DNA of 64,000 nt from Cyanobium sp. ATX 6F1 (GCF_024346315.1 NZ_JAGQCS010000004.1:1-64000), one strand, 5' to 3'; shown: positions 1 to 64,000, counted from the first letter of the stretch. A program made the numbers and translations. Notes: a model not told the origin generated them from the letters alone.

Positions 1-26
1 TAGCAGCGGCTGACTGAGGCCCATCG

Positions 27-1598
27 ATGGGGCCCGGACAGCAGAAGGACGGAGTCTCAGCTATTCAGCTCAGGGGTCGATCCGCTGTGGCCAGGGGTTC
101 GCTGCTCAATTGGCAACAAACTCCTAGCAGGGGCCTCGACACGACAACAGCTCTCCTGATTCTGCGTGAAATTGCTAGAGCACTGAAGCTTTCAGTCCCC
201 CGAAGGGACATCGAAACGCTATTGGCTCAGGCCGACTGCAACCGGACCGCAGAAACTCCAGAGGCACTCATGGGCCTCGGCGTGACTGCAGCCGATCCAA
301 TCGTGACTAACGAGCCCGATTGGTTGCTGGAAGGTGTGGTTCCTCGGGGCGTTCTTACCCTGATGGTTGCTCCGCCGAAGGTCGGCAAGACCAGACTTGC
401 CGTGGGTCTAGTGGCAGCCCTTCTTGGCAAGAAGGGCAGTTTCATTGACCGGGCAGTGACACCCATGACGCCGCCGCAGGTGATCATTTTTGGCCCAGAT
501 ATGCCGGAGGCTGTCTGGATGACGATGCTCGGAAAGGCTGGCTTGTGTCAGCGAGACCATGAAGGCAACGAACGCTTGCAGGCTGGAATCACCCTCTTCC
601 ACGAGGGCAACTGCTTCCCACCGCACCAGAACGGCATCGATGCCATTCGGCGCATGGCCCTTGCCCAGCCTGGTTCGTTGATGATCGTCGACACCTTGCA
701 CTCGTTCTTCTGTCCGCTCAGGATCGGCGAAAGTTCTGTGAAGGTGGCCGAACCATTGCGAGCCCTATCCAAGGCGCTATTGGGCACGAACACCACGGGT
801 TTGTTGCTTCACCACGTCAGCTACGCCACCGGTAGAAGCCGTGGCAGCTCTGCCATTCCTGCGGCTGCGTCCCAGATCGTGACCCTCAGTGAGCTCGGTG
901 GGAGCTTGATCAAGCTGCACACCAAAGGCCGCCATGGCCCAGAGCAGAACATGACGATCAGGCTCAATGACGACGGGATCTTCGAATCAGGGAAGCGGGT
1001 CGAGGAGGAAGCGTTGGTCTTCAAGCTGGAAACAGCTGAAGATGAACTGCAACCCCGTGAACGTACCGCTTTACGTGCTCTACGCCGCCTGAGTCCGTCT
1101 TGCCCCAACGGCGTCACTGCGGCTGCGGTAGTTGCCGAGATTGGCCAAACCGGTGGTCCAGATGAATGCGTTGGTCGTCGACCCCTGAACCGATTGGTCC
1201 GGCATGGTTTAGCTACCTCCTGGAAGGCCAGCAATAGCCGTGCCATGGAGAACCGCTACCAGCCCGTCGTGATCGACGGCCTCTTCGGAGAACTCAACTC
1301 GGAGGACGCCGCCACCAACGCGGTGGTGACCGTTCAGCCCAAGGCGGTCGAGGTCACTGCCTCCACAGAGCCCTCCCAACCGTCCGAACTGGCCACGGGG
1401 GAAGGTGACGAGCCCGCGCCGACTGAAGCCCCCACCGTGCAGTCCCAGCACGCTGAGGGCCAGCCCCGCAGGAAGAGCAAGGCAGCCGCTACACCTGAGC
1501 AGACAGGGCACGCCCCGGCAGAGGTGGTCGGCCTGGGCGGGGCCAACGACAACGTTGGCCCCGCCGTAACTGCAGCCCCTGTTGCCCAGGAGGTCTGA
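27..1598 (+). CDS. RepA/AAA_25-like P-loop ATPase
   Basis: This 523-residue protein is a RecA-fold ATPase of the RepA/AAA_25 kind found in plasmid, phage and satellite replication modules. The Walker A motif APPKVGKT lies at about residues 115-122, and a Walker-B-like stretch (SLMIVDTLHSFF) follows about 100 residues later. Residues from about 430 to the end are low-complexity (A, T, P, E rich), suggesting a flexible tail. The first 90 residues match nothing I recognise. A stop codon lies in frame 10 bases upstream, so the start is inside the window, although an upstream primase-like partner may lie outside it. By family the role would be helicase loading or unwinding during replication; that is inference. 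A strong terminator follows. Confidence 0.75.
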   Translation: MGPGQQKDGVSAIQLRGRSAVARGSLLNWQQTPSRGLDTTTALLILREIARALKLSVPRRDIETLLAQADCNRTAETPEALMGLGVTAADPIVTNEPDWLLEGVVPRGVLTLMVAPPKVGKTRLAVGLVAALLGKKGSFIDRAVTPMTPPQVIIFGPDMPEAVWMTMLGKAGLCQRDHEGNERLQAGITLFHEGNCFPPHQNGIDAIRRMALAQPGSLMIVDTLHSFFCPLRIGESSVKVAEPLRALSKALLGTNTTGLLLHHVSYATGRSRGSSAIPAAASQIVTLSELGGSLIKLHTKGRHGPEQNMTIRLNDDGIFESGKRVEEEALVFKLETAEDELQPRERTALRALRRLSPSCPNGVTAAAVVAEIGQTGGPDECVGRRPLNRLVRHGLATSWKASNSRAMENRYQPVVIDGLFGELNSEDAATNAVVTVQPKAVEVTASTEPSQPSELATGEGDEPAPTEAPTVQSQHAEGQPRRKSKAAATPEQTGHAPAEVVGLGGANDNVGPAVTAAPVAQEV

Positions 1599-1623
1599 TC
1601 CCCACCAGACACCCCTGAACCCG

Positions 1624-1653
1624 AGCCCTTGGTCGTTGACCAGGGGCTTTTTT
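1624..1653 (+). terminator. Rho-independent terminator of the RepA-like ATPase gene
   Basis: An 11-bp stem (AGCCCTTGGTC / GACCAGGGGCT, one G-T wobble) with a 3-base loop is followed directly by six T residues. It starts about 26 bases after the stop codon of the ATPase gene. Confidence 0.85.
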
Positions 1654-1847
1654 CTGGTGCGGACGTCGAGTCGAAGACGACATCACCCGCCCAACGTCTA
1701 CTGGTGTCGGGGTAAAGAACCAGTTGCTTCCCCTAGAAGCAAGTCTAATTGCGCTGGCCTGACCAGCTAAGGGTGGAAACCCAGCCACACCAATGGTTCT
1801 CCTGCTCTCCGACCGTTGCTGCCCAGCCTCGAACCTACCCCCGGTGG

Positions 1848-1884
1848 TGGCAGCTGCGGTGAAGGGCCAGCCGGCAAGGCTGGC
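1848..1884 (-). repeat. Intergenic hairpin repeat, copy A
   Basis: GCCAGCC-GGCAA-GGCTGGC forms a hairpin preceded on the + strand by GGCAGCTGCGGTGAAGG. The same block recurs at 3423-3461. Both copies lie just past the 3' end of a minus-strand gene (33 bases here), so they may be related terminator or mRNA 3'-end elements, though no clear T tract is present. The rest of the 1599-1917 spacer shows no gene. Confidence 0.6.
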
Positions 1885-1917
1885 AGGCTCTGGTGTCCCC
1901 GGCGTGTGCCATTGAGC

Positions 1918-2673
1918 TCACTTTCTCAGCCCACAGCCCACATTCGTTACGCTTCCGTTGGGGCAGGTTGTCCGACTGAATTGGGCACCCTTGAGATCGG
2001 CACCGCTGAGGTCAGCCCAGAGCAAGTTGGTTTTACTGAGATCGGCCCCAGCGAACTCGCTCCCTCTGAGGTCTGTCCCGGTGAGGTCTGCCCCCTGTAG
2101 ATCAGCGTTGGTGAACTTGGTTCCAACAAAACTGGTCCTGCTGAGGTTGGCACCTGCAAGATCAAATCCGGTGAGGTCAGCACCAGCAAGCACTGGGAAC
2201 TTAACTTCTCGGAGAAACTGAAACACCATGCTTCTGCGCTGGGGACCAAGTGGACTATGGCCAGAGAGTTGGGTCAAGGCCGTCAGTGTCAGAGCACGCG
2301 CAATTGAATTTGCCTCTGTTCCTTCCTGCCTAGCCTGCTGGGAAACTCTGGCGTCTAGAAGTATGGTCTTCATCTCTGATGTGTATTCTCTCAGGACAGT
2401 ATCTTTTCTCTCCTCTGTTGCAATATCTCGCTGACGAACCTCACTGACGTGATTAAAAAGAAGTCCTCCTGCTGCAATCACCACTGGAACGGAGATGGAA
2501 GCCACCGCATCCAACCCTCCCCTGCCTGACTTCTCACCTAGCCCCGACCACCGCCACAGTGCCGTCAGCGGCGCAAGACATGAGGGGTTCGAAAGCTCTT
2601 GCTCAGCTTGCTGTTGGTTTTCTGACTCCGTTTGCCAGGGGTGGATCCTGCTGATGAGGTGTGCCCTTGCCAT
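1918..2673 (-). CDS. Membrane-anchored pentapeptide-repeat protein
   Basis: The C-terminal ~80 residues are A(D/N)LxG-type pentapeptide repeats (GADLTGFDLAGANLSRT and onward), which fold as a right-handed quadrilateral beta-helix. An N-terminal hydrophobic segment (VASISVPVVIAAGGLLF) is a likely membrane anchor, followed by a charged, probably helical linker. I chose the ATG at 2673 because GGAAG sits just upstream; a GTG at 2781 would add 36 residues and overlap the preceding small ORF by 8 bases. The function of the family is generally unknown. A second, differently built pentapeptide protein is encoded at 29915-31081. Hairpin copy A lies just downstream. Confidence 0.75.
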   Translation of the reverse strand: MARAHLISRIHPWQTESENQQQAEQELSNPSCLAPLTALWRWSGLGEKSGRGGLDAVASISVPVVIAAGGLLFNHVSEVRQRDIATEERKDTVLREYTSEMKTILLDARVSQQARQEGTEANSIARALTLTALTQLSGHSPLGPQRRSMVFQFLREVKFPVLAGADLTGFDLAGANLSRTSFVGTKFTNADLQGADLTGTDLRGSEFAGADLSKTNLLWADLSGADLKGAQFSRTTCPNGSVTNVGCGLRK

Positions 2674-2773
2674 GATCTTCCGCTTGTCGGGCGTATGCCG
2701 TGACGATGTTTGGCTTGATCTACCAAGGAGACCCCATAGCCCAAGCTTCGGTTCCTGGTCCGGTTGCGGGGAT

Positions 2774-3016
2774 TCAGCCACGGAAGTCGATCACTTGCTT
2801 GGATGCTAAATCAGCTCTCTGAAGGATCTCAATCAAATGCATGGTGCTTTCTGGCAAGCACCTCAACCGAAAGCTCTGAACCGAGACCTTGTGTTGCAGC
2901 ATCATCACCTCCTTTTCTATCGATAACCGTTCAGCTTTAGGAGTGTCACGTTGACTTCTTTCGTTCCGATCAGGATATTTATCTTCAGGCTGCCGCAGGT
3001 TCAAGCTGCTACTCAC
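2774..3016 (-). CDS. Hypothetical protein, 80 aa
   Basis: This is a short GTG-initiated reading frame directly upstream of the pentapeptide gene. The product is hydrophilic and charged in its first half (many K, R, E and D) with a more hydrophobic end, and has no motif I recognise. If the pentapeptide gene used its upstream GTG start the two would overlap by 8 bases, which would suggest translational coupling. No convincing ribosome-binding site is visible, so this could be spurious. Confidence 0.3.
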   Translation of the reverse strand: MSSSLNLRQPEDKYPDRNERSQRDTPKAERLSIEKEVMMLQHKVSVQSFRLRCLPESTMHLIEILQRADLASKQVIDFRG

Positions 3017-3090
3017 CTTGGGTGAGCTGTGTGTGATGCGCCTGAACCAAGAACAACATGCCGCGTTTCGTCCAAAGGTTGGCCTGTAGC

Positions 3091-3297
3091 TCAGTGGCTT
3101 GTCAGCTCCTGGGAGAGGGCCAGGATGATCTTGTGAAGGTGCTCAATGCGAGCCACCAGATCAGCCATGCGTTCCGGTGGGGTGCCCGGAGCTTGAATCT
3201 CTCGGGAGATCTCCCCCATTCGGTGCCGCAACTCCGCGCAACGGGCAACACGAGGGTCCGGTTCAGTCACACCTGTTGTTGCGACCAGGAAAGTCAA
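3091..3297 (-). CDS. Small helical hypothetical protein
   Basis: The 68-codon frame reads as an amphipathic, probably helical protein (RMGEISREIQ, RMADLVARIEHLHKIILALSQEL) that could form a coiled coil. The annotated start is TTG; a GTG at 3270 is an equally good start and would remove nine residues. I do not recognise a family. It lies between the sigma-like gene and the 80-aa ORF on the same strand. Confidence 0.4.
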   Translation of the reverse strand: MTFLVATTGVTEPDPRVARCAELRHRMGEISREIQAPGTPPERMADLVARIEHLHKIILALSQELTSH

Positions 3298-3422
3298 GCT
3301 AGATCAGCTGGTTGGTCGGCTTGAACACAACCAGCACCAGCCTGCAGGCAGTGCCGCTCTTAACAGCTCATGCTGCGGCGTTTTGCTTGGCAGGAGCGTT
3401 CACAGACCAACGACTTCCGAGC

Positions 3423-3461
3423 TGGCAGCTGCAGTGAAGGGCCAGCCGTTGGAAGGCTGGC
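3423..3461 (-). repeat. Intergenic hairpin repeat, copy B
   Basis: A perfect 9-bp stem (GGGCCAGCC / GGCTGGCCC) with a 5-base loop is preceded by GGCAGCTGCAGTGAA, nearly identical to copy A at 1848-1884. It lies about 10 bases past the stop of the sigma-like gene. Confidence 0.6.
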
Positions 3462-3471
3462 CCGTCGGCCG

Positions 3472-4062
3472 TCAGGCCGTGACCTGTTCCCGCAGCGTGG
3501 CCAGGGCCTTTTTACGGGCCCGGCAGACCGTCATGGGGCTGAGGCCCAGCTGCGCCGCTGCCTGACGGAGGGACAAGCCTTCCAGCACGGTCAGACGCAG
3601 GCTGGCAGCTTGCGCAGCGGGCAGTTGGTCCACCAGGGTGTCGAGCGTGGCAGCGAGCTGCGGGTCGGTGGGTGCCGTGTCAGGTGCCGCCAGTTGATCG
3701 AGCAACATGGTGGGCTGCCCACCCAACGGTGCATCGAGGCTGGTGTGGCCGTAGGCGTGGGTACCGAGCTCGTGCTGACGCCGGGATACCCGGACCAGAC
3801 GGGAACGATCCCGGAGGTAGTGGCTCAAAGCCCCCTGGATGCAGTGCCGCAGGTACGGGACAGGATTGTCGTGTGCAGCGTCAAGACGGCTGACGGCGCG
3901 GACGAGCTCCAGGCGGGCCACCTGCTGAGCATCATCCCGTTCGATCAGGCCGCTGTACTGGCGGTGGAAACAACCGCCGATCGTGTCAGCGAGGGCCAGG
4001 TGGTCGAGCACCAATTGGTCACGGTGCCGTTGGGGGGATTGGGAGGCAACTGAGCGTGCCAT
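3472..4062 (-). CDS. Small sigma-70-family RNA polymerase sigma factor
   Basis: The 196-residue product has a sigma region-2-like helical segment (about residues 15-85, including ERDDAQQVARLELVRAV and PYLRHCIQGALSHYL), a short linker, and a region-4 helix-turn-helix at about 160-190 (LSLRQAAAQLGLSPMTVCRA). Size and layout fit an alternative (group 3-like) sigma factor that directs RNA polymerase to a limited promoter set. No anti-sigma gene is seen next to it. Its place in an accessory region suggests it may serve local or element-borne promoters; this is inference. Confidence 0.7.
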   Translation of the reverse strand: MARSVASQSPQRHRDQLVLDHLALADTIGGCFHRQYSGLIERDDAQQVARLELVRAVSRLDAAHDNPVPYLRHCIQGALSHYLRDRSRLVRVSRRQHELGTHAYGHTSLDAPLGGQPTMLLDQLAAPDTAPTDPQLAATLDTLVDQLPAAQAASLRLTVLEGLSLRQAAAQLGLSPMTVCRARKKALATLREQVTA

Positions 4063-4376
4063 GGGTGGGTCTGTGTAGGACCCTTACCCGCCTGCAGCCC
4101 GACAACCGCTGCCGTCCAGGGTGCTGCCAGCACAACGCTTGCCCTTGACGGCAGTGGTGAGCTACCACCGACTAGAAAACAAACCAGTGGCGTGCGGGCT
4201 GCAGGGTGTAGAGGGCCGAGCACCCACCCGTGGCCTACGGGGCTGACGACCCCCCCCCACCACCGTGAGCAGCAGCCTGGTGGCTACGAGCCGTTGAGCC
4301 AGCAGCCACCGCTTCTTGAGTCCGCCCGGGGCTCGATCGACGGACGGCTCTGGTGGCTACCGCTGGTCCGGGGCCG
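4063..4376. other. Intergenic spacer, no gene seen
   Basis: I see no credible coding region here. There is a small dyad GTGGT-GAGCT-ACCAC near 4153 and two GGTGGCTAC words (near 4279 and 4350) that recur in other spacers of the left arm, for example near 5165, 5671 and 5739. Confidence 0.4.
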
Positions 4377-4724
4377 TTAGCTCAACTTGGTTTGCAGCTT
4401 GGTCTTCGGTTTTGGCAGCGGTAGCTCCTGGGCAGTAGCCACCAGCAGCTGCTGGAGTGCCGCGGGGGTTTCAATCTCATCCCGCACCCGGAAGTACGGC
4501 TTAGCCCCTGGGTATGGCGGTAGCTCAACTGGGGTACCAAGGATCTGCCGGCCTGCTGCGGTGGGTTTCACGTACAGATCGTTGTCACAGACCAAAGCCA
4601 CTACTTTCCCCGCCAGGTACAAGGCGTATTCCCCAAACATCTTCCGCTGCGTCAGCTCACCGGGGAGGTTCACTTGCTCACAGATGTAGGTGACCGTGTC
4701 TGGATCAGTGGCCACAGGGGACAT
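4377..4724 (-). CDS. TfoX/Sxy N-terminal domain protein
   Basis: The 115-residue product matches the TfoX-N family: VNLPGELTQRKMFGEYALYL (the R-x-MFGxxxLY signature) followed by VVALVCDNDLYVKPTAAGR and the PYPGAKPYF core. Gammaproteobacterial Sxy/TfoX regulates competence genes, but stand-alone TfoX-N proteins of this size are widespread and mostly uncharacterised, so the role is open. I moved the start to the ATG at 4724; the longer frame to 4835 runs through low-complexity G/C-rich DNA. The C terminus is a lysine-rich tail. A second copy with an internal in-frame deletion is at 58869-59114. Confidence 0.8.
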   Translation of the reverse strand: MSPVATDPDTVTYICEQVNLPGELTQRKMFGEYALYLAGKVVALVCDNDLYVKPTAAGRQILGTPVELPPYPGAKPYFRVRDEIETPAALQQLLVATAQELPLPKPKTKLQTKLS

Positions 4725-4846
4725 CCGTAGTCGTTTGATCTTGGGTCCCAGGTGCTGGTCCCTGCAACTGCTCGGGGGGCAGCACTGGCAGGCCAGCAGC
4801 ACCGTGCAACCTGAGCTGCACCCCCCCGAACCCACCCCGTAGCAAT

Positions 4847-4882
4847 CCCCCCCCCGTAGGGGGGGAGCTGTCGGGGGGGGGG
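4847..4882. repeat. Homopolymer tract cluster C9 - G7 - G10
   Basis: Runs of nine C (4847-4855), seven G (4859-4865) and ten G (4873-4882) lie close together, about 125-160 bases upstream of the TfoX-N start. The C9 and G runs can form a hairpin. No gene is seen in the surrounding 4725-5185 spacer. Confidence 0.8.
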
Positions 4883-5050
4883 AGCAGGTTGTGGTGCGGG
4901 TTCACCGCTGCCGCTGCCGGCATTCCGCTTCGTATTCACGGCACAGGAACCACAGGTCAACACGCCACCGCAGGAGACGCAGCTGGTGCTGGAGACGTTG
5001 GTACAGGGTTGGTACGGCCACGGAGCAGCGGTGGAGAACGCCACCCCATC

Positions 5051-5099
5051 AGCCAGACCGCACGCCATTCGTGCCCAGAAACAAATGTGCGGTCTGGCT
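5051..5099. repeat. Perfect 13-bp inverted repeat
   Basis: AGCCAGACCGCAC (5051-5063) and GTGCGGTCTGGCT (5087-5099) are exact reverse complements around a 23-base loop. No T tract follows on either strand, so a simple terminator is unlikely. It could be a protein-binding dyad, an element end or a structured RNA. Confidence 0.75.
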
Positions 5100-5185
5100 A
5101 AAATCGGGGTGGTGTGACGCCGATGCGTAGTCCGTACCAACCACGGTGACAACCAACACCAGTGGACGGCTACCGGCGTAAGACG

Positions 5186-5533
5186 TTAACGAGTTGTACA
5201 GCTACGAACGGCATAGGTAGGGCTGTCAGTGGCTTTCGTGTATGCCACAAGCGCCAAGGTACATACTTTGACCTGGCCTGAGGGGCTTGTGATCGTGGCC
5301 TTGCCATCTAGGCAGCGGTAGCGTGGTCCAGTGTCCTGGCAGGAGTTCAAGCCTGTGAAAACGATCTTGGAGCCACTGCTCCATTGAACGTCATTCAGAT
5401 AGCTGGCGTAGCCCTGCGGTGAGGGCTTAAAAGGTAACGACTGAGCTCTTGCCCCTTGCGGTGTCAGAAGAAACCCAAGCATGACGCCTGCAATGGAAAG
5501 GGACAGACAATTGAATCCTGATCGTGGCATCAT
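5186..5533 (-). CDS. Secreted hypothetical protein
   Basis: The product begins with a typical signal peptide: a charged MMPRSG start, a hydrophobic core (LSLSIAGVMLGFLLTP) and an ARAQS cleavage site. The mature part of about 85 residues has four cysteines (CQDTGPRYRC, CTLAL, SCTTR), suggesting two disulfides in an exported domain. I recognise no family. The start at 5533 gives a normal signal peptide; an ATG at 5560 would add nine residues. Confidence 0.55.
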   Translation of the reverse strand: MMPRSGFNCLSLSIAGVMLGFLLTPQGARAQSLPFKPSPQGYASYLNDVQWSSGSKIVFTGLNSCQDTGPRYRCLDGKATITSPSGQVKVCTLALVAYTKATDSPTYAVRSCTTR

Positions 5534-5822
5534 CTTTATCTGATGTGGACTGGTTGCCATGGTAGGTGCATTCGGACCTGGTGAATTGGCAGCTTTTGTC
5601 TCTTCCCTGATCTCAGCCACTCCTCTTGTCAAAGCTCCCTCCAGCAAGGAGGCCACTGGGTTGGATCACCATGGCGGCTACCAGCCAGGGCCACTAGGTG
5701 GTCAACACAGGCCACTAGGGTTGACGTCAACCAGCTGACGGCTACCGGTGGTAGCAGTGACCAGGGCAGCTGGCAGCGTGTGGTGCCCAGTGCCGGGTGG
5801 CACCAGGCACCTGCGGCAGAGC

Positions 5823-6167
5823 TCAAGTAGCCCAATCCAACGGCAGGTCGTCGGGGAGCTCGTCGATTTGCTGCTCGTCCAGCCAGTGGTCACCGCAGGA
5901 CCAGGAATCCCAACCGGAACCAATCAGGGACGGGACGTCTGCAGGGTCTGGCTCTGACCAGTCACCGGCAGCGGCGGCAGTAGCCCAGGCATCAATGACA
6001 GCGTCGAGCTGGGGTGCACCTGGGGATGGTTGAGCCTTGGTGGCCAGGTACCAGCGGTGGGCCTGGACTGTGAAGCGGTGGGTAGTAGCAACGGCAAACC
6101 ACCCGCAGGCCAGTGCGTGGGCCAGCAAGGTGGTCAGGATCGTGGTCGGTGTAGTGGTCGGCTCCAT
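5823..6167 (-). CDS. Hypothetical protein with acidic C terminus
   Basis: The 114-residue frame starts MEPTTTPTTILTTLLAHALACGWF, a mildly hydrophobic N-terminal helix, continues with TTHRFTVQAHRWYLATKAQ, and ends in an acidic, tryptophan-containing segment (DWSEPDPADVPSLIG, DEQQIDELPDDLPLDW). The composition looks like a real protein, but no family is recognised. It may be a peripheral or single-pass membrane protein. Confidence 0.45.
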   Translation of the reverse strand: MEPTTTPTTILTTLLAHALACGWFAVATTHRFTVQAHRWYLATKAQPSPGAPQLDAVIDAWATAAAAGDWSEPDPADVPSLIGSGWDSWSCGDHWLDEQQIDELPDDLPLDWAT

Positions 6168-6545
6168 TGGGGGCACGGCAAGAACACCGTTCCCCCCCAC
6201 CGGCTACAACGTCTCAGGCCAGGGTGCCGCCCGGCACACCGCGTAGCCCTTGCCGGACGTTGTCCCCACCCTGGCAACTGCCAGCTGGTGGGGTGCCGGT
6301 GGACCATGGGAGGTGTGGGGTCGTGTCCACCAAGAGCCGTCGGTGTGGCCCCAGGCCGATCAGTCCTGCTGGCCAGCCAAGTCTTCAGGGCAGATCAGAT
6401 CAGCTGCTTGTCGGGCCGAGGCCTACCTGGTCATGCGGACCCGGGCCCGCGCCGTAGGCATTAAAACGCTCGCACATTTCCCTTCAAGACCGGTTGAGGT
6501 CTCCAGCGTGAAATTGGGCTGATCACCACTACCACCTGCAAGACC
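6168..6545. other. Intergenic spacer, no gene recognised
   Basis: Open frames exist on both strands, but none reads like a natural protein. I see no clear RNA or repeat. Confidence 0.35.
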
Positions 6546-6740
6546 ATGATCCGCGTTCACGTTGCAGACCACCAGGAAGCAGCCGCTGTTTGGCGGTCCC
6601 TCCAGCAGCAGGAAACCATTCAACGCGTGGCCCTGCACCTTGACGGCCAGGGGCACCTCTGGAATCTGTCCAGAGCCAATGACGGCCATTGGGCAACTGA
6701 CCCGCCCAGGCCCAGTGCAATGCCTGAAATGATGCCTTAG
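6546..6740 (+). CDS. Hypothetical protein, 64 aa
   Basis: The reading frame MIRVHVADHQEAAAVWRSL with VALHLDGQGHLWNLSRAND looks like a compact alpha/beta protein and is more protein-like than the opposite-strand frames over the same bases. It is convergent with the DMT transporter gene. Family and function are unknown. Confidence 0.4.
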   Translation: MIRVHVADHQEAAAVWRSLQQQETIQRVALHLDGQGHLWNLSRANDGHWATDPPRPSAMPEMMP

Positions 6741-6778
6741 GCCCGACAAAGCCTGCCTTTCGTCTGTATTGACGATGC

Positions 6779-7891
6779 TCAACCGCCATGGCCGTGACGG
6801 TGATGCACATCACTGACGTGGGGGTGCTCATGCTCAATCGGTGCGTGTTGATGCTCATGGGCATGCCAGTACGCCCGCTCAGGATTACCAGCTGACGGGT
6901 TATCGGCAGGGTGGTCGTGGCTGTGGTGCGGGTCTCCGGCAGCCGGATCGTGCCTGTGACGGTGGGCATGCCAGAACTCAGCGTGCCGGTGCCAGTGGGC
7001 ATGGTCTTCCTTCAGCAGCACGGCCACACCGAGCAGCATCAAGACTGCAGCCATGGTCAAGCCAAGGGTGAAAGCTTCACCCAGCACCAACACGGAGAAC
7101 AGCAATCCCACGAACGGAGCCGTTGCAAACACCACGGATTCCCGAGCTGCACCCAGGTGGCGTAGGGCTATCAGATCCAGCCAAATTGAGAAGCCGTACC
7201 CCACCGCGCCAATGGCCAGCACTGCCAGCAACGAGTTCCACGCTGGCAGTGGCTGACCCGCACCGAGGGCCAGAATCAGCATCGGAGCTGACGCCCCAAT
7301 GGCTTTCAACAGGGCAACCTGGATGGGGTTGCGCAGGCTGAGGCGTTGGCTGAGGTTGTTGTCGATCCCCCAAGCCAGGCAGGCACCGCCGATCAACAGG
7401 GTGCCGAGAAGGTTTGCACTGTTCAAGGAGCCGTCGGTGAGCAGCACAGCACCGGTGAGGATCAGAACGGCAGCAATCAGCCCCCTGCGGCTGAGGTGTT
7501 CACGACCAATCAGCACGGCAATCAGCAACGTGAACACTGCTTCCAGGTTCAGCAGCAGCGAGGCAGATCCCGCAGACAGCAGGGTGAGGCCCTGGACCAA
7601 GCAAAGTGGACCAATCATCCCTCCACAAACAGTGAGCCCAAGGAGCATGGGAAGGTCACTCCGCTGAACCGGTGATTCTTCCTGTTGATGGCGTACAAAC
7701 CCACGCACCACCAGCAGCCCGAACGAGGCTCCGGCGTAAAGCAGTGCCGCAATCATCAGTGGGGAGGCAGCACTGCTGATTACGCTGATCAAGGGAGCAC
7801 TGATGCCAAAGAGCAAGGCGGCCAGCAAGCCGGCAGTCAGCCCCCACCGCTGTGGGGTATCCCTGGCCTTGGGAGCATGATCGTGGTCCAT
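6779..7891 (-). CDS. DMT-superfamily (EamA) transporter with histidine-rich tail
   Basis: The first ~290 residues are a ten-helix drug/metabolite transporter core with two EamA repeats (LTAGLLAALLFGISAPLI at the start, NLLGTLLIGGACLAWGIDNN opening the second half). The last ~75 residues are extremely histidine-rich (HWHRHAEFWHAHRHRHD, HHSHDHP, HAHEHQHAPIEHEHPH), a plausible cytoplasmic metal-binding tail. DMT proteins export amino acids, drugs or other metabolites; the tail makes a metal-linked role (Zn, Ni, Co or Cu) attractive but unproven. It looks monocistronic, and no metal-regulator gene is adjacent. Confidence 0.85.
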   Translation of the reverse strand: MDHDHAPKARDTPQRWGLTAGLLAALLFGISAPLISVISSAASPLMIAALLYAGASFGLLVVRGFVRHQQEESPVQRSDLPMLLGLTVCGGMIGPLCLVQGLTLLSAGSASLLLNLEAVFTLLIAVLIGREHLSRRGLIAAVLILTGAVLLTDGSLNSANLLGTLLIGGACLAWGIDNNLSQRLSLRNPIQVALLKAIGASAPMLILALGAGQPLPAWNSLLAVLAIGAVGYGFSIWLDLIALRHLGAARESVVFATAPFVGLLFSVLVLGEAFTLGLTMAAVLMLLGVAVLLKEDHAHWHRHAEFWHAHRHRHDPAAGDPHHSHDHPADNPSAGNPERAYWHAHEHQHAPIEHEHPHVSDVHHRHGHGG

Positions 7892-8439
7892 GGCTTCAGC
7901 TCAGCCCAACCACCAGTTTGCTGGAGGGCTGCAACCAGTCACTGAAACTGACGTCCTTGCCCAGAGCACAGGATGGGTGAGGCTCTCAGCTGTCATCAAG
8001 CCACTGTGCAGACCAAACTCCATGGGGTTTCAAGAATTCGTCTTCTGCGCCGAAGGCAACTTTCCGCTCAATCTGCAACGGGTCCGCCGCTCGGATCGAC
8101 TTCTCCTTTCTCTCTCGCTCATTCTCTCACCAAACGGAGCTCGAACGCCTCAAACAACAGTCGGGCCTAACGCATCAACCATCTGGCAGCACTTTGCATG
8201 ATCAGATCAAGCCCCATCAGACGTTAGCTCCCTAAGTAATGCTCCAGTCCGAAATCAAGCAAGAAGAGGCAGCAAACTGCACGACATTGCGTTGATCAAT
8301 TCGATAGCTCATTCTTTCCCTGATGCCACGGCCTCCAGGATTTGCCGTGTTCTTCAACACCAAGGGCAATGCTGAGTTCCTCATATTTGGTTCGACCTTT
8401 CAGCCTTTCAATAGGCTGTGCCTCAGCTTCGGGGTCGAC
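7892..8439. other. Spacer between the DMT transporter and psiE-like genes
   Basis: This 548-base divergent spacer must hold promoters for both genes. I searched it for a Pho box, given the PsiE-type product, and found no regular 11-bp-spaced TTAA repeats. No coding region is convincing. Confidence 0.35.
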
Positions 8440-8994
8440 ATGCAAGACACCACAACCTTTACTTTTCCTGCCCATAACCCAGACGGCCAGCCAGCAGCCG
8501 CTACGTCATCTCCTGGCAACCAGAGAGTGCCCTGGTACCAGCAGTTCCGGCGAACTCAGATTGTTCAGACCCTCGAGGCCGTGCAGGACCTGATTGCCGT
8601 AGCACTCTGCGTGGGGCTGTTCTGCGTAATGGTGTTGGAGATGAAAGTGATCTTTACCGAGCTGCTCACAACCGCTGAATTCCACGGGATCACTGCCGAC
8701 ATTTTGTTCATTCTGATCTTGGTGGAATTGTTCCGGTTGCTGATCATTTACCTCCAGGAGCAAAGGGTCTCGATCACGGTGTCGGTTGAAGTTGCAATCG
8801 TGTCAGTGCTGCGGGAGGTGATCGTGCGTGGAGTACTTGAAACCGACTGGCACCAGACGTTGGCGGTGTGCTTGTTCTTGGCCACGATGGCAGGCCTGTT
8901 GGTCGTGAGAGTCTGGTTACCACCGACGTTCGTTGGGGTTGACCCGGAATCAAGAATGTCCCCTAAGCCCATGACAGGGCAGGAGCATTCCTAG
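8440..8994 (+). CDS. PsiE-family (phosphate-starvation-inducible) membrane protein
   Basis: The 184-residue product carries the four-helix PsiE domain: VQDLIAVALCVGLFCVMVLE, ITADILFILILVELFRLLII, then a short loop (YLQEQRVSITVSVEVAIVS) and LAVCLFLATMAGLLVVRVWL. PsiE is an inner-membrane protein of unknown mechanism; in E. coli its gene is in the Pho regulon. I chose the ATG at 8440 (MQDTTTF); a longer frame begins at 8323, but its extra residues are not protein-like. The ~45-residue hydrophilic N terminus is usual for cyanobacterial members. Confidence 0.8.
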   Translation: MQDTTTFTFPAHNPDGQPAAATSSPGNQRVPWYQQFRRTQIVQTLEAVQDLIAVALCVGLFCVMVLEMKVIFTELLTTAEFHGITADILFILILVELFRLLIIYLQEQRVSITVSVEVAIVSVLREVIVRGVLETDWHQTLAVCLFLATMAGLLVVRVWLPPTFVGVDPESRMSPKPMTGQEHS

Positions 8995-9218
8995 TGGGCC
9001 TCGGCTTGATGGAAGGGTTGGGCGTTACTACCACGACGTACGTCAGCGTTTCTGGTGACGTGTGCCCGCGTGCGGCGGGAACCCTGACGATTCACTCTCT
9101 CTCCCCCCTCTTCTTTCTGGATCACTCGCGGCTGGGACGCCTCCCCCCTGCAAGTGTTCCCCTACGGCTTCAAGCGGCCGGTAGCACCTCCCGTGCCCAG
9201 CTCAAGCCCTGGCGGACG

Positions 9219-11195
9219 TCAATCCCCAACGTGTTGCACCAGCCCCACGTCGAGGAGGTACCGCAGCACCAGGTACCCCGTCGAACCGAGCTGGTGTTCA
9301 GCCAAGAAGGCTTCCACCGCAGCTACGGGTTCCACAGACACCAGCCGTAGCGTCGACAGTTCTGTCAGGAGCCAACCCCAATCCAACGCGGGGTAGCGGT
9401 AGTCGTAGTGGTTGACCACGGCTCGGACGAGGTCGGCATCCAGTACACCTAGTACCCATTGCCGACTGGTTGCCTCAACACCACCAGCAGCAACCGCAGC
9501 AGTGGGGCCAACAGCCTGCACAGCAGCACCAGCATGGTCAGCGGTCACTACCGCACCAGCAGCTGCACCGTGGGTATCCACCGGCAGCCGCACGGGTCTT
9601 GCCGTCACCTTCGGAGGCACTGGGGCACGCTCCAGCTGGACGTAGTCCGGGTAGGCCGCCGTAAAGGCCGCCAAGTCAGCAAACATTGGATCACCCCACT
9701 GCGGGGCCACACAGGTGTGCTCGGCACGGGTGAGAGCCACGTACCGCAGATTGAGCTCCTCAACCGGCAACACCAGGGCCCCACGGAATCCTGTTGGTCC
9801 CCAAAGCTGGGGGGACAGAGTCGGGCCGTAGTCCCAACAAGCTGGGTAGTCAGTTGCACGCACCGACGATGCAGGCTCAGGCACGAAGACCACTGCAGGA
9901 AAATCGTCTGCCAGTTCCACCCGGCCGAATTCCAACCCTTTGGATTTGTGGGCCGTGGCCACGGCAACGTCAGCAGCAGCAGCGGTGTCGACTGCCAGGG
10001 TCTGCAGTTGGTGGATCTCCCCGGGGATTTCCCGCCAATTACGGTGCCGTTCGAGCAGACCTAACCAGGCCAGGAGATCACGGGAGTCCTGTTCGTGTGC
10101 GTAGGCCTCCAGTGCCGCGTAGCTCTGGAACCCGCGCAAAAACGGATCCTTCACGTCAGCAGTGGCTCCAACCCGTAGGCAGCAGACCTCCAGCAGCAGA
10201 TCCAACCGGTAACCGCTGATCCCGCCTACGAAATGGATGCGTTTGTGCTGGGTGACGAGTTCAACAGCGTGGGTGTACACCGCAGCGTTCCCACGGGCCA
10301 AGAACGCCGTCGTGCCCGTGGGTGCACCACGCCGTCCCCCGACCAGCTCACGGGTCTCCCGCTTGACCGACAGCAACCGGTTGGCGTCAGCTGCAATTCC
10401 AGCCCCAAAGCGGAAGCTTTCGGTGAGGTGCAGCAGTTGCCCGAGACCGGCGTCAGCCATGGCGTTAGTGGCGTACCGGAAGCTGTAGATCGACTGGTGC
10501 GGGTCTCCCACGAAGACTTTCGTGGCGGGTTGCCCCAGCACGACGGCCAACGTCACCGGATTGGAATCCTGGGCTTCGTCGAACAGGATCGTGTCGTACG
10601 GCAGTTGGGGACGGGTCAATTGGTAGACCTTTAAGTACCCCTCGTGAGTCATCGGCAGCCCGTGACCGGAATCCAGCTGCAACCGCCACAGCCGCTCCGC
10701 AGCCGCTAGGGCCACGGCGTTTTGCCGGGTCTGGTGCTGAGCAGCAAAGGCAACGAACTCCTCTGCAGCCGAGCAGTGCCATTGCACCAGCAGCTTGAGT
10801 GCCAGTGCGGCTTGCCCGAGTTCACCTGGTTCTTGGGGGTTGAGTCCCAGTGCCTTGGCGGCCTCGTCTGGTCGGACAGCACCCCGCAGCTTGTGCTGGT
10901 ACCGCCGACCGACAGCCTTGAAAGCAAGGGCATGGATCGTTGAGCAAGACACGTTGGCCGGGAATTTGCTGCCAGCCGCAGCTGCAATCGAGCGGTTGAA
11001 GGCCAGGTACAACATCCGCTTTGCGGGGCGGGCCAGGGCATACGCCTGCAGCACCGTGGTCTTGCCGGTGCCGGCAAAAGCCAGCACCCGGAGGTCACCG
11101 TTGGCGTCCACAACGGCCTGTTGTTCGTCCGTTAGTGGCGGCGGTGCGTGCGTTGGCAGCCGCCGGAGCAATTGTGTGGCGCGTGTGGTCGTCAT
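9219..11195 (-). CDS. SF1 UvrD/FBH1-like DNA helicase
   Basis: This 658-residue protein has the superfamily-1 motifs in order: Walker A FAGTGKTT near residue 45, the FBH1-like stretch MLYLAFNRSIAAAA, CSTIHALAFKAVGRRY (motif Ia), DEAQDSNP (Walker B), VFVGDPHQSIYSFR (motif III), and near the end YVALTRAEHTCV (motif VI). The similarity in wording is closer to FBH1/phage-type UvrD helicases than to chromosomal UvrD or PcrA. The C-terminal ~150 residues are extra and unrecognised. It would translocate 3'-5' on single-stranded DNA. It diverges from a putative HUH Rep gene across an 830-base spacer; rolling-circle replicons use such helicases, so the two may cooperate (inference). Confidence 0.8.
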   Translation of the reverse strand: MTTTRATQLLRRLPTHAPPPLTDEQQAVVDANGDLRVLAFAGTGKTTVLQAYALARPAKRMLYLAFNRSIAAAAGSKFPANVSCSTIHALAFKAVGRRYQHKLRGAVRPDEAAKALGLNPQEPGELGQAALALKLLVQWHCSAAEEFVAFAAQHQTRQNAVALAAAERLWRLQLDSGHGLPMTHEGYLKVYQLTRPQLPYDTILFDEAQDSNPVTLAVVLGQPATKVFVGDPHQSIYSFRYATNAMADAGLGQLLHLTESFRFGAGIAADANRLLSVKRETRELVGGRRGAPTGTTAFLARGNAAVYTHAVELVTQHKRIHFVGGISGYRLDLLLEVCCLRVGATADVKDPFLRGFQSYAALEAYAHEQDSRDLLAWLGLLERHRNWREIPGEIHQLQTLAVDTAAAADVAVATAHKSKGLEFGRVELADDFPAVVFVPEPASSVRATDYPACWDYGPTLSPQLWGPTGFRGALVLPVEELNLRYVALTRAEHTCVAPQWGDPMFADLAAFTAAYPDYVQLERAPVPPKVTARPVRLPVDTHGAAAGAVVTADHAGAAVQAVGPTAAVAAGGVEATSRQWVLGVLDADLVRAVVNHYDYRYPALDWGWLLTELSTLRLVSVEPVAAVEAFLAEHQLGSTGYLVLRYLLDVGLVQHVGD

Positions 11196-11332
11196 GGTTA
11201 GTAGATCAATGGGACAGGGCATGGTTTTCGAGCCACCCGTTCCCCTGCTGGGTGTCAGCTGCCGTGACTCCAGGGCAGCGGGGGATTAAGTCATTCCCAA
11301 AGGGGGGTGGGTGGTCAGAAACCACAAAATGA

Positions 11333-11480
11333 CCCCCTTTTCAGGGGGGCAAAAAATCTTGAAAGTCAGGAGTCGAACCCACAACACATGGCCTGTTTCC
11401 CCAGCAACCAACGGGGACAATCGTTCCGGGCTGGGAACTAGCCCCCGCGGGAAATGCCTGCTCAGCCGCTAACCCCTTTA
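11333..11480 (-). other. Structured minus-strand region with tRNA-like T-arm sequence
   Basis: Read on the minus strand, GTGGGTTCGACTCC (11369-11382) resembles a tRNA T-arm, but the T stem has a mismatch and wobbles and no acceptor or anticodon arm can be assembled. Nearby are complementary blocks TTCCCAGC and GCTGGGGAA, a GCTAA-AGGGG-TTAGC hairpin, and a CCCCC/GGGGG hairpin at 11333-11348 followed by ATTTTG. It could be a degenerate tRNA, an attachment-site relic or a non-coding RNA. Confidence 0.3.
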
Positions 11481-11519
11481 GCCGCAACATTTCTAAGCCC
11501 CACTAACCATCACCCCTTG

Positions 11520-12020
11520 CCATTCTATACACTTTGTGCTTACACTGTTTGAGTGGACCTCCACAGGTCACACCACCAGCACTGACAACACCGACACCAC
11601 CAACCCGCACGACGCCAGCTACCAAAACACATACCTCCCGCCGAACCGCAACCACCCAACGACGTAGCCCATAACTCTCTCAGCCACCACAACCTTCCAA
11701 CCACAGCCATACCCACAACACCTGACCCACACTGATCTCTGCCTGGAGTGCAGAACATCACTGGTCGGGCTGCAGGCACACGCGAGCCGCGTCAGTGGTG
11801 ATTGCTTTGCTGTGCCTGAGAGCAGGACCCAGATCAATACTCCATTACCAATTCATTCCACTCACTCCACCCACCACTCACTACTCCACTGCTACCACTA
11901 CCCACCACACCCACCACCACCGCATCTTTTTACCTGCTCGTTTTTCTTTTTTCCTTTTTTCCCACTTCCCAACCCACCACCAACCACCACCACGCCCCGT
12001 GCGTCCCTGTCCCCTGTCCC
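11520..12020. other. G-depleted, CAC-rich non-coding tract
   Basis: About 500 bases of + strand are almost devoid of G over long stretches and rich in CAC/CCA words, ending in a T/C-rich stretch (TTTTTCTTTTTTCCTTTTTT near 11940-11960). The strand asymmetry is extreme compared with the rest of the window. It sits between the helicase and the HUH-like Rep gene. No good gene is present. Confidence 0.7.
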
Positions 12021-12023
12021 CCC

Positions 12024-12689
12024 GTGTCGTACCGCTTCCACCAGACCAACACCAGCCCGCAACGCCAGGCCACCAGGGACTACCTGCAGTCGTACTTGGT
12101 CGACGGGTACCAACCTCGGTACCTCGTCACCCTGCATTACCGGTCACCCGCTGACGCCAATTGGGGCTCCAACCCCGCTGCCAGCACCTGGCAACAAACA
12201 CCCGCGTACAACTACTACACCCGCCGTAGAAACGACTACGACGCGGTCTCCCAGGACGCCACACACCTCAGGAATCTCCTGTTGGCCCGGTATTACCACG
12301 TGCCCACTCCCCGCCACTTGCGGCGGCTCGCCAGCCGCAACCGTGCCGCCGGTCACCCACCCCAGCCGTTGGTGCTGGTGTTCCACGAGCTCGGGTCCTT
12401 GCGTACCCAGTACCACTCACATCTGCTGCTGCCCCACCCACCCGGCACGGACCACACCGCGGGGTCACTCACCAGGGATCTCAACCACCACCTGCCGGCC
12501 CGAGCCAAATGCCTGTCCTGGCGGGGGATTCACGTGCGTGGCATTGCTGGCGGTACCGCTGCTTGTACTGCAGCAGACCTGGTCGGGGTGCTCGAACACC
12601 CGACTGCTGCTTTCTCGGTGGATTACCTCACCAAAGAAACCACGGGCCAGCACTTTTCGTTTGACCCAGTGGCGTCAGCTTTCACCTGA
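12024..12689 (+). CDS. Putative HUH endonuclease / rolling-circle Rep-like protein
   Basis: The 221-residue product is not a family I can name, but it shows the three ordered motifs of HUH Rep nucleases: motif I YLVTLHY (residues 33-39), the HUH motif YHSHLLLP (H131-S-H133), and a Y-x-x-K motif DYLTKE (Y201, K204). In such proteins the two histidines bind the metal and the tyrosine attacks DNA at the nick site. The start is a GTG with no obvious ribosome-binding site, after a pyrimidine-rich leader. Its neighbour is a divergent SF1 helicase. Replication initiator, relaxase or transposase-like roles are all possible. Confidence 0.5.
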   Translation: MSYRFHQTNTSPQRQATRDYLQSYLVDGYQPRYLVTLHYRSPADANWGSNPAASTWQQTPAYNYYTRRRNDYDAVSQDATHLRNLLLARYYHVPTPRHLRRLASRNRAAGHPPQPLVLVFHELGSLRTQYHSHLLLPHPPGTDHTAGSLTRDLNHHLPARAKCLSWRGIHVRGIAGGTAACTAADLVGVLEHPTAAFSVDYLTKETTGQHFSFDPVASAFT

Positions 12690-12978
12690 GCCCACCCCCG
12701 GCAGCGGTTTGTAGAGACTCCCCTGTTTCCCCTGTTTCCCCAGTTGGCCGCCTGGTTACCCACCCCTGGCTCCGTTTGCTACGACTGACCTGCGGGGCCG
12801 TGCAGACTGCCTTTGGTAAAAGGGGAATAGGGGAGCAGGGGAATCCAGAAACCCCAACTACGACACAGCAAGCACCTCCAGTGGTCCTGTTGGTTGTGCT
12901 TCTTGACCAGCTGGGCCACCCGCAATCTCTGCCAGCACGCAATGGTGATGGCACCATGGAACAGCTAGCCGCAGGCCA

Positions 12979-13491
12979 ATGAAGAACTACGCCTTCCTCT
13001 TACTGATGGCTTTTGCATTGGTGGCCTCCCCCTTGCATGGCCATGCCAAGGAAACAGTCAACCTGCTGACCACCAAGCAAGTCCAGCAGCTCATCCGTTT
13101 ACCAATACCAGTGGTGGTCCCGGTTGATACACCCGTTAGTTTTCGTGTGACTCGGGTTGACGCTGAGACAGGCAAGTACGCCAATGGTGACGACGACTCG
13201 GGTTACAACATCGACTACCGCAATAACAGCCAAACTTGCTTTACCGTGGCCTCTAGCCAGTCAGGTCCTCGTGGCCTGCAGCAGGTTGGACAGGTAGCAA
13301 CCGCGTTTGGGAGGATCAAGATCTACACCGAATCCCCTAGCCCAGCGGGTGCCAACAATTTCGCTGCTTTCATTCCAGTGGTGGGCAATCCTCTGCTGCT
13401 TACGCCTGGTTATGGAAAGCCCGACTGCAAGTCACTTGGCCAGGCAGAGTTCGAACGAGTTCTGCGGTCAATTGTGGTTCTGAAGAAGTAG
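12979..13491 (+). CDS. Exported hypothetical protein
   Basis: The 170-residue product has a clear signal peptide: MKNY, then AFLLLMAFALVASPLHG and an HAKE junction at about residue 24. The mature domain is beta-rich (TPVSFRVTRVDAETGKYAN, GRIKIYTESPSP) with two cysteines about 75 residues apart. I recognise no family. It stands alone between spacers of about 290 and 155 bases. Confidence 0.6.
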   Translation: MKNYAFLLLMAFALVASPLHGHAKETVNLLTTKQVQQLIRLPIPVVVPVDTPVSFRVTRVDAETGKYANGDDDSGYNIDYRNNSQTCFTVASSQSGPRGLQQVGQVATAFGRIKIYTESPSPAGANNFAAFIPVVGNPLLLTPGYGKPDCKSLGQAEFERVLRSIVVLKK

Positions 13492-13646
13492 CTGCCCAGG
13501 CGGTGCTGACGCCTGAGTGGTGCTGATAGAAACCGCTAAAGTGATGTCATGATCCTCCTCACATGCACCGCTGAAGACTTGTTGTCGCTGATGGCAGCTT
13601 CGTCCTGGTTGTATGTTCATAAGCACTTGCCCACCGAGCTCCTGAA

Positions 13647-14159
13647 ATGACGACTTCAAAGAAGGGGACACTCAATGAGGTCGGCATGGCAGGAGAGTTC
13701 CATGTCCTAGCTCAGCTACTCCAGCGTGGATACAGTGCCCATCCCACTCTTGGTAACACGAAGGGGATGGACATCCTCGTTGTTGATCAGGAGACAGGCC
13801 ACATGCTTAAGGTGGAGGTCAAAACCGCATCCGACGCCATGCGGGCTCCCACCAAGCGCCTCTGGTGGTGTTGGACTCTTTCCAGCAGAGCTGAGCAGAT
13901 CGGAGCCCCGAATCTCGTCTACTGTTTCGTCCATCTGGGTGAAGTCGGCACCCTACCCCGCTTTTTTTTGGTGCCCAGTGAGGTGGTCGCGGAGCAATGC
14001 TCTCGAGAGCATCGTGAATGGATTGCCGCTGGGCCAGAGGATAGGCGGACAACTCGAACGGACACCGCTATCCGCAATTTCTGGTTCTACAACGATGAAA
14101 ACAATTATGAGAACAATTGGGAGGTCCTGCGGTGCAAGCTGGAGGACCGCACCGCATGA
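13647..14159 (+). CDS. PD-(D/E)XK nuclease-like protein
   Basis: The 170-residue product has the restriction-endonuclease-like core. Helix 1 carries GEFHVLAQLLQRGY (E17), followed by KGMDILVVD (D42) and LKVEVKTAS (E57, K59). This is the E...D...ExK arrangement seen in small Holliday-junction-resolvase-like and restriction-type nucleases. After residue 65 there is a tryptophan-rich segment (RLWWCWTL) and a PRFFLVPSEVV stretch, as in DUF4365/endonuclease-like proteins. It is the first gene of a four-gene cassette; its stop overlaps the next start (ATGA). Confidence 0.7.
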   Translation: MTTSKKGTLNEVGMAGEFHVLAQLLQRGYSAHPTLGNTKGMDILVVDQETGHMLKVEVKTASDAMRAPTKRLWWCWTLSSRAEQIGAPNLVYCFVHLGEVGTLPRFFLVPSEVVAEQCSREHREWIAAGPEDRRTTRTDTAIRNFWFYNDENNYENNWEVLRCKLEDRTA

Positions 14160-14605
14160 ATGCGCCCCCATGGCTGCTTGAACAGACAAACCAAGCCGTC
14201 TACACTAAGTGGCTGTTCCGCAAGGCCGCTGCTCTGCACAGGCGTGACAAGAAGCGTGGTAGCAAGTCCACTCGTGCTGAGTATGTTCAAGCCATCCATA
14301 AGGCTGTTGTCAAATCTAACGGTGTCGATCATTGGACTGGCGAAAGACTTCACTGGAACCTGATCGGGACTTACGACAACACGGAATCGAAGAAAGGCCG
14401 TAGTGCCTACAAGCGGGATTTCAATCTGCTACCCACGATCGACCACCGCATTGCCAATGCCGAGCCAGACTTTGTGATCTGCGGGTGGGGGATGAATGAT
14501 GCCAAGCACGACATGACTCCGCACCAGATGTACGAGCTATGTCAGGCCTTTATCAAGCACAATCGAGACAACCCCGACTGCGTAGCTCAGGAGTCGAGGT
14601 CTTGA
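14156..14605 (+). CDS. HNH-like hypothetical protein, second gene of the cassette
   Basis: The 149-residue product starts at an ATG that overlaps the nuclease stop (ATGA). The N-terminal half is helical and basic (KWLFRKAAALHRRDKKRGSK). The second half, DHWTGERLHWNLI, then FNLLPTIDH (H97) and FVICGWGMNDAKHD (N114, H118), resembles the His...Asn...His order of HNH-type nucleases, without visible zinc-knuckle CxxC pairs. The nuclease assignment is therefore tentative. Tight coupling to a PD-(D/E)XK gene supports a DNA-related job. Confidence 0.5.
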   Translation: MNAPPWLLEQTNQAVYTKWLFRKAAALHRRDKKRGSKSTRAEYVQAIHKAVVKSNGVDHWTGERLHWNLIGTYDNTESKKGRSAYKRDFNLLPTIDHRIANAEPDFVICGWGMNDAKHDMTPHQMYELCQAFIKHNRDNPDCVAQESRS

Positions 14606-14802
14606 GCACGTTCGCCCATGCCCAGCAGCAATTCGCGCTTCAGCTACCCCACACCGAAACGGCCAGACGGTTGCGGAAGCTGTACGAATCCGCGACAGAT
14701 CCAAAAGAACGCGAAATGATTGGGTGGAGCTTTGAGTCAGTCATGGTGACATGCCCCTTAGGTGAGGTTGGACAGATGCGGGAGGCTTGGGAGGGATGTT
14801 GA
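14602..14802 (+). CDS. Small helical protein, third gene of the cassette
   Basis: The 66-residue frame begins at TTG (14602), which overlaps the previous stop as TTGA, and ends 7 bases inside the next gene. The product is helical and charged (TETARRLRKLYESATDPKEREMIGW) with no recognised domain. An ATG at 14539 exists, but the additional residues overlap the previous gene heavily. Position and overlaps argue that it is a genuine coupled member of the operon. Confidence 0.5.
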   Translation: MSTFAHAQQQFALQLPHTETARRLRKLYESATDPKEREMIGWSFESVMVTCPLGEVGQMREAWEGC

Positions 14803-15581
14803 TTCGCTATACCGCTACCAGCAACCTTGGCACCATTGATACCGTCGACCTATACCACCAGCTCGCTGATGGCGTGCCGTGCAGCCCAGGTTCAATTCGA
14901 CCTGAGTTTGTTCTCTACCAGGACAAGAACTTAAAGGCAGTGTGGGCGCCGTTTGACCACATCAACAGCAGCGCCAGGATTGCACTTGTAGGCATCACTC
15001 CTGGCTGGACACAGGCACAGACCGCTTATTCCGTTGCCAAGCAGGCACTCGCGGAAGGTTTGGACTACAGCACAGCTTGCAAACAAGCCCACTCACAGGC
15101 AGCTTTTGTTGGGTCGATGCGGACAAATCTAGTCAAGATGCTTGATCAGCTCGGGGTCAACAAGGCGTTCAACATCCAGACCACCGGTGACATTCTCGGG
15201 AAGCCTGATCCCCGCGTGCATGCAACATCCGCGTTGCGTTACCCCGTGTTTTGCCACAAGAGCAGGGAGTGGAAGAACTACGGGGGGCATCAGCCAGACG
15301 CACTCAGCATTGGTTTCTTTCAGACCATGCTGGACACGCTGCTAACAGAAGAACTTGCCTCGCTGCCTGCCGGGTTGTTGATTGTGCCCCTGGGGATTGC
15401 TGTTGAACGGTTCGTCAACTACGCCCTGCGTGACCGCCAACTGCATGCCACGATCTTGCAGGGCTTTCCCCATCCATCAGGCGCCAACACAGGCAGGCCC
15501 GCCCAATTCGAGGCCAACAGGGAAGCGTTAAGCCATGCGGTTGCCGATTGGAAGGAATCGTCCTTGATGCAATCAACCTGA
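14796..15581 (+). CDS. Uracil-DNA-glycosylase-fold-like protein, fourth gene of the cassette
   Basis: The 261-residue product has two motifs in the order and spacing of the UDG superfamily: RIALVGITPGW (G66-I-T-P-G70), comparable with GINPG of MUG/TDG or GMNPG of SMUG1, and FPHPSGAN (H226-P-S), comparable with the DNA-intercalating motif 2. The usual catalytic Asn or Asp in motif 1 is a Thr here, so activity or substrate may differ. The start overlaps the end of the small gene. A base-excising or base-sensing partner for the two nuclease-like proteins is the natural inference. Confidence 0.55.
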   Translation: MLIRYTATSNLGTIDTVDLYHQLADGVPCSPGSIRPEFVLYQDKNLKAVWAPFDHINSSARIALVGITPGWTQAQTAYSVAKQALAEGLDYSTACKQAHSQAAFVGSMRTNLVKMLDQLGVNKAFNIQTTGDILGKPDPRVHATSALRYPVFCHKSREWKNYGGHQPDALSIGFFQTMLDTLLTEELASLPAGLLIVPLGIAVERFVNYALRDRQLHATILQGFPHPSGANTGRPAQFEANREALSHAVADWKESSLMQST

Positions 15582-15616
15582 GCTCACAAATAATGTAGCT
15601 TCAGTCTTGTGAGCTC
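15580..15616. repeat. Inverted repeat between convergent genes
   Basis: GAGCTCACAA (15580-15589) and TTGTGAGCTC (15607-15616) are perfect reverse complements around a 17-base loop. The dyad spans exactly the gap between the cassette's last stop codon and the cyAbrB stop codon, so it probably acts as a two-way terminator or RNA 3'-end structure. Confidence 0.6.
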
Positions 15617-15986
15617 ACTCCTCCTCGTCGGTGGCACCCAAAGGCACCAGGCGGATCTGCTTCTTGCCCAGCTTGATTTCAAACTCGTCCCCAGGCTTCA
15701 GGTCGAGGAGTGACGTGTAGGCCTTACCCACCATGAGGTTGCCGTTGAACTGGACTTTGGTGGCATAAGAAAGGTTCCGACCAGCCTTGCTTGCCAGTTG
15801 GCCGGCCTTGTCACCAAAGCTCGTGCCCTTGGCGGCCAGCAGTGCTTCGTAGAACGCGGTGTAGTTCAAGCGTTCGGTGCCGTTTTTCTTGGCAGTGACG
15901 TACCCAGTGGCCCTGACCAGGACCGACTTGCTGGCCTCTCCCAGTTCTTTGATCTTGGCCAGGAGCTCCGTACCGGTCAATGCCAT
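15615..15986 (-). CDS. Cyanobacterial AbrB-like (cyAbrB) transcription regulator
   Basis: The 123-residue product begins MALTGTELLAKIKELGEASKS, the conserved cyAbrB N-terminal region, continues with LVRATGYVTAKKNGTERLNY, and ends with the swapped-hairpin AbrB DNA-binding part (NLMVGKAYTSLLDLKPGDEF, IKLGKKQIRLVP). In cyanobacteria cyAbrB proteins set carbon/nitrogen balance and other genes, with the AbrB fold at the C terminus. The start at 15986 matches the family; the open frame runs upstream without support. A second copy is at 16733-17104 and a broken third at 24548-24820. Confidence 0.9.
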   Translation of the reverse strand: MALTGTELLAKIKELGEASKSVLVRATGYVTAKKNGTERLNYTAFYEALLAAKGTSFGDKAGQLASKAGRNLSYATKVQFNGNLMVGKAYTSLLDLKPGDEFEIKLGKKQIRLVPLGATDEEE

Positions 15987-16089
15987 GGCAAGTGCAACAC
16001 GTTCAGCACAAGCTACACCGTCACTTCCGCCCCTAAAAGCTCGTAGTTCCTCCTCGGCTGCTGCAAGGTTGCGACTGAATATGACCCGC

Positions 16090-16560
16090 TCAACTGTTGA
16101 GTCCGCGCATCTGCCAGTACACCACTGTTTCAACCGGACTCCACAGGAGGTAGGGGAACAGCAACCAGCCAGACACCGCTGCATCTATTCCAACCGCATC
16201 CACCAGCGTCACCGCCAGCACCCACCCCACAACACCTAGAACCACACCGCACAAGAGCCGCCGGGTATAGCCGATCAGCCACGTGCGTCCCACCAGAACC
16301 AGCAGTAATCCCGCATACCCAACCATCAACCCCCAACTCCGACTGGCCTCCCAGCACAGCAATGCTGACGCGTACCAGCAGGCATAGATCCCAAGCCAGA
16401 TCAAGGGGATCCAACGCTCGAAGCTCAGCCAAGCAGGCCGATGCAGACGCAGATACCAATCAGCATCCACCCGCGACAGCCGCAGGGCCCAGAAAACAGC
16501 ACCCATTACAGCCAGGATCACCAACCAGGCAGGCAAGGGCATCGTTTCCGCGGGTTTCAT
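16090..16560 (-). CDS. TspO/MBR-family-like membrane protein
   Basis: The 156-residue product has five predicted membrane helices and the tryptophan- and proline-rich pattern of TspO: LHRPAWLSFERWIPLIWLGI, WYASALLCWEA, and a last helix LLFPYLLWSPVETVVYWQM. TspO proteins bind porphyrins and related ligands and are linked to tetrapyrrole and stress responses. The start ATG at 16560 (MKPAETM) gives the expected length; the upstream extension is not protein-like. It lies on the same strand between two cyAbrB genes, with gaps of about 100 and 170 bases. Confidence 0.7.
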   Translation of the reverse strand: MKPAETMPLPAWLVILAVMGAVFWALRLSRVDADWYLRLHRPAWLSFERWIPLIWLGIYACWYASALLCWEASRSWGLMVGYAGLLLVLVGRTWLIGYTRRLLCGVVLGVVGWVLAVTLVDAVGIDAAVSGWLLFPYLLWSPVETVVYWQMRGLNS

Positions 16561-16732
16561 CAGCTTGGCTGATTCACCCCACCTTTGCTGCTGCTCGACA
16601 GTACCCACACCAGCCGTGTGCAAAGGACAGGCAAGCGGCGGCACCCTGCTTCCCCGAACGGGTAGGCCAGCACGTGCAACTGGACTGACCTACCCGCTTA
16701 GTGGTGTGTCTTTCGTCAAGCCACCTGGCCGA

Positions 16733-17104
16733 TCAATCCTCTTCGTCAGTGGAACCCACGGGGACCAGTCGAATCTGCTTGCGGCCGAGTTTGATTTCAA
16801 ACTCGTCCCCAGCCTCCAAGCCCAGCAGTGCGGTGTAAGCCTTGCCGATCAGGAGATTGCCGTTGCCTTGCACGGTGGCCACGTAGCTCAGCTTGCGGCC
16901 ACCTTTGCCCACGGAACCACCACCATTGGTGCCCAGAGACACCCCCTTGGCTTCCAGGAGAGCTTCATAGAACGCCGTGAAGTTCAGCCGCTCGGACCCG
17001 TCTTTCTTGGTCGAGACGTAGCCCGCTGCCCTGACGAGATCAGACTTGCTCACGTCACCGAGCTCTTTGACTTTGGCGAGCAGATCAGGTCCGGTGAGTG
17101 CCAT
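16733..17104 (-). CDS. Cyanobacterial AbrB-like (cyAbrB) regulator, second copy
   Basis: The 123-residue product is a close paralogue of the neighbour at 15615-15986, with the same architecture: MALTGPDLLAKVKELGDVSK at the start and NLLIGKAYTALLGLEAGDEF / IKLGRKQIRLVP in the AbrB fold. It differs mainly in a glycine-rich stretch (GTNGGGSVGKGG) between the two halves. Cyanobacteria normally keep two cyAbrB types that can form complexes. The two genes here flank a TspO-like gene on the same strand. Confidence 0.9.
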   Translation of the reverse strand: MALTGPDLLAKVKELGDVSKSDLVRAAGYVSTKKDGSERLNFTAFYEALLEAKGVSLGTNGGGSVGKGGRKLSYVATVQGNGNLLIGKAYTALLGLEAGDEFEIKLGRKQIRLVPVGSTDEED

Positions 17105-17326
17105 TGGAGAGTCGATCGTTGTAACCCACAACGTACCGGATGGTCCGGAGGGCACCAGTACCTATTCCAACTGCTTTGTACTTGATCGGTGTCAGCGAAT
17201 CCTTCCGACCCAGGTGTTACAGGGCATGAACCCGAAAAAGCTGATGGTGGTTGGGGCCGCCGCTTGACTGGAAAGCGGTGCTACTGAGGAAATTCCCTAG
17301 GGTTTGAGCACTTGCTCACCCACCCA

Positions 17327-17587
17327 GTGCAGAAGCTACTCCTCAGTCTGGCCACTGTGCTCCTGGGCCTTCCACTGCTGATCCCTGACACAGCATGGGC
17401 TCAGAAGCGGATTCCCAAACTCCCGGGCAACGACCAATGTCCACTGGGGTATGTGAATGACCTGAAGCAGCATTGCAATTCACCCATCTACTACCAGGTG
17501 AAGCCGACCTATGGAAAGCCCTGTGACTCGGGATGGATGAACATTGGGGCGGGCTACTGCAAAAAGAAAACCCTGTGGATTTTCTGA
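17327..17587 (+). CDS. Small exported cysteine-containing protein
   Basis: The 86-residue product has a clean signal peptide (LLLSLATVLLGLPLLIPD then TAWAQ) and a ~60-residue mature part with four cysteines (CPLGYVNDLKQHC, KPCDSG, GYCKKK), likely two disulfides. I use the GTG at 17327; a TTG at 17312 would add five residues. The fragments CPLGY..., YGKPC and GWMNIGAGYC resemble small secreted cyanobacterial hypotheticals. Function is unknown. Confidence 0.55.
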   Translation: MQKLLLSLATVLLGLPLLIPDTAWAQKRIPKLPGNDQCPLGYVNDLKQHCNSPIYYQVKPTYGKPCDSGWMNIGAGYCKKKTLWIF

Positions 17588-17756
17588 TCCCCTCGGCTCG
17601 GTGAGTCACCCAGGGTTCACATCCCTTGCACTGGCTAGAGGTGGAACGGTAGGTCAATGACGAGGCTGACGACGTACCGCCGTGGGCACTGACGAACCAT
17701 CCGCTCCCCTAGGAAAGGACCACTGCTGGGGATCACGTCCGTGGAGCGGTTGCAGC

Positions 17757-17788
17757 AAAAAACCCCTGGGTAGAAGCCCAGGGGTTGC
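17757..17788 (-). terminator. Terminator of the left hli module
   Basis: On the minus strand a 10-bp stem AACCCCTGGG / CCCAGGGGTT with a 6-base loop runs into TTTTTT (the stem pairs partly with that run). It lies 65-95 bases after the 38-aa gene. A near-identical element is at 59535-59562 downstream of the paralogous module. Confidence 0.85.
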
Positions 17789-17851
17789 TTGGTTTCGTAC
17801 CGGTAGTGGATCCCCCGCACAGCAGGGTGAACCAGCCAGCAAGCGTTGGGA

Positions 17852-17968
17852 TCAACGGGAGCTGGCTGGTAGATCAGAGGGACGTGAAACCACGTAGGTC
17901 ACCATGCCCGTGAGCATCACGACAACCGTGATCAGGCCGGTGATGGCCGCTGAGTAATCAGTTGACAT
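17852..17968 (-). CDS. 38-aa single-helix membrane protein paired with Hli, left copy
   Basis: The product MSTDYSAAITGLITVVVMLT... ends SRPSDLPASSR. It has a single hydrophobic helix (ITGLITVVVMLTGMVTYVV) flanked by short polar ends. It lies 5 bases after the hli stop codon, so the two are certainly co-transcribed. A paralogue with 32 or so of 38 residues identical follows the other hli gene at 59872-59988, which supports both as real genes although they are too short for normal gene finding. It is probably a thylakoid micropeptide; the function is not known to me. Confidence 0.8.
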   Translation of the reverse strand: MSTDYSAAITGLITVVVMLTGMVTYVVSRPSDLPASSR

Positions 17969-17973
17969 CAGGT

Positions 17974-18117
17974 TCAACCGAGACCGATCTGGGAGAGGAT
18001 GCCTTGGCCGGTGAGCAGTTCGGTGCCCAGGCCGATCACGAAGCCGAGCATGGCCAGGCGGCCATTCCAGGTTTCAGCGAAAGCTACGAAACCAAAGCGG
18101 GCAGTGGAATCAGTCAT
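17974..18117 (-). CDS. hli: High-light-inducible protein (Hli/Scp), left copy
   Basis: The 47-residue product starts MTDSTARFGFVAFAETWNGR and carries the chlorophyll-binding helix core AETWNGRLAMLGFVIGLGTE (E-x-x-N-x-R of the CAB family). Hli/Scp proteins are one-helix thylakoid proteins that bind chlorophyll and carotenoid, quench energy and protect photosystem II assembly under high light or nutrient stress. The copy at 59994-60137 differs at only two residues near the N terminus. An HLR1-like site lies 26 bases upstream of the start. Confidence 0.95.
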   Translation of the reverse strand: MTDSTARFGFVAFAETWNGRLAMLGFVIGLGTELLTGQGILSQIGLG

Positions 18118-18142
18118 GGCTGCAACGAGTTGTTACACACCC

Positions 18143-18160
18143 ATTGTAACAGGTTGTAAC
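18143..18160 (-). promoter_or_regulatory. HLR1-like RpaB site upstream of hli, left copy
   Basis: The minus strand reads GTTACAAC-CT-GTTACAAT, matching the cyanobacterial HLR1 consensus (G/T)TTACA(T/A)(T/A)NN(G/T)TTACA(T/A)(T/A) at all but one position. HLR1 is bound by the response regulator RpaB, which controls hli and other high-light genes. The identical 18 bases are found at 60161-60178. Confidence 0.75.
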
Positions 18161-18238
18161 GGGGTTTTCGGCTGAGCCGCCGGCCAAGGCAGCCCCCTAA
18201 GGCCGGCGTGGCAAGGACTGTGTCCCGCGGCACATTTC

Positions 18239-18259
18239 GGTGTAATCAGCTACAGACAG
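18239..18259 (+). promoter_or_regulatory. Conserved block upstream of the 58-aa gene, left copy
   Basis: TGTAATCAGCTACAGACAG and the two G residues before it are identical at 18239-18259 and 60343-60363. Both copies precede the paralogous small genes by about 80 bases. It may be a core promoter (TGTAAT as a -10-like word), an operator or the start of the transcript. Confidence 0.6.
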
Positions 18260-18335
18260 CTCGGCATTTGGTGACTTCAAACCTGACTACGGTCCAGTGG
18301 CGGATCATCCGTCCGCATTTTACCGAGCATTCCCA

Positions 18336-18512
18336 ATGGCCAAAGCCACCACCAGCCCCGCCCGTGAACAAGCTCTCCGGGACTCCTTGCGCGTCCGTTA
18401 CGCCGCCGCTGCTGCCGCCGGCAACAACGACATGAAGCTCGCCCTCAACCACGAAGCCACCTACCTCGGCATTCAGCTCAACCAGGTCATCGGCTCAACC
18501 GGCAACAACTGA
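18336..18512 (+). CDS. 58-aa alanine-rich helical protein, left copy
   Basis: The product starts MAKATTSPAREQALRDSLRV and continues with RYAAAAAAGNNDMKLALNHE and ATYLGIQLNQVIG. It is a short soluble helical protein with no family I can name. A paralogue at 60443-60622 has the same length and about 70% identity, in the same divergent position next to an hli gene. The conserved neighbourhood suggests a light- or stress-linked role (inference). The start is the ATG at 18336 in both copies' shared context (CCCAATGGCC). Confidence 0.75.
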   Translation: MAKATTSPAREQALRDSLRVRYAAAAAAGNNDMKLALNHEATYLGIQLNQVIGSTGNN

Positions 18513-18666
18513 AGCCGGCGCCTGCTCCAGGGACGTTTTCAGACGTTGATAGGTGGGTGGTGTGGTCTCCCACGCCATCCAGCCTTGGACATGGCCAACA
18601 GTCGGGGGGTAGCCGTCGACAGAACGACCTGCGACATCGTGTCAGTAGGCAACCGCTTGCAGCAGC

Positions 18667-18690
18667 AAAATTACGCTAAAAATTACGCTA
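18667..18690. repeat. Two tandem copies of AAAATTACGCTA
   Basis: The 12-bp unit AAAATTACGCTA is repeated exactly twice in tandem, about 60 bases before the tRNA-like fragment. The surrounding 18513-19078 spacer holds no convincing gene. Confidence 0.7.
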
Positions 18691-18753
18691 TTTCTGCTAG
18701 CGGAGATTAATAAACCCAGTCACAGCAAGGTTTTTGGGCAGGTTAGGTATGCC

Positions 18754-18795
18754 TTACAAGCAGGATGTCGCTGGTTCGAAACCGGCATCGGGCAT
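18754..18795 (+). repeat. tRNA 3'-half-like direct repeat, left copy
   Basis: From the anticodon loop onward the sequence resembles tRNA-Val(UAC): CTTACAA loop, GCAGG stem side, ATGTC variable loop, GCTGG-TTCGAAA-CCGGC T-arm and ATCGGGC acceptor half. The 5' half (GCCCGAT acceptor and D-arm) is absent or degenerate. It repeats with three mismatches in 42 bases at 20600-20641. This is the pattern of an attachment-site duplication. Confidence 0.65.
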
Positions 18796-19078
18796 GGCAA
18801 GAATTCATGCGCCATTCCAGGGGCTGCCCTGGATGGTTCCAGGAGGTGCAGCGGGATCGGGTTGGTTACGTGGGTCGTGAGCAGCGATCTCCCTCCACGG
18901 CCGAATGAGTCACCTGCTCCAGCTCTGAGGCAACGACAGAGGGGAGCATCGTGTGAAAGGCCTGAGCCAGGCTGCGAGCCAAAGTCAGGAAGGCTGCCTA
19001 CGGGTTGTCTTGTCATGGCAGACGAGGCATGGATGCCCTATTCACAGCCCATCAAAGCACCCCTTTATGGGGTAGTCT

Positions 19079-19095
19079 AACTCAGGTCTTGAGTT
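19079..19095. promoter_or_regulatory. Dyad operator candidate upstream of the wHTH gene
   Basis: AACTCA (19079-19084) and TGAGTT (19090-19095) form an inverted repeat with a 5-base centre, 34 bases before the wHTH start. A second small dyad, CCCC-TTTAT-GGGG, lies at about 19060-19072. This fits autoregulation by the encoded winged-helix protein, which is inference. Confidence 0.45.
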
Positions 19096-19129
19096 ATGCG
19101 ACTCATTAATGGTGTGCCTGGATCCCGCC

Positions 19130-19480
19130 ATGAACCCTGTGCTTGAAGCGATCTTTGGCAACCGCACGGCGGCATGGGTTCTGCTCTTCCTGCAGTGCTA
19201 CGGCGAAGGCCATGCCCTGCGCATCGCCAAGACGTTCGGCTTTGGGTTGAACATGACCCAGCGCCAGCTGAAGCGCCTGGAGGAAGAGGGTGTGCTGGTG
19301 AGCCGGTTGGTGGGGAACATCCGGCTGTTTGCCTTCAATGATCGAAATCCAACCGTGCGCAATCTCAGGGAATTGCTGGAAGCTGAGCTCAAGCTGCTTC
19401 CCGCGGCGCAGGTTCAGCAGTATTTCCGCCAACGGCAACGGCCGCGCCAGTCGGGAAAGGTGCTCATCAACCATGGTTGA
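19130..19480 (+). CDS. Winged-helix DNA-binding protein paired with a nucleotidyltransferase
   Basis: The 116-residue product has a wHTH domain: MNPVLEAIFGNRTAAWVLLF, then ALRIAKTFGFGLNMTQRQLKRLEEEGVLVS (recognition helix and wing), with a charged C-terminal tail. Proteins of this shape sit upstream of small nucleotidyltransferases in MNT/AbiE-like operons. The gene ends 8 bases inside the downstream nucleotidyltransferase, so the two are translationally coupled. The ATG at 19130 is preferred to the one at 19109 because it begins the conserved helix. It is likely an antitoxin or autoregulator (inference). Confidence 0.65.
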   Translation: MNPVLEAIFGNRTAAWVLLFLQCYGEGHALRIAKTFGFGLNMTQRQLKRLEEEGVLVSRLVGNIRLFAFNDRNPTVRNLRELLEAELKLLPAAQVQQYFRQRQRPRQSGKVLINHG

Positions 19481-20027
19481 GATCACCGAAGCCACCAGCA
19501 TCGAGGAGCTGGCCGTGATCCTCAGCGAGGCCTTGGAGGCAGCAGGGATCATCGCTACCTTGTCGGGTGGTGGGGCGGTATCGATCTACAGCAACAACCA
19601 ATACATGAGCCATGACCTGGATTTCGTGACTTCAGCGGACCCCAAGAATTTGCTGAAGGCGATCGCTCCCTTGGGCTTCGCCCAGGGTTCTTCCAAGCGA
19701 CTTTATGAACATCCCCGTACCGAGTGGCTGGTTGAGTTCCCCGCTGGGCCCCTTGGATTTGGAGAACTTTATGTTACCGACCCCAGAACGATCGACGTAT
19801 TTCAGAGCGAGCATGGGGCCTTACGGGTGATCACGCCAACCCTTTGCGTGATCGACCGGTTAGCGGCTTACTTCCATCACTGTGACCGCCAATGCTGGGA
19901 TCAAGCCGTCATGGTTTGCAGGAGCCATTCGATTGACTGGGATGCCATTGCCGACTGGGCAAGAAACGAGAAACCGAAGTTTGAAGAGGTAGAGAGATTG
20001 CGTGTAGAGGTAGATTCTTCATCGTGA
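19473..20027 (+). CDS. Nucleotidyltransferase-fold protein (AbiEii/DUF6036-like)
   Basis: The 184-residue product has the nucleotidyltransferase signature LSGGGAVSIYSNNQYMSHDLDFV: a GG loop followed about 15 residues later by DLD. Further elements are PRTEWLVEFPAGPLGFGELY and a helical C-terminal half (CVIDRLAAYFHHCDRQCWDQAV) as in AbiEii/DUF6036-type proteins. With the upstream winged-helix gene it resembles type IV-like toxin-antitoxin or abortive-infection pairs, in which the nucleotidyltransferase is the toxin. The pair lies between two tRNA-like repeats. Confidence 0.65.
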   Translation: MVEITEATSIEELAVILSEALEAAGIIATLSGGGAVSIYSNNQYMSHDLDFVTSADPKNLLKAIAPLGFAQGSSKRLYEHPRTEWLVEFPAGPLGFGELYVTDPRTIDVFQSEHGALRVITPTLCVIDRLAAYFHHCDRQCWDQAVMVCRSHSIDWDAIADWARNEKPKFEEVERLRVEVDSSS

Positions 20028-20139
20028 CGATCGCAGAAGGGTCACGGCCCTCATTGACCGAAAGACCATGACGGCGATGAGGGAAATCCTCAGGAACAAC
20101 CACTTCAAGGCCCCGGCCAGCGATCTTCCTGTCGAGCGA

Positions 20140-20481
20140 AACTGAAAACTGAGCCACTTCCACCATCGAAACGTGGGCTATCTCCGGCCGGGCGAGGGTC
20201 GGGGGTTTGCGGTGGTGATGTGTCTTGGTTCTGGCTGTGTTGCCTGGGGTCGTTCATGGTTCGTGCGTTGGCTTGGTTGACCTCGGCCGTTGATGCCGGT
20301 GGGGCTGTTCTCCCCCTCAGGCCTCCTTGGCAGGCAGTGACGGCGAGGAGCCGCCCACCTGAGTGCGGAACAGCCAGGATCTGCGTTTCTTCCTGAGCCG
20401 GTAGCTGTCGCCGCTGATCGTCACCACATGGCTGTGGTGTGGCAGCCGGTTGAGGATCGCATCGGATTCAATGACCTTGGA
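20140..20481 (-). mobile_element. IS21-family remnant: istB 3' end and element end
   Basis: On the minus strand, SKVIESDAILNRLPHHSHVV and ISGDSYRLRKKRRSW match the extreme C terminus of the IS21 helper ATPase IstB. The rest of istB and all of istA are missing. Downstream of the fragment (toward lower coordinates) GAAAACTGAGCCACTTCC at about 20141-20158 looks like an IS21-type terminal sequence. The frame upstream of the IstB match is unrelated sequence, so the insertion sequence was cut by a later event. Confidence 0.6.
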
Positions 20482-20599
20482 ACTCAGGGACCAAACAACG
20501 GGTTGCAGTAGCGAAATTTTGCTAAAACTTCCGCCGACCGTGTTGGTTGAGAGTACAAAACCATTTGATGGCAATGGCTTTGAGCGGATTCAACCTGAC

Positions 20600-20641
20600 T
20601 TGCAAGCAGGATGTGGCTGGTTCGAAATCGGCATCGGGCAT
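20600..20641 (+). repeat. tRNA 3'-half-like direct repeat, right copy
   Basis: This 42-base block matches 18754-18795 at 39 positions. The anticodon loop reads CTTGCAA, so by itself it looks more like tRNA-Ala(UGC), while the T-arm (GCTGG-TTCGAAA-TCGGC) and acceptor half (ATCGGGC) match the other copy. No intact 5' half is present, so it is not a functional tRNA gene. Confidence 0.65.
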
Positions 20642-20739
20642 ACCCAGCATTCCTTTCCGCCAGGGGTGTTGTCGCTCCAGAAGCCAGCGCTGCTCCCCTC
20701 ATGGGCAGGAGTCCAGACCGCTTACTCCAGCAGCGAGCC

Positions 20740-21021
20740 TCAGAGGTCGTCTTCCACGTTGGCCTTCACCGTGCAGTCGCTCTTGGGATAGCTGACGCAC
20801 AGCAGGGCAAAGCCTTGGTCGATCTGTTCGTCGTCAAGGAAGCTCTGATCGGATTGGTCGACAGTGCCCGTGAGCACCTTGCCGGCACAGGTGCTGCAGG
20901 CGCCGGCCCGGCAGGAATAGGGCAGGTCAATGCCCTGTTCTTCTGCGGCGTCGAGGATGTAGGTGTCATCCGCGCAGGGGAAGGAAGCCCCGCCTTCGAT
21001 CGAGATGGTGTAGGTGGCCAT
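20740..21021 (-). CDS. Plant-type [2Fe-2S] ferredoxin, left copy
   Basis: The 93-residue protein starts [10 protein letters not shown] and has the iron-sulfur ligands in the pattern [10 protein letters not shown] (C-x4-C-x2-C) with the fourth cysteine in [12 protein letters not shown]. This family carries electrons from photosystem I to FNR, nitrite reductase and other partners. It is acidic and of normal length. A paralogue at 59169-59450 has the same length and about 75% identity. It lies about 100 bases from the right tRNA-like repeat and appears monocistronic. Confidence 0.92.
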
Positions 21022-21145
21022 GGAACCAGGAACGGTTTGAAACAGTCCAAGGCCCTCAGGCCATCTGGGTTGCATCCCGCGACACACCATGCCGGCCAAT
21101 TCAGGGGATCAGCACCTGGCGAGGGATAGGCCAAGCCATGGGCCC

Positions 21146-21406
21146 TCAGAGGCCGATCTTGCGCCTCCCCCACCACATCCCTGCCGCATAGCCCAGCAAC
21201 GGCAGCCACAGGAACGGTTGGCCCAGCACCATCACCAGGGCGAGGCCACCAACCGCCCAGGGGATCAGCAGCACCAGGCCCATCGCCAGTTGGCCCGAGC
21301 GAGAGCGCCGCACGATCCCACCGGATTTCTGGGCCAGGCGGGGCATACCGCGCCCAAGGCCATAGCCCACCAGGACGGTGAAGACGGTGAGCAGAACGGA
21401 CATCAT
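21146..21406 (-). CDS. Small two-helix membrane protein
   Basis: The 86-residue product has an N-terminal helix (MMSVLLTVFTVLVGYGLGRG), a basic loop (RLAQKSGGIVRRSRSGQ) and a hydrophobic second half (LAMGLVLLIPWAVGGLALVMVLG, then PLLGYAAGMWWGRRK). I do not recognise a family. The next gene on the same strand, an exonuclease, ends 66 bases upstream. Confidence 0.6.
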   Translation of the reverse strand: MMSVLLTVFTVLVGYGLGRGMPRLAQKSGGIVRRSRSGQLAMGLVLLIPWAVGGLALVMVLGQPFLWLPLLGYAAGMWWGRRKIGL

Positions 21407-21472
21407 CGAGGGTTGGGCGTCGCTGGATCCAGCTTCCCAGTTGGGGCGGCCAGGCGCCCGGGTATGGGCCCG

Positions 21473-22246
21473 TTACATCCCGCCATCACGGATCGCCGCA
21501 AGAACGATGTTGGCGCAGGCTTCAGCGTCGGAGAGTGCATCGTGGTGATTGAGGCTCAGATTCAGATGCCGACACACATCCGGTAACTTCGTCGGCCGAA
21601 GGTTCCAGGTCTTCCGGGCGAGCTGCACCGTGCAGAAATAGGGCTGGAGCGGGGGCGAGAAGCCAGCCCGATCACAGCAGGCCCGCATGACACCGGAGTC
21701 AAAAGAAGCATTGTGGGCGGCGATGAAACGGGCCCCCTCGAGGCAGGTCTCCAGCTCGGGCCAGAGTTCAGCGAAGGAAGGTGCATCGGCCACCTGCGGC
21801 CAACTGATTCCGTGAATTGACGTGAATAAAAATTTCTGCCGAGGTGGTCGAATCAGTCGGTGCTCGCGATGCACGATGGCGTTCCTCTCGACCCGCACCA
21901 ACGCGATCGAGCAGGCGCTGTCCCTGCCCTGATCAGCGGTCTCAAAATCCAGCGCCACGAAGCAATCGGTTTCGAGTTTCCCATTGCGCGGCAGCGCTGA
22001 TTGACGGCGGGGTAAGCCGCTCGCTTCATTCTTTGGGGGTGTGTTGCTTGAACGATGTTGAGACAAGGCCGCCTCAGCCTTGCTCAGGAATTGCCTCTCC
22101 TCAAGCTCCAAGTTGATCGCGCCCCAGCGGCGTCGATACTCCAGAAGCTTTCCGTAGAGAAGTACATCACCGTTCGACCATCCCAGGGCCCTGAGTTCAC
22201 AGAAAACGATTCGTTTATCGCGATGGCTCGCCTCATCCTTCGGCAT
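21473..22246 (-). CDS. DnaQ-like DEDDh 3'-5' exonuclease
   Basis: The 257-residue protein has an N-terminal helical domain of ~80 residues and then a DEDD exonuclease domain: FVALDFETA (D100, E102), AAHNASFDSGVM (second Asp) and NHHDALSDAEACA (His and last Asp). This is the metal-binding site of DnaQ-type proofreading and repair exonucleases. Without polymerase genes nearby it may be an epsilon-like proofreader or a stand-alone repair enzyme. The N-terminal part (RDKRIVFCELRALGW) is less common and of unknown role. Confidence 0.85.
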   Translation of the reverse strand: MPKDEASHRDKRIVFCELRALGWSNGDVLLYGKLLEYRRRWGAINLELEERQFLSKAEAALSQHRSSNTPPKNEASGLPRRQSALPRNGKLETDCFVALDFETADQGRDSACSIALVRVERNAIVHREHRLIRPPRQKFLFTSIHGISWPQVADAPSFAELWPELETCLEGARFIAAHNASFDSGVMRACCDRAGFSPPLQPYFCTVQLARKTWNLRPTKLPDVCRHLNLSLNHHDALSDAEACANIVLAAIRDGGM

Positions 22247-22637
22247 GGGTGGCTTGAGCTCTCTGTTGGATTTCTATGGGGAAGCGGCCAAAGGCTATCC
22301 AGGGCACTGCATGGTTGATCACGATGACATGGGACCAGATGGATTGCAGTCTTGTTTGAGATTTACTATTATGAATGGCCATGATGATATCTCTGGCCGG
22401 CTTGTCTTTTTGCGTGTAAGCCATGGGCAACCTGCTTGCACGTCTGATGCTCTGTCCACGTGTGATTGCTCATCAGGTCATTCATCGGCCCGCGGCAGGA
22501 TGAACGGCTGAAGGGAGCGGTTCGATGGTCATTGACCCCGAGCGGGCTGGTTGTGTCCGTTCATGCTTGGCGCTGATCATGCACCCATGACCGATCTAGC
22601 GTTCATACGAATGGTGCCCTGAGGAAATGTTGCTGCC
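22247..22637. other. Intergenic spacer, no gene recognised
   Basis: This divergent spacer holds the promoters of the exonuclease gene and of the 104-aa gene. An 88-codon frame starting at 22245 does not look like a natural protein. I see no strong repeat or RNA structure. Confidence 0.35.
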
Positions 22638-22952
22638 ATGAAATACATGATCAGTTGGTTCGAGCGTCCGCAGGGTTCTTCAGCGGAATACGAGCAAGCC
22701 CAGAAGCGGATCCTTGAGGTGTTTGGTCAGTGGAAGGCACCCGCCGATCTTCGGATCGAGCTCTTCGTGGTTCGCGTTGGGGAATGGGGCGGCCATCTGC
22801 TGGTGGATTGCGATGACCCGTTGACGGTGCACAAGCTCTGCTCCACCTTTCCGGCGTTCGAGTTCCAGGCACGCCCGGTGATTCCCGTGGAGGAGGCGGT
22901 CAGGGTGGAGCTTGAGGCGATCCACTGGCGTGATTCGCTCCCGGCGGGGTAA
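22638..22952 (+). CDS. DUF3303-like small protein
   Basis: The 104-residue product reads MKYMISWFERPQGSSAEYEQAQKRILE then FGQWKAPADLRIELFVVRVGE, GGHLLVDCDDPLTVHKLCS and FEFQARPVIPVEEAV. The pattern (sheet-helix-sheet, conserved W and F) fits the DUF3303-type dimeric alpha/beta barrel. The function is not established. The gene appears monocistronic. Confidence 0.65.
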   Translation: MKYMISWFERPQGSSAEYEQAQKRILEVFGQWKAPADLRIELFVVRVGEWGGHLLVDCDDPLTVHKLCSTFPAFEFQARPVIPVEEAVRVELEAIHWRDSLPAG

Positions 22953-23090
22953 TCAGCCTGCTGCGGGATGACTCGCCGTGTGTGAGCCGCGTGTCCACGG
23001 GCGAGATCGCTCCTGGACGCCCACAGGTTGCGTTCAGTTGCTGGCTGCGGCCCGCTGCTCAGGCGTGAGGGACCTGTCGTGCTCCTGGGG

Positions 23091-23402
23091 CTACCCCCAG
23101 GCCCTGGCGGCCTCTGCGATGGCGGGCCCTGCCTGGGCGAGGTCAGCAGGGATCATCACCGGTTCAAAGGAGATCTCCGCCTTGAGCCAGTGAAAAAAGG
23201 GTTCAGCAACCGCAGGAATCTGCGCTGCGTTTTCCAGATCAAGGATGATGTAGGCACCCCGTTGACCATCAATGGCTGTGAAATAAGCCGCTTCGGCATG
23301 GATGTCCGTCAACAGTCGTTGCATCTTTTCGCCAAATTGTGAATCGGCCAGTGCCACATTGGCGGCGGCATTCTCGAAACGCACCTTCATCAGCTGACGC
23401 AT
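23091..23402 (-). CDS. Dimeric alpha/beta-barrel-like hypothetical protein
   Basis: The 103-residue product MRQLMKVRFENAAANVALAD... continues with LLTDIHAEAAYFTAIDGQRG, AYIILDLENAAQIPAVAEPF and FHWLKAEISFEPVMIPADL. Similar short proteins occur across bacteria and are sometimes mislabelled as pantothenate kinase. The pattern suggests a ferredoxin-like dimeric fold, as for the neighbour at 22638-22952. The start could also be the second ATG at 23390. Function is unknown. Confidence 0.6.
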   Translation of the reverse strand: MRQLMKVRFENAAANVALADSQFGEKMQRLLTDIHAEAAYFTAIDGQRGAYIILDLENAAQIPAVAEPFFHWLKAEISFEPVMIPADLAQAGPAIAEAARAWG

Positions 23403-23561
23403 GACGAGTCTCCAAGTTGATCCCATCAAGGCTGATGCCGGTGGCGCTCGGATCGACCCTGCGTCATGAATTGATAGGCAAGGCAAGGCGGCTGAACTTG
23501 CGCGCAGCGCAGGCCCGGGGCGCTCTGGCCCAGTTCCACGCTGAAGATCAGATGAGCGCCC

Positions 23562-23990
23562 TCACGGCTCCAGCAGGTTCTCGAGCCCGTCTCCACCGGG
23601 CAGTCGATAGACGCCGAAATCGCGTCGATCAAGCGTGGCGATTTGGCGCAGCCCATGCTCATGGGCCAGCCAGAGCAGTGAGGCATCGGCCAGATCCATC
23701 GGCAGATCGCCGTATTGCCGCATCCAGCGGGCCATCAACTCCAGGGCGGACCCACCCATCTCCGCCACGCTCAGGCCACCGAGCGAGACCCAACCGAGCA
23801 GGCGAGGGGCCACATCCGCTGGGATCAGATGGCAAACCTCGGTGAGCACCGGCCAGGTGGAAACCAGGGCTCCGCTGTGCTGCAAGAAAAAAGCGGCACA
23901 GGCGTCGTGGTCCTGGTCACTGCGATCGAACCAGGCGACCAGAGGGCCCGTATCGACGAGGGTGGCACCGCGAAAGCTGGAGCGACTCAC
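23562..23990 (-). CDS. PIN-domain ribonuclease toxin
   Basis: The 142-residue product has the PIN acidic residues: ATLVDTGPLVAWFD (first Asp), LTEVCHL (Glu), DLADASLLWLAHEH and IATLDRRDFGVYR (later Asps). PIN toxins of VapBC-type systems cleave tRNA or other RNA. The start is a GTG that overlaps the antitoxin stop as GTGA; the longer ORF upstream is a shadow of the antitoxin gene. The family is the short VapC/COG2402-like type. Confidence 0.85.
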   Translation of the reverse strand: MSRSSFRGATLVDTGPLVAWFDRSDQDHDACAAFFLQHSGALVSTWPVLTEVCHLIPADVAPRLLGWVSLGGLSVAEMGGSALELMARWMRQYGDLPMDLADASLLWLAHEHGLRQIATLDRRDFGVYRLPGGDGLENLLEP

Positions 23991-24277
23991 GCGTCCAGCT
24001 CGCTCAGACGTTGCCGCCTCTGCTGGCCGTTCAACTTCTGGCGAAGTTGAGCCGAATGGTCCCGTCCCCGACTGCTGCTGGTGCCATCTGGGGCACCACT
24101 GGAGAAGCAGCCGATCAGACCAAGGCTCTCCGCCAGGGCCGCAGGGTTGGTGGATTGCCGCTGCAGCAGCTCTAGGCCGGCCTTCACCACCTCGGTCTGG
24201 CTGAGGCCGAGGACGTGGCAAAGGCGCTCGAGCCTGACCTCGCTGCCGTCATCCAGGCGCACGGAAATCGTCCGCAT
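23987..24277 (-). CDS. Ribbon-helix-helix (CopG-like) antitoxin
   Basis: The 96-residue protein begins MRTISVRLDDGSEVRLERLC and LGLSQTEVVKAGLELLQRQ, a ribbon-helix-helix DNA-binding domain that would repress its own promoter. The C-terminal half (GLIGCFSSGAPDGTSSSRG and QLRQKLNGQQRRQRLSELDA) is disordered with a basic end, suited to neutralising the PIN toxin encoded 4 bases into its stop. Together they form a type II toxin-antitoxin system. Confidence 0.8.
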   Translation of the reverse strand: MRTISVRLDDGSEVRLERLCHVLGLSQTEVVKAGLELLQRQSTNPAALAESLGLIGCFSSGAPDGTSSSRGRDHSAQLRQKLNGQQRRQRLSELDA

Positions 24278-24547
24278 CGCTTCGCTTCAAGTGCATTACG
24301 CCAATAATACAAAGGATGAGATCGGTCCTGCGCCCGGCGCCGGTGTTGGCCCTGGCCCCGCTCAGCGGTTGCCATAGGGGCAGCCCCAACGCCGCCCCCT
24401 CGGGCGTGTAGTACGCCAGTGAGAAACGGTCGCGGTGGAGCACCCGATGGCGGCGCTGCAGTTCCGCCTCCGCCTGCCGGCTCAGGGCAGGACAGAGCCG
24501 TTCCCGGATCGGCTTGGCCAGCGCGAGACGTTGTTGGCAGGCCCCGT

Positions 24548-24820
24548 CGGCCGCCGCCAGATCGAGCAGGACTGCGCAGGCCTTGCCCACCAGCAGATTT
24601 CTGTTGCCCTGCACCGTGGCGATGTGGCTCAGCTTGCGGCCAGGCCTCCAGCATCGCCACTCTTCGAGAAGGCTTCGCCGACGTAGAACGTCGTGAATTT
24701 GAGCCGTTCAGTCCCGTCCTCTTTGGTGGAGACATACCCCGCTGCCCGCACCAGCGTGGACGTGCTGACATCACCGAGCTCTTTGAGCTTTGCCAGCAGA
24801 TCTGCTCCAGTCAAAGCCAC
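24548..24820 (-). pseudogene. Broken cyAbrB copy
   Basis: The first 47 codons encode an intact cyAbrB start (MALTGADLLAKLKELGDVST, LVRAAGYVSTKEDGTERLKF). The frame then fails near 24640. In another frame the expected continuation RKLSHIATVQGNRNLLVGKA and CAVLLDLAA reappears, but the rest of the AbrB fold (GDEFEIKLG...) is missing and is replaced by unrelated sequence. This is a frameshifted and 3'-truncated paralogue of the genes at 15615 and 16733. Confidence 0.8.
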
Positions 24821-24989
24821 GGGACATTCAGGTTTTTGATAGGAAGTTACCCATTTCCCAGCACCCGGTTGGGTGCCGGGGGTACCGATGCTGCCCCCAG
24901 TCCAGCTGCTGCCGGGCCACGGGGAGACAGGGGTGCGGCGCAGACCCAGGGACCACCTAGCTTGGGGCCCAGCTCATGGGTCTGGGGAG

Positions 24990-25394
24990 ATGTTCAACTT
25001 CCTGTTCGGCGAAGCCAAGAAACCCCCCAAGACCAGGGAGATTGATCCTGACGATCCGAGGCGAAATTACAAACGCACGATCCTGCATGTGAATCCACCC
25101 AAGGGAGAGCTCCGCTCCGGTGAGGAGGGTCGCTGCCATGTCACCCTCTGGGATGTGAGCCGCGGGGGGCTCTGTGTGGTGGTGGGGGTCAAGAACACCA
25201 GCCATCTCAACGAGAGCGATCAGTTCACCCTGGTGCTCAAGGAGTCCCACGGGAGAGAGGAGGTGCTCTTTGAGGTGACCAAAATGTGGGAAAAGGAGGA
25301 GTACGGCAACACCTATTACGGGCTCACGTACTCGAACATGGGGCTCTCGGAAAAGGCCCGCACATTTCTGGAGAAGTACCTCAGCAAACCCTGA
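24990..25394 (+). CDS. PilZ-domain protein
   Basis: The 134-residue product has an N-terminal segment (MFNFLFGEAKKPPKTREIDP) with the R-x-x-x-R-like stretch RRNYKR, then a beta-barrel with VTLWDVSRGGLCVVV matching the (D/N)xSxxG motif of PilZ domains, and ends YGLTYSNMGLSEKARTFLEK. PilZ proteins usually bind cyclic-di-GMP and control motility, biofilm or secretion. The start at 24990 follows GGGGAG. The neighbour on the other strand is convergent. Confidence 0.75.
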   Translation: MFNFLFGEAKKPPKTREIDPDDPRRNYKRTILHVNPPKGELRSGEEGRCHVTLWDVSRGGLCVVVGVKNTSHLNESDQFTLVLKESHGREEVLFEVTKMWEKEEYGNTYYGLTYSNMGLSEKARTFLEKYLSKP

Positions 25395-25401
25395 CGCCAG
25401 C

Positions 25402-26331
25402 TCAGCTGGATGGCCCCTTGCCTGAAGGGCCCGGCACCAGCAGCAGCACCGATTGGATGGCCCGTTGGATCGGCTGGCCGCTTCGATCACGTTGGCCCCC
25501 ATGGCTGACGCCCTGGACATAGATCGACGATGAAGATCCACCGTCGAGATTCAGGGCCGCGATGACTCCCCGTCCCTGCAGGTAGCGGCCCAGTTCCGCC
25601 AGGGTCATTCCTGAGCGGTCCCGGCCGGGCTTCTGCTCAACCATCACCCACAGGAGCTGGCCATCGGCCTTGATGCCCACCGCCGTACGGGCGTTGGCGC
25701 CCAGGGCATCGATGGCATCACGGACCACGACGCCCTGTTCCCTGGCCGTGAACGCTTCCCGTTCGGTGGTCAGGTTGGGAAGCAGCTGCGGCCCTCCACC
25801 GAGTGCCTGCTCCAGCCTGCAGGCGGGCGGGATCGGTGCCTGGTGGGCTGCAATCCCGTACTGGACCTTGCCCCTGCAGCGGTACACCCGGAATTCACTG
25901 CGGGCCAGGATCGCGTTGAGGTAGGGCCTCAGTGCCGGGTTCTCGATCAGGCGCCTGTTCTTGCCTGGGTTGGCTGCCACCCGTCCGTTGATCAGCACCC
26001 AGGAGTTCGTCTGTTGGTTGGCGGGATCGAAGTAGCCGCCGTTGATCCCTGCGATCGCTCCCCTGGCCCGGGCGATCTGCGCCAGGGGTTGCAGCGATGG
26101 GCCCACCGCCGGAACGACCATGAGGGCCGAATCGTTCGCGATCGTCAGCAGATGGACGCGCTCGCCGGCCCGTTCATCGACCTGATAAATCACACCGCTG
26201 GATTGGTGCCGGTTCGCCGGAGGGTTGGCGAATCCGCCGCCCAGGGCCAGCGCGGCGGAGCCAGCCACGGCGGCGAGGGCAAGCAGCTTTGGTCTCAGCT
26301 GTGGTCTCAGCCGTGGCCTCAGCAGTGGCAT
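25402..26331 (-). CDS. Phosphodiester glycosidase (NAGPA)-domain exported protein
   Basis: The 309-residue protein has an arginine-rich start and a hydrophobic signal/anchor (LLALAAVAGSAALALGGGF). The NAGPA domain shows IAGINGGYFDPANQQTNSW and AALNLDGGSSSSIYV, the two best-conserved blocks. Members cleave phosphodiester-linked sugars, in bacteria probably in the envelope. The N terminus is encoded by a short imperfect tandem repeat (three RLRPQLRP-like units). It is convergent with the PilZ gene, with 7 bases between the stops. Confidence 0.85.
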   Translation of the reverse strand: MPLLRPRLRPQLRPKLLALAAVAGSAALALGGGFANPPANRHQSSGVIYQVDERAGERVHLLTIANDSALMVVPAVGPSLQPLAQIARARGAIAGINGGYFDPANQQTNSWVLINGRVAANPGKNRRLIENPALRPYLNAILARSEFRVYRCRGKVQYGIAAHQAPIPPACRLEQALGGGPQLLPNLTTEREAFTAREQGVVVRDAIDALGANARTAVGIKADGQLLWVMVEQKPGRDRSGMTLAELGRYLQGRGVIAALNLDGGSSSSIYVQGVSHGGQRDRSGQPIQRAIQSVLLLVPGPSGKGPSS

Positions 26332-26592
26332 GGTCAGGCGGCCGTCTGGGCAAGGACGGGTTCGGGTTCATTCCGCCATTGTCCTGGCCCGTTCAGCTCC
26401 GGCTTGGGCCCCTGGGCAGCGGCCCTGGCGCACACCCAGCTTGGAGGCCACAGGGCTGCAATCCCATGGGGGCGCCCCAGAGGGGCAGGGAGTGAAGGGC
26501 CCGTGGTCGCGATCCCGGGAGGAACGTCTCCGCGCCGCTGGATGGCACGCTGTGTGCTCTCCTGCGCCGCTCCCCGGCGGCATCCGTTCGCC

Positions 26593-27243
26593 ATGGCCTC
26601 GCCTCCCCAGACCCCTTCATCGCCCCTGAAGGCCGCCTTCTGGGACCAGCGCTACCGCGAGGGCCGCGACGGCTGGGAACTGGGCCAACCGGCGGCCGCC
26701 CTGGCGCAGTTCCTCAGCGGCCATCCCCTGGCGCCGCAGCCCCCGGGGCGGCTGCTGGTGCCCGGTTGCGGCCGCGGCCATGAGGCCGGGCTGCTGGCCG
26801 ATCGCGGTTTCGAGGTGGTGGGTCTGGATTTCAGTGCCGAAGCACTCCGCGAGGCCCAGCGGCTCCACGGCAGCGCCGCTGGCGCGCTGCGCTGGCTCCA
26901 GGCGGATCTGTTCGACGCCCCTGCCCTGGCCGCGGCGGGTCTGGGTGGCGGGAGCCTGGCGGGGGTGCTGGAGCACACCTGTTTCTGTGCGATTGATCCG
27001 GGCCTGAGGCCGGCCTACGGGCGCACCGTGGCTGAGCTGCTGGCGCCGGGGGGCTGGCTGCTGGGGCTGTTCTGGTGTCATGGCCGCCCCGGCGGTCCGC
27101 CCTTTGGCGCCGATCCAGGGGCCGTTCACGCCCTGCTCAGCGGCGCCGGATTGGTGGAGGAGTTGTGGGAGGCGGTGGGGATGCAGGCCAAGGGCCGCGA
27201 GGGCGAATGGCTGGGGTTCTGGCGCAAGCCCTTAGCGACCTAG
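26593..27243 (+). CDS. SAM-dependent methyltransferase (thiopurine methyltransferase-like)
   Basis: The 216-residue protein has the class I SAM-binding motif LLVPGCGRGHEAGLLA, then FEVVGLDFSAEAL (acidic residue of motif II) and a motif LEHTCFCAIDPGLRPAY characteristic of the TPMT-like branch. It starts with FWDQRYREGRDGWELGQ, also typical. The substrates in bacteria include thiol, selenium, tellurium or halide compounds. I use the ATG at 26593; the much longer open frame upstream is a shadow of the NAGPA gene. Its 3' end overlaps the convergent HD-domain gene by 12 bases. Confidence 0.85.
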   Translation: MASPPQTPSSPLKAAFWDQRYREGRDGWELGQPAAALAQFLSGHPLAPQPPGRLLVPGCGRGHEAGLLADRGFEVVGLDFSAEALREAQRLHGSAAGALRWLQADLFDAPALAAAGLGGGSLAGVLEHTCFCAIDPGLRPAYGRTVAELLAPGGWLLGLFWCHGRPGGPPFGADPGAVHALLSGAGLVEELWEAVGMQAKGREGEWLGFWRKPLAT

Positions 27244-27897
27244 GTCGCCGGCCCCCGCCAGCTGGCGCTCGGCGTAACCGGCCGCCCAGACGGAGGGGGC
27301 CATGCCCCGCGGCACCAGGCGGATGAAGGTGGGCGTGTGCAGGATCTCCAGCACCGCTTCCCCCAGCAACTCATTGGAGCGGCTGTCGGGGAGCCTGTGG
27401 CTCAACACCTGGTGGATCCGCAGCAGGTACCAGGCGCTGCCTTCGATGCCGGCGCTGAAGCGCTTCCAGCTGTCGGCCTCCCGGCGGGCATCGAGCACCT
27501 GATCACGGGCGTTGTGGGCCTTGTCGGCGGCACTCACCCGCAGGGAGTCGAGCGGTTTGTGCTCCAGCGAGGCCACATAGCGGGTCTTGCGGGTCAGCCA
27601 GGGCTCCTTGTGTTCAGCCGCGGGGCTCCCGGCGCTGTCGCTGCAGTCGGCGACGATGGCGGCGACTCGATCGCCGAAGCGCGCCGCGATTGAAGCCTGG
27701 CTCTGGCCCGCATCCTCGATCGCGTCATGGAGCAGGCCGGCGATGGCCTGCTCCTCGTCGCCGCCGTCCTCCCAGACCAGGCCACTGACGGCGATCAGGT
27801 GGGAGATGTAAGGAACGGCCTTGCCTTTGCGCATCTGATCGCCATGCAACTCCGCCGCCCAGTGGAGAGCTTCGCTGTAGCGAGTGCTGATGGCCAT
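27232..27897 (-). CDS. HD-domain phosphohydrolase
   Basis: The 221-residue protein has the RelA/SpoT-like HD layout: ALHWAAELHGDQMRKGKAVPYISHLIAV (His), GLLHDAIEDAG (HD pair at residues 57-58) and later VSAADKAHNARD (Asp). This resembles the ppGpp hydrolase half of SpoT or Mesh1-type enzymes, without a synthetase domain. It could hydrolyse (p)ppGpp or related nucleotides. The upstream 94-aa gene ends 3 bases before its start, so they are probably an operon. Confidence 0.85.
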   Translation of the reverse strand: MAISTRYSEALHWAAELHGDQMRKGKAVPYISHLIAVSGLVWEDGGDEEQAIAGLLHDAIEDAGQSQASIAARFGDRVAAIVADCSDSAGSPAAEHKEPWLTRKTRYVASLEHKPLDSLRVSAADKAHNARDQVLDARREADSWKRFSAGIEGSAWYLLRIHQVLSHRLPDSRSNELLGEAVLEILHTPTFIRLVPRGMAPSVWAAGYAERQLAGAGDLGR

Positions 27898-27900
27898 GGA

Positions 27901-28185
27901 TCAACACTGGCATGGCGATATCCCCCAGCCGCGCTGGCGGTGAAGGTCATCGGTCCAGCCCGAGCAGCGGTGGGTGAGGTGATCGCCGTGGGCCAGCAGG
28001 CCCTGGTGCAGCTGGCAGGTGAGCATGGGGATCCCGCCGGGGGCGGCATGGTGGCGAAACCAGTGGCAGGTCATGCAGACCTTGCGGCTGCGGGCGGCCA
28101 CGAGCACGGGGCCCCCGAGCCAGGGCCAGTCTTCGATCGGCTCGAGGCGGGAGGGCTCAAGGGTGGAGAGGGGCAGCGGGACCAT
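27901..28185 (-). CDS. Small cysteine/histidine-rich protein
   Basis: The 94-residue protein has a possible metal site: KVCMTCHWFRHHAAP, then PMLTCQLHQGLLAHGDHLTHRC and a tryptophan-rich end (SGWTDDLHRQRGWG). The spacing CxxC...C...HxxxxHxxxxHxxxC suggests zinc or iron-sulfur binding. Similar short proteins occur in marine and freshwater Synechococcus as far as I recall, with no function assigned. The start at 28185 is chosen because the longer frame upstream is repetitive and not protein-like. It leads an operon with the HD-domain gene. Confidence 0.65.
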   Translation of the reverse strand: MVPLPLSTLEPSRLEPIEDWPWLGGPVLVAARSRKVCMTCHWFRHHAAPGGIPMLTCQLHQGLLAHGDHLTHRCSGWTDDLHRQRGWGISPCQC

Positions 28186-28335
28186 CGATCGCAACGCCAG
28201 TGGAACACCTGTACTAGTCGATTGGGGCGGCGTTGTCCATGGGTTCGGTGGTCGCAGTGGGATCCCCGCGGGCCAGCCGGGTGCTCGGGCCACCGGGCGC
28301 CGGTGGCAGGATGGCTCCGGCTGGATTGAGAGGGC

Positions 28336-28701
28336 GTGACGAAGACCGTTGCCCGCTGCCAGCTCGAAGCGTTCGGCTCGGCGTCGGCCTGGGTGCTGGT
28401 CTTGGCGCTGGGGCCGGCGGGATGGGCCCGGGAGCGGGAGCCAGGCTGGATCCTGCTGGGCCGTGGCGGTGCCGCCCTGACCTGGTCGATCCGTCCGATC
28501 GATCTCCGTGGTGCACGCAAGCTGGTGGAGATCCGCTTCGCCGACTACGCCGGTGTGGGCGATCGCCACAGCGAGCGGATCGACTGCCTCCGCCGAACCC
28601 GCGTCGTGTACGCCTACAACGGCGTGCCCATCCCCGAGGAAACCGAAAGCTTCGTGCCCGAGGAGCTGGTTTCAGCGGTGTGGGCCCTGGCCTGTCCGTA
28701 G
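28336..28701 (+). CDS. Exported hypothetical protein
   Basis: The 121-residue product has an N-terminal hydrophobic signal (ASAWVLVLALGPAGWARE) and a mature domain of about 90 residues (GWILLGRGGAALTWSIRPID, RRTRVVYAYNGVP) with one or two cysteines. It resembles small surface-adhesin-like beta proteins, but the match is weak. It lies upstream of the Ca2+/H+ antiporter on the same strand. Confidence 0.55.
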   Translation: MTKTVARCQLEAFGSASAWVLVLALGPAGWAREREPGWILLGRGGAALTWSIRPIDLRGARKLVEIRFADYAGVGDRHSERIDCLRRTRVVYAYNGVPIPEETESFVPEELVSAVWALACP

Positions 28702-28829
28702 GAACGGCTCACACCGGGGTGGCATCGCGCACGCTCTCGAACAGTTCGATGTCCCAGGCGACCAGATCGCGGCGGATCGCGTCGGCCAGCGGGCGGGCCA
28801 GCAGAATGCGGGCCATTCGCTGCCGGGTC

Positions 28830-29909
28830 ATGTCCTTGCGCCGGACCGCTTCCATCGGCCTGCTGGCGATGGTGCCGGTGTCGATCGCCGCCGAGGCCCT
28901 GCACTGGGGCGATGGCGTCGTGTTCGCGACTTCAGCGATCGCGATCATCCCGTTGGCGATCTGGCTCAGCACCGCCACTGAGGAACTCTCGATCACCCTG
29001 GGCCCCTCGATCGGCGCCCTGCTCAATGCGGTGTTCGGCAACGCCACCGAGCTGATCATCGCCCTGGTGGCCCTCAAGGCCGGTCTGGTGGAGATCGTCA
29101 AGGCGAGCATCACCGGCACGGTGATGGCCAACCTGCTGCTGGCCCTGGGGCTCTCGATGCTGGTGGGGGGCATCGGCCGCAAGGAGCAGACCTTCCAGCC
29201 GGTGGTGGCGCGGGTCAACGGCTCGGCCATGACCCTGGCGGTGGTGGCGATCCTGATCCCCAGCCTCTCGGTGCTCTCGGGCGGCCATACGGCGGAGAGC
29301 ACCCAGGGCTTCTCCACCTTCGTGGCCTGGGTGCTGCTGGCGGTCTACGGCCTCACCCTGCTGTTCTCCCTGGGCACCCACCGCAGCCTCTACGAGGTGG
29401 CCGCCGCCGATCTGGAGGCCCAGGAGGAGGGCGCGAGCGCCCACAAGCCGCCGCTGTTGCCCTGGCTGGGTGTGCTGCTGGCGGCCACCGCTGTGCTGGC
29501 CTACGAATCGGAACTTTTCGTTGGTGTGGTCGAGACCGTCACCGAGGGCCTGGGGCTCACGGCCCTGTTCACCGGTGTGGTGCTGCTGCCCCTGCTGGGG
29601 GGCACGGCCGAGTACCTCACCGCCGTGACCATGGCGCGCAAGAACAAGATGGATCTCTCGGTGTCCGTGTCGTTGGGCTCCACCCTGCTGGTGGCCCTGC
29701 TGGTGGTGCCGGTGCTGGTGCTGATCGGGCCGTTGCTGGGCCATCCCCTCGATCTGAGCTTTGATGTCTTCGAACTCGTGACGGTGATCACAGCGGTGCT
29801 GGTCAGCAATCTGGTGACGGTCGATGGCCGCTCCGACTGGCTGGAGGGGGCGCTGTTGCTGGCGGCCTACCTGATCCTGGCGGCCGGTTTCTTCTTCCAG
29901 GCGGGCTGA
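28830..29909 (+). CDS. Calcium/proton (cation) antiporter, CaxA family
   Basis: The 359-residue protein has about eleven membrane helices and the two CaCA repeat signatures: GNATELIIALVALKAGLVEI in the first half and GGTAEYLTAVTMARKNKMDL in the second. It starts MSLRRTASIGLLAMVPVS and has a cytosolic acidic loop (LEAQEEGASAHK). Family members export Ca2+ (or Na+) in exchange for H+. I choose the ATG at 28830; upstream ATGs exist at 28791 and 28806. The next gene starts 5 bases after its stop, so they are an operon. Confidence 0.9.
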   Translation: MSLRRTASIGLLAMVPVSIAAEALHWGDGVVFATSAIAIIPLAIWLSTATEELSITLGPSIGALLNAVFGNATELIIALVALKAGLVEIVKASITGTVMANLLLALGLSMLVGGIGRKEQTFQPVVARVNGSAMTLAVVAILIPSLSVLSGGHTAESTQGFSTFVAWVLLAVYGLTLLFSLGTHRSLYEVAAADLEAQEEGASAHKPPLLPWLGVLLAATAVLAYESELFVGVVETVTEGLGLTALFTGVVLLPLLGGTAEYLTAVTMARKNKMDLSVSVSLGSTLLVALLVVPVLVLIGPLLGHPLDLSFDVFELVTVITAVLVSNLVTVDGRSDWLEGALLLAAYLILAAGFFFQAG

Positions 29910-29914
29910 GCGCG

Positions 29915-31081
29915 ATGGCCGCCACCCCCGACGATCGACCGGTGCTGCCGTTCCGCAGCCGGGCGGCTCTGGCCCGGCTCCAGGAGCTGCCGGCCCTGCA
30001 GCTGCTGCTGGCGGCCTCCGCCACCCTGGCGGCCCTGGCCCTGGGCTGGAGCTGGCTGGCGCTGTTGGGGGGCCTGCTGACCCTGGTGCTCTCGCTGCTG
30101 CAGCTGCTGCCACCCCTGTGGGTGGTGCTGCGCTCGCGGCTCGAGGAGCCCGCCACAGTGCAGACCCTGGCCCTGCTCGGACTGGTGCTGGGGGCGGTGG
30201 CGATCACCGTGGCCCTGGGCTGGTGGGAACCGCTGGCTGCGATCTACCGCAGCGGCGACTGGACCGCGATCGGGGCCGTCGGGGAGGGGGTGATCGGGGC
30301 CTTCGGCCAGATCCTGGTGGCCTTCGTGGCCCTGGTGATCGCCTGGCGCCAGTTCGTGGTTGACCAGCGGCTCACCACCCAGCAGAACCGCATCACCCAG
30401 GCCCAGACCATCGACAGCTTCATGCAGGGCCTCTCCGAGCTGATCAGCGACGAGGACGGGCTGCTGGAGGACTGGCCCCTGGAGCGCATGCTGGCCGAGG
30501 GCCGCATGGCGGCGGTGTTCGGCAGCATCGACGCCGAGGGCAAGGCCAAGATCCTGCGCTTCCTCGCCCACGCCCGCCTGCTCACGCCCCTGCGCCGGGA
30601 CCAGCGCCTGGGCCGGGCGATTCTTGATGGCGAGGGCAACTACGAGGTGGACCGCCTCGACGGGGTGCCCGTGATCCGCCTGCACCAGATGCTACGGGGG
30701 GTGGATCTCTCGGGCGTCGACCTGCGCGGGGTGGATTTCAACGGCGCCGACCTGGGGGGATCCAACCTGCGCGGTTCGGATCTGGCCGATGCCAACCTGG
30801 CCGGGGTCAACCTCAGCGGCGCCGATCTCGATGGCGCCCGGCTGGAGCGCACGCGTTTCTTCTACGGCACGGCCGAGGCGGCCTCACCAGCGGATCCGCG
30901 CACCCCACCGGATTTTGAGTCGGGAGTTGGCACCGGCGCGATCGTTGAGAACGCCAACCTCTCCGACCTGCGCCAGCTGGACAGCGAAGACCGCTTTTAC
31001 CTGGGCGCTTGGGGCGGCAGCCGCTCCCGCCAGAGCCTGCCCGGCAGCATCAAGGGCATTCCCAGCAAGCTGGAGCGTTAG
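29915..31081 (+). CDS. Multi-helix membrane protein with pentapeptide repeats
   Basis: The 388-residue protein has two N-terminal hydrophobic hairpins (LQLLLAASATLAALALGWSW, LALLGLVLGAVAITVALGWW), a further hydrophobic segment (ILVAFVALVIAWRQFVV), a helical cytosolic part of about 120 residues, then pentapeptide repeats (GVDLSGVDLRGVDFNGADLG) at about 265-310. The role is unknown; the position 5 bases after a cation antiporter suggests a membrane-linked or regulatory partner. Confidence 0.8.
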   Translation: MAATPDDRPVLPFRSRAALARLQELPALQLLLAASATLAALALGWSWLALLGGLLTLVLSLLQLLPPLWVVLRSRLEEPATVQTLALLGLVLGAVAITVALGWWEPLAAIYRSGDWTAIGAVGEGVIGAFGQILVAFVALVIAWRQFVVDQRLTTQQNRITQAQTIDSFMQGLSELISDEDGLLEDWPLERMLAEGRMAAVFGSIDAEGKAKILRFLAHARLLTPLRRDQRLGRAILDGEGNYEVDRLDGVPVIRLHQMLRGVDLSGVDLRGVDFNGADLGGSNLRGSDLADANLAGVNLSGADLDGARLERTRFFYGTAEAASPADPRTPPDFESGVGTGAIVENANLSDLRQLDSEDRFYLGAWGGSRSRQSLPGSIKGIPSKLER

Positions 31082-31989
31082 GAGGCCACGCCGGTGAGTT
31101 CCTCGCTCACCGCCCAGAGCCGGCGCCGGGCGCCGTCATCAAGGGCTGCCGGGGCGATGCGGCCCCTGGCGGGATAACCGCGCACACCCCCCCATTGATC
31201 CGGGCCGTAGAGCTCGCCGCCTTTGGCGCTGGCGGCGACGGCGGCATGGAGCTGGGGCAGGGCCCCCATGGCGGCGCTCTGGAACAGGGGACCCATCAGC
31301 CCGTAGGCGATCGGCTCGATCCAGGAGCCGTTGGCGCTGATCGAGGCGGGCTGCAGGTTGGTGCGCGCCATCCCCGGGTGGGCCGCCAGGGAGGCCACCG
31401 TGCTGCCTGCGGCCTCCAGGCGCCGCTGCAGTTCGAGGGCGAACATCACGTTGGCCAGCTTGCTCTGGCTGTAGGCGCTCCAGCGGTCGTAGCGGCGCTC
31501 CCCCTGCAGGTCGTCGAAGGCGATGCGGCCGAACAGGTGGGCGCCGGAGGTGACCGTCACCACCCTGGCCCCGGGGCGCCCCTCCATCAGGGGCAGCAGC
31601 TGCAGGGTGAGGGCGAAGTGGCCCAGGTGGTTGATGCCGAACTGGCGCTCGAAGCCGTCACGGGTGAGGCTGCGGGGCAGGGCCATCACACCGGCGTTGT
31701 TGAGCAGCAGATCGAGGCGGCCCCAGTTCTCCGCCAGCCGCTGGGCCGCCGCCGCCACGCTGGCCAGATCGGCCAGATCCAGTTCCAGCACCTCCAGGCC
31801 GCCTTTGGCCTTGGGCAGCAGGGCGTCGCGGCTCTCCTCGGCGCGGCGGCGGGAGCGGCAGGCCAGCACCACCGTGGCGCCGTGCTCCGAGAGGGCCCGG
31901 GCTGACTCGAACCCCAGGCCGCTGTTGGCGCCGGTGATCAGGGCCAGGCGGCCGCTGAGGTCGCCGAGATCGTTGGTGGTCCAGCTCAT
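31078..31989 (-). CDS. Short-chain dehydrogenase/reductase
   Basis: The 303-residue protein has the NAD(P)-binding TGANSGLG motif near residue 19, the NNAG motif (LLLNNAGVMAL), and the catalytic S...YxxxK (VTSGAHL, YSQSKLANV). The N-terminal part and the long C terminus resemble WW-domain-oxidoreductase/retinol-dehydrogenase-like SDRs, so the substrate is not predictable. The start ATG overlaps the stop of the upstream methyltransferase as ATGA, making an operon with 31986-32831 and 32842-33099. Confidence 0.9.
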   Translation of the reverse strand: MSWTTNDLGDLSGRLALITGANSGLGFESARALSEHGATVVLACRSRRRAEESRDALLPKAKGGLEVLELDLADLASVAAAAQRLAENWGRLDLLLNNAGVMALPRSLTRDGFERQFGINHLGHFALTLQLLPLMEGRPGARVVTVTSGAHLFGRIAFDDLQGERRYDRWSAYSQSKLANVMFALELQRRLEAAGSTVASLAAHPGMARTNLQPASISANGSWIEPIAYGLMGPLFQSAAMGALPQLHAAVAASAKGGELYGPDQWGGVRGYPARGRIAPAALDDGARRRLWAVSEELTGVAS

Positions 31990-32831
31990 GGGTCCAATCT
32001 TGTCGCCCGCAGCTCCATCACCGTGGGCGCCACCCAGAAGGCGCCGGGGGTCTGGTGGGCCGCGGTGATTTCGGCGGCGGCGGCCTCGGCCTCGGCCGCG
32101 CTCCAGTGGCCCTGGCGCACCAGTTCGGGTCCGTAGATGGCCACGAAGCGCTCAATCCAGGCCGCCACCGGATCCCACGGCTGTCCCAGCAGCAGCAGGG
32201 GCCGCAGCTCCTCGATCCGAAAGCCCCGCGCCGCCAGCAGCGCCGGCAGGCGCCGGTTCACGTCCGGGTCAGCGCCGCTGGCGCGAAAGCTGGCCTGGCA
32301 GGCGGCCCCGAAGCGGCCCAGGGCCGGCCCGTGGGGATGCAGGCCGAAGCTGTCCCAGTGGATGTACTCGTGCAGCACCACCTGGGCCCCGGGCCGCAGA
32401 GCCCCCGCCAGGGTTTCCACCAAGGGCTCCACGGCGGGCAGGAACATCGCCAGCCAGCGGCACCAGGCCAGATCGAAGCCCGTCTCGGCGAGGGCCTCGC
32501 GGTTCAGGTCGTGGCGGCGCAGCTCCAGCTGCTCCAGGCCAGCGGCGGCGGCCGCCCGCTGGCCCGCCTGCACGTAGGCGGCGCTGAGCTCAAGGGCCAG
32601 CACCTTCCCCGTCGGCCCCACGGCCCGGGCCAGTTCGAGGGCACAGAAGCCCGGCCCAGCGCCGAGATCCAGCACCCGCTGGCCGGGAGCGAGGCCCGCG
32701 CGGCCCCAGGCCTCCCGGGCGGCAGGCAGCCATAGCTCGTGCTGGAGCCGCAGGCGCTCACGCTCGGCCGGGTCGGTGCCCAGCACGTAGGTGTCGCTCG
32801 GCCGCTCAGCCGGCGTGCCTCCCGCCGCCAT
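31986..32831 (-). CDS. SAM-dependent methyltransferase
   Basis: The 281-residue protein has a Rossmann SAM-binding motif VLDLGAGPGFCALELA and motif II LALELSAAYVQAGQ, followed by LELRRHDLNREALAETGFDLAWCRW (motif III/IV). Substrate cannot be inferred. I use the ATG at 32831 (MAAGGTPAERPS). It is the middle gene of a three-gene minus-strand operon, with the SDR start overlapping its stop. Confidence 0.85.
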   Translation of the reverse strand: MAAGGTPAERPSDTYVLGTDPAERERLRLQHELWLPAAREAWGRAGLAPGQRVLDLGAGPGFCALELARAVGPTGKVLALELSAAYVQAGQRAAAAAGLEQLELRRHDLNREALAETGFDLAWCRWLAMFLPAVEPLVETLAGALRPGAQVVLHEYIHWDSFGLHPHGPALGRFGAACQASFRASGADPDVNRRLPALLAARGFRIEELRPLLLLGQPWDPVAAWIERFVAIYGPELVRQGHWSAAEAEAAAAEITAAHQTPGAFWVAPTVMELRATRLDP

Positions 32832-32841
32832 GGACCGTCGC

Positions 32842-33099
32842 TCAGTCTTCCGGGAACAGCAGCAGCGCCAGTTCGTCGGCATCCACGTCGTAGACGCGGG
32901 CCAGGGTGGTTTCGATCGCGGAGGTCACCTCACCGGGCAGGAAGCGCATGGCATTGAGGGCGTCTTCGGCGATGTCGTCGTTCAGGAGCTTTTCGTCGCC
33001 GCCGAGCTTCTCATCGTTGATCACCGCGATCACCCAGCTCTGATAGGCCTCGACCAGATCGGCGAACTCCAGATCCGGGTCGTTCAGGTCCAGGGCCAT
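32842..33099 (-). CDS. Conserved small acidic protein
   Basis: The 85-residue product is acidic and helical: MALDLNDPDLEFADLVEAYQ, WVIAVINDEKLGGDEKLLND and TLARVYDVDADELALLLFPED. It has the look of a conserved cyanobacterial hypothetical. The start at 33099 (ATG) is chosen over the longer frame, which is antisense to the divergent gene. It heads the operon, 10 bases before the methyltransferase. Confidence 0.65.
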   Translation of the reverse strand: MALDLNDPDLEFADLVEAYQSWVIAVINDEKLGGDEKLLNDDIAEDALNAMRFLPGEVTSAIETTLARVYDVDADELALLLFPED

Positions 33100-33156
33100 C
33101 GTTCTGTCACGTTCACGCCCCTGCAGTTTGGACCCTCGCCGGGGAGGATGGCAGCC

Positions 33157-33606
33157 ATGAGCCGCACCGATCCGGCCTCCCTGCAGGCCACCCTGTTCGA
33201 TTTCGCCATCGGCGAACTGGTGCGGCAGCACCGCGAGAGCTTTGCGCCCCTGTGGACGCTGGAGAGCTGGGCCAAGTTGATGATCTGGCTGGCGCTCAAC
33301 TGCGGCTGCTCCGGCGAACGGGAGGCCCTGGAGCAGTTCGCGGCCGCCCTTGGCCCCGTGCTCTGTGGCCGCCTGCGCCGGCAGTTCTTCGAGCGTGAGC
33401 TGGGGGATCTGGAGCTGAAGCTGCTGGCCGATCCGGCCGAGGCCCAGGTACTGGCGTTGCCCCTGGTGGGCGCAGATGCCCCTGACCTGGAGCGCGTGGC
33501 GGTGGCCCTGGAGCGGGTGGGCCTGGGCGAGCGGGTGGCCGGGCGCGAGCAGTGGCAGGTTCTGGAGGGGCTGGTGGCGCTGCCCTGGGGGGAGCGATGC
33601 GCCTGA
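33157..33606 (+). CDS. Conserved hypothetical protein
   Basis: The 149-residue product is helical (LQATLFDFAIGELVRQHRES, FAPLWTLESWAKLMIWLALN, EQFAAALGPVLCGRLRRQFF) with no family I can name. The ATG at 33157 follows GGGGAGG at a good spacing. Its end overlaps the 2OG oxygenase gene by 10 bases, so the two are probably co-translated. Confidence 0.6.
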   Translation: MSRTDPASLQATLFDFAIGELVRQHRESFAPLWTLESWAKLMIWLALNCGCSGEREALEQFAAALGPVLCGRLRRQFFERELGDLELKLLADPAEAQVLALPLVGADAPDLERVAVALERVGLGERVAGREQWQVLEGLVALPWGERCA

Positions 33607-34250
33607 TCGCCTCCTACCGCAACGCCGGCTTCGAGGCCCTCGCCGATGGGGCGGTGGCCTTCTTCGATCGCCGCAGCGATCTGCAGCGCCGCGGTGTGGC
33701 CTTCGGGGGCGAATCGGGTGGCGACTCCCCTGGCCAGTCCGGCGACCCCGGCCCCGCCAAGGTCTCCACCGACATCAGCCTGGTGGCGATCGACCGCTCC
33801 GACCCCGAGGCCTTTGCCCTCGCAGGCGTGATCCTGCGCGGCGTGGGCGCTGCCCTGGAGCGTTACCTGCAGGAGCGGCCGCTGCTGCGGCAGTGCTGCC
33901 CGGAACAGGCGATGTTCGTCAACCCGATCTTCAACCTGCAGCGCTACGCCCCCGGAGAGGGCTTCCACCGCTGGCACTGCGACTGGAACACCAGTGAGGA
34001 GGGCACCGAGCCGATCCGGCGGGTGCTGGCCTGGATCCTGTACTGCAACGACGTGAGCGAAGGCGGCACCGAGTTCCATTGGCAGGGGCACCACGAAGAG
34101 GCCGTGCGCGGCAAGCTCGTGATCTTTCCGGCCGGGCTGTCCCACATCCACCGGGGGCGGGTGAGCCATGCCGAGACCAAGACCATTGCCACCGGCTGGA
34201 TCAACGCCGGCACGCTGGAGGCCTACATCGCCCGCCTCGCCGCCACTTGA
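33597..34250 (+). CDS. 2-oxoglutarate-Fe(II) dioxygenase (prolyl-4-hydroxylase-like)
   Basis: The 217-residue protein has the iron-binding HxD motif in GFHRWHCDWN (H127, D129) and a distal histidine in FPAGLSHIHRG or the following RVSHAETKTIATGW, which also holds the 2OG-binding basic residue. The central part is a double-stranded beta-helix. It would hydroxylate a protein or small molecule. It starts 10 bases before the end of the upstream gene. Confidence 0.85.
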   Translation: MRLIASYRNAGFEALADGAVAFFDRRSDLQRRGVAFGGESGGDSPGQSGDPGPAKVSTDISLVAIDRSDPEAFALAGVILRGVGAALERYLQERPLLRQCCPEQAMFVNPIFNLQRYAPGEGFHRWHCDWNTSEEGTEPIRRVLAWILYCNDVSEGGTEFHWQGHHEEAVRGKLVIFPAGLSHIHRGRVSHAETKTIATGWINAGTLEAYIARLAAT

Positions 34251-34625
34251 AGCCCCTTGGACGTTCTAGGGACCGGCCAGATGCAGACCCGCTTACCCTG
34301 TTCGGTCGGCTTTGGCCTGTTCTAAGGCTTTTGGATGTTTCACAGTGCGATCACAACGATGCAGTGCTCATAACACTGAAGTTCGTAGATCGAAGTCCAG
34401 ATCCTTTCGGGCCAGCATTCAGCTCATGAACATCATGGTCAATCCCTCGATGACCACAACCTCGATCCGCAGGTTTCTGACGTTGCCGTCTGCGCATCTT
34501 ATGGCTCCTGAAGGAGCGCCATAGGCACGTCTCAGGCCTGGTAACAATTTCGGCTGCCCTTGGCACGCCTCGGCTGTCCAGATTAGTTTTCTGAGTCAGG
34601 AACCATCCTCTCCGCCTGCCTTCCG
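34251..34625. other. Spacer upstream of the sulfatase cluster
   Basis: No gene is seen. A short hairpin, ATGGCTCC-TGAA-GGAGCGCCAT, lies at about 34502-34523 and may end the upstream transcript. Promoters of the sulfatase operon must lie downstream of it. Confidence 0.4.
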
Positions 34626-36980
34626 ATGCCTCTCAACGAGTACAAATCGGGGGCCGCCTTCCCCGGTGTGATCGGCCGCACCGCCGACGTGTCGACGCCG
34701 GCCTGGCCCGAGCCCAACCGAGCAGCGGAAGGTGCGCCAAATGTGCTGTATCTCGTGCTCGACGACACGGGCTTCGGGCAGCTCGGCTGCTACGGCAGTC
34801 CGATTGCCACGCCGCATCTGGATGCCCTGGCGGCCGATGGGCTGCGCTACAGCAACATGCACACCACGGCGCTCTGCTCGCCGTCGCGCTCCTGCATGCT
34901 CACGGGGCGCAACCACCATTCCAACGGGCTGGCCTGCATCACGGAAGGCTCGATGGGCTATCCCGGCTCCAACGGCTACATCCCCTTCGAGAACGGCTTT
35001 CTGTCGGAGATCCTGCTGCAGAAGGGCTACAACACCTACGCCGTGGGCAAGTGGCACCTCACGCCCGCGGAAGCCACCTCGGCGGCTGGGCCCTATGACC
35101 GCTGGCCCCTGGGCCGCGGCTTCGAGCGCTTCTACGGCTTCCTCGGTGGCGACACGCACCAGTACTACCCGGAGCTGGTGCGCGACAACACCCAGGTGGA
35201 ACCCGAGAAAACTCCTGAGCAGGGCTATCACCTCACCCCGGATCTGGTGGAGAAGGCCAAGGCGATGATAGCCGATGCCAAGCAGGTGGCACCGAACAAG
35301 CCCTTCTTCATGTACTTCTGCACCGGCGCCATGCATGCGCCCCACCATGTGCCGAAGGAGTGGGCCGACAAGTACAAGGGTCAATTCGACGACGGCTGGG
35401 ATGCCTACCGCGAAACGGCCTTTGCTCGCCAGAAGGAGCTGGGCATCATTCCTCCCGATACCACCCTTTCGCGCCACGATCCCGACGTGCAGGATTGGAA
35501 CACCCTTTCGGCCGATGAGCGCAAGCTCTATGCCCGGATGATGGAGGTGTTTGCCGGCTTCCTGGAGCACACCGACCACTACATCGGCGAGCTGATCGAG
35601 TTCCTCAAGGAGCTCGGTGAATACGAGAACACCCTGATCATGGTGATCTCCGACAACGGCGCCAGCTCCGAGGGTGGACCCACCGGATCGGTGAACGAGG
35701 GCAAGTTCTTCAACAACGTTCCTGAAAACCTGGAGCAGAATCTGGCGGCCATCGACGACATCGGCGGACCGAAGTATTTCAACCATTACCCCTGGGGCTG
35801 GACCCACGCCGGCAACACCCCGTTCCGGCGCTGGAAGCGGGAGACCTACCGGGGCGGCACCAGCGATCCCTTCATCCTGAGCTGGCCAAAAGGCATCAAC
35901 GCCAGGGGCGAGATCCGCAGCCAGTACGCCCACGCGATCGACATGGTGCCCACCGTGCTCGATGCCCTGGGGATCGAGGCCCCCACAACGATCCGGGGGG
36001 TGACCCAGAGCCCGATCGAGGGCTTCAGCCTGGCCTCGTCGTTCGATGAGGCCACGGCTCCGAGCAAGCACATCACCCAGTACTTCGAGATGTTTGGCCA
36101 TCGCTCGCTCTATCACGATGGCTGGCGGGCGGTGTGTCCCTGGCCCGGTGCCTCGTTCAGCGAATCAGGCCGCCGCTTCGGCGATCCGATCTCCTACGAC
36201 CAGCTGATTCAGCTCGATGCCCACGGCTGCGAGCTCTACAACTTGGAGGAGGATTTTGCCGAAACCAACGACCTCGCCGCCAGCGAGCGTGATCGCCTGA
36301 TCGCCATGATCGGCATGTGGTATGTGGAGGCCGGCAAGTACAACGTGCTGCCGATCGATAGCCGCGGCACCCAGCGTTTCGGGGTGGAGCGCCCTCAGAT
36401 CGCCCCCGATCGCCAGCGCTACATCTATTACCCCGGCACCCAAGTGGTGCCCACCAACGCCGCCCCCCGGGTGATGAATCGCCCCCACTCGATCTCGGTG
36501 GAGGCCTTGGTGCCCGAAGGTGGCGCCGATGGGGTGTTGTTCAGCATGGGCGGCAACGACGGTGGTTTCGCGTTCTATGTGCAGAACGGGATCCTCACCT
36601 ACGGCTACAACTACGTGGCCGAGAGCCACTTCCGGATCACCTCCACGGCGCCGGTCCCCAGCGGCCACCACATCTTCAGCGTGGAGTTCACCCCCACAGG
36701 CCCGGCGGACATCGCCAACGGCAAGGGCACACCCGCGGCGATCAAGTTGTTCGTGGATGGTCAGCCCGTGGGCGAAGGGCACCTGCCGGTCACGATTCCC
36801 CTGAGCCTGGGCCTGGCGGCGGGTGCGGCGGTCGGTGCCGATCCCGGTTCTCCCACCATGCCTGATTACAAGCCGCCCTTCGCTTTCGCCGGCACGGTGA
36901 AGCGGGCGCTGGTGGATGTGACCGGCACATCGGTGGAATCGCTCGAAGAGAAAATGCGCATGATCCTGGCGCGGCAGTAG
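34626..36980 (+). CDS. Arylsulfatase A-type sulfatase, first of tandem pair
   Basis: The 784-residue protein has the alkaline-phosphatase-like sulfatase fold. The metal-binding start is VLYLVLDDTGFGQLG (DD at 46-47), and the formylglycine motif is CSPSRSCMLTGR with the Cys at residue 84. Later motifs include GKWHLTP and ISDNGASSEGG. The last ~230 residues form a beta-rich domain typical of large arylsulfatases. No signal peptide is visible, so it may be cytosolic or exported by another route. Sulfatases hydrolyse sulfate esters and can provide sulfur. The paralogue at 37069 follows 88 bases later. Confidence 0.92.
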   Translation: MPLNEYKSGAAFPGVIGRTADVSTPAWPEPNRAAEGAPNVLYLVLDDTGFGQLGCYGSPIATPHLDALAADGLRYSNMHTTALCSPSRSCMLTGRNHHSNGLACITEGSMGYPGSNGYIPFENGFLSEILLQKGYNTYAVGKWHLTPAEATSAAGPYDRWPLGRGFERFYGFLGGDTHQYYPELVRDNTQVEPEKTPEQGYHLTPDLVEKAKAMIADAKQVAPNKPFFMYFCTGAMHAPHHVPKEWADKYKGQFDDGWDAYRETAFARQKELGIIPPDTTLSRHDPDVQDWNTLSADERKLYARMMEVFAGFLEHTDHYIGELIEFLKELGEYENTLIMVISDNGASSEGGPTGSVNEGKFFNNVPENLEQNLAAIDDIGGPKYFNHYPWGWTHAGNTPFRRWKRETYRGGTSDPFILSWPKGINARGEIRSQYAHAIDMVPTVLDALGIEAPTTIRGVTQSPIEGFSLASSFDEATAPSKHITQYFEMFGHRSLYHDGWRAVCPWPGASFSESGRRFGDPISYDQLIQLDAHGCELYNLEEDFAETNDLAASERDRLIAMIGMWYVEAGKYNVLPIDSRGTQRFGVERPQIAPDRQRYIYYPGTQVVPTNAAPRVMNRPHSISVEALVPEGGADGVLFSMGGNDGGFAFYVQNGILTYGYNYVAESHFRITSTAPVPSGHHIFSVEFTPTGPADIANGKGTPAAIKLFVDGQPVGEGHLPVTIPLSLGLAAGAAVGADPGSPTMPDYKPPFAFAGTVKRALVDVTGTSVESLEEKMRMILARQ

Positions 36981-37068
36981 CGGCTTTCCGCTCAAGTGTC
37001 AACGGCCCGGCTTGTTTGGAGCTGGCACAGTCTTACCCAGATTCAGTCTTCTGAACAGATCCTCAACC

Positions 37069-39444
37069 ATGACCCCAGCTGATTCCGTACAACGCCAGAT
37101 CTTGCCGATCCCGGATCAATCCCACGTGGGGCTGATCACCTACGACGCCAGGGATCCGGATACCACCTATCCCCCGATCCGGGATCTGCGGCCGCCGGCG
37201 GGAGCACCCAATGTGCTCGTGATCCTGCTGGATGATGTGGGCTTCGGTGCCTCCAGCGCCTTCGGTGGGCCCTGCCACACCCCGAACATCGAGAAGCTGG
37301 CTGCCGGCGGCCTCAAGTACAACCGCTTCCACACCACCGCCCTCTGCTCCCCCACCCGTCAGGCCCTGCTCACCGGCCGCAACCACCATTCAGTGGGCAT
37401 GGGCGGCATCACCGAGATCGCCACAGCTGCTCCCGGCTACAACTCGATCCTGCCGAACACCTGTGCTCCCCTGGCGCGCACCCTGAAGCTCAACGGCTAC
37501 TCCACCGCGCAGTTCGGCAAATGCCATGAGGTGCCCGTCTGGCAGACGAGCCCGATGGGCCCCTTTGATGCCTGGCCCACGGGCGGCGGTGGCTTCGAAT
37601 ACTTCTATGGCTTCATCGGCGGTGAAACCAACCAGTGGTATCCGGCGCTTTATGAGGGCACCACGCCGGTGGAACCCAGGAAGACGCCCGAGCAGGGCTA
37701 TCACCTCAGCGATGATCTGACCACCAAGGCGATTCAGTGGATCCGCCAGCAGAAGGCGCTGATGGCTGACAAGCCCTTCTTCACCTATTTCGCTCCTGGA
37801 GCGACCCATGCCCCGCACCATGTGCCGAAGGAATGGGCCGACAAGTACAAGGGTCAGTTCGACCAGGGCTGGGACAAGTTGAGAGAGGAAACCTTTGCCC
37901 GTCAGAAGCAGTTGGGGGTGATTCCTGCCGACTGTCAGCTCACCGGGCGCCATGGGGATATTCCCGCCTGGGACACGATCACGGCCGAGATGAAACCGAT
38001 TCTCGCCCGCCAGATGGAGGTGTATGCGGGCTTCCTGGAGCACACCGATCATCACGTCGGACGGTTGATCGACGCGCTCCAGGACCTCGAAATTCTTGAG
38101 GACACGCTGGTCTACGTGATCATCGGCGACAACGGCGCCTCAGCGGAGGGCTCCCTCCAGGGCTGTTTCAACGAAATGGCTCCGCTCACGGGCTTTGCCC
38201 ACCTCGAAACCGCCGAGTTCCTCAGCGAGCGCCTGGATCAACTGGGCGGTGTACAGGCCTACAACCACTACGCGGTGGGCTGGGCCCACGCCATGGACAC
38301 CCCCTACCAGTGGACCAAGCAGGTGGCCTCCCACTTCGGCGGCACCCGCAACGGCACCATCGTGCATTGGCCCAAGGGAATCCAGGCCAAGGGCGAGATC
38401 CGCAGCCAGTTCCACCATGTGATCGATGTGGCCCCAACGATTCTGGAGGCGGCGGGCCTGCCCCAGCCCACCTTCGTCAATGGGGTGCAACAGCGGCCGA
38501 TCGAAGGGGTGAGCATGGCCTATTCCTTCAATGATTCCAGCGCTGCCGAACGGCGCCAGACCCAGTACTTCGAGATGGCGGGCAACCGCGGCATCTACCA
38601 CAAGGGCTGGACGGCGGTGACCAGGCACCGAACCCCCTGGGTGACCGGTCAGGTGAAGCTGGCTGCCTTCGACGACGATGTCTGGGAGCTCTACGACACC
38701 AGCACCGACTGGACCCAGGCGCAGGATCTGGCCAGCGTCCATCCCCAGAAGCTCCATGAACTGCAGCGGCTGTGGCTGATCGAAGCCACCCGCTACAACG
38801 TGCTGCCGCTGGATGATCGCTTCGCCGAGCGGGCCAATCCCGAGATCGCCGGTCGGCCACAATTGATTAAGGGAACCCGCCAAGTGCTGTTCGGCGGCAT
38901 GGGGCGGTTGAGCGAAAGCTCAATCGTCAACTTCAAGAACAAGTCACACGCCATCACCGCCGAGCTGGTGGTTCCGGAAGCGGGTGCCGAGGGCGTGATC
39001 ATCGCCCAGGGTGGTCTCACCGGTGGCTGGAGCCTCTACACGAAGGAGGGCAAACCGAAGTACTGCTACAACTTCTATGGCGTGAACCGCTACACGATCG
39101 CGGGCACAGAGACGATCCCCCCTGGAACCCACCAGGTGCGGATGGAGTTCGACTACGACGGCGGCGGCCTGGCCAAGGGCGGCACGGTGACGCTCTATGT
39201 GGATGGACAGAAGGCCGGCGAAGGCCGGGTGGAGCAGACTGAACCGATGCTTTTCTCCGCCGACGAGACCTGCGACGTCGGTTTCGAGGCCGGTTCACCG
39301 GTGACCGACGACTATCCGAGCGTTGGTGGCACGTTCAGCGGCGAGGTGAACTGGGTGGAGATCGCGGTCGACAAGGACGCCGAGGATCTCGATCACCTGA
39401 TCTCACCCGAAGAACGGCTGCAGGTGGCGATGGCGTTGCAATAG
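37069..39444 (+). CDS. Arylsulfatase A-type sulfatase, second of tandem pair
   Basis: The 791-residue protein is homologous to the preceding gene: VLVILLDDVGFGASS, the CSPTRQALLTGR formylglycine motif (Cys at 93), KTPEQGYHLSDDL and EWADKYKGQF all recur. The proteins are clearly diverged, suggesting two substrates or conditions. A formylglycine-generating enzyme is needed but is not encoded in the window. The start at 37069 is preferred to 37012, and no signal peptide is seen. Confidence 0.92.
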   Translation: MTPADSVQRQILPIPDQSHVGLITYDARDPDTTYPPIRDLRPPAGAPNVLVILLDDVGFGASSAFGGPCHTPNIEKLAAGGLKYNRFHTTALCSPTRQALLTGRNHHSVGMGGITEIATAAPGYNSILPNTCAPLARTLKLNGYSTAQFGKCHEVPVWQTSPMGPFDAWPTGGGGFEYFYGFIGGETNQWYPALYEGTTPVEPRKTPEQGYHLSDDLTTKAIQWIRQQKALMADKPFFTYFAPGATHAPHHVPKEWADKYKGQFDQGWDKLREETFARQKQLGVIPADCQLTGRHGDIPAWDTITAEMKPILARQMEVYAGFLEHTDHHVGRLIDALQDLEILEDTLVYVIIGDNGASAEGSLQGCFNEMAPLTGFAHLETAEFLSERLDQLGGVQAYNHYAVGWAHAMDTPYQWTKQVASHFGGTRNGTIVHWPKGIQAKGEIRSQFHHVIDVAPTILEAAGLPQPTFVNGVQQRPIEGVSMAYSFNDSSAAERRQTQYFEMAGNRGIYHKGWTAVTRHRTPWVTGQVKLAAFDDDVWELYDTSTDWTQAQDLASVHPQKLHELQRLWLIEATRYNVLPLDDRFAERANPEIAGRPQLIKGTRQVLFGGMGRLSESSIVNFKNKSHAITAELVVPEAGAEGVIIAQGGLTGGWSLYTKEGKPKYCYNFYGVNRYTIAGTETIPPGTHQVRMEFDYDGGGLAKGGTVTLYVDGQKAGEGRVEQTEPMLFSADETCDVGFEAGSPVTDDYPSVGGTFSGEVNWVEIAVDKDAEDLDHLISPEERLQVAMALQ

Positions 39445-39455
39445 GCGGCGTTGCC

Positions 39456-40133
39456 ATGGAAGGTGTGAACCAGAACAAGCCAGCAAAATCCATGCGCATC
39501 GAGTTGCGCTGGCCGGCTTCGCTCGCCGTGCTCGTTCTGTGGGCACTGGAGAGAGGGCTGCCCAACCGGTTCCGGCTCCTTCCTGCCGGCTTTGACTTCA
39601 TCAGCTTCGGCCTAGTGCTGATCCCGATGCTGGCCGTCGGACTGACGGCCGGGCGCTCTCGCTGGTTACGCATCGAGCGCCTCACCACCTCGATCTTCGT
39701 GATTGCCGCCGGCGGCATCACGTTCGTCACCCTGGTCGTTCTGATCAAGGAGATGCTGTTTGGCCGAGGAGATCTCGATGCCCTTGAGCTGCTCGCCTCC
39801 GGCGTCGCGATCTGGGTGTCCAATGTGGTCATCTTTTCGCTGGCGTTCTGGCAGGTCGATCGCGGCGGCCCAGAGGCGCGCCTCAATCGTCTGGCCATCC
39901 GGGCGGACTGGTTCTTTCCGCAGGAGGGTGTGCCCGATGCTGTGCGCCCCGACTGGCGTCCCACCTTCATCGATTACCTGTTTCTGAGCTTCTCGACGGC
40001 GACGGCCTTCAGTCCCACGGGGGCGATCCCGCTCAATGCCCGATCCCAGTTGATGTTGATGCTGCAGAGCACCATCTCCCTGCTGACCATCGCCGTGATC
40101 GCCGCCCGGGCCATCAACATCCTCGGCAGCTGA
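39456..40133 (+). CDS. DUF1345-like multi-helix membrane protein
   Basis: The 225-residue protein has four or five helices (SLAVLVLWALERGLP, FISFGLVLIPMLAVGLTAG, TTSIFVIAAGGITFVTLVVLI, SGVAIWVSNVVIFSLAFW) and ends with IDYLFLSFSTATAFSPTGAI and a last hydrophobic segment. The YLFLSFSTATAFSPT region matches DUF1345-like proteins. It starts 12 bases after the second sulfatase and may be part of the same operon. Its function is unknown. Confidence 0.75.
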   Translation: MEGVNQNKPAKSMRIELRWPASLAVLVLWALERGLPNRFRLLPAGFDFISFGLVLIPMLAVGLTAGRSRWLRIERLTTSIFVIAAGGITFVTLVVLIKEMLFGRGDLDALELLASGVAIWVSNVVIFSLAFWQVDRGGPEARLNRLAIRADWFFPQEGVPDAVRPDWRPTFIDYLFLSFSTATAFSPTGAIPLNARSQLMLMLQSTISLLTIAVIAARAINILGS

Positions 40134-40201
40134 GCCGCTGTCTGCCAGGGCAGGTGACGCGCAGGAATGGTTCGACGCCGGGCACGACGAAGGGAGTACG
40201 G

Positions 40202-40224
40202 CTTAGTCCTTATCCTTGGCTAAG
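40202..40224. promoter_or_regulatory. Operator-like inverted repeat of the Phd/PIN pair
   Basis: CTTAG (40202-40206) and CTAAG (40220-40224) form an inverted repeat 17 bases before the antitoxin start, inside the direct-repeat-like TTAGTCC ... TAAGTCC. This is where an autorepressing Phd-type antitoxin would bind. Confidence 0.4.
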
Positions 40225-40240
40225 TCCATAGGATCTCCCC

Positions 40241-40468
40241 ATGCAGGTCAACCTCCACGACGCCAAAACCCACCTGTCCCGCTACGTGGCCCAGGCCCTG
40301 GAGGGCGAGGAGGTGGTGATCGCCAAGGCAGGCCATCCGCTGGTGCGCCTGGTGCCGGTGGAGCAGGGCACCCCCCAGCGCAGGACAGGCTTCCTCCAGG
40401 GGAAGGCCGAGATCACGGCCGATCTCAAGGCTGATTTCAGCGCCGAAATCGAAGCGATGTTCGGTTGA
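40241..40468 (+). CDS. Phd/YefM-family antitoxin
   Basis: The 75-residue protein reads MQVNLHDAKTHLSRYVAQAL, EGEEVVIAKAGHPLVRLVPV, which matches the DNA-binding N-terminal domain of Phd/YefM antitoxins. The C-terminal part (GKAEITADLKADFSAEIEAM) would wrap around the toxin. It overlaps the toxin gene by one base. Confidence 0.9.
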   Translation: MQVNLHDAKTHLSRYVAQALEGEEVVIAKAGHPLVRLVPVEQGTPQRRTGFLQGKAEITADLKADFSAEIEAMFG

Positions 40469-40872
40469 TGGAGCCGGCGGGTCCGCTGCTGCTCGACACC
40501 CACCTGCTGCTCTGGTGGGCCGTTGAGCCCGAGCGGCTGCCAACGGCACTCCGGCAGGAACTCAGCGACAGGCGGCAACCGCTCCTGTTCAGCGTGGTGA
40601 GCCTGTGGGAAGTGGCGGTCAAAACCTCCCTTGGGCGCCCCGGATTTCGGGTCGACGCCCAGGCCCTGAGGCAGGGCTTGCTGCGCGAGGGGTTCAGCGA
40701 GCAGGCGATCACTGCCGCCCATGGGCTGGCCGTGCAGCACCTGCCCTGGGTGCACCGCGACCCATTCGACAGGCTGCTGGTGGCCCAGGCCCGCTGCGAA
40801 GGACTCACCCTGCTCAGCGCCGATCGCACCCTGATGGCCTACGGGCCTGAAGTGAGGCTCGCGGCCCTTTGA
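40468..40872 (+). CDS. PIN-domain (VapC-like) toxin
   Basis: The 134-residue protein has the PIN active-site pattern: LLLDTHLLLWWAVEP (Asp), SVVSLWEVAVKTSLG (Glu), HRDPFDRLLVAQARCE and LLSADRTLMAYG (Asp). The start ATG shares its A with the antitoxin stop (TGATG), so translation is coupled. It is likely an RNase neutralised by the Phd-like partner. Confidence 0.88.
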   Translation: MEPAGPLLLDTHLLLWWAVEPERLPTALRQELSDRRQPLLFSVVSLWEVAVKTSLGRPGFRVDAQALRQGLLREGFSEQAITAAHGLAVQHLPWVHRDPFDRLLVAQARCEGLTLLSADRTLMAYGPEVRLAAL

Positions 40873-40900
40873 GAGCATGGGCTACCGCAGACCCTGATCC

Positions 40901-43726
40901 ATGGCCGAGGCCGCCGCCCCTCCCCTCAACGACGCAGGCGCCCTGCCCAAGACCTACGACCCGGCCGGCACCGAAGCCCGCTGGCAGGCCGCCTGGGAAG
41001 CAGCGGGTGCCTTTCACCCTGATCCCAGTGCCCCGGGGGAACCGTTTTCGATCGTGATCCCACCGCCGAACGTGACCGGCAGTCTGCACATGGGCCACGG
41101 CTTCGAGACGGCCCTGATCGACACGATCGTGCGCTTCCAGCGCCTGCAGGGAAAGAACGTGCTCTGCCTGCCGGGAACGGATCACGCCTCGATCGCCGTC
41201 CAGACGATCCTCGAGAAGCAGCTCAAGGCCGAGGGCGCCAGCAAGGACGACCTGGGCCGCGATGCCTTCTTCGAGCGCGCCTGGGCCTGGAAGGCGGAAA
41301 GCGGCGGCACGATCGTGGGCCAGCTGCGCCGCCTGGGCTACTCGGTCGACTGGCAGCGCGAGCGCTTCACCCTCGATGAGCAGCTCAACAAAGCCGTGGT
41401 GGAGGCCTTCGTGCGCCTGCACGGGCAGGGCCTGATCTACCGGGGCGAGTACCTGGTGAACTGGTGCCCGGCCTCGGGATCGGCGGTGAGCGATCTGGAG
41501 GTGGAGATGAAGGAGATCGAGGGGCACCTCTGGCACTTCCGCTACCCCCTCAGCGGCGGGGCCGCCTCCGATGGCACAGCCTCCGCTGGCCCCGACCACC
41601 TGGTGGTGGCCACCACACGTCCCGAAACCCTCCTGGGTGACACCGGCGTCGCCGTGCACCCGGGCGACCCTCGCTACGCCGCCCTGGTGGGCCGCATGAT
41701 CACCTTGCCCCTGGTGGGCCGCGAGATCCCGATCGTGGCTGACGAGCATGTGGATCCCGCCTTCGGCACGGGCTGCGTCAAGGTCACCCCTGCCCACGAC
41801 CCCAACGACTTCGCCATCGGCGCCCGCCACGGCCTGGCGCAGATCACGGTGATGGCCAAGGACGGCACCATGAACGCGGCCGCCGGCCGCTTCGCCGGAC
41901 TCGATCGATTCGAGGCGCGCGCGGCGGTGGTGGCCGCCATGGAGGCCGAAGGCTTTTTGGTGAAGGTGGAACCCCATCGCCACAGCGTTCCGTTCTCCGA
42001 TCGCGGCAAGGTGCCGGTGGAGCCGCTGCTCTCCACGCAATGGTTCGTGAAGGCCGAGCCCCTGGCCGAGCGCTGCCGCGAGGCGCTCGATCGCGGTGAG
42101 CCGCGCTTTGTGCCGGGGCGCTGGGAGAAGGTGTACCGCGACTGGCTCACGGACATCCGCGACTGGTGCATCAGCCGCCAGCTCTGGTGGGGCCACCGCA
42201 TCCCCGCCTGGTTCGTGGTCAGCGAAACCGCTGGCGTGATCACCGAGGCCACGCCCTACGTGGTGGCACGCGATCAGGTCGAAGCACAGACCCAAGCCGA
42301 AGCGCAGTTCGGCGCTGGGGTGGTGCTGGAGCAGGACCCCGACGTGCTCGACACCTGGTTCTCCAGTGGCCTTTGGCCCTTCTCCACCCTGGGCTGGCCC
42401 GACGCCGGAGCCGCCGACCTGGCCCGCTGGTACCCCACCAGCTGCCTGGTGACGGGCTTCGACATCATCTTTTTCTGGGTCGCCCGGATGACGATGCTGG
42501 CGGGGGCCATGGAGCCCCTGGGTGCCGGCAAACCCTGGATCCCCTTCGCCGACGTGATGATCCACGGGCTGGTGCGGGACGAGCAGAACCGCAAGATGAG
42601 CAAGTCGGCGGGCAACGGCATCGACCCGCTGCCGCTGATCGAGCGCTACGGCGCCGATGCGTTGCGCTTCGCCCTGGTGCGGGAGGTGGCGGGCGCCGGC
42701 CAGGACATCCGACTCGACTACGACCGAGCCACGGGCAGCTCAGCCACGGTGGAGGGGGCGCGTAACTTCGCCAACAAGCTCTGGAACGCCACGCGCTTCG
42801 CGCTGATGAACCTGGGGGGCGAAACGCCGGCTTCCTTGGGCGCGCCTGATGCTGCCCAGCTGCAACTGGCCGACCGCTGGATCCTCTCGCGCCTGGCCCG
42901 CGTGAACCAGGGCAGCGCCGAGCGCTACGGCAGCTATGCCCTCGGTGAGGCGGCCAAGGGGCTCTACGAGTTCGCCTGGAACGAGGTCTGCGACTGGACG
43001 ATTGAGCTGCTCAAGCGGCGGATCAACCCCGGCGAGGACCCCAGCCCCGAGGCCCTCGCTGATCAGCGCCTGGCGCGGCAGGTGCTGGCCAAGGTGCTCA
43101 GCGAGCTGCTGGTGCTGCTCCATCCCCTGGTGCCCCACCTGAGCGAGGAGCTCTGGCATGGCCTCACCGGCGCCCCCGAGGGTACCTTTCTGGCCCTGCA
43201 GCGCTGGCCCGCCGTCGACGTAGCGGCGCTGGACGACGAGTTGGAGTCGTCGTTCGCCGAATTGATTGAGGCGATCCGGGTGGTGCGCAACCTGCGGGCC
43301 GTGGCCGGGCTCAAGCCCAACCAGCCGGCACCGGTCGTGTTCGTCACCGGCCGCCCCGTGCTGGCGGCGGTGCTCAACGAGGCCAGCGGCGACATCGCCG
43401 CGCTGACCAAGGCCGAGAGTGTGACGGTGCTGGATCCGGCGGCCGCGGCCCAGCGCTCCAGCGCCCGCACCCTGGCGGCGGTGAGCGGCGAGCTGCAGGT
43501 GCTGCTGCCGATCGAGGGACTGGTGGACCTGGGTGCCCTTAAGGGCCGCCTGGAGAAGGACCTGGCCAAGGCCGAAAAGGAGATCGCCGGGCTCTCCGCT
43601 CGCCTCGCCAACCCCAACTTCGCCGGCAAGGCGCCGCCGGAGGTGGTGGCCGAGTGCCAAGCCAACCTCGCTGAGGCCGAGGCCCAGGCCACCCTGGCCC
43701 GGGGGCGGCTGGAGGGGCTGGGCTGA
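40901..43726 (+). CDS. valS: Valyl-tRNA synthetase
   Basis: This 941-residue class I synthetase charges tRNA-Val. It has the HIGH-type motif [15 protein letters not shown] (HMGH at 63-66), an editing (CP1) domain inserted at about 190-350, the KMSKS motif [13 protein letters not shown] at about 565-569, an anticodon-binding helical domain, and the ValS-specific C-terminal coiled coil ([20 protein letters not shown]). The length is normal. It appears to be followed by the DUF6880-like gene with a 4-base gap. Confidence 0.98.
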
Positions 43727-43730
43727 GCCC

Positions 43731-45137
43731 ATGGCAGCACGCACCACCCTCAATGCGAAGAACCTGGAGGCCCTCGGTGCTCCGCGGCTGGCGGAGTTGC
43801 TGATCGAGGTGGTGCAGGGCAACGCCTCCGCCAAACGGCTGCTGCGGCTTGCCCTGGCGCAGCAGAGCGGGCCGGCGGAGATCGCCCGGGAGGTGCGCAA
43901 ACGTCTGGCCACCCTGGCCCGCGCCGGCAGTTTCCTCGACAGCCGCCAGCGCAAGGCGCTGCTGAAGGACCTGGAGCAGCAACGCCAGGCGATCAGCGGC
44001 CCGATCGCCGAACAGGATCCGGCCCTGGCGGTGGAGCTGCTCTGGACGTTCCTGGAACTGGTGGAGCCGGTGATCGAGCGCTGCGACGACAGCGACGGCG
44101 CCGTGATGCCGCTGTTTCATCAGGCCACAGAAGATCTTGGGGTGGTGGCAGCCCGTTGCGCTGTGAAACCCGAAGCGCTGGCGGATCAGGTCTATGCGGC
44201 GTTGATGGACAACGGCTACGGACAGTTCGACCACCTGATCGAGCAGCTCGCGGGCGCCCTGGGGGAGGCGGGGCTGGCCCATCTGCGTCAGCGCCTGGAG
44301 ACGCTGCGTGCCCGCCGAGCCTCTGGAGCGGCCCACGAATCGCGGGCGTCGATCGTACGGCTGGCGATGCTCGACATCGCCGATGCCTGTGGCGATGCCC
44401 AGGCCTACCTGGCCGAGTACCAAGGCCATGACCCGAAGCTGCTGGCGCTGCCGGCGATCGCCGCCGAGGTGGCCGAGCGGCTCACGACGGTCGGTCGGGC
44501 CCAGGAGGCCCTGGATCTGTTGGATAGTGCCGTTCTTGATGAACGCCGTACGGCCGGACGCAGCGAGTGGCTGGAGGCTCGCCTGGCGGCCTTGGAGGCC
44601 TTGGATCGCGGTCAGGAGGCGCAGGCGCTGCGTTGGGCCGAGCTGGAGCGCAGCCTCTCGATCCGCCACCTGCGCGACTATCTGCGGCGCCTGCCTGATT
44701 TCGAGGAGGTCGAAGCGGAGGAGCGGGCCCTCGATCTGGGCTTCGATCACCCCAGCTTCCCCCTCGCCCTGCAGTTTCTGCACCAATGGCCCGATCGGCG
44801 CCGCGCCGCCCGGTTGATCCTGGCGCGCCAGAGCGAACTCGACGGCGATGCCTACGAGCTGCTGGGGCCGGTGGCTGAGCGCCTTGAACGGGAGCAGCCC
44901 CTGGCCGCCACCCTTTGCCTGCGGGCGATGATCGATTTCAGCCTGGCGCAGGCCCGTTCGACCCGCTATCGCCATGCTGCCCGCCACCTCGACACCTGCG
45001 CGGCCCTGGCCGCGGCGATCGAGGATTGGGGAGACATCGAGCCTCACGACAGCTACCTGGCCCGCCTGAGGCGCGACCATGGCCGCACGTACGGCTTCTG
45101 GGAGCTGACGGCCTCCAGGGCCTCCCCCCTAGCCTGA
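43731..45137 (+). CDS. DUF6880-like helical-repeat protein
   Basis: The 468-residue protein is nearly all helical (LEALGAPRLAELLIEVVQGN, KRLLRLALAQQSGPAEIARE, EQDPALAVELLWTFLELVEP) with TPR-like repeats in the middle. It matches the DUF6880 family as far as I can recall; no enzymatic motif is visible. The start ATG at 43731 lies 4 bases after valS. Confidence 0.75.
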   Translation: MAARTTLNAKNLEALGAPRLAELLIEVVQGNASAKRLLRLALAQQSGPAEIAREVRKRLATLARAGSFLDSRQRKALLKDLEQQRQAISGPIAEQDPALAVELLWTFLELVEPVIERCDDSDGAVMPLFHQATEDLGVVAARCAVKPEALADQVYAALMDNGYGQFDHLIEQLAGALGEAGLAHLRQRLETLRARRASGAAHESRASIVRLAMLDIADACGDAQAYLAEYQGHDPKLLALPAIAAEVAERLTTVGRAQEALDLLDSAVLDERRTAGRSEWLEARLAALEALDRGQEAQALRWAELERSLSIRHLRDYLRRLPDFEEVEAEERALDLGFDHPSFPLALQFLHQWPDRRRAARLILARQSELDGDAYELLGPVAERLEREQPLAATLCLRAMIDFSLAQARSTRYRHAARHLDTCAALAAAIEDWGDIEPHDSYLARLRRDHGRTYGFWELTASRASPLA

Positions 45138-45144
45138 TGATCAG

Positions 45145-45771
45145 GTGAATGGGCCCATGGACACGCTGCTCGATCAGCTCCTTCCCGCCCTGCGTTCGCC
45201 CGCCGGGGCCGTGGCCTTCATCCCCCTCTATGCCCTCTGGGTGACGCTGCTGTTGCCGGGGGTGTGGGCCTCGATGCTGGCGGGCGCCCTCTACGGCACG
45301 GTGTTGGGCAGTGCAGTGGTCTTCGTGGGCGCCTCGCTGGGGGCGATCGTGGTGTTTCTGCTGGGGCGCAGCTGGCTGCGGGAGTGGGCCCGGCGGCGGT
45401 TGGCGAGCAGCCCCAAGCTGCTGGCGATCGAGCAGGCGGTGAGCCGTGAGGGCCTCAAGATCGTGGTGCTCACGCGCCTGTCACCGGCGTTCCCGTTCAG
45501 CCTGCTGAACCTGGCCTATGGGCTCAGTGAGGTGAGCTTCCGGGATTATGCGCTCGGTCTGATCGCGATCCTGCCCGGCACGGTTCTGTTCTGTGCGTTA
45601 GGTGCCCTGGCGGGGGATGTGGCGCGATTCGGCGAAGTGCTGTCCGGCCGGGCCGATGCGGGCACCTGGGCCCTGCGCATCGTGGGGCTGGTGGCCACGG
45701 TTGGGTCGATCTGGGTGGCGGGCCGGGCGGCACGCCGAGCCCTGGAGGGGAACGCTCAGGAGTCGCCTTGA
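45145..45771 (+). CDS. TVP38/TMEM64-family membrane protein
   Basis: The 208-residue protein has about five helices and the DedA/TVP38 core: LLPGVWASMLAGALYGTVLG, ASLGAIVVFLLGRSWLREWA, and VVLTRLSPAFPFSLLNLAYG with LIAILPGTVLFCALGAL. This family is in the DedA superfamily of membrane transporters or scramblases and is common in cyanobacteria. It starts 7 bases after the upstream gene. Confidence 0.88.
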   Translation: MNGPMDTLLDQLLPALRSPAGAVAFIPLYALWVTLLLPGVWASMLAGALYGTVLGSAVVFVGASLGAIVVFLLGRSWLREWARRRLASSPKLLAIEQAVSREGLKIVVLTRLSPAFPFSLLNLAYGLSEVSFRDYALGLIAILPGTVLFCALGALAGDVARFGEVLSGRADAGTWALRIVGLVATVGSIWVAGRAARRALEGNAQESP

Positions 45772-45962
45772 TCCGGGTTCGCGGGGTCGGCTGGAGCGGC
45801 CAGGGGCCAATCCCGCAGCGCCGCGATCAGCACGAACCAGGCCAGCCGCAGCCTGGCCAGGGGGCCGGGCCGGGCGGCCAGGTCGCTGTATTGGGCGCGG
45901 CCGCACTCGGTCTTGATCCAGCGGAACACCGCCGGTGGCGGTGGGGCAGCGGTACCGGCCAT
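45756..45962 (-). CDS. Small conserved hypothetical protein
   Basis: The 68-residue product reads MAGTAAPPPPAVFRWIKTEC and LAARPGPLARLRLAWFVLIA with a proline-rich ending. It looks like a conserved cyanobacterial short protein with an amphipathic middle helix. It overlaps the convergent TVP38-type gene by 16 bases. Confidence 0.5.
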   Translation of the reverse strand: MAGTAAPPPPAVFRWIKTECGRAQYSDLAARPGPLARLRLAWFVLIAALRDWPLAAPADPANPDQGDS

Positions 45963-46024
45963 GGCGGGCGAGAACGAAGCCCATCAAACCTAGGCATGTG
46001 CCTTGGACAACGCCGGCCTGTGGC

Positions 46025-46054
46025 GTTAATCGAGCCCTAATCAAGCGTTAACGA
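46025..46054 (+). promoter_or_regulatory. Pho-box-like triple repeat
   Basis: GTTAATCG, CCTAATCA and GTTAACGA lie at 46025, 46036 and 46047, each 11 bases apart with 3-base gaps. This matches the cyanobacterial Pho box layout (tandem PyTTAAPyPy(T/A) octamers, 3-bp spacing) bound by SphR/PhoB, with the middle repeat weakest. It is 52 bases upstream of the chosen start of the PhoX-like gene. Confidence 0.65.
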
Positions 46055-46105
46055 CGCCAGGCACGTCCTCAACAGAGGGTGGCACCATTCGTTTTCCCCC
46101 TAACG

Positions 46106-49100
46106 ATGGCCACCGTCAGCACAGCCAACGCAGGCCTCAACCTGTTGCTCGAGGAGGCCTACGTGGGCCGCAGGTCGGGCGACGCAGCCCTGACTCCTGC
46201 GGCCCCCGCGATTGCCAATCGCAAGGCTTTCCCAGGGCAGCCTGAGCCTGCTCCCACCAACCCCCTGCTGGGCTCCATCAACCTCTCCCTGGTTCTCCCA
46301 CCAGTTACCACGCCTCCCACGCTTCCCACGGAGCAGTTCCAGACGGAAATCTCCGCCTACGTGAGCATCGGCGGCAAGACCTTCATCCTCTCCAGCGGCG
46401 GCGGCAGCACCCTCCAGGTCACCGATGCCACCAACCCCGCCGCCCTTGCCCTGGTCAGCCGCCAGCCCCTGGACACCTACAAGAGCCAGGCGGTGGCCAC
46501 CTACGGCAACCTGGTGGCGGTGGCCCTCTCCCCCAGCGATTACGCCACCAACGGCGGCCGGGGCCTGGTGCGCTTCTACCGCCTCGGCTCTGACGGCAGC
46601 CTCACCGTGGTGAAGGATGTGGAGGTCGGTTATCTGCCCGACAGCATCGCCTTCAACGACCAGGGCACCAAGCTGGTGATCGCCAACGAGGGCGAACCGA
46701 TCACGGGCTACGGCGTCGTTGCAGGCAAGGATCCGGTCGGAAGCATCGGCATCATCGACATCAAAGGCCGTGCCGGCCAGGAGCGTTTTTCTTATACCGA
46801 TCTGGGCTTCGACGGCCTCACACTGCCTGCGGGGATCCGCATCTCTGGCCCTACTGGCACCACCCAGGCCAACGACATCGAGCCTGAGTACGTCTCAATC
46901 CTGGGCCACTATGCCTACGTGACCCTGCAGGAAAATAACGGGGTGGCCAAGGTCAACCTGATCTCGAATCAGATCGAGTCGATTTTTGCCCTCGGTACGG
47001 TCGATTTCAAGAATCAGCTCGTTGATCTCACTGATAAGGACGGCACAGGTGGTGCGCCCACCTTCAAGCCGCTGCTGGGCCAGAACTACGAAGGGCTAAG
47101 GATGGCTGATGGCATTGCCGCCTACAGCGTCAAGGGCAAGGATTACTTCATCACCGCCAACGAGGGCGACGGCCGCGAGTACGGCGCCTACACCGATGAA
47201 CGCCGCGGGACGAACCCGGGCACCAGCAGCACTCCGGATGCCACCGCCTACCGCGTCAAGCGCCTCTCCGATGACACCAATGTCGGCAGTACCGATCGCA
47301 TCACCACCTTCGGTGGCCGCAGCATCAGCCTCTTCGATGCCGACAACGGCGCACTGCTCTGGGATAGCGGCAACACCCTGCAGACCATCGCCTTCGCGGC
47401 CGGCATGTATGCCGATGGCCGCAGTGATGACAAGGGCGTCGAGCCCGAGGGCGTGGTGGTGGCCAAGCTCAACGGCCGCACTTACGCGATCGTGGGCATG
47501 GAGCGCACCACCAACTCGATGCTCGCGGTGTTCGATGTCACCGATCCAGCTGCGGTGAGCTTCGTCACCAGCACCGTGATTGCCGGGAGCATCTCCCCTG
47601 AGGGTCTGCAGGTGATCGAGGCCAAGCAGAGCCCCACCGGGCGCGATCAACTGATTGTCTCCAATGAGATCTCTAACACCCTCAACGTGTTCGACCTTGA
47701 GGCTCTGATCGCCGCGCCGACGGTGGCTGGTGCCGGCACCTTTGCCAGCACCATGCTCAAGGACGTGGCTGGCGGGCCCGAGCTGAAGATCAGCAGCCTG
47801 ATCACCAACGGAGAGTTCACCAACGGCCTTGCCCCCGGCAGCCCGGTCTATGCCCCCACGGGGATCTTCGATGGCATGGGTGCCTACGACAACGGCGACG
47901 GCAGCTTCACCCTGCTGGTCAACAGTGAACTGGGCGCTGATCGCGGTTATGGCTATCTCCTGCCCGGCGTCGAGGGTGGGCTCACCGGTGCTCGCGTCAG
48001 CAGCCTGGTGATCGACAAGGACGTCGATGATGACGCCTCCAACGGCTACCAGAGCCAGGTGCTCAGAGGTGGTCTGGCCTACGACCGCATCCACCTCGAC
48101 GGCTCGGACGCTGCGATCGATCAGGCTGCCGATCTGGGTGCCGCTGGCTTCAAGAGATTCTGTGCGGCCAATCTGGTGGAAGCGAACAGCTTCGGTGCAG
48201 GCATCGGCTTCGCCGACCGCATCTATCTGGTGGGCGAAGAAGAATTCAGCGGTGACGGTGGTTCCTTCTTCGCTCTCGATGTCAACAGCCGGGCCATCCA
48301 TGAGGTGGTGGGCTTCGGCAAGGGCACCTGGGAATCCGCCACGATCATCGATACCGGCAGTGCGGACACCGTGTCGGTGCTGTTGTTCGACGACGCCAAG
48401 GCGCCCCTCTACCTGTGGGTCGGCAGCAAGAGTTCGGCCGCTGATGCCAGCTTCCTGGAGCGCAACGGCCTGGCGGAGAACCAGGGCACGTTGTACACCT
48501 ACGTGACCACGGCCCTTCCCGAGAACGGGGTGAGCGCAGGCCCCGACTCCTCCGACCTGCTGGCCTTCACCCAGGCCAATGGCCTGAACACCGCCATCAA
48601 TGGCTCCTGGGTCGACCTGGCCAGCCTCGATGCCAACTACACCCAGCTGGGTGCCCCGGCCCTGCGCCAGCTGGCGGTGGGCGCCGGTGCCCTGCAGCTG
48701 AGCCGGATCGAGGACGGTGAGGTCAACCCGCTCAACGGTCAGCAGGCGGTGTTCGTCTCCACCGGCACCGCTGATTTCGCGAAAGGTGACCTGTATGGCA
48801 ACGTCTACACCCTTGGTTTCGATGATGCCTTCGGCAGCGATGGCCTGATTTCCGGACCTGGAGCCTCGGTGCTCAAGGTCGTCTATGACGGCGACCTGCT
48901 GGTTGATCCCACCACCGGTCTGCGCAATCCCGACAACATGACCATCAGCGCGGATGGCCATGCCTACATCCAGGAGGACCGGGCCAACGGCGGTGGCACC
49001 AACACCACCCTCGGCAACTTCGGCACTCAGGAAGCCTCGATCTGGAAGCTGGCGATCGATCCGATCACCGGCAATGCGACCGGAGAAGCTCTGCGCTGGG

Positions 49101-49360
49101 CTCAGATTGACCGCACCGCCGTGCCCACGGCCTATGGCCAGACCCAGCCCGCCTACACCAACGCAGACAGCAATGGAGTCGGCAACTGGGAGTCCTCCGG
49201 CATCATCGATGTCTCATCCATCTATGACGCTGCAGCTGGCTCCTACTTCCTGGCCAACGTGCAAGCCCACAGCATCAAAGACGGCAACATTGGCGGTGCT
49301 AACTATCTAGTGGAAGGTGGCCAGATCGATCTGATCCAACAGCAGCCCCCGCTGATCTGA
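46106..49360 (+). CDS. Large PhoX-like/choice-of-anchor-I-like extracellular phosphatase or esterase
   Basis: The 1084-residue protein has a first half resembling choice-of-anchor-I beta-propeller proteins (AVATYGNLVAVALSPSDYAT, KLVIANEGEPI, NEGDGREYGAYTDERRG) and a second half resembling DUF839/PhoX (GMGAYDNGDGSFTLLVNSEL, EEFSGDGGSFFALDV, PDNMTISADGHAYIQEDRAN). PhoX enzymes are Ca2+-dependent alkaline phosphatases induced by phosphate limitation. No classical signal peptide is visible. The start is the ATG at 46106; an in-frame GTG at 46079 is possible. The upstream Pho box supports a role in phosphorus supply. Confidence 0.75.
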   Translation: MATVSTANAGLNLLLEEAYVGRRSGDAALTPAAPAIANRKAFPGQPEPAPTNPLLGSINLSLVLPPVTTPPTLPTEQFQTEISAYVSIGGKTFILSSGGGSTLQVTDATNPAALALVSRQPLDTYKSQAVATYGNLVAVALSPSDYATNGGRGLVRFYRLGSDGSLTVVKDVEVGYLPDSIAFNDQGTKLVIANEGEPITGYGVVAGKDPVGSIGIIDIKGRAGQERFSYTDLGFDGLTLPAGIRISGPTGTTQANDIEPEYVSILGHYAYVTLQENNGVAKVNLISNQIESIFALGTVDFKNQLVDLTDKDGTGGAPTFKPLLGQNYEGLRMADGIAAYSVKGKDYFITANEGDGREYGAYTDERRGTNPGTSSTPDATAYRVKRLSDDTNVGSTDRITTFGGRSISLFDADNGALLWDSGNTLQTIAFAAGMYADGRSDDKGVEPEGVVVAKLNGRTYAIVGMERTTNSMLAVFDVTDPAAVSFVTSTVIAGSISPEGLQVIEAKQSPTGRDQLIVSNEISNTLNVFDLEALIAAPTVAGAGTFASTMLKDVAGGPELKISSLITNGEFTNGLAPGSPVYAPTGIFDGMGAYDNGDGSFTLLVNSELGADRGYGYLLPGVEGGLTGARVSSLVIDKDVDDDASNGYQSQVLRGGLAYDRIHLDGSDAAIDQAADLGAAGFKRFCAANLVEANSFGAGIGFADRIYLVGEEEFSGDGGSFFALDVNSRAIHEVVGFGKGTWESATIIDTGSADTVSVLLFDDAKAPLYLWVGSKSSAADASFLERNGLAENQGTLYTYVTTALPENGVSAGPDSSDLLAFTQANGLNTAINGSWVDLASLDANYTQLGAPALRQLAVGAGALQLSRIEDGEVNPLNGQQAVFVSTGTADFAKGDLYGNVYTLGFDDAFGSDGLISGPGASVLKVVYDGDLLVDPTTGLRNPDNMTISADGHAYIQEDRANGGGTNTTLGNFGTQEASIWKLAIDPITGNATGEALRWAQIDRTAVPTAYGQTQPAYTNADSNGVGNWESSGIIDVSSIYDAAAGSYFLANVQAHSIKDGNIGGANYLVEGGQIDLIQQQPPLI

Positions 49361-50371
49361 TCAGGGGCTGGCTTGGGGCTCGGCGTTGGTTTCCGGCAGG
49401 GCACCCTGCTCCTGCCGGACCGATTGAATCCAGATCGAGACCATGCCGGCGATCGGAATCGAGAGGAACACCCCCAGCAGGCCAGCGGTGCGCTGGCCGA
49501 TGAACAGGGCCAGAAACAGCACGACAGGGTTCAGCTCCATCGCCTTGCCCATCACCCGCGGGTGCACGACGTTGTCCTGGAGCTGGCCCAGCAGCAACGA
49601 GGCGATCAGGGCCCGCAGGGCGATGTCGCCCCCCTGGGAGGCGTACACCAGGGCGGTGACCAGCACGATCCCGAGGGTGGCACCGATGCCCGGGATCGCA
49701 TCGAGCACGCCCACGATCACCGCCAGCAGCAGGGCGTACCTCACCCCCACCAGCGGGAACACCACGGCGGTGCTCAGGGTGAGGAAGAGCATCAGCAGCA
49801 GCTGACCGTGGATGAAGCCCAGAAAGCTTTGCTTGAAGGTGCGCTCGAAGCGGTCCCGGTGGGCGTCGGGCAGCCAGCCCAGGAAGCCCCGCCAGAGCTT
49901 TTCGCCGTCGATCAGCATGTAGAGGCTGATCACCGCCCCGAAAATGCCGGTGAAGGCGCTGGTGAACAGGGTCTGCAGCACCCCCAGCCCCGTCACCAGG
50001 CCCGCCTGCAGCAGCTGGGTGATCTTGTCGAGACCGTAGCCCTCCAGGAAGCGGTGCATGGGGCTGAGGTCCTGCTCGCCCAGGGTTTTGCGCAGATCAA
50101 GCACCAGGCTCTGGCCCTGGTTGAGCACCTGCAGGCCCACCAGGGCGGTGAAGCCGCCGGCCAGCAGCAGGGCGCCGAGGAACACCACCGCGATCGCCAG
50201 GGGCCGGGGGATGCGCCGCTCCAACCAGGCCAGCGGGATGTTCAGCAGCGCCGCCACGATGCCGGCGGCGGTGAACAGGCCGATCGTGCCCGCGAAGTAG
50301 TTGAACAGCAGCACCGTGACCGCGGCGCTGGCCACGATCAACAGGTAGCGGACCAGGTTGGTGGTGCTCAT
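49361..50371 (-). CDS. AI-2E family transporter (TqsA/PerM-like)
   Basis: The 336-residue protein has about eight helices: LLIVASAAVTVLLFNYFAG, GLFTAAGIVAALLNIPLAWL, LAIAVVFLGALLLAGGFTAL, and ILVTALVYASQGGDIALRAL near the end. The domain matches PF01594, whose members export signal molecules or ions; the named substrate AI-2 need not apply. It follows ligA on the minus strand by 30 bases, and its stop codon abuts that of the PhoX-like gene. Confidence 0.88.
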   Translation of the reverse strand: MSTTNLVRYLLIVASAAVTVLLFNYFAGTIGLFTAAGIVAALLNIPLAWLERRIPRPLAIAVVFLGALLLAGGFTALVGLQVLNQGQSLVLDLRKTLGEQDLSPMHRFLEGYGLDKITQLLQAGLVTGLGVLQTLFTSAFTGIFGAVISLYMLIDGEKLWRGFLGWLPDAHRDRFERTFKQSFLGFIHGQLLLMLFLTLSTAVVFPLVGVRYALLLAVIVGVLDAIPGIGATLGIVLVTALVYASQGGDIALRALIASLLLGQLQDNVVHPRVMGKAMELNPVVLFLALFIGQRTAGLLGVFLSIPIAGMVSIWIQSVRQEQGALPETNAEPQASP

Positions 50372-50401
50372 CGGCGGCCAACGGCCCGGGGTGGCCGGAT
50401 G

Positions 50402-52935
<2,534 letters not shown>

Positions 52936-53033
52936 GGGGCTCGAACGGGGCGATTCGGGTTCCTGAGTCTGACCGACGGCAGGCGCCGGCGAGGCGGTTC
53001 AGACTGGAGGGGTTGACCTGCGGCCCTCGCGGC

Positions 53034-53576
53034 ATGCCCCTGGAGCCCCTGCTGCCCCTGTTCCATCGGCTCGATCGGGAGCACTTCGGCGGCAGCCTCG
53101 CCCCGCTCGGCCGCTCTCTGGTGGAGTTGCGCTGGAGCGATGGGCGCATGAACCGCACCGCCGGCCTCTACAAGCGGGGCCGCTACGGCGATGGCCGCGA
53201 CCTCTGCGAGATCGTGCTCTCGCGGCCGCTGCTGGAGCCACTGCCGCGGGAGGCCACGCTCAGCACCCTCTGCCACGAGATGATCCACGCCTGGGTGGAC
53301 CGGGTGCTGCAGGTGCAGGAGGTGCACGGCCCCTGCTTCCGGGCCCGGATGGCGGCGATCAACGCCGCCCAGGGGTCGTTTCAGGTGAGCCTGCGCCACC
53401 GCTACCCGGTGCCGATCAGCGCCGCCCGCTGGCGGGCCCGCTGCCCCAGCTGCGGCGTCAGCGCGGCCTACCGGCGCCGGCGCGAGGGGCTGGCCTGCCG
53501 CCACTGCTGCGACAGGCTCCACGGCGGCCGCTGGCACACCAGTTGCCAGTTGATCTTCGAGTCCACTGCTGCGTAA
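53034..53576 (+). CDS. SprT-like metalloprotease/zinc protein
   Basis: The 180-residue protein has the HExxH motif LCHEMIHAWVD at residues 81-85 and a C-terminal zinc-ribbon-like block (RCPSCGVSAAYRRRREGLAC, CRHCC). This is the SprT-like (Spartan-related) family, which includes DNA-protein-crosslink proteases. Substrates in cyanobacteria are unknown. The start ATG at 53034 is used; the first seven codons of the longer ORF look like untranslated sequence. Confidence 0.8.
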   Translation: MPLEPLLPLFHRLDREHFGGSLAPLGRSLVELRWSDGRMNRTAGLYKRGRYGDGRDLCEIVLSRPLLEPLPREATLSTLCHEMIHAWVDRVLQVQEVHGPCFRARMAAINAAQGSFQVSLRHRYPVPISAARWRARCPSCGVSAAYRRRREGLACRHCCDRLHGGRWHTSCQLIFESTAA

Positions 53577-53639
53577 GACGGCTGCGTAGAACTGCCGCGT
53601 AAGACCGGCGCTTAACCTGCGGCCTGCCGTCACGCCGCC

Positions 53640-53735
53640 ATGGGCACCTTTCTCTGGGTGTTGGAGTTTTCCGGTGTGGGCATCGCCCTGGTGGGCCTGG
53701 GCCGCGAGCGCTGGCTCAAAGCCAGGCGTCAGTAA
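53640..53735 (+). CDS. Putative 31-aa membrane micropeptide
   Basis: The frame MGTFLWVLEFSGVGIALVGL followed by GRERWLKARRQ has one membrane helix with a basic C terminus, typical of bacterial membrane micropeptides. It ends 9 bases before the next gene. Without homology information it may be a chance ORF. Confidence 0.35.
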   Translation: MGTFLWVLEFSGVGIALVGLGRERWLKARRQ

Positions 53736-53744
53736 CGTCGAAGC

Positions 53745-54404
53745 ATGGCCGGATCCAGTAACCGCGCACGCCGCCGGGGCGGTGAGCCCATCGATTCCCG
53801 CCTTGGGCAGGGCTTCGATCGCTTCCTAGATGCGGGACGGCAGCTGGTGAATGGGGTGGCCGGCGCTCGCCCGGGCTCACGTCCCTCCGGGTCCGCCGGC
53901 CCGGGCCGCGGCGGCGGGCGAGCGGGCCTGGGCGCCTGGGTGGAAGACCGGCTCGATTGGCTCCTGGAAGACGAGGACGACTGGCGCGAGCCCTGGCAGG
54001 AGGCCTCCCGCACGGCCCCAAATCGGGAGGCCCCCTACGGCGACCGGTGGGGCCGCGAATCAGCCAGTCGTCCCACAGCTGGCCGTCCAACAGCCGATCG
54101 CTACGCCCCCTCCCCCCCCGTGCAACCGCGCCCCGTGGCGACCTGGGGAGGCGAACCTCCGGAACCGAGCCCCCGCCGCCAGCCCCTGGAGGCGATCTCC
54201 CGCCGCTCCACCCCCCTGCTGCCACCGGTGTCGGCACCCCCAGGCGCCGATGACTGGCCCGACCTCGAGGAGTTCAGCGTGCCCCGCTGGCGGCGGCCGG
54301 CCCGGCCCGCTGTGCCCGAGGCGGAGCGGCCCGAGCTCCGAGCGGGGGAACCGGAGGGCACGGCAGGGCGCCCGCTCCCCCGCTCCACCCGTCGCCGGAG
54401 CTGA
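53745..54404 (+). CDS. Disordered, arginine/proline-rich conserved protein
   Basis: The 219-residue product starts MAGSSNRARRRGGEPIDSRL, LGQGFDRFLDAGRQLVNGVA, and has a short conserved WVEDRLDWLLEDEDDWREP block, followed by about 130 residues rich in P, R, A and S. It is likely intrinsically disordered. I know of no function. It is upstream of a DUF1269 gene on the same strand. Confidence 0.55.
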   Translation: MAGSSNRARRRGGEPIDSRLGQGFDRFLDAGRQLVNGVAGARPGSRPSGSAGPGRGGGRAGLGAWVEDRLDWLLEDEDDWREPWQEASRTAPNREAPYGDRWGRESASRPTAGRPTADRYAPSPPVQPRPVATWGGEPPEPSPRRQPLEAISRRSTPLLPPVSAPPGADDWPDLEEFSVPRWRRPARPAVPEAERPELRAGEPEGTAGRPLPRSTRRRS

Positions 54405-54497
54405 GACCCGGTTCGAGCGCCCAGGTGTTCCAGACCACCGGCGCGAACGATGACCGTCTCAGGACTGCCTAGGTTGAGGCCTTCCTGAACCCTGGCG

Positions 54498-55019
54498 ATG
54501 AGCAATCTGGTGGTGGTCGGCTTCCCCAAGGTGGCGGAGGCGGAAGAGGTGCGGCGCGAGCTGGTGGACATCCAGCAGGAGCACCTGATCTCCCTGGAGG
54601 ATGCGGTGGTGGTGGAACATGACGCCGAGGGCGGCGTGCACCTGCGGCAGTCCATCAACCTCACGACCGCCGGCGCGGTCAGCGGCGGCTTCTGGGGCTC
54701 TTTGATCGGTCTGCTGTTCCTCAACCCCCTGCTGGGGGCGGCGGTGGGCGCGGGCATGGGGGCGGCCTCCGGGGCGCTCACCGACCTGGGCATCAACGAC
54801 GGCTTCCTCAAGGAGGTGGGCGAGAGCCTGCCCCGGGGCAGTGCCGCCCTCTGTCTGCTGGTGCGAGAGTCCACCCCGGATCGGGTGGTGGAGCGCCTGC
54901 GGCGCCACGCGCCCCACGCCAAGCTGCTGCGCACCAGCCTCAGCCACACCGATGAAAATCGTCTGCGGGAGCTGCTGGAGACGGCGAGCAAGCAGGCCGA
55001 GGCCCTCCGCCTGACCTGA
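54498..55019 (+). CDS. DUF1269-family protein
   Basis: The 173-residue protein starts MSNLVVVGFPKVAEAEEVRR and has a hydrophobic glycine-rich segment GGFWGSLIGLLFLNPLLGAA with VGAGMGAASGALTDLGINDG, which are the DUF1269 hallmarks. The N and C domains are alpha/beta (LVRESTPDRVVERLRRHAPH). Members are membrane-associated and often stress-related; the function is unknown. Confidence 0.88.
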   Translation: MSNLVVVGFPKVAEAEEVRRELVDIQQEHLISLEDAVVVEHDAEGGVHLRQSINLTTAGAVSGGFWGSLIGLLFLNPLLGAAVGAGMGAASGALTDLGINDGFLKEVGESLPRGSAALCLLVRESTPDRVVERLRRHAPHAKLLRTSLSHTDENRLRELLETASKQAEALRLT

Positions 55020-55133
55020 GTGGGCCGTTGGCTGGAGGGAGGCGAGTTCAGAAGCTCGACCAGATGTGGTGCCCATCGAGGAGCAAGAGCTCAGGCCATT
55101 TCCGCTGGCAGCCGGCACGGATTCGGCAAGCTC

Positions 55134-55757
55134 TCAGGAACGGCTGGCTGCGGCTGGAGCGTTGCTCGGCCCCAGCCAGCGCTCCAGGGCGGGGCTGAAC
55201 ACCTCCCTAATCACCGTCAGCTCCACGCCGCCCCGGAAGAAGCGGTAGTGACGACTCCAGAAAGGGCCCGGCTGGCCGAAGCGTCGCTCCAGCCAGGGGG
55301 CGTTCACCCGGGCCAGGCCGTCCACCTCCCGGAACAGCTCGGCCCGATCGGCGGTGAGGCTGCGCCAGATGGGCAGCTGGCGGTCCTGGAGATGGCGCTC
55401 GGCTGCCGCCTGGTTCCACCAGCTCTCAGCCCAGGCGAGGGTGGACTCGCCGCAGTTGAGCCACACCTGGCGGCGGATCAGGGGCGGCTCCAACTCCGCC
55501 ACCTCCGCCGGCCGCTCGCTGGAGCTGGCCGTCTCGGCGTCGGAATTTGTGGCCGGATCGGGGGCCATGGCGATCAGTTCCACCTCCACCGGCGCGCCGG
55601 TGAGCAGCTGCAGGTGGCGGGTGGGGCTGCCGTCCCCCAGGAGCAGGAGCTTCCAGGGGCCACTGAGGTTTTCGCCGGCCTCGGCGGCCGTGACGGCGCT
55701 CTGGCAGGGGGCCTCCCAGAGCGCCGTCAGCGCCAGAAATCCCTCCGATCGGGTCAA
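55134..55757 (-). CDS. Chorismate lyase (UbiC-like/DUF98)
   Basis: The 207-residue protein has GSPTRHLQLLTGAPVEVELI, EPPLIRRQVWLNC, LPIWRSLTADRAELFREVDG and FFRGGVELTVIREVF, which match the cyanobacterial chorismate lyase family. The enzyme converts chorismate to 4-hydroxybenzoate plus pyruvate, the first step of plastoquinone synthesis in cyanobacteria. It is the last gene of an operon with the following and mnmG genes; the start ATG overlaps the upstream stop as ATGA. Confidence 0.85.
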   Translation of the reverse strand: MTRSEGFLALTALWEAPCQSAVTAAEAGENLSGPWKLLLLGDGSPTRHLQLLTGAPVEVELIAMAPDPATNSDAETASSSERPAEVAELEPPLIRRQVWLNCGESTLAWAESWWNQAAAERHLQDRQLPIWRSLTADRAELFREVDGLARVNAPWLERRFGQPGPFWSRHYRFFRGGVELTVIREVFSPALERWLGPSNAPAAASRS

Positions 55758-56782
55758 AAGCCGCTGCTGATGCTGACCATCCGTTGGGTGGAGCCCTTCT
55801 CGATCACGGCCGAATCGCCTGAGGCCGAACGCAGCCGCCAGCCGCTGGAGCCGATCATCTCGCCCACCCCAACGCTGGTGGAACTGCTGCCCATCTGGAA
55901 GATGGCTGAGCCTGATCGGCCCGGCACCTGCACCACCCCGACCAGCTCGGGACCACTGCTGCCACCGCCACCTTCGTAATCGCTGCGGGAGTTCGAGCCG
56001 CCGGACGAGCCGGCGTTGACCGGAGGAGGAGGGCCGGGGTTGGTGAGGCTGCGGCTGAACGGCACCCTCAGCACATTGGAGGAGCGGGGAACCGGCGCAG
56101 AACCGCCGCCGCCTCCACCGCTGTTACCGCCGCCCTGGAGCGGTTCCAGCTGCTGCATCCAGGTCTCTTCAGGCGGTGGCGGCGGCAGGGTGGAGACACC
56201 CGTGGCCCCCAGGGTCAGGGTCTTGTCCTTGCCAGGTGGATCGAGCAGAGGTGCGGCCGGGGCCGAGGCGACCGCGTTGCCGAAACCGATGCTGCGCAGG
56301 CGCTCCAGCAGCTGCAGGTTGCGCTCCTGGCGCAGGTCGAGGCGGGCCTGGTTCCAACCGCGCCATAGAAGCACCGAGGAGCCAGCGGTGAACAGAGCCA
56401 GCAGTCCCAGCACCGCCGCCAGCAGCTGGACATCCAGGCTCAGGCTGGGCAGCTGCGGCTTCCAGCGGCTCACATCCCGGGCCCATTCGGGTGTGGGCCA
56501 ATCAATCGGGAACAGGCGGGCGCCGCCGAAGAAGCGGGAGCCGAAGTGGCGCTCTTCGCGCACCTCCACCTCAATGGCGGGTTCGCCGGGGCTGGCCACT
56601 CCCGCCCCCGCGGCCCCCACTCCTGCAGGCACCCTTGGCGAGACCGTGGCGGGGCGGGGTGCCACCGGGGGGCGTTCGGCCGCCGGTGCCTGGGCCGCAA
56701 AGGCGCCCTGGAACACCCGGTCCATGACCTGCTCGGCCCGCAATTCCCAGAAGGTTCTCGAGGTGCTGCTTCGCGGAGCCAT
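55754..56782 (-). CDS. Single-pass membrane protein with C-terminal beta domain
   Basis: The 342-residue protein has a long disordered N terminus, a membrane helix (LLAAVLGLLALFTAGSSVLL), a coiled-coil-like stretch (NQARLDLRQERNLQLLERL), a proline/glycine-rich linker and a small C-terminal beta domain (GEMIGSSGWRLRSASGDSAV, IEKGSTQRMVSISSGF). It resembles PilP/GspC-like periplasmic adaptor domains, but that is weak. It lies between mnmG and chorismate lyase in one operon. Confidence 0.6.
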   Translation of the reverse strand: MAPRSSTSRTFWELRAEQVMDRVFQGAFAAQAPAAERPPVAPRPATVSPRVPAGVGAAGAGVASPGEPAIEVEVREERHFGSRFFGGARLFPIDWPTPEWARDVSRWKPQLPSLSLDVQLLAAVLGLLALFTAGSSVLLWRGWNQARLDLRQERNLQLLERLRSIGFGNAVASAPAAPLLDPPGKDKTLTLGATGVSTLPPPPPEETWMQQLEPLQGGGNSGGGGGGSAPVPRSSNVLRVPFSRSLTNPGPPPPVNAGSSGGSNSRSDYEGGGGSSGPELVGVVQVPGRSGSAIFQMGSSSTSVGVGEMIGSSGWRLRSASGDSAVIEKGSTQRMVSISSGF

Positions 56783-56792
56783 CGGCTTGCCC

Positions 56793-58757
56793 TCAGCGCG
56801 TCGGTGGGAGCACGGTACCTGCGACGAGCGCTTGTGACGAGGGTGCCGGTGTCCGCTGCCGTTTCTGCAGCTCCAGCCAGAGCATCAAGGCGGTCACATC
56901 GGCGGGGCTGACGCCGGGGATGCGGGCGGCCTGGCCAAGGGTGAGCGGCGCCACGGCATCCAGGCGCTCACGGGCCTCCCTGGAGAGGGTGGCGATGGCG
57001 CCGTAGGCGGTGCCGGCGGGGATCGGCCGGTGCTCCTGCTGTTTCACCCGTTCGATCTGCTGCACCTGGCGGGCCAGGTAGCCGCTGTATTTGATGTCGA
57101 TCTCCACCGCCTCGCGCACGGCCAGGGGCAGAGCCGCCTCCATCAGGCCGTGGCGCACCAGATCAGCGCTGTGGAAGCCGGAGCGCCGCAGCAGCTCCGA
57201 CAGCAGGATCGAGCCCTTGATCGGGGCGTCGGTTTCGGCGGCGATCGCCGCCGCCGCCGGATCGGACTCCTTGAGGCGCAAGGTGTCCAGCCGGCGGGCT
57301 TCGGATTCGATCGCCGCCTGTTTGCGCTCGAAAATCTCCCAGCGGCGGACATCGATCAGCCCCAGCTCCCGCCCCAGGGGGGTGAGCCGCCGGTCGGCGT
57401 TGTCGCCCCGCAGCACCAGCCGGTACTCGCTGCGGCTGGTGAGCACGCGGTAGGGCTCCTTGAGGTCCTTGGTGACCAGGTCGTCGATCAAGGTACCGAT
57501 GTAGCTGCCCTCGCGGGGGAAGTGCACGGGCTCCTGGCCCCGCAGGCGCCGGGCGGCGTTGAGGCCGGCCACCAGCCCCTGGGCGGCGGCCTCCTCGTAG
57601 CCGGTGGTGCCGTTGAGCTGGCCGGCGCTGAACAGCCCGGCCACCCGCTTGGTCTCCAGGCTGGGCCGCAGCTGGGTGGCCGGTAAATAGTCGTAATCGA
57701 CGCTGTAGGCGGGCCGCAGCATCACGCACTGCTCCAGGCCCGGCAGGGTGCGCAGCAGCTCCAGCTGCAGGCGCTCGGGCAGGCCGGTGGAGAAGCCCTG
57801 GATGTAGAGCTCAGGGGTGTCGCGGCCCTCGGGCTCCAGGAAGATCTGGTGACTCTCCTTGTCGGCGAAGCGCACGATCTTGTCTTCGATCGAGGGGCAG
57901 TAGCGCGGGCCCTTGCTGTCGATGAAGCCGCCGTAGATCGGGGTGAGATGCAGGTTGTCGCGGATCAGCTGATGGGTGGCGGCCGTGGTGCGGGTGAGGT
58001 GACAGGCCATCTGCTCTCCGCTCACCCAGGCGGCCGGATCGAAGGAGAAGAAGCGATCGGCCGCGTCGCTGGGTTGCTCCTCCAGCTGGTCGAGGCGGAC
58101 GCTGCGGCGGTCGACCCGGGCGGGGGTGCCGGTCTTGAGGCGATCGGTGCGGAAGCCCAGGGCGCCCAGGGCCTCGGTGAGCCCTTCGGCGGGCTGTTCC
58201 CCGGCCCGGCCGGCCGCCATCGAGCGATCCCCCACCCAGATGCGGCCCCCCAGGAAGGTGCCGGTGGTCAGCACCACGGCGCCGGCGGCGTAGACGCTAC
58301 CGAAGTAGGTGCGCACGCCGGTGATGCGGGCGTCGCCGGCCTCGGGGTCGCCCTCCACCACCAGGTCGGTCACCATCGCCTCCCGCAGGGCCAGGTTCGG
58401 GGTGTGCTGCAGCAACTGCAGCATCTGGCGGGCGTACTGGCGCTTGTCGGTCTGGGCGCGCAGGGCCCACACAGCCGGGCCGCGGCTGGCGTTGAGCACG
58501 CGCTTCTGAAGGGCGGTGGCATCGGCGAGGCGGCCGATCACCCCACCGAGGGCATCCACCTCATGCACCAGCTGGCTCTTGGCCGGACCGCCCACGGCCG
58601 GGTTGCAGGGCTGCCAGGCGATGCGGTCGAGGTTGAGGCTGAACAGGGCGGTGCTGATTCCCAGGCGCGCCGCGGTGAGCGCCGCTTCACAGCCGGCATG
58701 GCCGCCACCGACCACGATCAGCTCGAAGGTTTCGCTGGGGGCCTGCGCGGATCTCAT
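56793..58757 (-). CDS. mnmG: tRNA uridine-5-carboxymethylaminomethyl modification enzyme
   Basis: The 654-residue flavoprotein (GidA) forms cmnm5U at the wobble position of certain tRNAs together with MnmE. The FAD-binding [19 protein letters not shown] is at residues 15-34, and [14 protein letters not shown] and [20 protein letters not shown] are conserved. The length is normal, with a helical C-terminal domain. MnmE is not in the window. The gene lies upstream of two others in a minus-strand operon. Confidence 0.97.
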
Positions 58758-58868
58758 CCTGTGAATCTAGGGCGTACAGCCGTTGTGGAGCGCTGGGGGA
58801 TAGGGGAGAAACTCAGCTCCAGAAAGGCTTTTCAGGGGCCGGACCTGGAGCCGGGGGCGTAGGGCCCG

Positions 58869-59114
58869 TCAGCTCAGCTTCTGCTTCGGCCTGGCCTTCG
58901 GTTTGGGGAACGGCAGTTCCCGGGCCGTGGCCACCAGCAGCTGCCGCAGCCGGGCGGGATCCTCGATTTCGTCCCGCACCCGGAAATAGGGCTTGGCCCC
59001 CGGGTAGGGGGGATGCTCCGCAGGCGCGCCGAGGATCTCCCGTCCTGCAGCCGTCGGCTTGACGAATAGATCGTTGTCACAGACCAAGGCCACCACGACA
59101 GGATCCGTGGCCAT
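58869..59114 (-). CDS. TfoX-N family protein with internal deletion, right copy
   Basis: The 81-residue product is a shorter paralogue of the TfoX-N gene at 4377-4724: MATDPV is joined directly to VVALVCDNDLFVKPTAAGRE, so about 34 residues are missing in frame, including the conserved R-x-MFGxxxLY block. The rest of the C-terminal part matches closely (PYPGAKPYFRVRDEIEDP). The shortened fold may be non-functional; with an intact start and stop it is still open. It lies 54 bases from the ferredoxin stop. Confidence 0.65.
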   Translation of the reverse strand: MATDPVVVALVCDNDLFVKPTAAGREILGAPAEHPPYPGAKPYFRVRDEIEDPARLRQLLVATARELPFPKPKARPKQKLS

Positions 59115-59168
59115 GGGGTAGGGACTGATCGTTGTTCAGCCTGGAGCACCACCCCTCGGCCGCTGGCC

Positions 59169-59450
59169 TCAGAGTTCGACTTCCACGTTGGTCTGGAGCG
59201 TGCAGTCACTTTTGGGGTAGCTCAGGCAGAGCAGGGCGTAGCCGGCGCGCATCTGATCGTCATCGAGGAAGTTCTGCTCCGACTGATCCACGCTGCCGGC
59301 CAGGATCTTTCCTACGCAGGTGCTGCAGCCCCCAGCCCGGCAGGAAAAGGGGAGGTTGAAGCCCTGTCGTTCCGCGGCGTCGAGGATGTAAGTGATGTCG
59401 TCGCAGGTGAAGGACCCACCGCCTTCGATCGAAATGGTGTAGTTCGCCAT
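59169..59450 (-). CDS. Plant-type [2Fe-2S] ferredoxin, right copy
   Basis: The 93-residue protein starts [10 protein letters not shown] and has cluster ligands [10 protein letters not shown] plus [12 protein letters not shown]. It is close to the ferredoxin at 20740-21021 (identical in most of the cluster region) and can be expected to carry electrons from photosystem I. It is preceded by the hli module and its terminator, and may have its own promoter in the 59451-59534 gap. Confidence 0.93.
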
Positions 59451-59534
59451 TGGGAGAACGATGGGCTGGATCCAGTCTCACAGGCTGAGCCAGCCCAGGC
59501 CACAGGAGTTCAGAGATGTGGCGTCTGGGCGCAT

Positions 59535-59562
59535 AAAAACCCCTAGGCAGGGCCTGGGGGTT
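59535..59562 (-). terminator. Terminator of the right hli module
   Basis: On the minus strand, AACCCCCAGG-CCCTG-CCTAGGGGTT forms a stem with one mismatch and runs into a T tract (TTTTT). It lies about 30 bases after the HliC-like gene and resembles 17757-17788. Confidence 0.85.
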
Positions 59563-59589
59563 GCTGGATGTCTCGCCTGGGGATCAGGT

Positions 59590-59826
59590 TCAGAAGCAGA
59601 AGGGAAGGAACTGGGTGTGGCAAGCGGTGAAGCCGTCCACCAGGGGCCCCAGACCGATCTGGTGGGCAATACCGGCGCCGGTCAGACCTTCGGTGATGAT
59701 CCCGATCACGATGCCGAGCATGGCGGCCCGACCGTTGAACAGTTCCGCACGCTTGAGCTGTTCAAGGTGGGTCGCCTGGGTGGCGAAATCCTGGGCAGAG
59801 TTGTTGCTAGAGGGAGTGGTGGTCAT
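59590..59826 (-). CDS. Hli/Scp-type one-helix protein, longer type
   Basis: The 78-residue protein has a polar N terminus and the CAB-like helix AELFNGRAAMLGIVIGIITE, matching Hli proteins (E-x-x-N-x-R), with a longer tail GLTGAGIAHQIGLGPLVDGF. It would bind chlorophyll in the thylakoid membrane. It starts 45 bases after the 38-aa gene and is absent from the left module. The annotated ATG is at 59826. Confidence 0.88.
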   Translation of the reverse strand: MTTTPSSNNSAQDFATQATHLEQLKRAELFNGRAAMLGIVIGIITEGLTGAGIAHQIGLGPLVDGFTACHTQFLPFCF

Positions 59827-59871
59827 GGTTGATACGGGGTGGGATGAATGTTCAGACAGCAAGCGCTGGAG

Positions 59872-59988
59872 TCAGCGGGAGCTGGAGGGGAGATCAGTGG
59901 GACGGGAGACAACAAACGTGACCATGCCCGTGAGCAACAGCACAACCGTGATCAGGCCGGTGATGGCTGAGGTGTAATCGGTGGACAT
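59872..59988 (-). CDS. 38-aa single-helix membrane protein paired with Hli, right copy
   Basis: The product MSTDYTSAITGLITVVLLLT... ends SRPTDLPSSSR. It has the same length and position as the paralogue at 17852-17968, with changes at six or so positions, mostly in the helix. It lies 5 bases after the hli stop and is followed by the longer Hli gene. The conservation of a 38-residue frame in two places is strong evidence that it is translated. Confidence 0.8.
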   Translation of the reverse strand: MSTDYTSAITGLITVVLLLTGMVTFVVSRPTDLPSSSR

Positions 59989-59993
59989 GGGGT

Positions 59994-60137
59994 TCAACCG
60001 AGACCGATCTGGGAGAGGATGCCTTGACCGGTGAGCAGCTCGGTGCCCAGGCCGATCACAAAGCCGAGCATGGCCAGACGGCCATTCCAGGTTTCGGCGA
60101 AGGCAACGAAACCGAAGCGGGGGGTGGAATCAGCCAT
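59994..60137 (-). CDS. hli: High-light-inducible protein (Hli/Scp), right copy
   Basis: The 47-residue product starts MADSTPRFGFVAFAETWNGR and is otherwise identical to the left copy at 17974-18117. It contains the chlorophyll-binding helix with the E-x-x-N-x-R motif. The ATG at 60137 is used; the long upstream frame is unsupported. An HLR1-like site lies 24 bases upstream. Confidence 0.95.
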   Translation of the reverse strand: MADSTPRFGFVAFAETWNGRLAMLGFVIGLGTELLTGQGILSQIGLG

Positions 60138-60160
60138 GGCTGCAACGAAGTGTTGCGAGA

Positions 60161-60178
60161 ATTGTAACAGGTTGTAAC
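60161..60178 (-). promoter_or_regulatory. HLR1-like RpaB site upstream of hli, right copy
   Basis: The minus strand reads GTTACAAC-CT-GTTACAAT, identical to 18143-18160 and matching the HLR1 consensus except at one position. It should place the right hli operon under RpaB control. Confidence 0.75.
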
Positions 60179-60342
60179 GGCGCTGAGGACCGTCCCGCCC
60201 TCCGCAGTTCCGGGCCGGCGCCGAACCACCGCACCCCCGGGCCCGAGGGATCAAGCCCACCACAGGCCTGGCCTGCCTGGGCGCCGGATCAAAGCAGGTC
60301 TGCGGGGGAAGCGGGCCTGGGCGGTGATTCATGACACAACTT

Positions 60343-60363
60343 GGTGTAATCAGCTACAGACAG
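60343..60363 (+). promoter_or_regulatory. Conserved block upstream of the 59-aa gene, right copy
   Basis: TGTAATCAGCTACAGACAG, with two preceding G residues, is identical to 18239-18259, although the flanking DNA has diverged. It precedes the start codon by about 80 bases, as in the left copy. Confidence 0.6.
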
Positions 60364-60442
60364 ATGGGGCTTGATCGGGTCCGGCGCATGCTTATGGTTG
60401 AACTGCGGTGCGATGTTCCGCTGCTCAGCCCAACCCTTCCCA

Positions 60443-60622
60443 ATGGCCCACGTCACCACCAGTCCAGCCCGAGACCAGGCCCTTCGGGACTCATTGCTCG
60501 TCCGTTACGCCGCCGCCGCCGCCGCCGGCAACATCGAGCTGAAACGGGCCCTCAATCAAGAAGCCGTCTATCTAGGCATTCAGCTCAACAACATCGTCGG
60601 TCTGACACCTGGCAGCCACTGA
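60443..60622 (+). CDS. 59-aa alanine-rich helical protein, right copy
   Basis: The product MAHVTTSPARDQALRDSLLV, RYAAAAAAGNIELKRALNQE, AVYLGIQLNNIVG is the paralogue of 18336-18512. It is a short soluble helical protein of unknown function, divergent from the hli operon. The ATG at 60443 in CCCAATGGCC matches the left copy; the earlier ATG at 60371 is not conserved. Confidence 0.75.
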   Translation: MAHVTTSPARDQALRDSLLVRYAAAAAAGNIELKRALNQEAVYLGIQLNNIVGLTPGSH

Positions 60623-60749
60623 AGCCTGACCAGGCTCAAGGCACCGCTGCAACGCCGCCGGGGGATGGTGATCGATGCGTCCGTTGCTGTTGAAAACTCC
60701 GCTTAAACTCTGGCCCTGAACAGTCGTGTCCCCAGCAGGGACCACAGAG

Positions 60750-61166
60750 ATGAGTGCTTCAGGGGTGGCGGGGTTACCGGAGCGAAGGCACACGCGCTTT
60801 CCCTTGCCCTCCAACCTGGCACCTGTGATCGCCGAGTTCCGCGGCCCCGCGGACGAGTTGCTCCCCGGCCGCCTCTGGGACATCAGCTCCGCCGGAGCCT
60901 GCCTTTATCTGTCCCGCACGGCGGTGGTGGACGAGAACAGCCTGGGTGTGTTGATGGTGCGACTGCCGAACAGCCTCGATGAGCTGTCCCTGCCGGTGCA
61001 GGTCTGCTGGGCCACGACGCCCTCGCCCACCACCACCTTGGTGGGCATGGTGTTCAGCGAGGGCCTGCTGGCCCCCGGCACCTTCCTGGATGAGTACATG
61101 AAAGGCTCCTGGGCCGAGCGGCTGGAGCATTTCCGCACCGCCCAGGTGACGCGCTTTTTTTCATAG
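60750..61166 (+). CDS. PilZ-domain protein
   Basis: The 138-residue protein has RRHTRFPL (the RxxxR-like c-di-GMP motif) and GRLWDISSAGACLYLSR, the (D/N)xSxxG motif of PilZ, in a beta-barrel, ending in a helical tail (FLDEYMKGSWAERLEHFR). It may act as a c-di-GMP effector. I choose the ATG at 60750, with AGGG upstream; a GTG at 60726 is possible. It is a different PilZ type from the one at 24990. Its stop overlaps the convergent 940-aa gene by 6 bases. Confidence 0.8.
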   Translation: MSASGVAGLPERRHTRFPLPSNLAPVIAEFRGPADELLPGRLWDISSAGACLYLSRTAVVDENSLGVLMVRLPNSLDELSLPVQVCWATTPSPTTTLVGMVFSEGLLAPGTFLDEYMKGSWAERLEHFRTAQVTRFFS

Positions 61167-63983
61167 GGTCAGGGGCGCCAGGGGCTCGATCTCCGGCCGC
61201 CGGCCCCCCACCTGGTTGGTGCGCAACACCAGGGCCGAGGCCCCATGCTCGAGGAACACCTTGATCACCGTGTCGGAGGCGAGCCGCGGCAGCATCGTCC
61301 GCCAGCTGCTCAATCCCCGGGCCAGGTTGGCCAGGGGCCGATCCTCCAGGCTGCTCCCCAGCAGGTAGGCGTTCTGGCGCCAGTCGGCGCGGGTGCGCCC
61401 CAGGGGATGCAGCTCCCGCCTCAGGGCGCGCTCCAGCCGCAGCAACTGCGCCAGCCGCTGGGCCGGCTCGGGGTTCTCGCGCTCCCACTCCCGGCGCAGG
61501 GTGGGATCCACGGCCTGGATCTGCTCCAGCAGCAGCCGGATGGCGCCGAACAGGGCCTGGTTGGAGTCCTGGGCGCAGTTGTTGGCTGGACCGACGAAGG
61601 TGGCGCCGGTGCCATCCCCCACCCGGTAGCGGGCGGTCATCGCCGCCAACTGGCACTCGAACAGGGCCAGGGGGGAGCGCAGCTCGTCCCCCACCTGGTA
61701 GGGGGCGGTGAAAGGCGGGAAGCGGATCAGGATGTCGGCCACGGGGCGGGTGCCGAGCCAGCCCGCCTGTCGATCGCCCATGTAGCGCCACCAGCTGTGG
61801 GCGCCGGCGATCACGCCATCGCCGTTGTGGGCATACACCTGGTGGTAGTCGATCGCCAGGGACGGCTCGGCGGCGAGTGGTTCGAGCACCACCTCGGCGG
61901 TGCCGTAGGCGAAGTGGCCGAAGATGAGGCCCGAGGCCGCAGCCGCCTCCCGCCGCTGGCCGCCGATGCCGCCGTAGACGTGCAGCACCAGCAGGCGATC
62001 GCCGATCCGCCAGTCGGCGAGCAGGGCCTGGGGATTCGCCCGGCGGCCGCTCACCAGCACCGAGCTGAGGCTGCCGGCGGAGGTGTCGGCCCAGGCCTCA
62101 CGTTTGAGGTAGCGCCAGGCGGCGCGCCGGCCGCTGATCACCCGCTCCGGCGCCAGGCGCAGCAGCGCCCGCGGCGCCATCGACTGCACCACCAGCCGGC
62201 CCTCGCCATCGCTCACCCCGGCGACATACCAGCCCTCGCGGTTCGGCGGCAGTTGGTTCAGGTCGGTGCTGGTGGAGGGCCGCAGGCCTTCGCTGTTGGC
62301 GATGGGCTCCGGCAAACGCAGCTCCAGGGCGGCGCCACTGAAGCTGCGCCGCAGGGGGTCGAAGGCCACGGCTTGCCAGAGGTCGCCGCCCAGGGGTTTC
62401 TGGAACTGCACCAGGGCCATCCCGCTGGTCTGGCGCGGCTCGGCGACGATCTGCAACTCTGGCACAGCGCCGGTCGTCTCGATCCGCACCGGCTCCGGCA
62501 GGGCCACGAACTGGTCGTCATAGGGACGCGCCCCGGCCAGGGATTCCAGCGGCGTCACCTGGCGCCAGCCCTCCAGACGCACCGGGTGCACCCCACCCTG
62601 GCGGAGGCTGTGGCGCGCCTCCTCGCTGAAGTGCACATCGAACACGATCGCGGCCAGGTGGGGGTCGTCCCAGTGCAGGCGCAGGGTGCGGCCCACCAGG
62701 TCCGCCGCCTCGGCCGGCGCTCGGAACACCTCGAAGTCCACGCTGCCGTCGCGCTGCTCAGGGGAAGGCAGGATCAGGCGGCCGAGCCAGCGGTCCAGGG
62801 GCCGGAAGGGGCCGGGGGTGGGCTCCAGCTGCCCGGTGTCACGGGCCCGATCGAGCTGGTGCCAGCGGTTGGCCCGGGCCAGGCCGTAGCTGCTGCCCTC
62901 CGGGAGCGCCAGGGGCGGCACCACCGGCCGCTCGCCCAGGATCGCGGCCACCAGATCCAAGGTCTGCTGAAGAGGGCTGCGGCCATCGGGGAGCAGCGCT
63001 TCGCCATCGAGGATGCCGCCGGGGAGCTCATGGCCCACGGGGCCCAGGGGGATCAGGCTCACCTTGCCCCGCCGCCTGGCCCGGTTCCAGTAGGAGAGCG
63101 CCACCAGGGGCCAGCGCCGGGGGAAGACGATCCGCCCGAAGCGCTCGACGCGATCGCGATCCCCCACCAGGTGGTAGAGGTGCTGGACCTGGAGAAAGGG
63201 GTTGCCGCCGGCGAACACGCCCCCCAGGGAGATCACCTCGATCGGGGCCTCCAGGGCGCGGCGCAGGTAGGGCAAGGCCCCCAGGGAAATCTGGCCGCCG
63301 CCGCTGAAGCCCAGCAGGGTGATCGGCAGGCCCGTGCCGAGGGGGTAGCCGTTGGCCACCAGGCTGTCGACGATCACCTGGGCAATGCCCTGGTTGTAGA
63401 TCGGCCCGTAGCGCTCGTCGGCGGAGACCGCCACCACGGTGACGTTGCGCAGGTTGATGATCAGCCCCAGCAGGCTGCGGGGGTTCTTGAGGCGCAGGCG
63501 ATCCACCCAACGCCAGAACACCGCCAGCCAGCCCATTTCGGTCAGCGGCACGTTGACCACCGAGTAGGGCATGATTCCGCGCACGATCGGCGTGTCATCC
63601 GGCAACCGCTGGGCGAGGCGGCGCAGGAAGTCTTCGCCTTCGGGCAGGGCCTCGGCGGAGGCCTGGCCGATGCCATCGAGGTAGACGACCATGCGCGCCA
63701 GGGGCTGTTCGCCGCGCCGCGGTGTGGCCAGCACCCCCGTCGCCGGGTGGCCCTCCACACCTCCGCCATACCAGCCCGCCCACCAGCCCAGGGCTTCGAG
63801 CGGAGCGAGCAAGGCGGCGATCAGGAACAGCAGCGCCCCGATCGTGACCAGCTCGATCGCGACGCCGAACGTGCGATGCAGCAGCGCATAGAGCGGTGCC
63901 AGGGCCAGGCCGGCGCCCGGCAGCAGCACCAGGGCCAGGGCGACCAGCAGCCACCAGCGGCGGGAGAAGGGGGGCAGCTTCAT
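61161..63983 (-). CDS. Large membrane-anchored alpha/beta-hydrolase-like protein
   Basis: The 940-residue protein has two N-terminal membrane helices (WWLLVALALVLLPGAGLALA, LVTIGALLFLIAALLAPLEA), then an alpha/beta-hydrolase-like domain with ITLLGFSGGGQISLGALPYL (nucleophile Ser at ~227). The middle ~400 residues are beta-rich and unrecognised. Near the C terminus GPANNCAQDSNQALFGAI (Cys ~803) looks like the start of a papain-like cysteine-protease site. Similar proteins occur in cyanobacteria without a named function. The start lies 17 bases from the window end and is preceded by nothing visible, so the ATG at 63983 is taken as is. Confidence 0.7.
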   Translation of the reverse strand: MKLPPFSRRWWLLVALALVLLPGAGLALAPLYALLHRTFGVAIELVTIGALLFLIAALLAPLEALGWWAGWYGGGVEGHPATGVLATPRRGEQPLARMVVYLDGIGQASAEALPEGEDFLRRLAQRLPDDTPIVRGIMPYSVVNVPLTEMGWLAVFWRWVDRLRLKNPRSLLGLIINLRNVTVVAVSADERYGPIYNQGIAQVIVDSLVANGYPLGTGLPITLLGFSGGGQISLGALPYLRRALEAPIEVISLGGVFAGGNPFLQVQHLYHLVGDRDRVERFGRIVFPRRWPLVALSYWNRARRRGKVSLIPLGPVGHELPGGILDGEALLPDGRSPLQQTLDLVAAILGERPVVPPLALPEGSSYGLARANRWHQLDRARDTGQLEPTPGPFRPLDRWLGRLILPSPEQRDGSVDFEVFRAPAEAADLVGRTLRLHWDDPHLAAIVFDVHFSEEARHSLRQGGVHPVRLEGWRQVTPLESLAGARPYDDQFVALPEPVRIETTGAVPELQIVAEPRQTSGMALVQFQKPLGGDLWQAVAFDPLRRSFSGAALELRLPEPIANSEGLRPSTSTDLNQLPPNREGWYVAGVSDGEGRLVVQSMAPRALLRLAPERVISGRRAAWRYLKREAWADTSAGSLSSVLVSGRRANPQALLADWRIGDRLLVLHVYGGIGGQRREAAAASGLIFGHFAYGTAEVVLEPLAAEPSLAIDYHQVYAHNGDGVIAGAHSWWRYMGDRQAGWLGTRPVADILIRFPPFTAPYQVGDELRSPLALFECQLAAMTARYRVGDGTGATFVGPANNCAQDSNQALFGAIRLLLEQIQAVDPTLRREWERENPEPAQRLAQLLRLERALRRELHPLGRTRADWRQNAYLLGSSLEDRPLANLARGLSSWRTMLPRLASDTVIKVFLEHGASALVLRTNQVGGRRPEIEPLAPLTL

Positions 63984-64000
63984 CGCCGCCCCGAGCGCAG

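What the first reader, a model, noticed from the sequence alone, without database searches (positions are those of the whole stretch)
9219..12743. Candidate rolling-circle replication module: HUH-like Rep, FBH1/UvrD-like helicase and a G-poor origin-like spacer
The 221-aa protein has YLVTLHY, YHSHLLLP and DYLTKE in the order of Rep motifs I-III, and the divergent neighbour is an SF1 helicase of the kind used by rolling-circle replicons. The 830-base spacer has extreme strand asymmetry, a hairpin region and a flanking 13-bp repeat. If correct, this is a degenerate or integrated cyanobacterial plasmid or satellite.
Basis: partly seen in the sequence, partly recalled or inferred. Interest (0 to 1): 0.65.

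Follow-up and report, generated by a model that had tools for sequence, protein, structure and literature searches.

The report
Chromosomal HUH replication nuclease with helicase
A cyanobacterial chromosome carries a small DNA-nicking "replication starter" enzyme paired back-to-back with its own DNA-unwinding helicase; relatives of the enzyme sit in small jumping DNA elements, so this looks like the replication kit of a poorly described family of mobile elements, although nothing shows that this copy still moves.

Summary
The 221-aa protein (12024-12689 +) is an HUH endonuclease: all 14 aligned relatives keep the motif I His, HxH and YxxK, and nearly all the Glu; predicted models match viral Reps best. 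The helicase (9219-11195 -) is FBH1-like SF1. In a sample of 400 related genomes a near-full-length helicase occurs in four; in three it lies divergently beside this Rep across 830-980 bp. In two congeneric genomes the 5.25-kb helicase-Rep-gene3 block is 83% identical but sits in different surroundings, so it has moved. Other Reps of the family sit beside tyrosine integrases, in five cases between 111-292 bp direct repeats: small integrative elements, one of 3.25 kb. The family was found almost only in Cyanobiaceae. In the window the module lies in a chromosome, without integrase or flanking repeats; the sister species keeps only a Rep relic. The strand asymmetry is real but absent from relatives' spacers. 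The hairpin at 11725-11845 is not above chance; a structured stretch at 11225-11375 is. Rolling-circle activity and the origin are inferred, not shown.

The parts
12024..12689 (+). HUH endonuclease (Rep-type, single catalytic Tyr), 221 aa, GTG start; motif I His38, Glu122, HSH 131-133, Tyr201-xx-Lys204
   Evidence: invariant residues; model pLDDT 78, pTM 0.80; AAV Rep Z 7.3 top row
9219..11195 (-). FBH1-like SF1 helicase, 658 aa (ORF extends to 11222), C-terminal ~150-aa extension shared with the two Rep-linked orthologues
   Evidence: adjacent and divergent to Rep in 3 genomes
11196..12023 (.). divergent intergenic spacer, C-rich/G-poor on +; probable site of both promoters and (inferred) of the origin
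   Evidence: spacing of 830-980 bp kept in G101 and G141
11225..11375 (.). structured segment near the helicase start (imperfect long stem plus CCCCCTTTTCAGGGGGG hairpin); weak candidate for origin or regulatory site
   Evidence: z -3.06, 0 of 200 shuffles; z -3.5
11392..11404 (+). 13-bp repeat CCTGTTTCCCCAG, copy 1
12722..12743 (+). two overlapping copies of the 13-bp repeat just after the Rep gene

Best explanation
The locus is the DNA-processing module of a mobile genetic element of picocyanobacteria (Cyanobiaceae), now resident in a chromosome and probably no longer autonomous. Proposed working: the HUH nuclease binds a site in or near the spacer, nicks one strand and stays joined to the 5' end through Tyr201; the divergently encoded FBH1-like helicase is loaded at the nick and unwinds the duplex, and polymerase extends the 3' end, so that one strand is displaced and re-closed (rolling-circle-type replication, or release of a single-stranded copy for transposition or transfer). 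Shown here: the catalytic residues and predicted fold, the conserved divergent pairing with the helicase, a changed position of the block between genomes, and membership of the Rep in a family carried by integrative elements. Inferred: nicking, origin position, helicase loading and rolling-circle replication.
For: HUH catalytic set invariant in 14 sequences. Models of the window Rep and of a 180-aa relative match HUH Reps best (AAV2 Rep Z 7.3, 142 aligned, 3.9 A; SIRV1 ORF119 Z 8.6, 113 aligned, 3.4 A; AAV2 Rep68 Z 7.8); weak profile match to NS1 (E 0.08) and REP_ORF2-G2P (E 0.015 in two members). Helicase found near full length in 4 of 400 family genomes and beside Rep in 3; its partner in the fourth is a VapE-type primase; relatives at 51-52% are on two IMG/VR phage-like contigs and more distant ones on plasmids. 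The 5.25-kb block of G101 and G141 has non-orthologous flanks, with dN/dS of 0.33 (Rep) and 0.25 (helicase). 16 of 28 Rep loci have a tyrosine integrase within 7 kb; five integrase-Rep pairs lie between 111-292-bp direct repeats of a glycosylase-like gene. A second Rep in G101 and G141 is divergent from an ArdC-type antirestriction protein. Host SF1 helicases serve known rolling-circle replicons: PcrA for pT181 (PMC5703833), UvrD for Pf (PMC4863604).
Against: No integrase, att repeats or second copy found in the window genome; the sister species has only a Rep relic and no helicase. No plasmid, phage or IMG/VR record searched carries this Rep, so extrachromosomal replication is unobserved. The spacer has no perfect stem of 9 bp or more and its skew is not shared by relatives. 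FBH1 in eukaryotes is chiefly an anti-recombinase (general knowledge; PMC4148199), so the helicase could act on recombination instead.
Confidence: 0.72

Rival explanations
1. Single-strand transposon: the HUH nuclease nicks at element ends and the helicase peels off one strand, which is inserted elsewhere (IS91/Helitron-like, but as two genes). The module moves itself, without an integrase.
For: The G101/G141 block changes location with no integrase and no flanking repeats. Its helicase-side end is a conserved non-coding stretch with a long hairpin, of which partial solo copies exist elsewhere in these genomes.
Against: No shared terminal sequence or hairpin was found at the window module; the hairpin repeat is absent from the window. 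The block's other end simply stops at a gene's stop codon. No full second copy was found in these genomes. The catalytic motif has one conserved Tyr, whereas IS91 and Helitron use two. Solo-copy boundaries differ, so the repeat may be an unrelated family.
Confidence: 0.17
2. Domesticated or decaying remnant: the genes came from a mobile element but now serve a host role, such as recombination control by the FBH1-like helicase, or none.
For: Chromosomal position in a contig with core genes, no mobility genes nearby, Rep relic in the sister species, broken Rep copies in other genomes.
Against: Both window genes are full length with all catalytic motifs; in G101/G141 both are under purifying selection; the pair is patchy and changes position, unlike a host function.
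Confidence: 0.2
3. Anti-phage defence pair (nuclease plus UvrD-type helicase, as in Gabija).
For: PADLOC GajB models hit the helicase; ArdC and CRISPR-Cas-like genes lie near relatives.
Against: The GajB hits cover generic SF1 helicase motifs only; the nuclease is HUH, not a GajA-type nuclease; the Rep has no PADLOC hit; Rep relatives pair with integrases.
Confidence: 0.05

Closest known systems
Integrated HUH-Rep plasmids of bacteria (Kazlauskas et al. 2019, PMC6668415: pCRESS groups and unassigned integrated-MGE clusters)
   Same: HUH Rep with a YxxK motif III, found mainly in site-specifically integrated chromosomal elements bounded by direct repeats
   Different: pCRESS Reps have a fused helicase domain; here the Rep is a stand-alone nuclease and, in three genomes, the helicase is a separate divergent SF1 gene. 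A text search of that paper found no mention of cyanobacteria
Stand-alone Rep replicons that borrow host SF1 helicases (pT181 with PcrA, PMC5703833; Pf with UvrD, PMC4863604)
   Same: a nicking initiator working with an SF1A helicase is the expected mechanism
   Different: there the helicase is the host's PcrA/UvrD; here an FBH1-branch helicase is encoded beside the Rep
Helitron RepHel (PMC6213432)
   Same: HUH nuclease combined with an SF1 helicase
   Different: RepHel is one fused protein with two catalytic Tyr and a Pif1-type helicase, eukaryotic; here two genes, one Tyr, FBH1-type, bacterial
Eukaryotic FBH1 (F-box DNA helicase 1)
   Same: best solved-structure relative of the helicase by sequence profile, E 3e-83
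   Different: aligned only over the helicase core; the window protein has its own C-terminal extension; an F-box was not specifically looked for and none was reported by Pfam
AAV Rep / parvovirus NS1 nuclease domain, SIRV1 ORF119
   Same: closest folds (Z 7-8.6)
   Different: about 12% sequence identity; similarity of fold, not evidence of close kinship

Membership tests
HUH endonuclease superfamily | motif II HUH/HxH metal site | tested here: met
   H131 and H133 invariant; the middle residue is Ser/Thr/Gly/Val, not always bulky-hydrophobic
HUH endonuclease superfamily | catalytic Tyr in motif III (YxxK) | tested here: met
   Y201 and K204 invariant in 14 sequences
HUH endonuclease superfamily | HUH fold | tested here: met
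   two predicted models; HUH Reps head both lists, Z 7.3 and 8.6, with unrelated ferredoxin-like folds below at Z 5-7. Support from the fold alone is moderate because the margin is small
HUH endonuclease superfamily | Mg/Mn-dependent ssDNA nicking with 5'-phosphotyrosine | not testable with these tools
   needs biochemistry
Rolling-circle replicon | double-strand origin with nick site | tested here: inconclusive
   no significant hairpin at 11725-11845; a structured stretch at 11225-11375 is not verified as an origin
Rolling-circle replicon | extrachromosomal or excised circular form | not testable with these tools
   no reads; no plasmid or phage record matches the Rep
Integrative element (integrase type) | integrase in the element | tested here: not met
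   none found in the 64-kb window with five integrases from related loci as queries; met in 16 of 28 related Rep loci within 7 kb
Integrative element (integrase type) | flanking att direct repeats | tested here: not met
   none within 9 kb of the window module; met for five relatives
FBH1-like SF1 helicase | SF1 motifs and closest similarity to FBH1 | tested here: met
PcrA/UvrD/Rep orthologues | NCBIfam equivalog cut-offs | tested here: not met
   scores 16-28 bits against cut-offs over 900
Pfam/NCBIfam Rep families | score above a curated cut-off | tested here: not met
   no hit for the window protein; REP_ORF2-G2P only at E 0.015 in two relatives
Helitron/IS91 | two catalytic Tyr; fused helicase (Helitron) | tested here: not met
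   one invariant Tyr in motif III, separate helicase gene
Helitron/IS91 | defined terminal sequences | tested here: inconclusive
   no shared ends could be defined from two insertions

The most novel reading that the evidence does not exclude
A bacterial class of single-strand mobile elements that carries its own FBH1-type helicase as a separate, divergently transcribed partner of a one-tyrosine HUH nuclease: a two-gene counterpart of the Helitron RepHel that moves without an integrase.
Probability: 0.17. Interest if true: 0.75.

Novelty: new variant of a known kind. Interest (0 to 1): 0.5.

Why it matters
Prokaryotic HUH replicons are generally thought to borrow a host helicase; a study of rolling-circle elements states that all known prokaryotic two-tyrosine Reps lack a helicase and that prokaryotic viruses encode only the nuclease (PMC6213432). 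A conserved Rep-helicase gene pair, and a Rep family not covered by the curated libraries searched and found almost only in picocyanobacteria, would add a mobile-element lineage to an ecologically dominant group, and would offer a natural test of how a nicking enzyme and its own helicase cooperate.

Tried and rejected
Rfam over the window, L018 and L020, and at relaxed threshold over the spacer: no RNA family. The spacer stretch resembling a tRNA T-arm (GGAGTCGAACCC, near 11370) was considered as an att site: no tRNA in the window and no second copy in the genome. Perfect stems of 9 bp or more in the window spacer: none; the perfect 24-bp palindrome TTCTCCATGCGCTAGCATGGAGAA upstream of Rep in G101 and G141 has no counterpart in the window. 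Direct or inverted repeats flanking the window, G101 or G141 modules: none. A tRNA-Ser att duplicate for the G139 locus: not found within 12.8 kb. Repeat family at the helicase-side end of G101/G141: absent from the window. Rep in Cyanobacteria outside the family: one marginal match only. Foldseek against PDB gave no E below 0.03, so the fold claim rests on the structural re-alignment and the conserved residues. The Fisher test used approximate counts from two overlapping samples and is not relied on. dN/dS for the third gene failed because of a frame error in my coordinates and was not repeated.

Full report
What is there. The window is the first 64 kb of a 335-kb contig of a 2.96-Mb genome. 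It contains valS, ligA and mnmG, so this is chromosome. At 12024-12689 (+) lies a 221-aa ORF; at 9219-11222 (-) a helicase ORF; between them about 830 bases. Both ORFs are intact.

The Rep. Pfam, PHROGs, NCBIfam and PADLOC give no significant hit for it, and no phage, plasmid or IMG/VR record was found that encodes a relative (the IMG/VR scan finds close relatives only). Whole-genome searches found relatives in 15 of 400 genomes of the same family with the single protein, and in 23 of 399 with a profile. Across the phylum only one marginal match outside the family appeared among 386 genomes. Across 14 aligned members H38, H131, H133, Y201, K204, D214 and S218 are invariant and E122 nearly so. 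These are the motif I His, the HxH and the YxxK of HUH Reps (motifs as described in PMC6668415). The AlphaFold2 model (pLDDT 78, pTM 0.80) aligns best with AAV2 Rep (Z 7.3, 3.9 A over 142 residues), then SIRV1 ORF119, MVM NS1, Helitron, wheat dwarf virus Rep and RepB. A second model, of a 180-aa relative (pLDDT 84), gives SIRV1 ORF119 at Z 8.6 and AAV Rep at 7.8. Unrelated ferredoxin-like folds follow not far below, so the fold alone would be moderate evidence; together with the invariant catalytic residues I regard the HUH assignment as secure. Activity is untested.

The helicase. Its profile matches FBH1 among solved structures (E 3e-83), UvrD and AddA only weakly. NCBIfam scores for UvrD, PcrA and Rep are far below their cut-offs. 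Similar cores occur on many plasmids and phages. In a 400-genome sample of the family it occurs near full length in four genomes and as a fragment in a fifth. Two IMG/VR contigs with tailed-phage-like genes (recognised by eye, not by family search) carry 51-52% identical helicases.

Movement. G101 and G141 share a 5.25-kb block (helicase, spacer, Rep and a third gene of about 185 aa) at about 83% identity, while the surrounding DNA does not match. One flank of G101 is found in G141 on another contig; the right flank of G141 is found in G101 far from its block. The block has therefore changed position, unless the flanks were rearranged independently. Rep and helicase show dN/dS of 0.33 and 0.25 between the two, so both were maintained. 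The third gene also follows a Rep in G285; it has no Pfam match.

The wider family. Sixteen of 28 Rep loci inspected have a tyrosine integrase, or remains of one, within 7 kb; in ten it ends about 240-700 bp upstream of Rep on the same strand. In five genomes (G125, G259, G360, G264, G248) the pair lies between direct repeats of 111-292 bp, 83-98% identical, one copy being a fragment and the other part of a full 3-methyladenine-DNA-glycosylase-like gene (the gene was named from its sequence, not by a family search). In G360 the element is about 3.25 kb and holds essentially the integrase and a frameshifted Rep. A second Rep in G101 and G141 stands divergent from an ArdC-type protein. A further locus (G139) has an integrase-like gene and tRNA-Ser nearby, but no second att copy was found. 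These contexts place the Rep family in integrative mobile elements. A tree groups the window Rep with those of G101 and G141 and their second Reps at 82/97 support, without resolving closer order.

This copy. The window has no integrase and no flanking repeats within 9 kb; no second copy of the Rep or the spacer is found in the genome. The only other genome of the genus in the collection has a Rep relic and no helicase. The module is thus best described as a chromosomal resident derived from a mobile element, of unknown activity.

The spacer. The G-poor asymmetry is the strongest in the window (skew -0.44, 5.8 SD) but continues into the Rep gene and is absent in the two orthologous spacers. 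It should not be read as an origin signature. The 11725-11845 stretch is within chance; 11225-11375 folds better than all 200 shuffles and scores z -3.5 in a sliding scan (about 48 windows tested, so moderately significant). All three spacers share the 10-mer GATTAAGTCA at a similar distance from the helicase in the alignment. In the integrase-linked elements a conserved CTTACTC-GGTGGATT-GAGAAG hairpin lies upstream of Rep: a plausible nick site there, with no counterpart seen in the window.

Mechanism. From established biology, host PcrA or UvrD unwinds DNA at a Rep nick (PMC5703833; PMC4863604). I propose that here the element supplies its own FBH1-like helicase for that step. The link is genomic (pairing), not biochemical. 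Alternatives are single-strand transposition, a decayed or domesticated remnant, and defence.

Verdict. Novelty: a new variant of a known kind, because HUH Reps in integrated elements are known, while this Rep family and its separate helicase partner are not covered by the libraries and papers searched here.

Noticed in passing
L087 (G360), L031 (G259), L027 (G125), L089 (G264), L090 (G248): Small integrative elements (3.2-5.2 kb) of tyrosine integrase plus HUH Rep, inserted in a DNA-glycosylase-like gene with 111-292-bp direct repeats; the smallest, about 3.25 kb, carries little besides these two genes. Several copies are broken.
   Followed up: partly
L027, L029, L031, L033, L087: about 100-150 bp upstream of Rep: Conserved hairpin CTTACTC-GGTGGATT-GAGAAG between integrase and Rep, a candidate nick site.
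   Followed up: no
L020 5577-5796; also L071, L072, L073, L074, L075, L076: Interspersed repeat of about 220 bp with a constant outer stem and a variable inner hairpin, several copies or fragments in G101 and G141, one at the helicase-side end of the mobile block.
   Followed up: partly
L019 9353-12057 and L021 9742-12437: Second HUH Rep, divergent from an ArdC/MPTase-PolyVal antirestriction protein, in a block shared by G101 and G141.
   Followed up: partly
L103 6012-11243: In Synechococcus sp. ATX 2A4 the FBH1-like helicase sits beside a VapE-type primase, with genes resembling Cas3 and Cas8e a few kb away (the Cas genes by eye only).
   Followed up: partly
L185 7854-10130 and L186 from 7998: IMG/VR phage-like contigs carrying helicases 51-52% identical to the window's.
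   Followed up: partly
L026 about 9353-9874: Degraded Rep (C-terminal half only, catalytic motifs lost) in the only other genome of the genus held.
   Followed up: yes
window 11451-12700: Strong C-over-G strand asymmetry covering spacer and Rep gene, not shared by the two orthologous spacers and unexplained.
   Followed up: partly
window 13647-15581: Three uncharacterised genes next to the module with weak PDDEXK, SGNH-hydrolase and uracil-DNA-glycosylase-like Pfam matches (E 0.005-0.02).
   Followed up: no
L018 19489-19901: A sequence of about 412 bp present in some 40 near-identical copies in G101, probably part of an insertion sequence.
   Followed up: no
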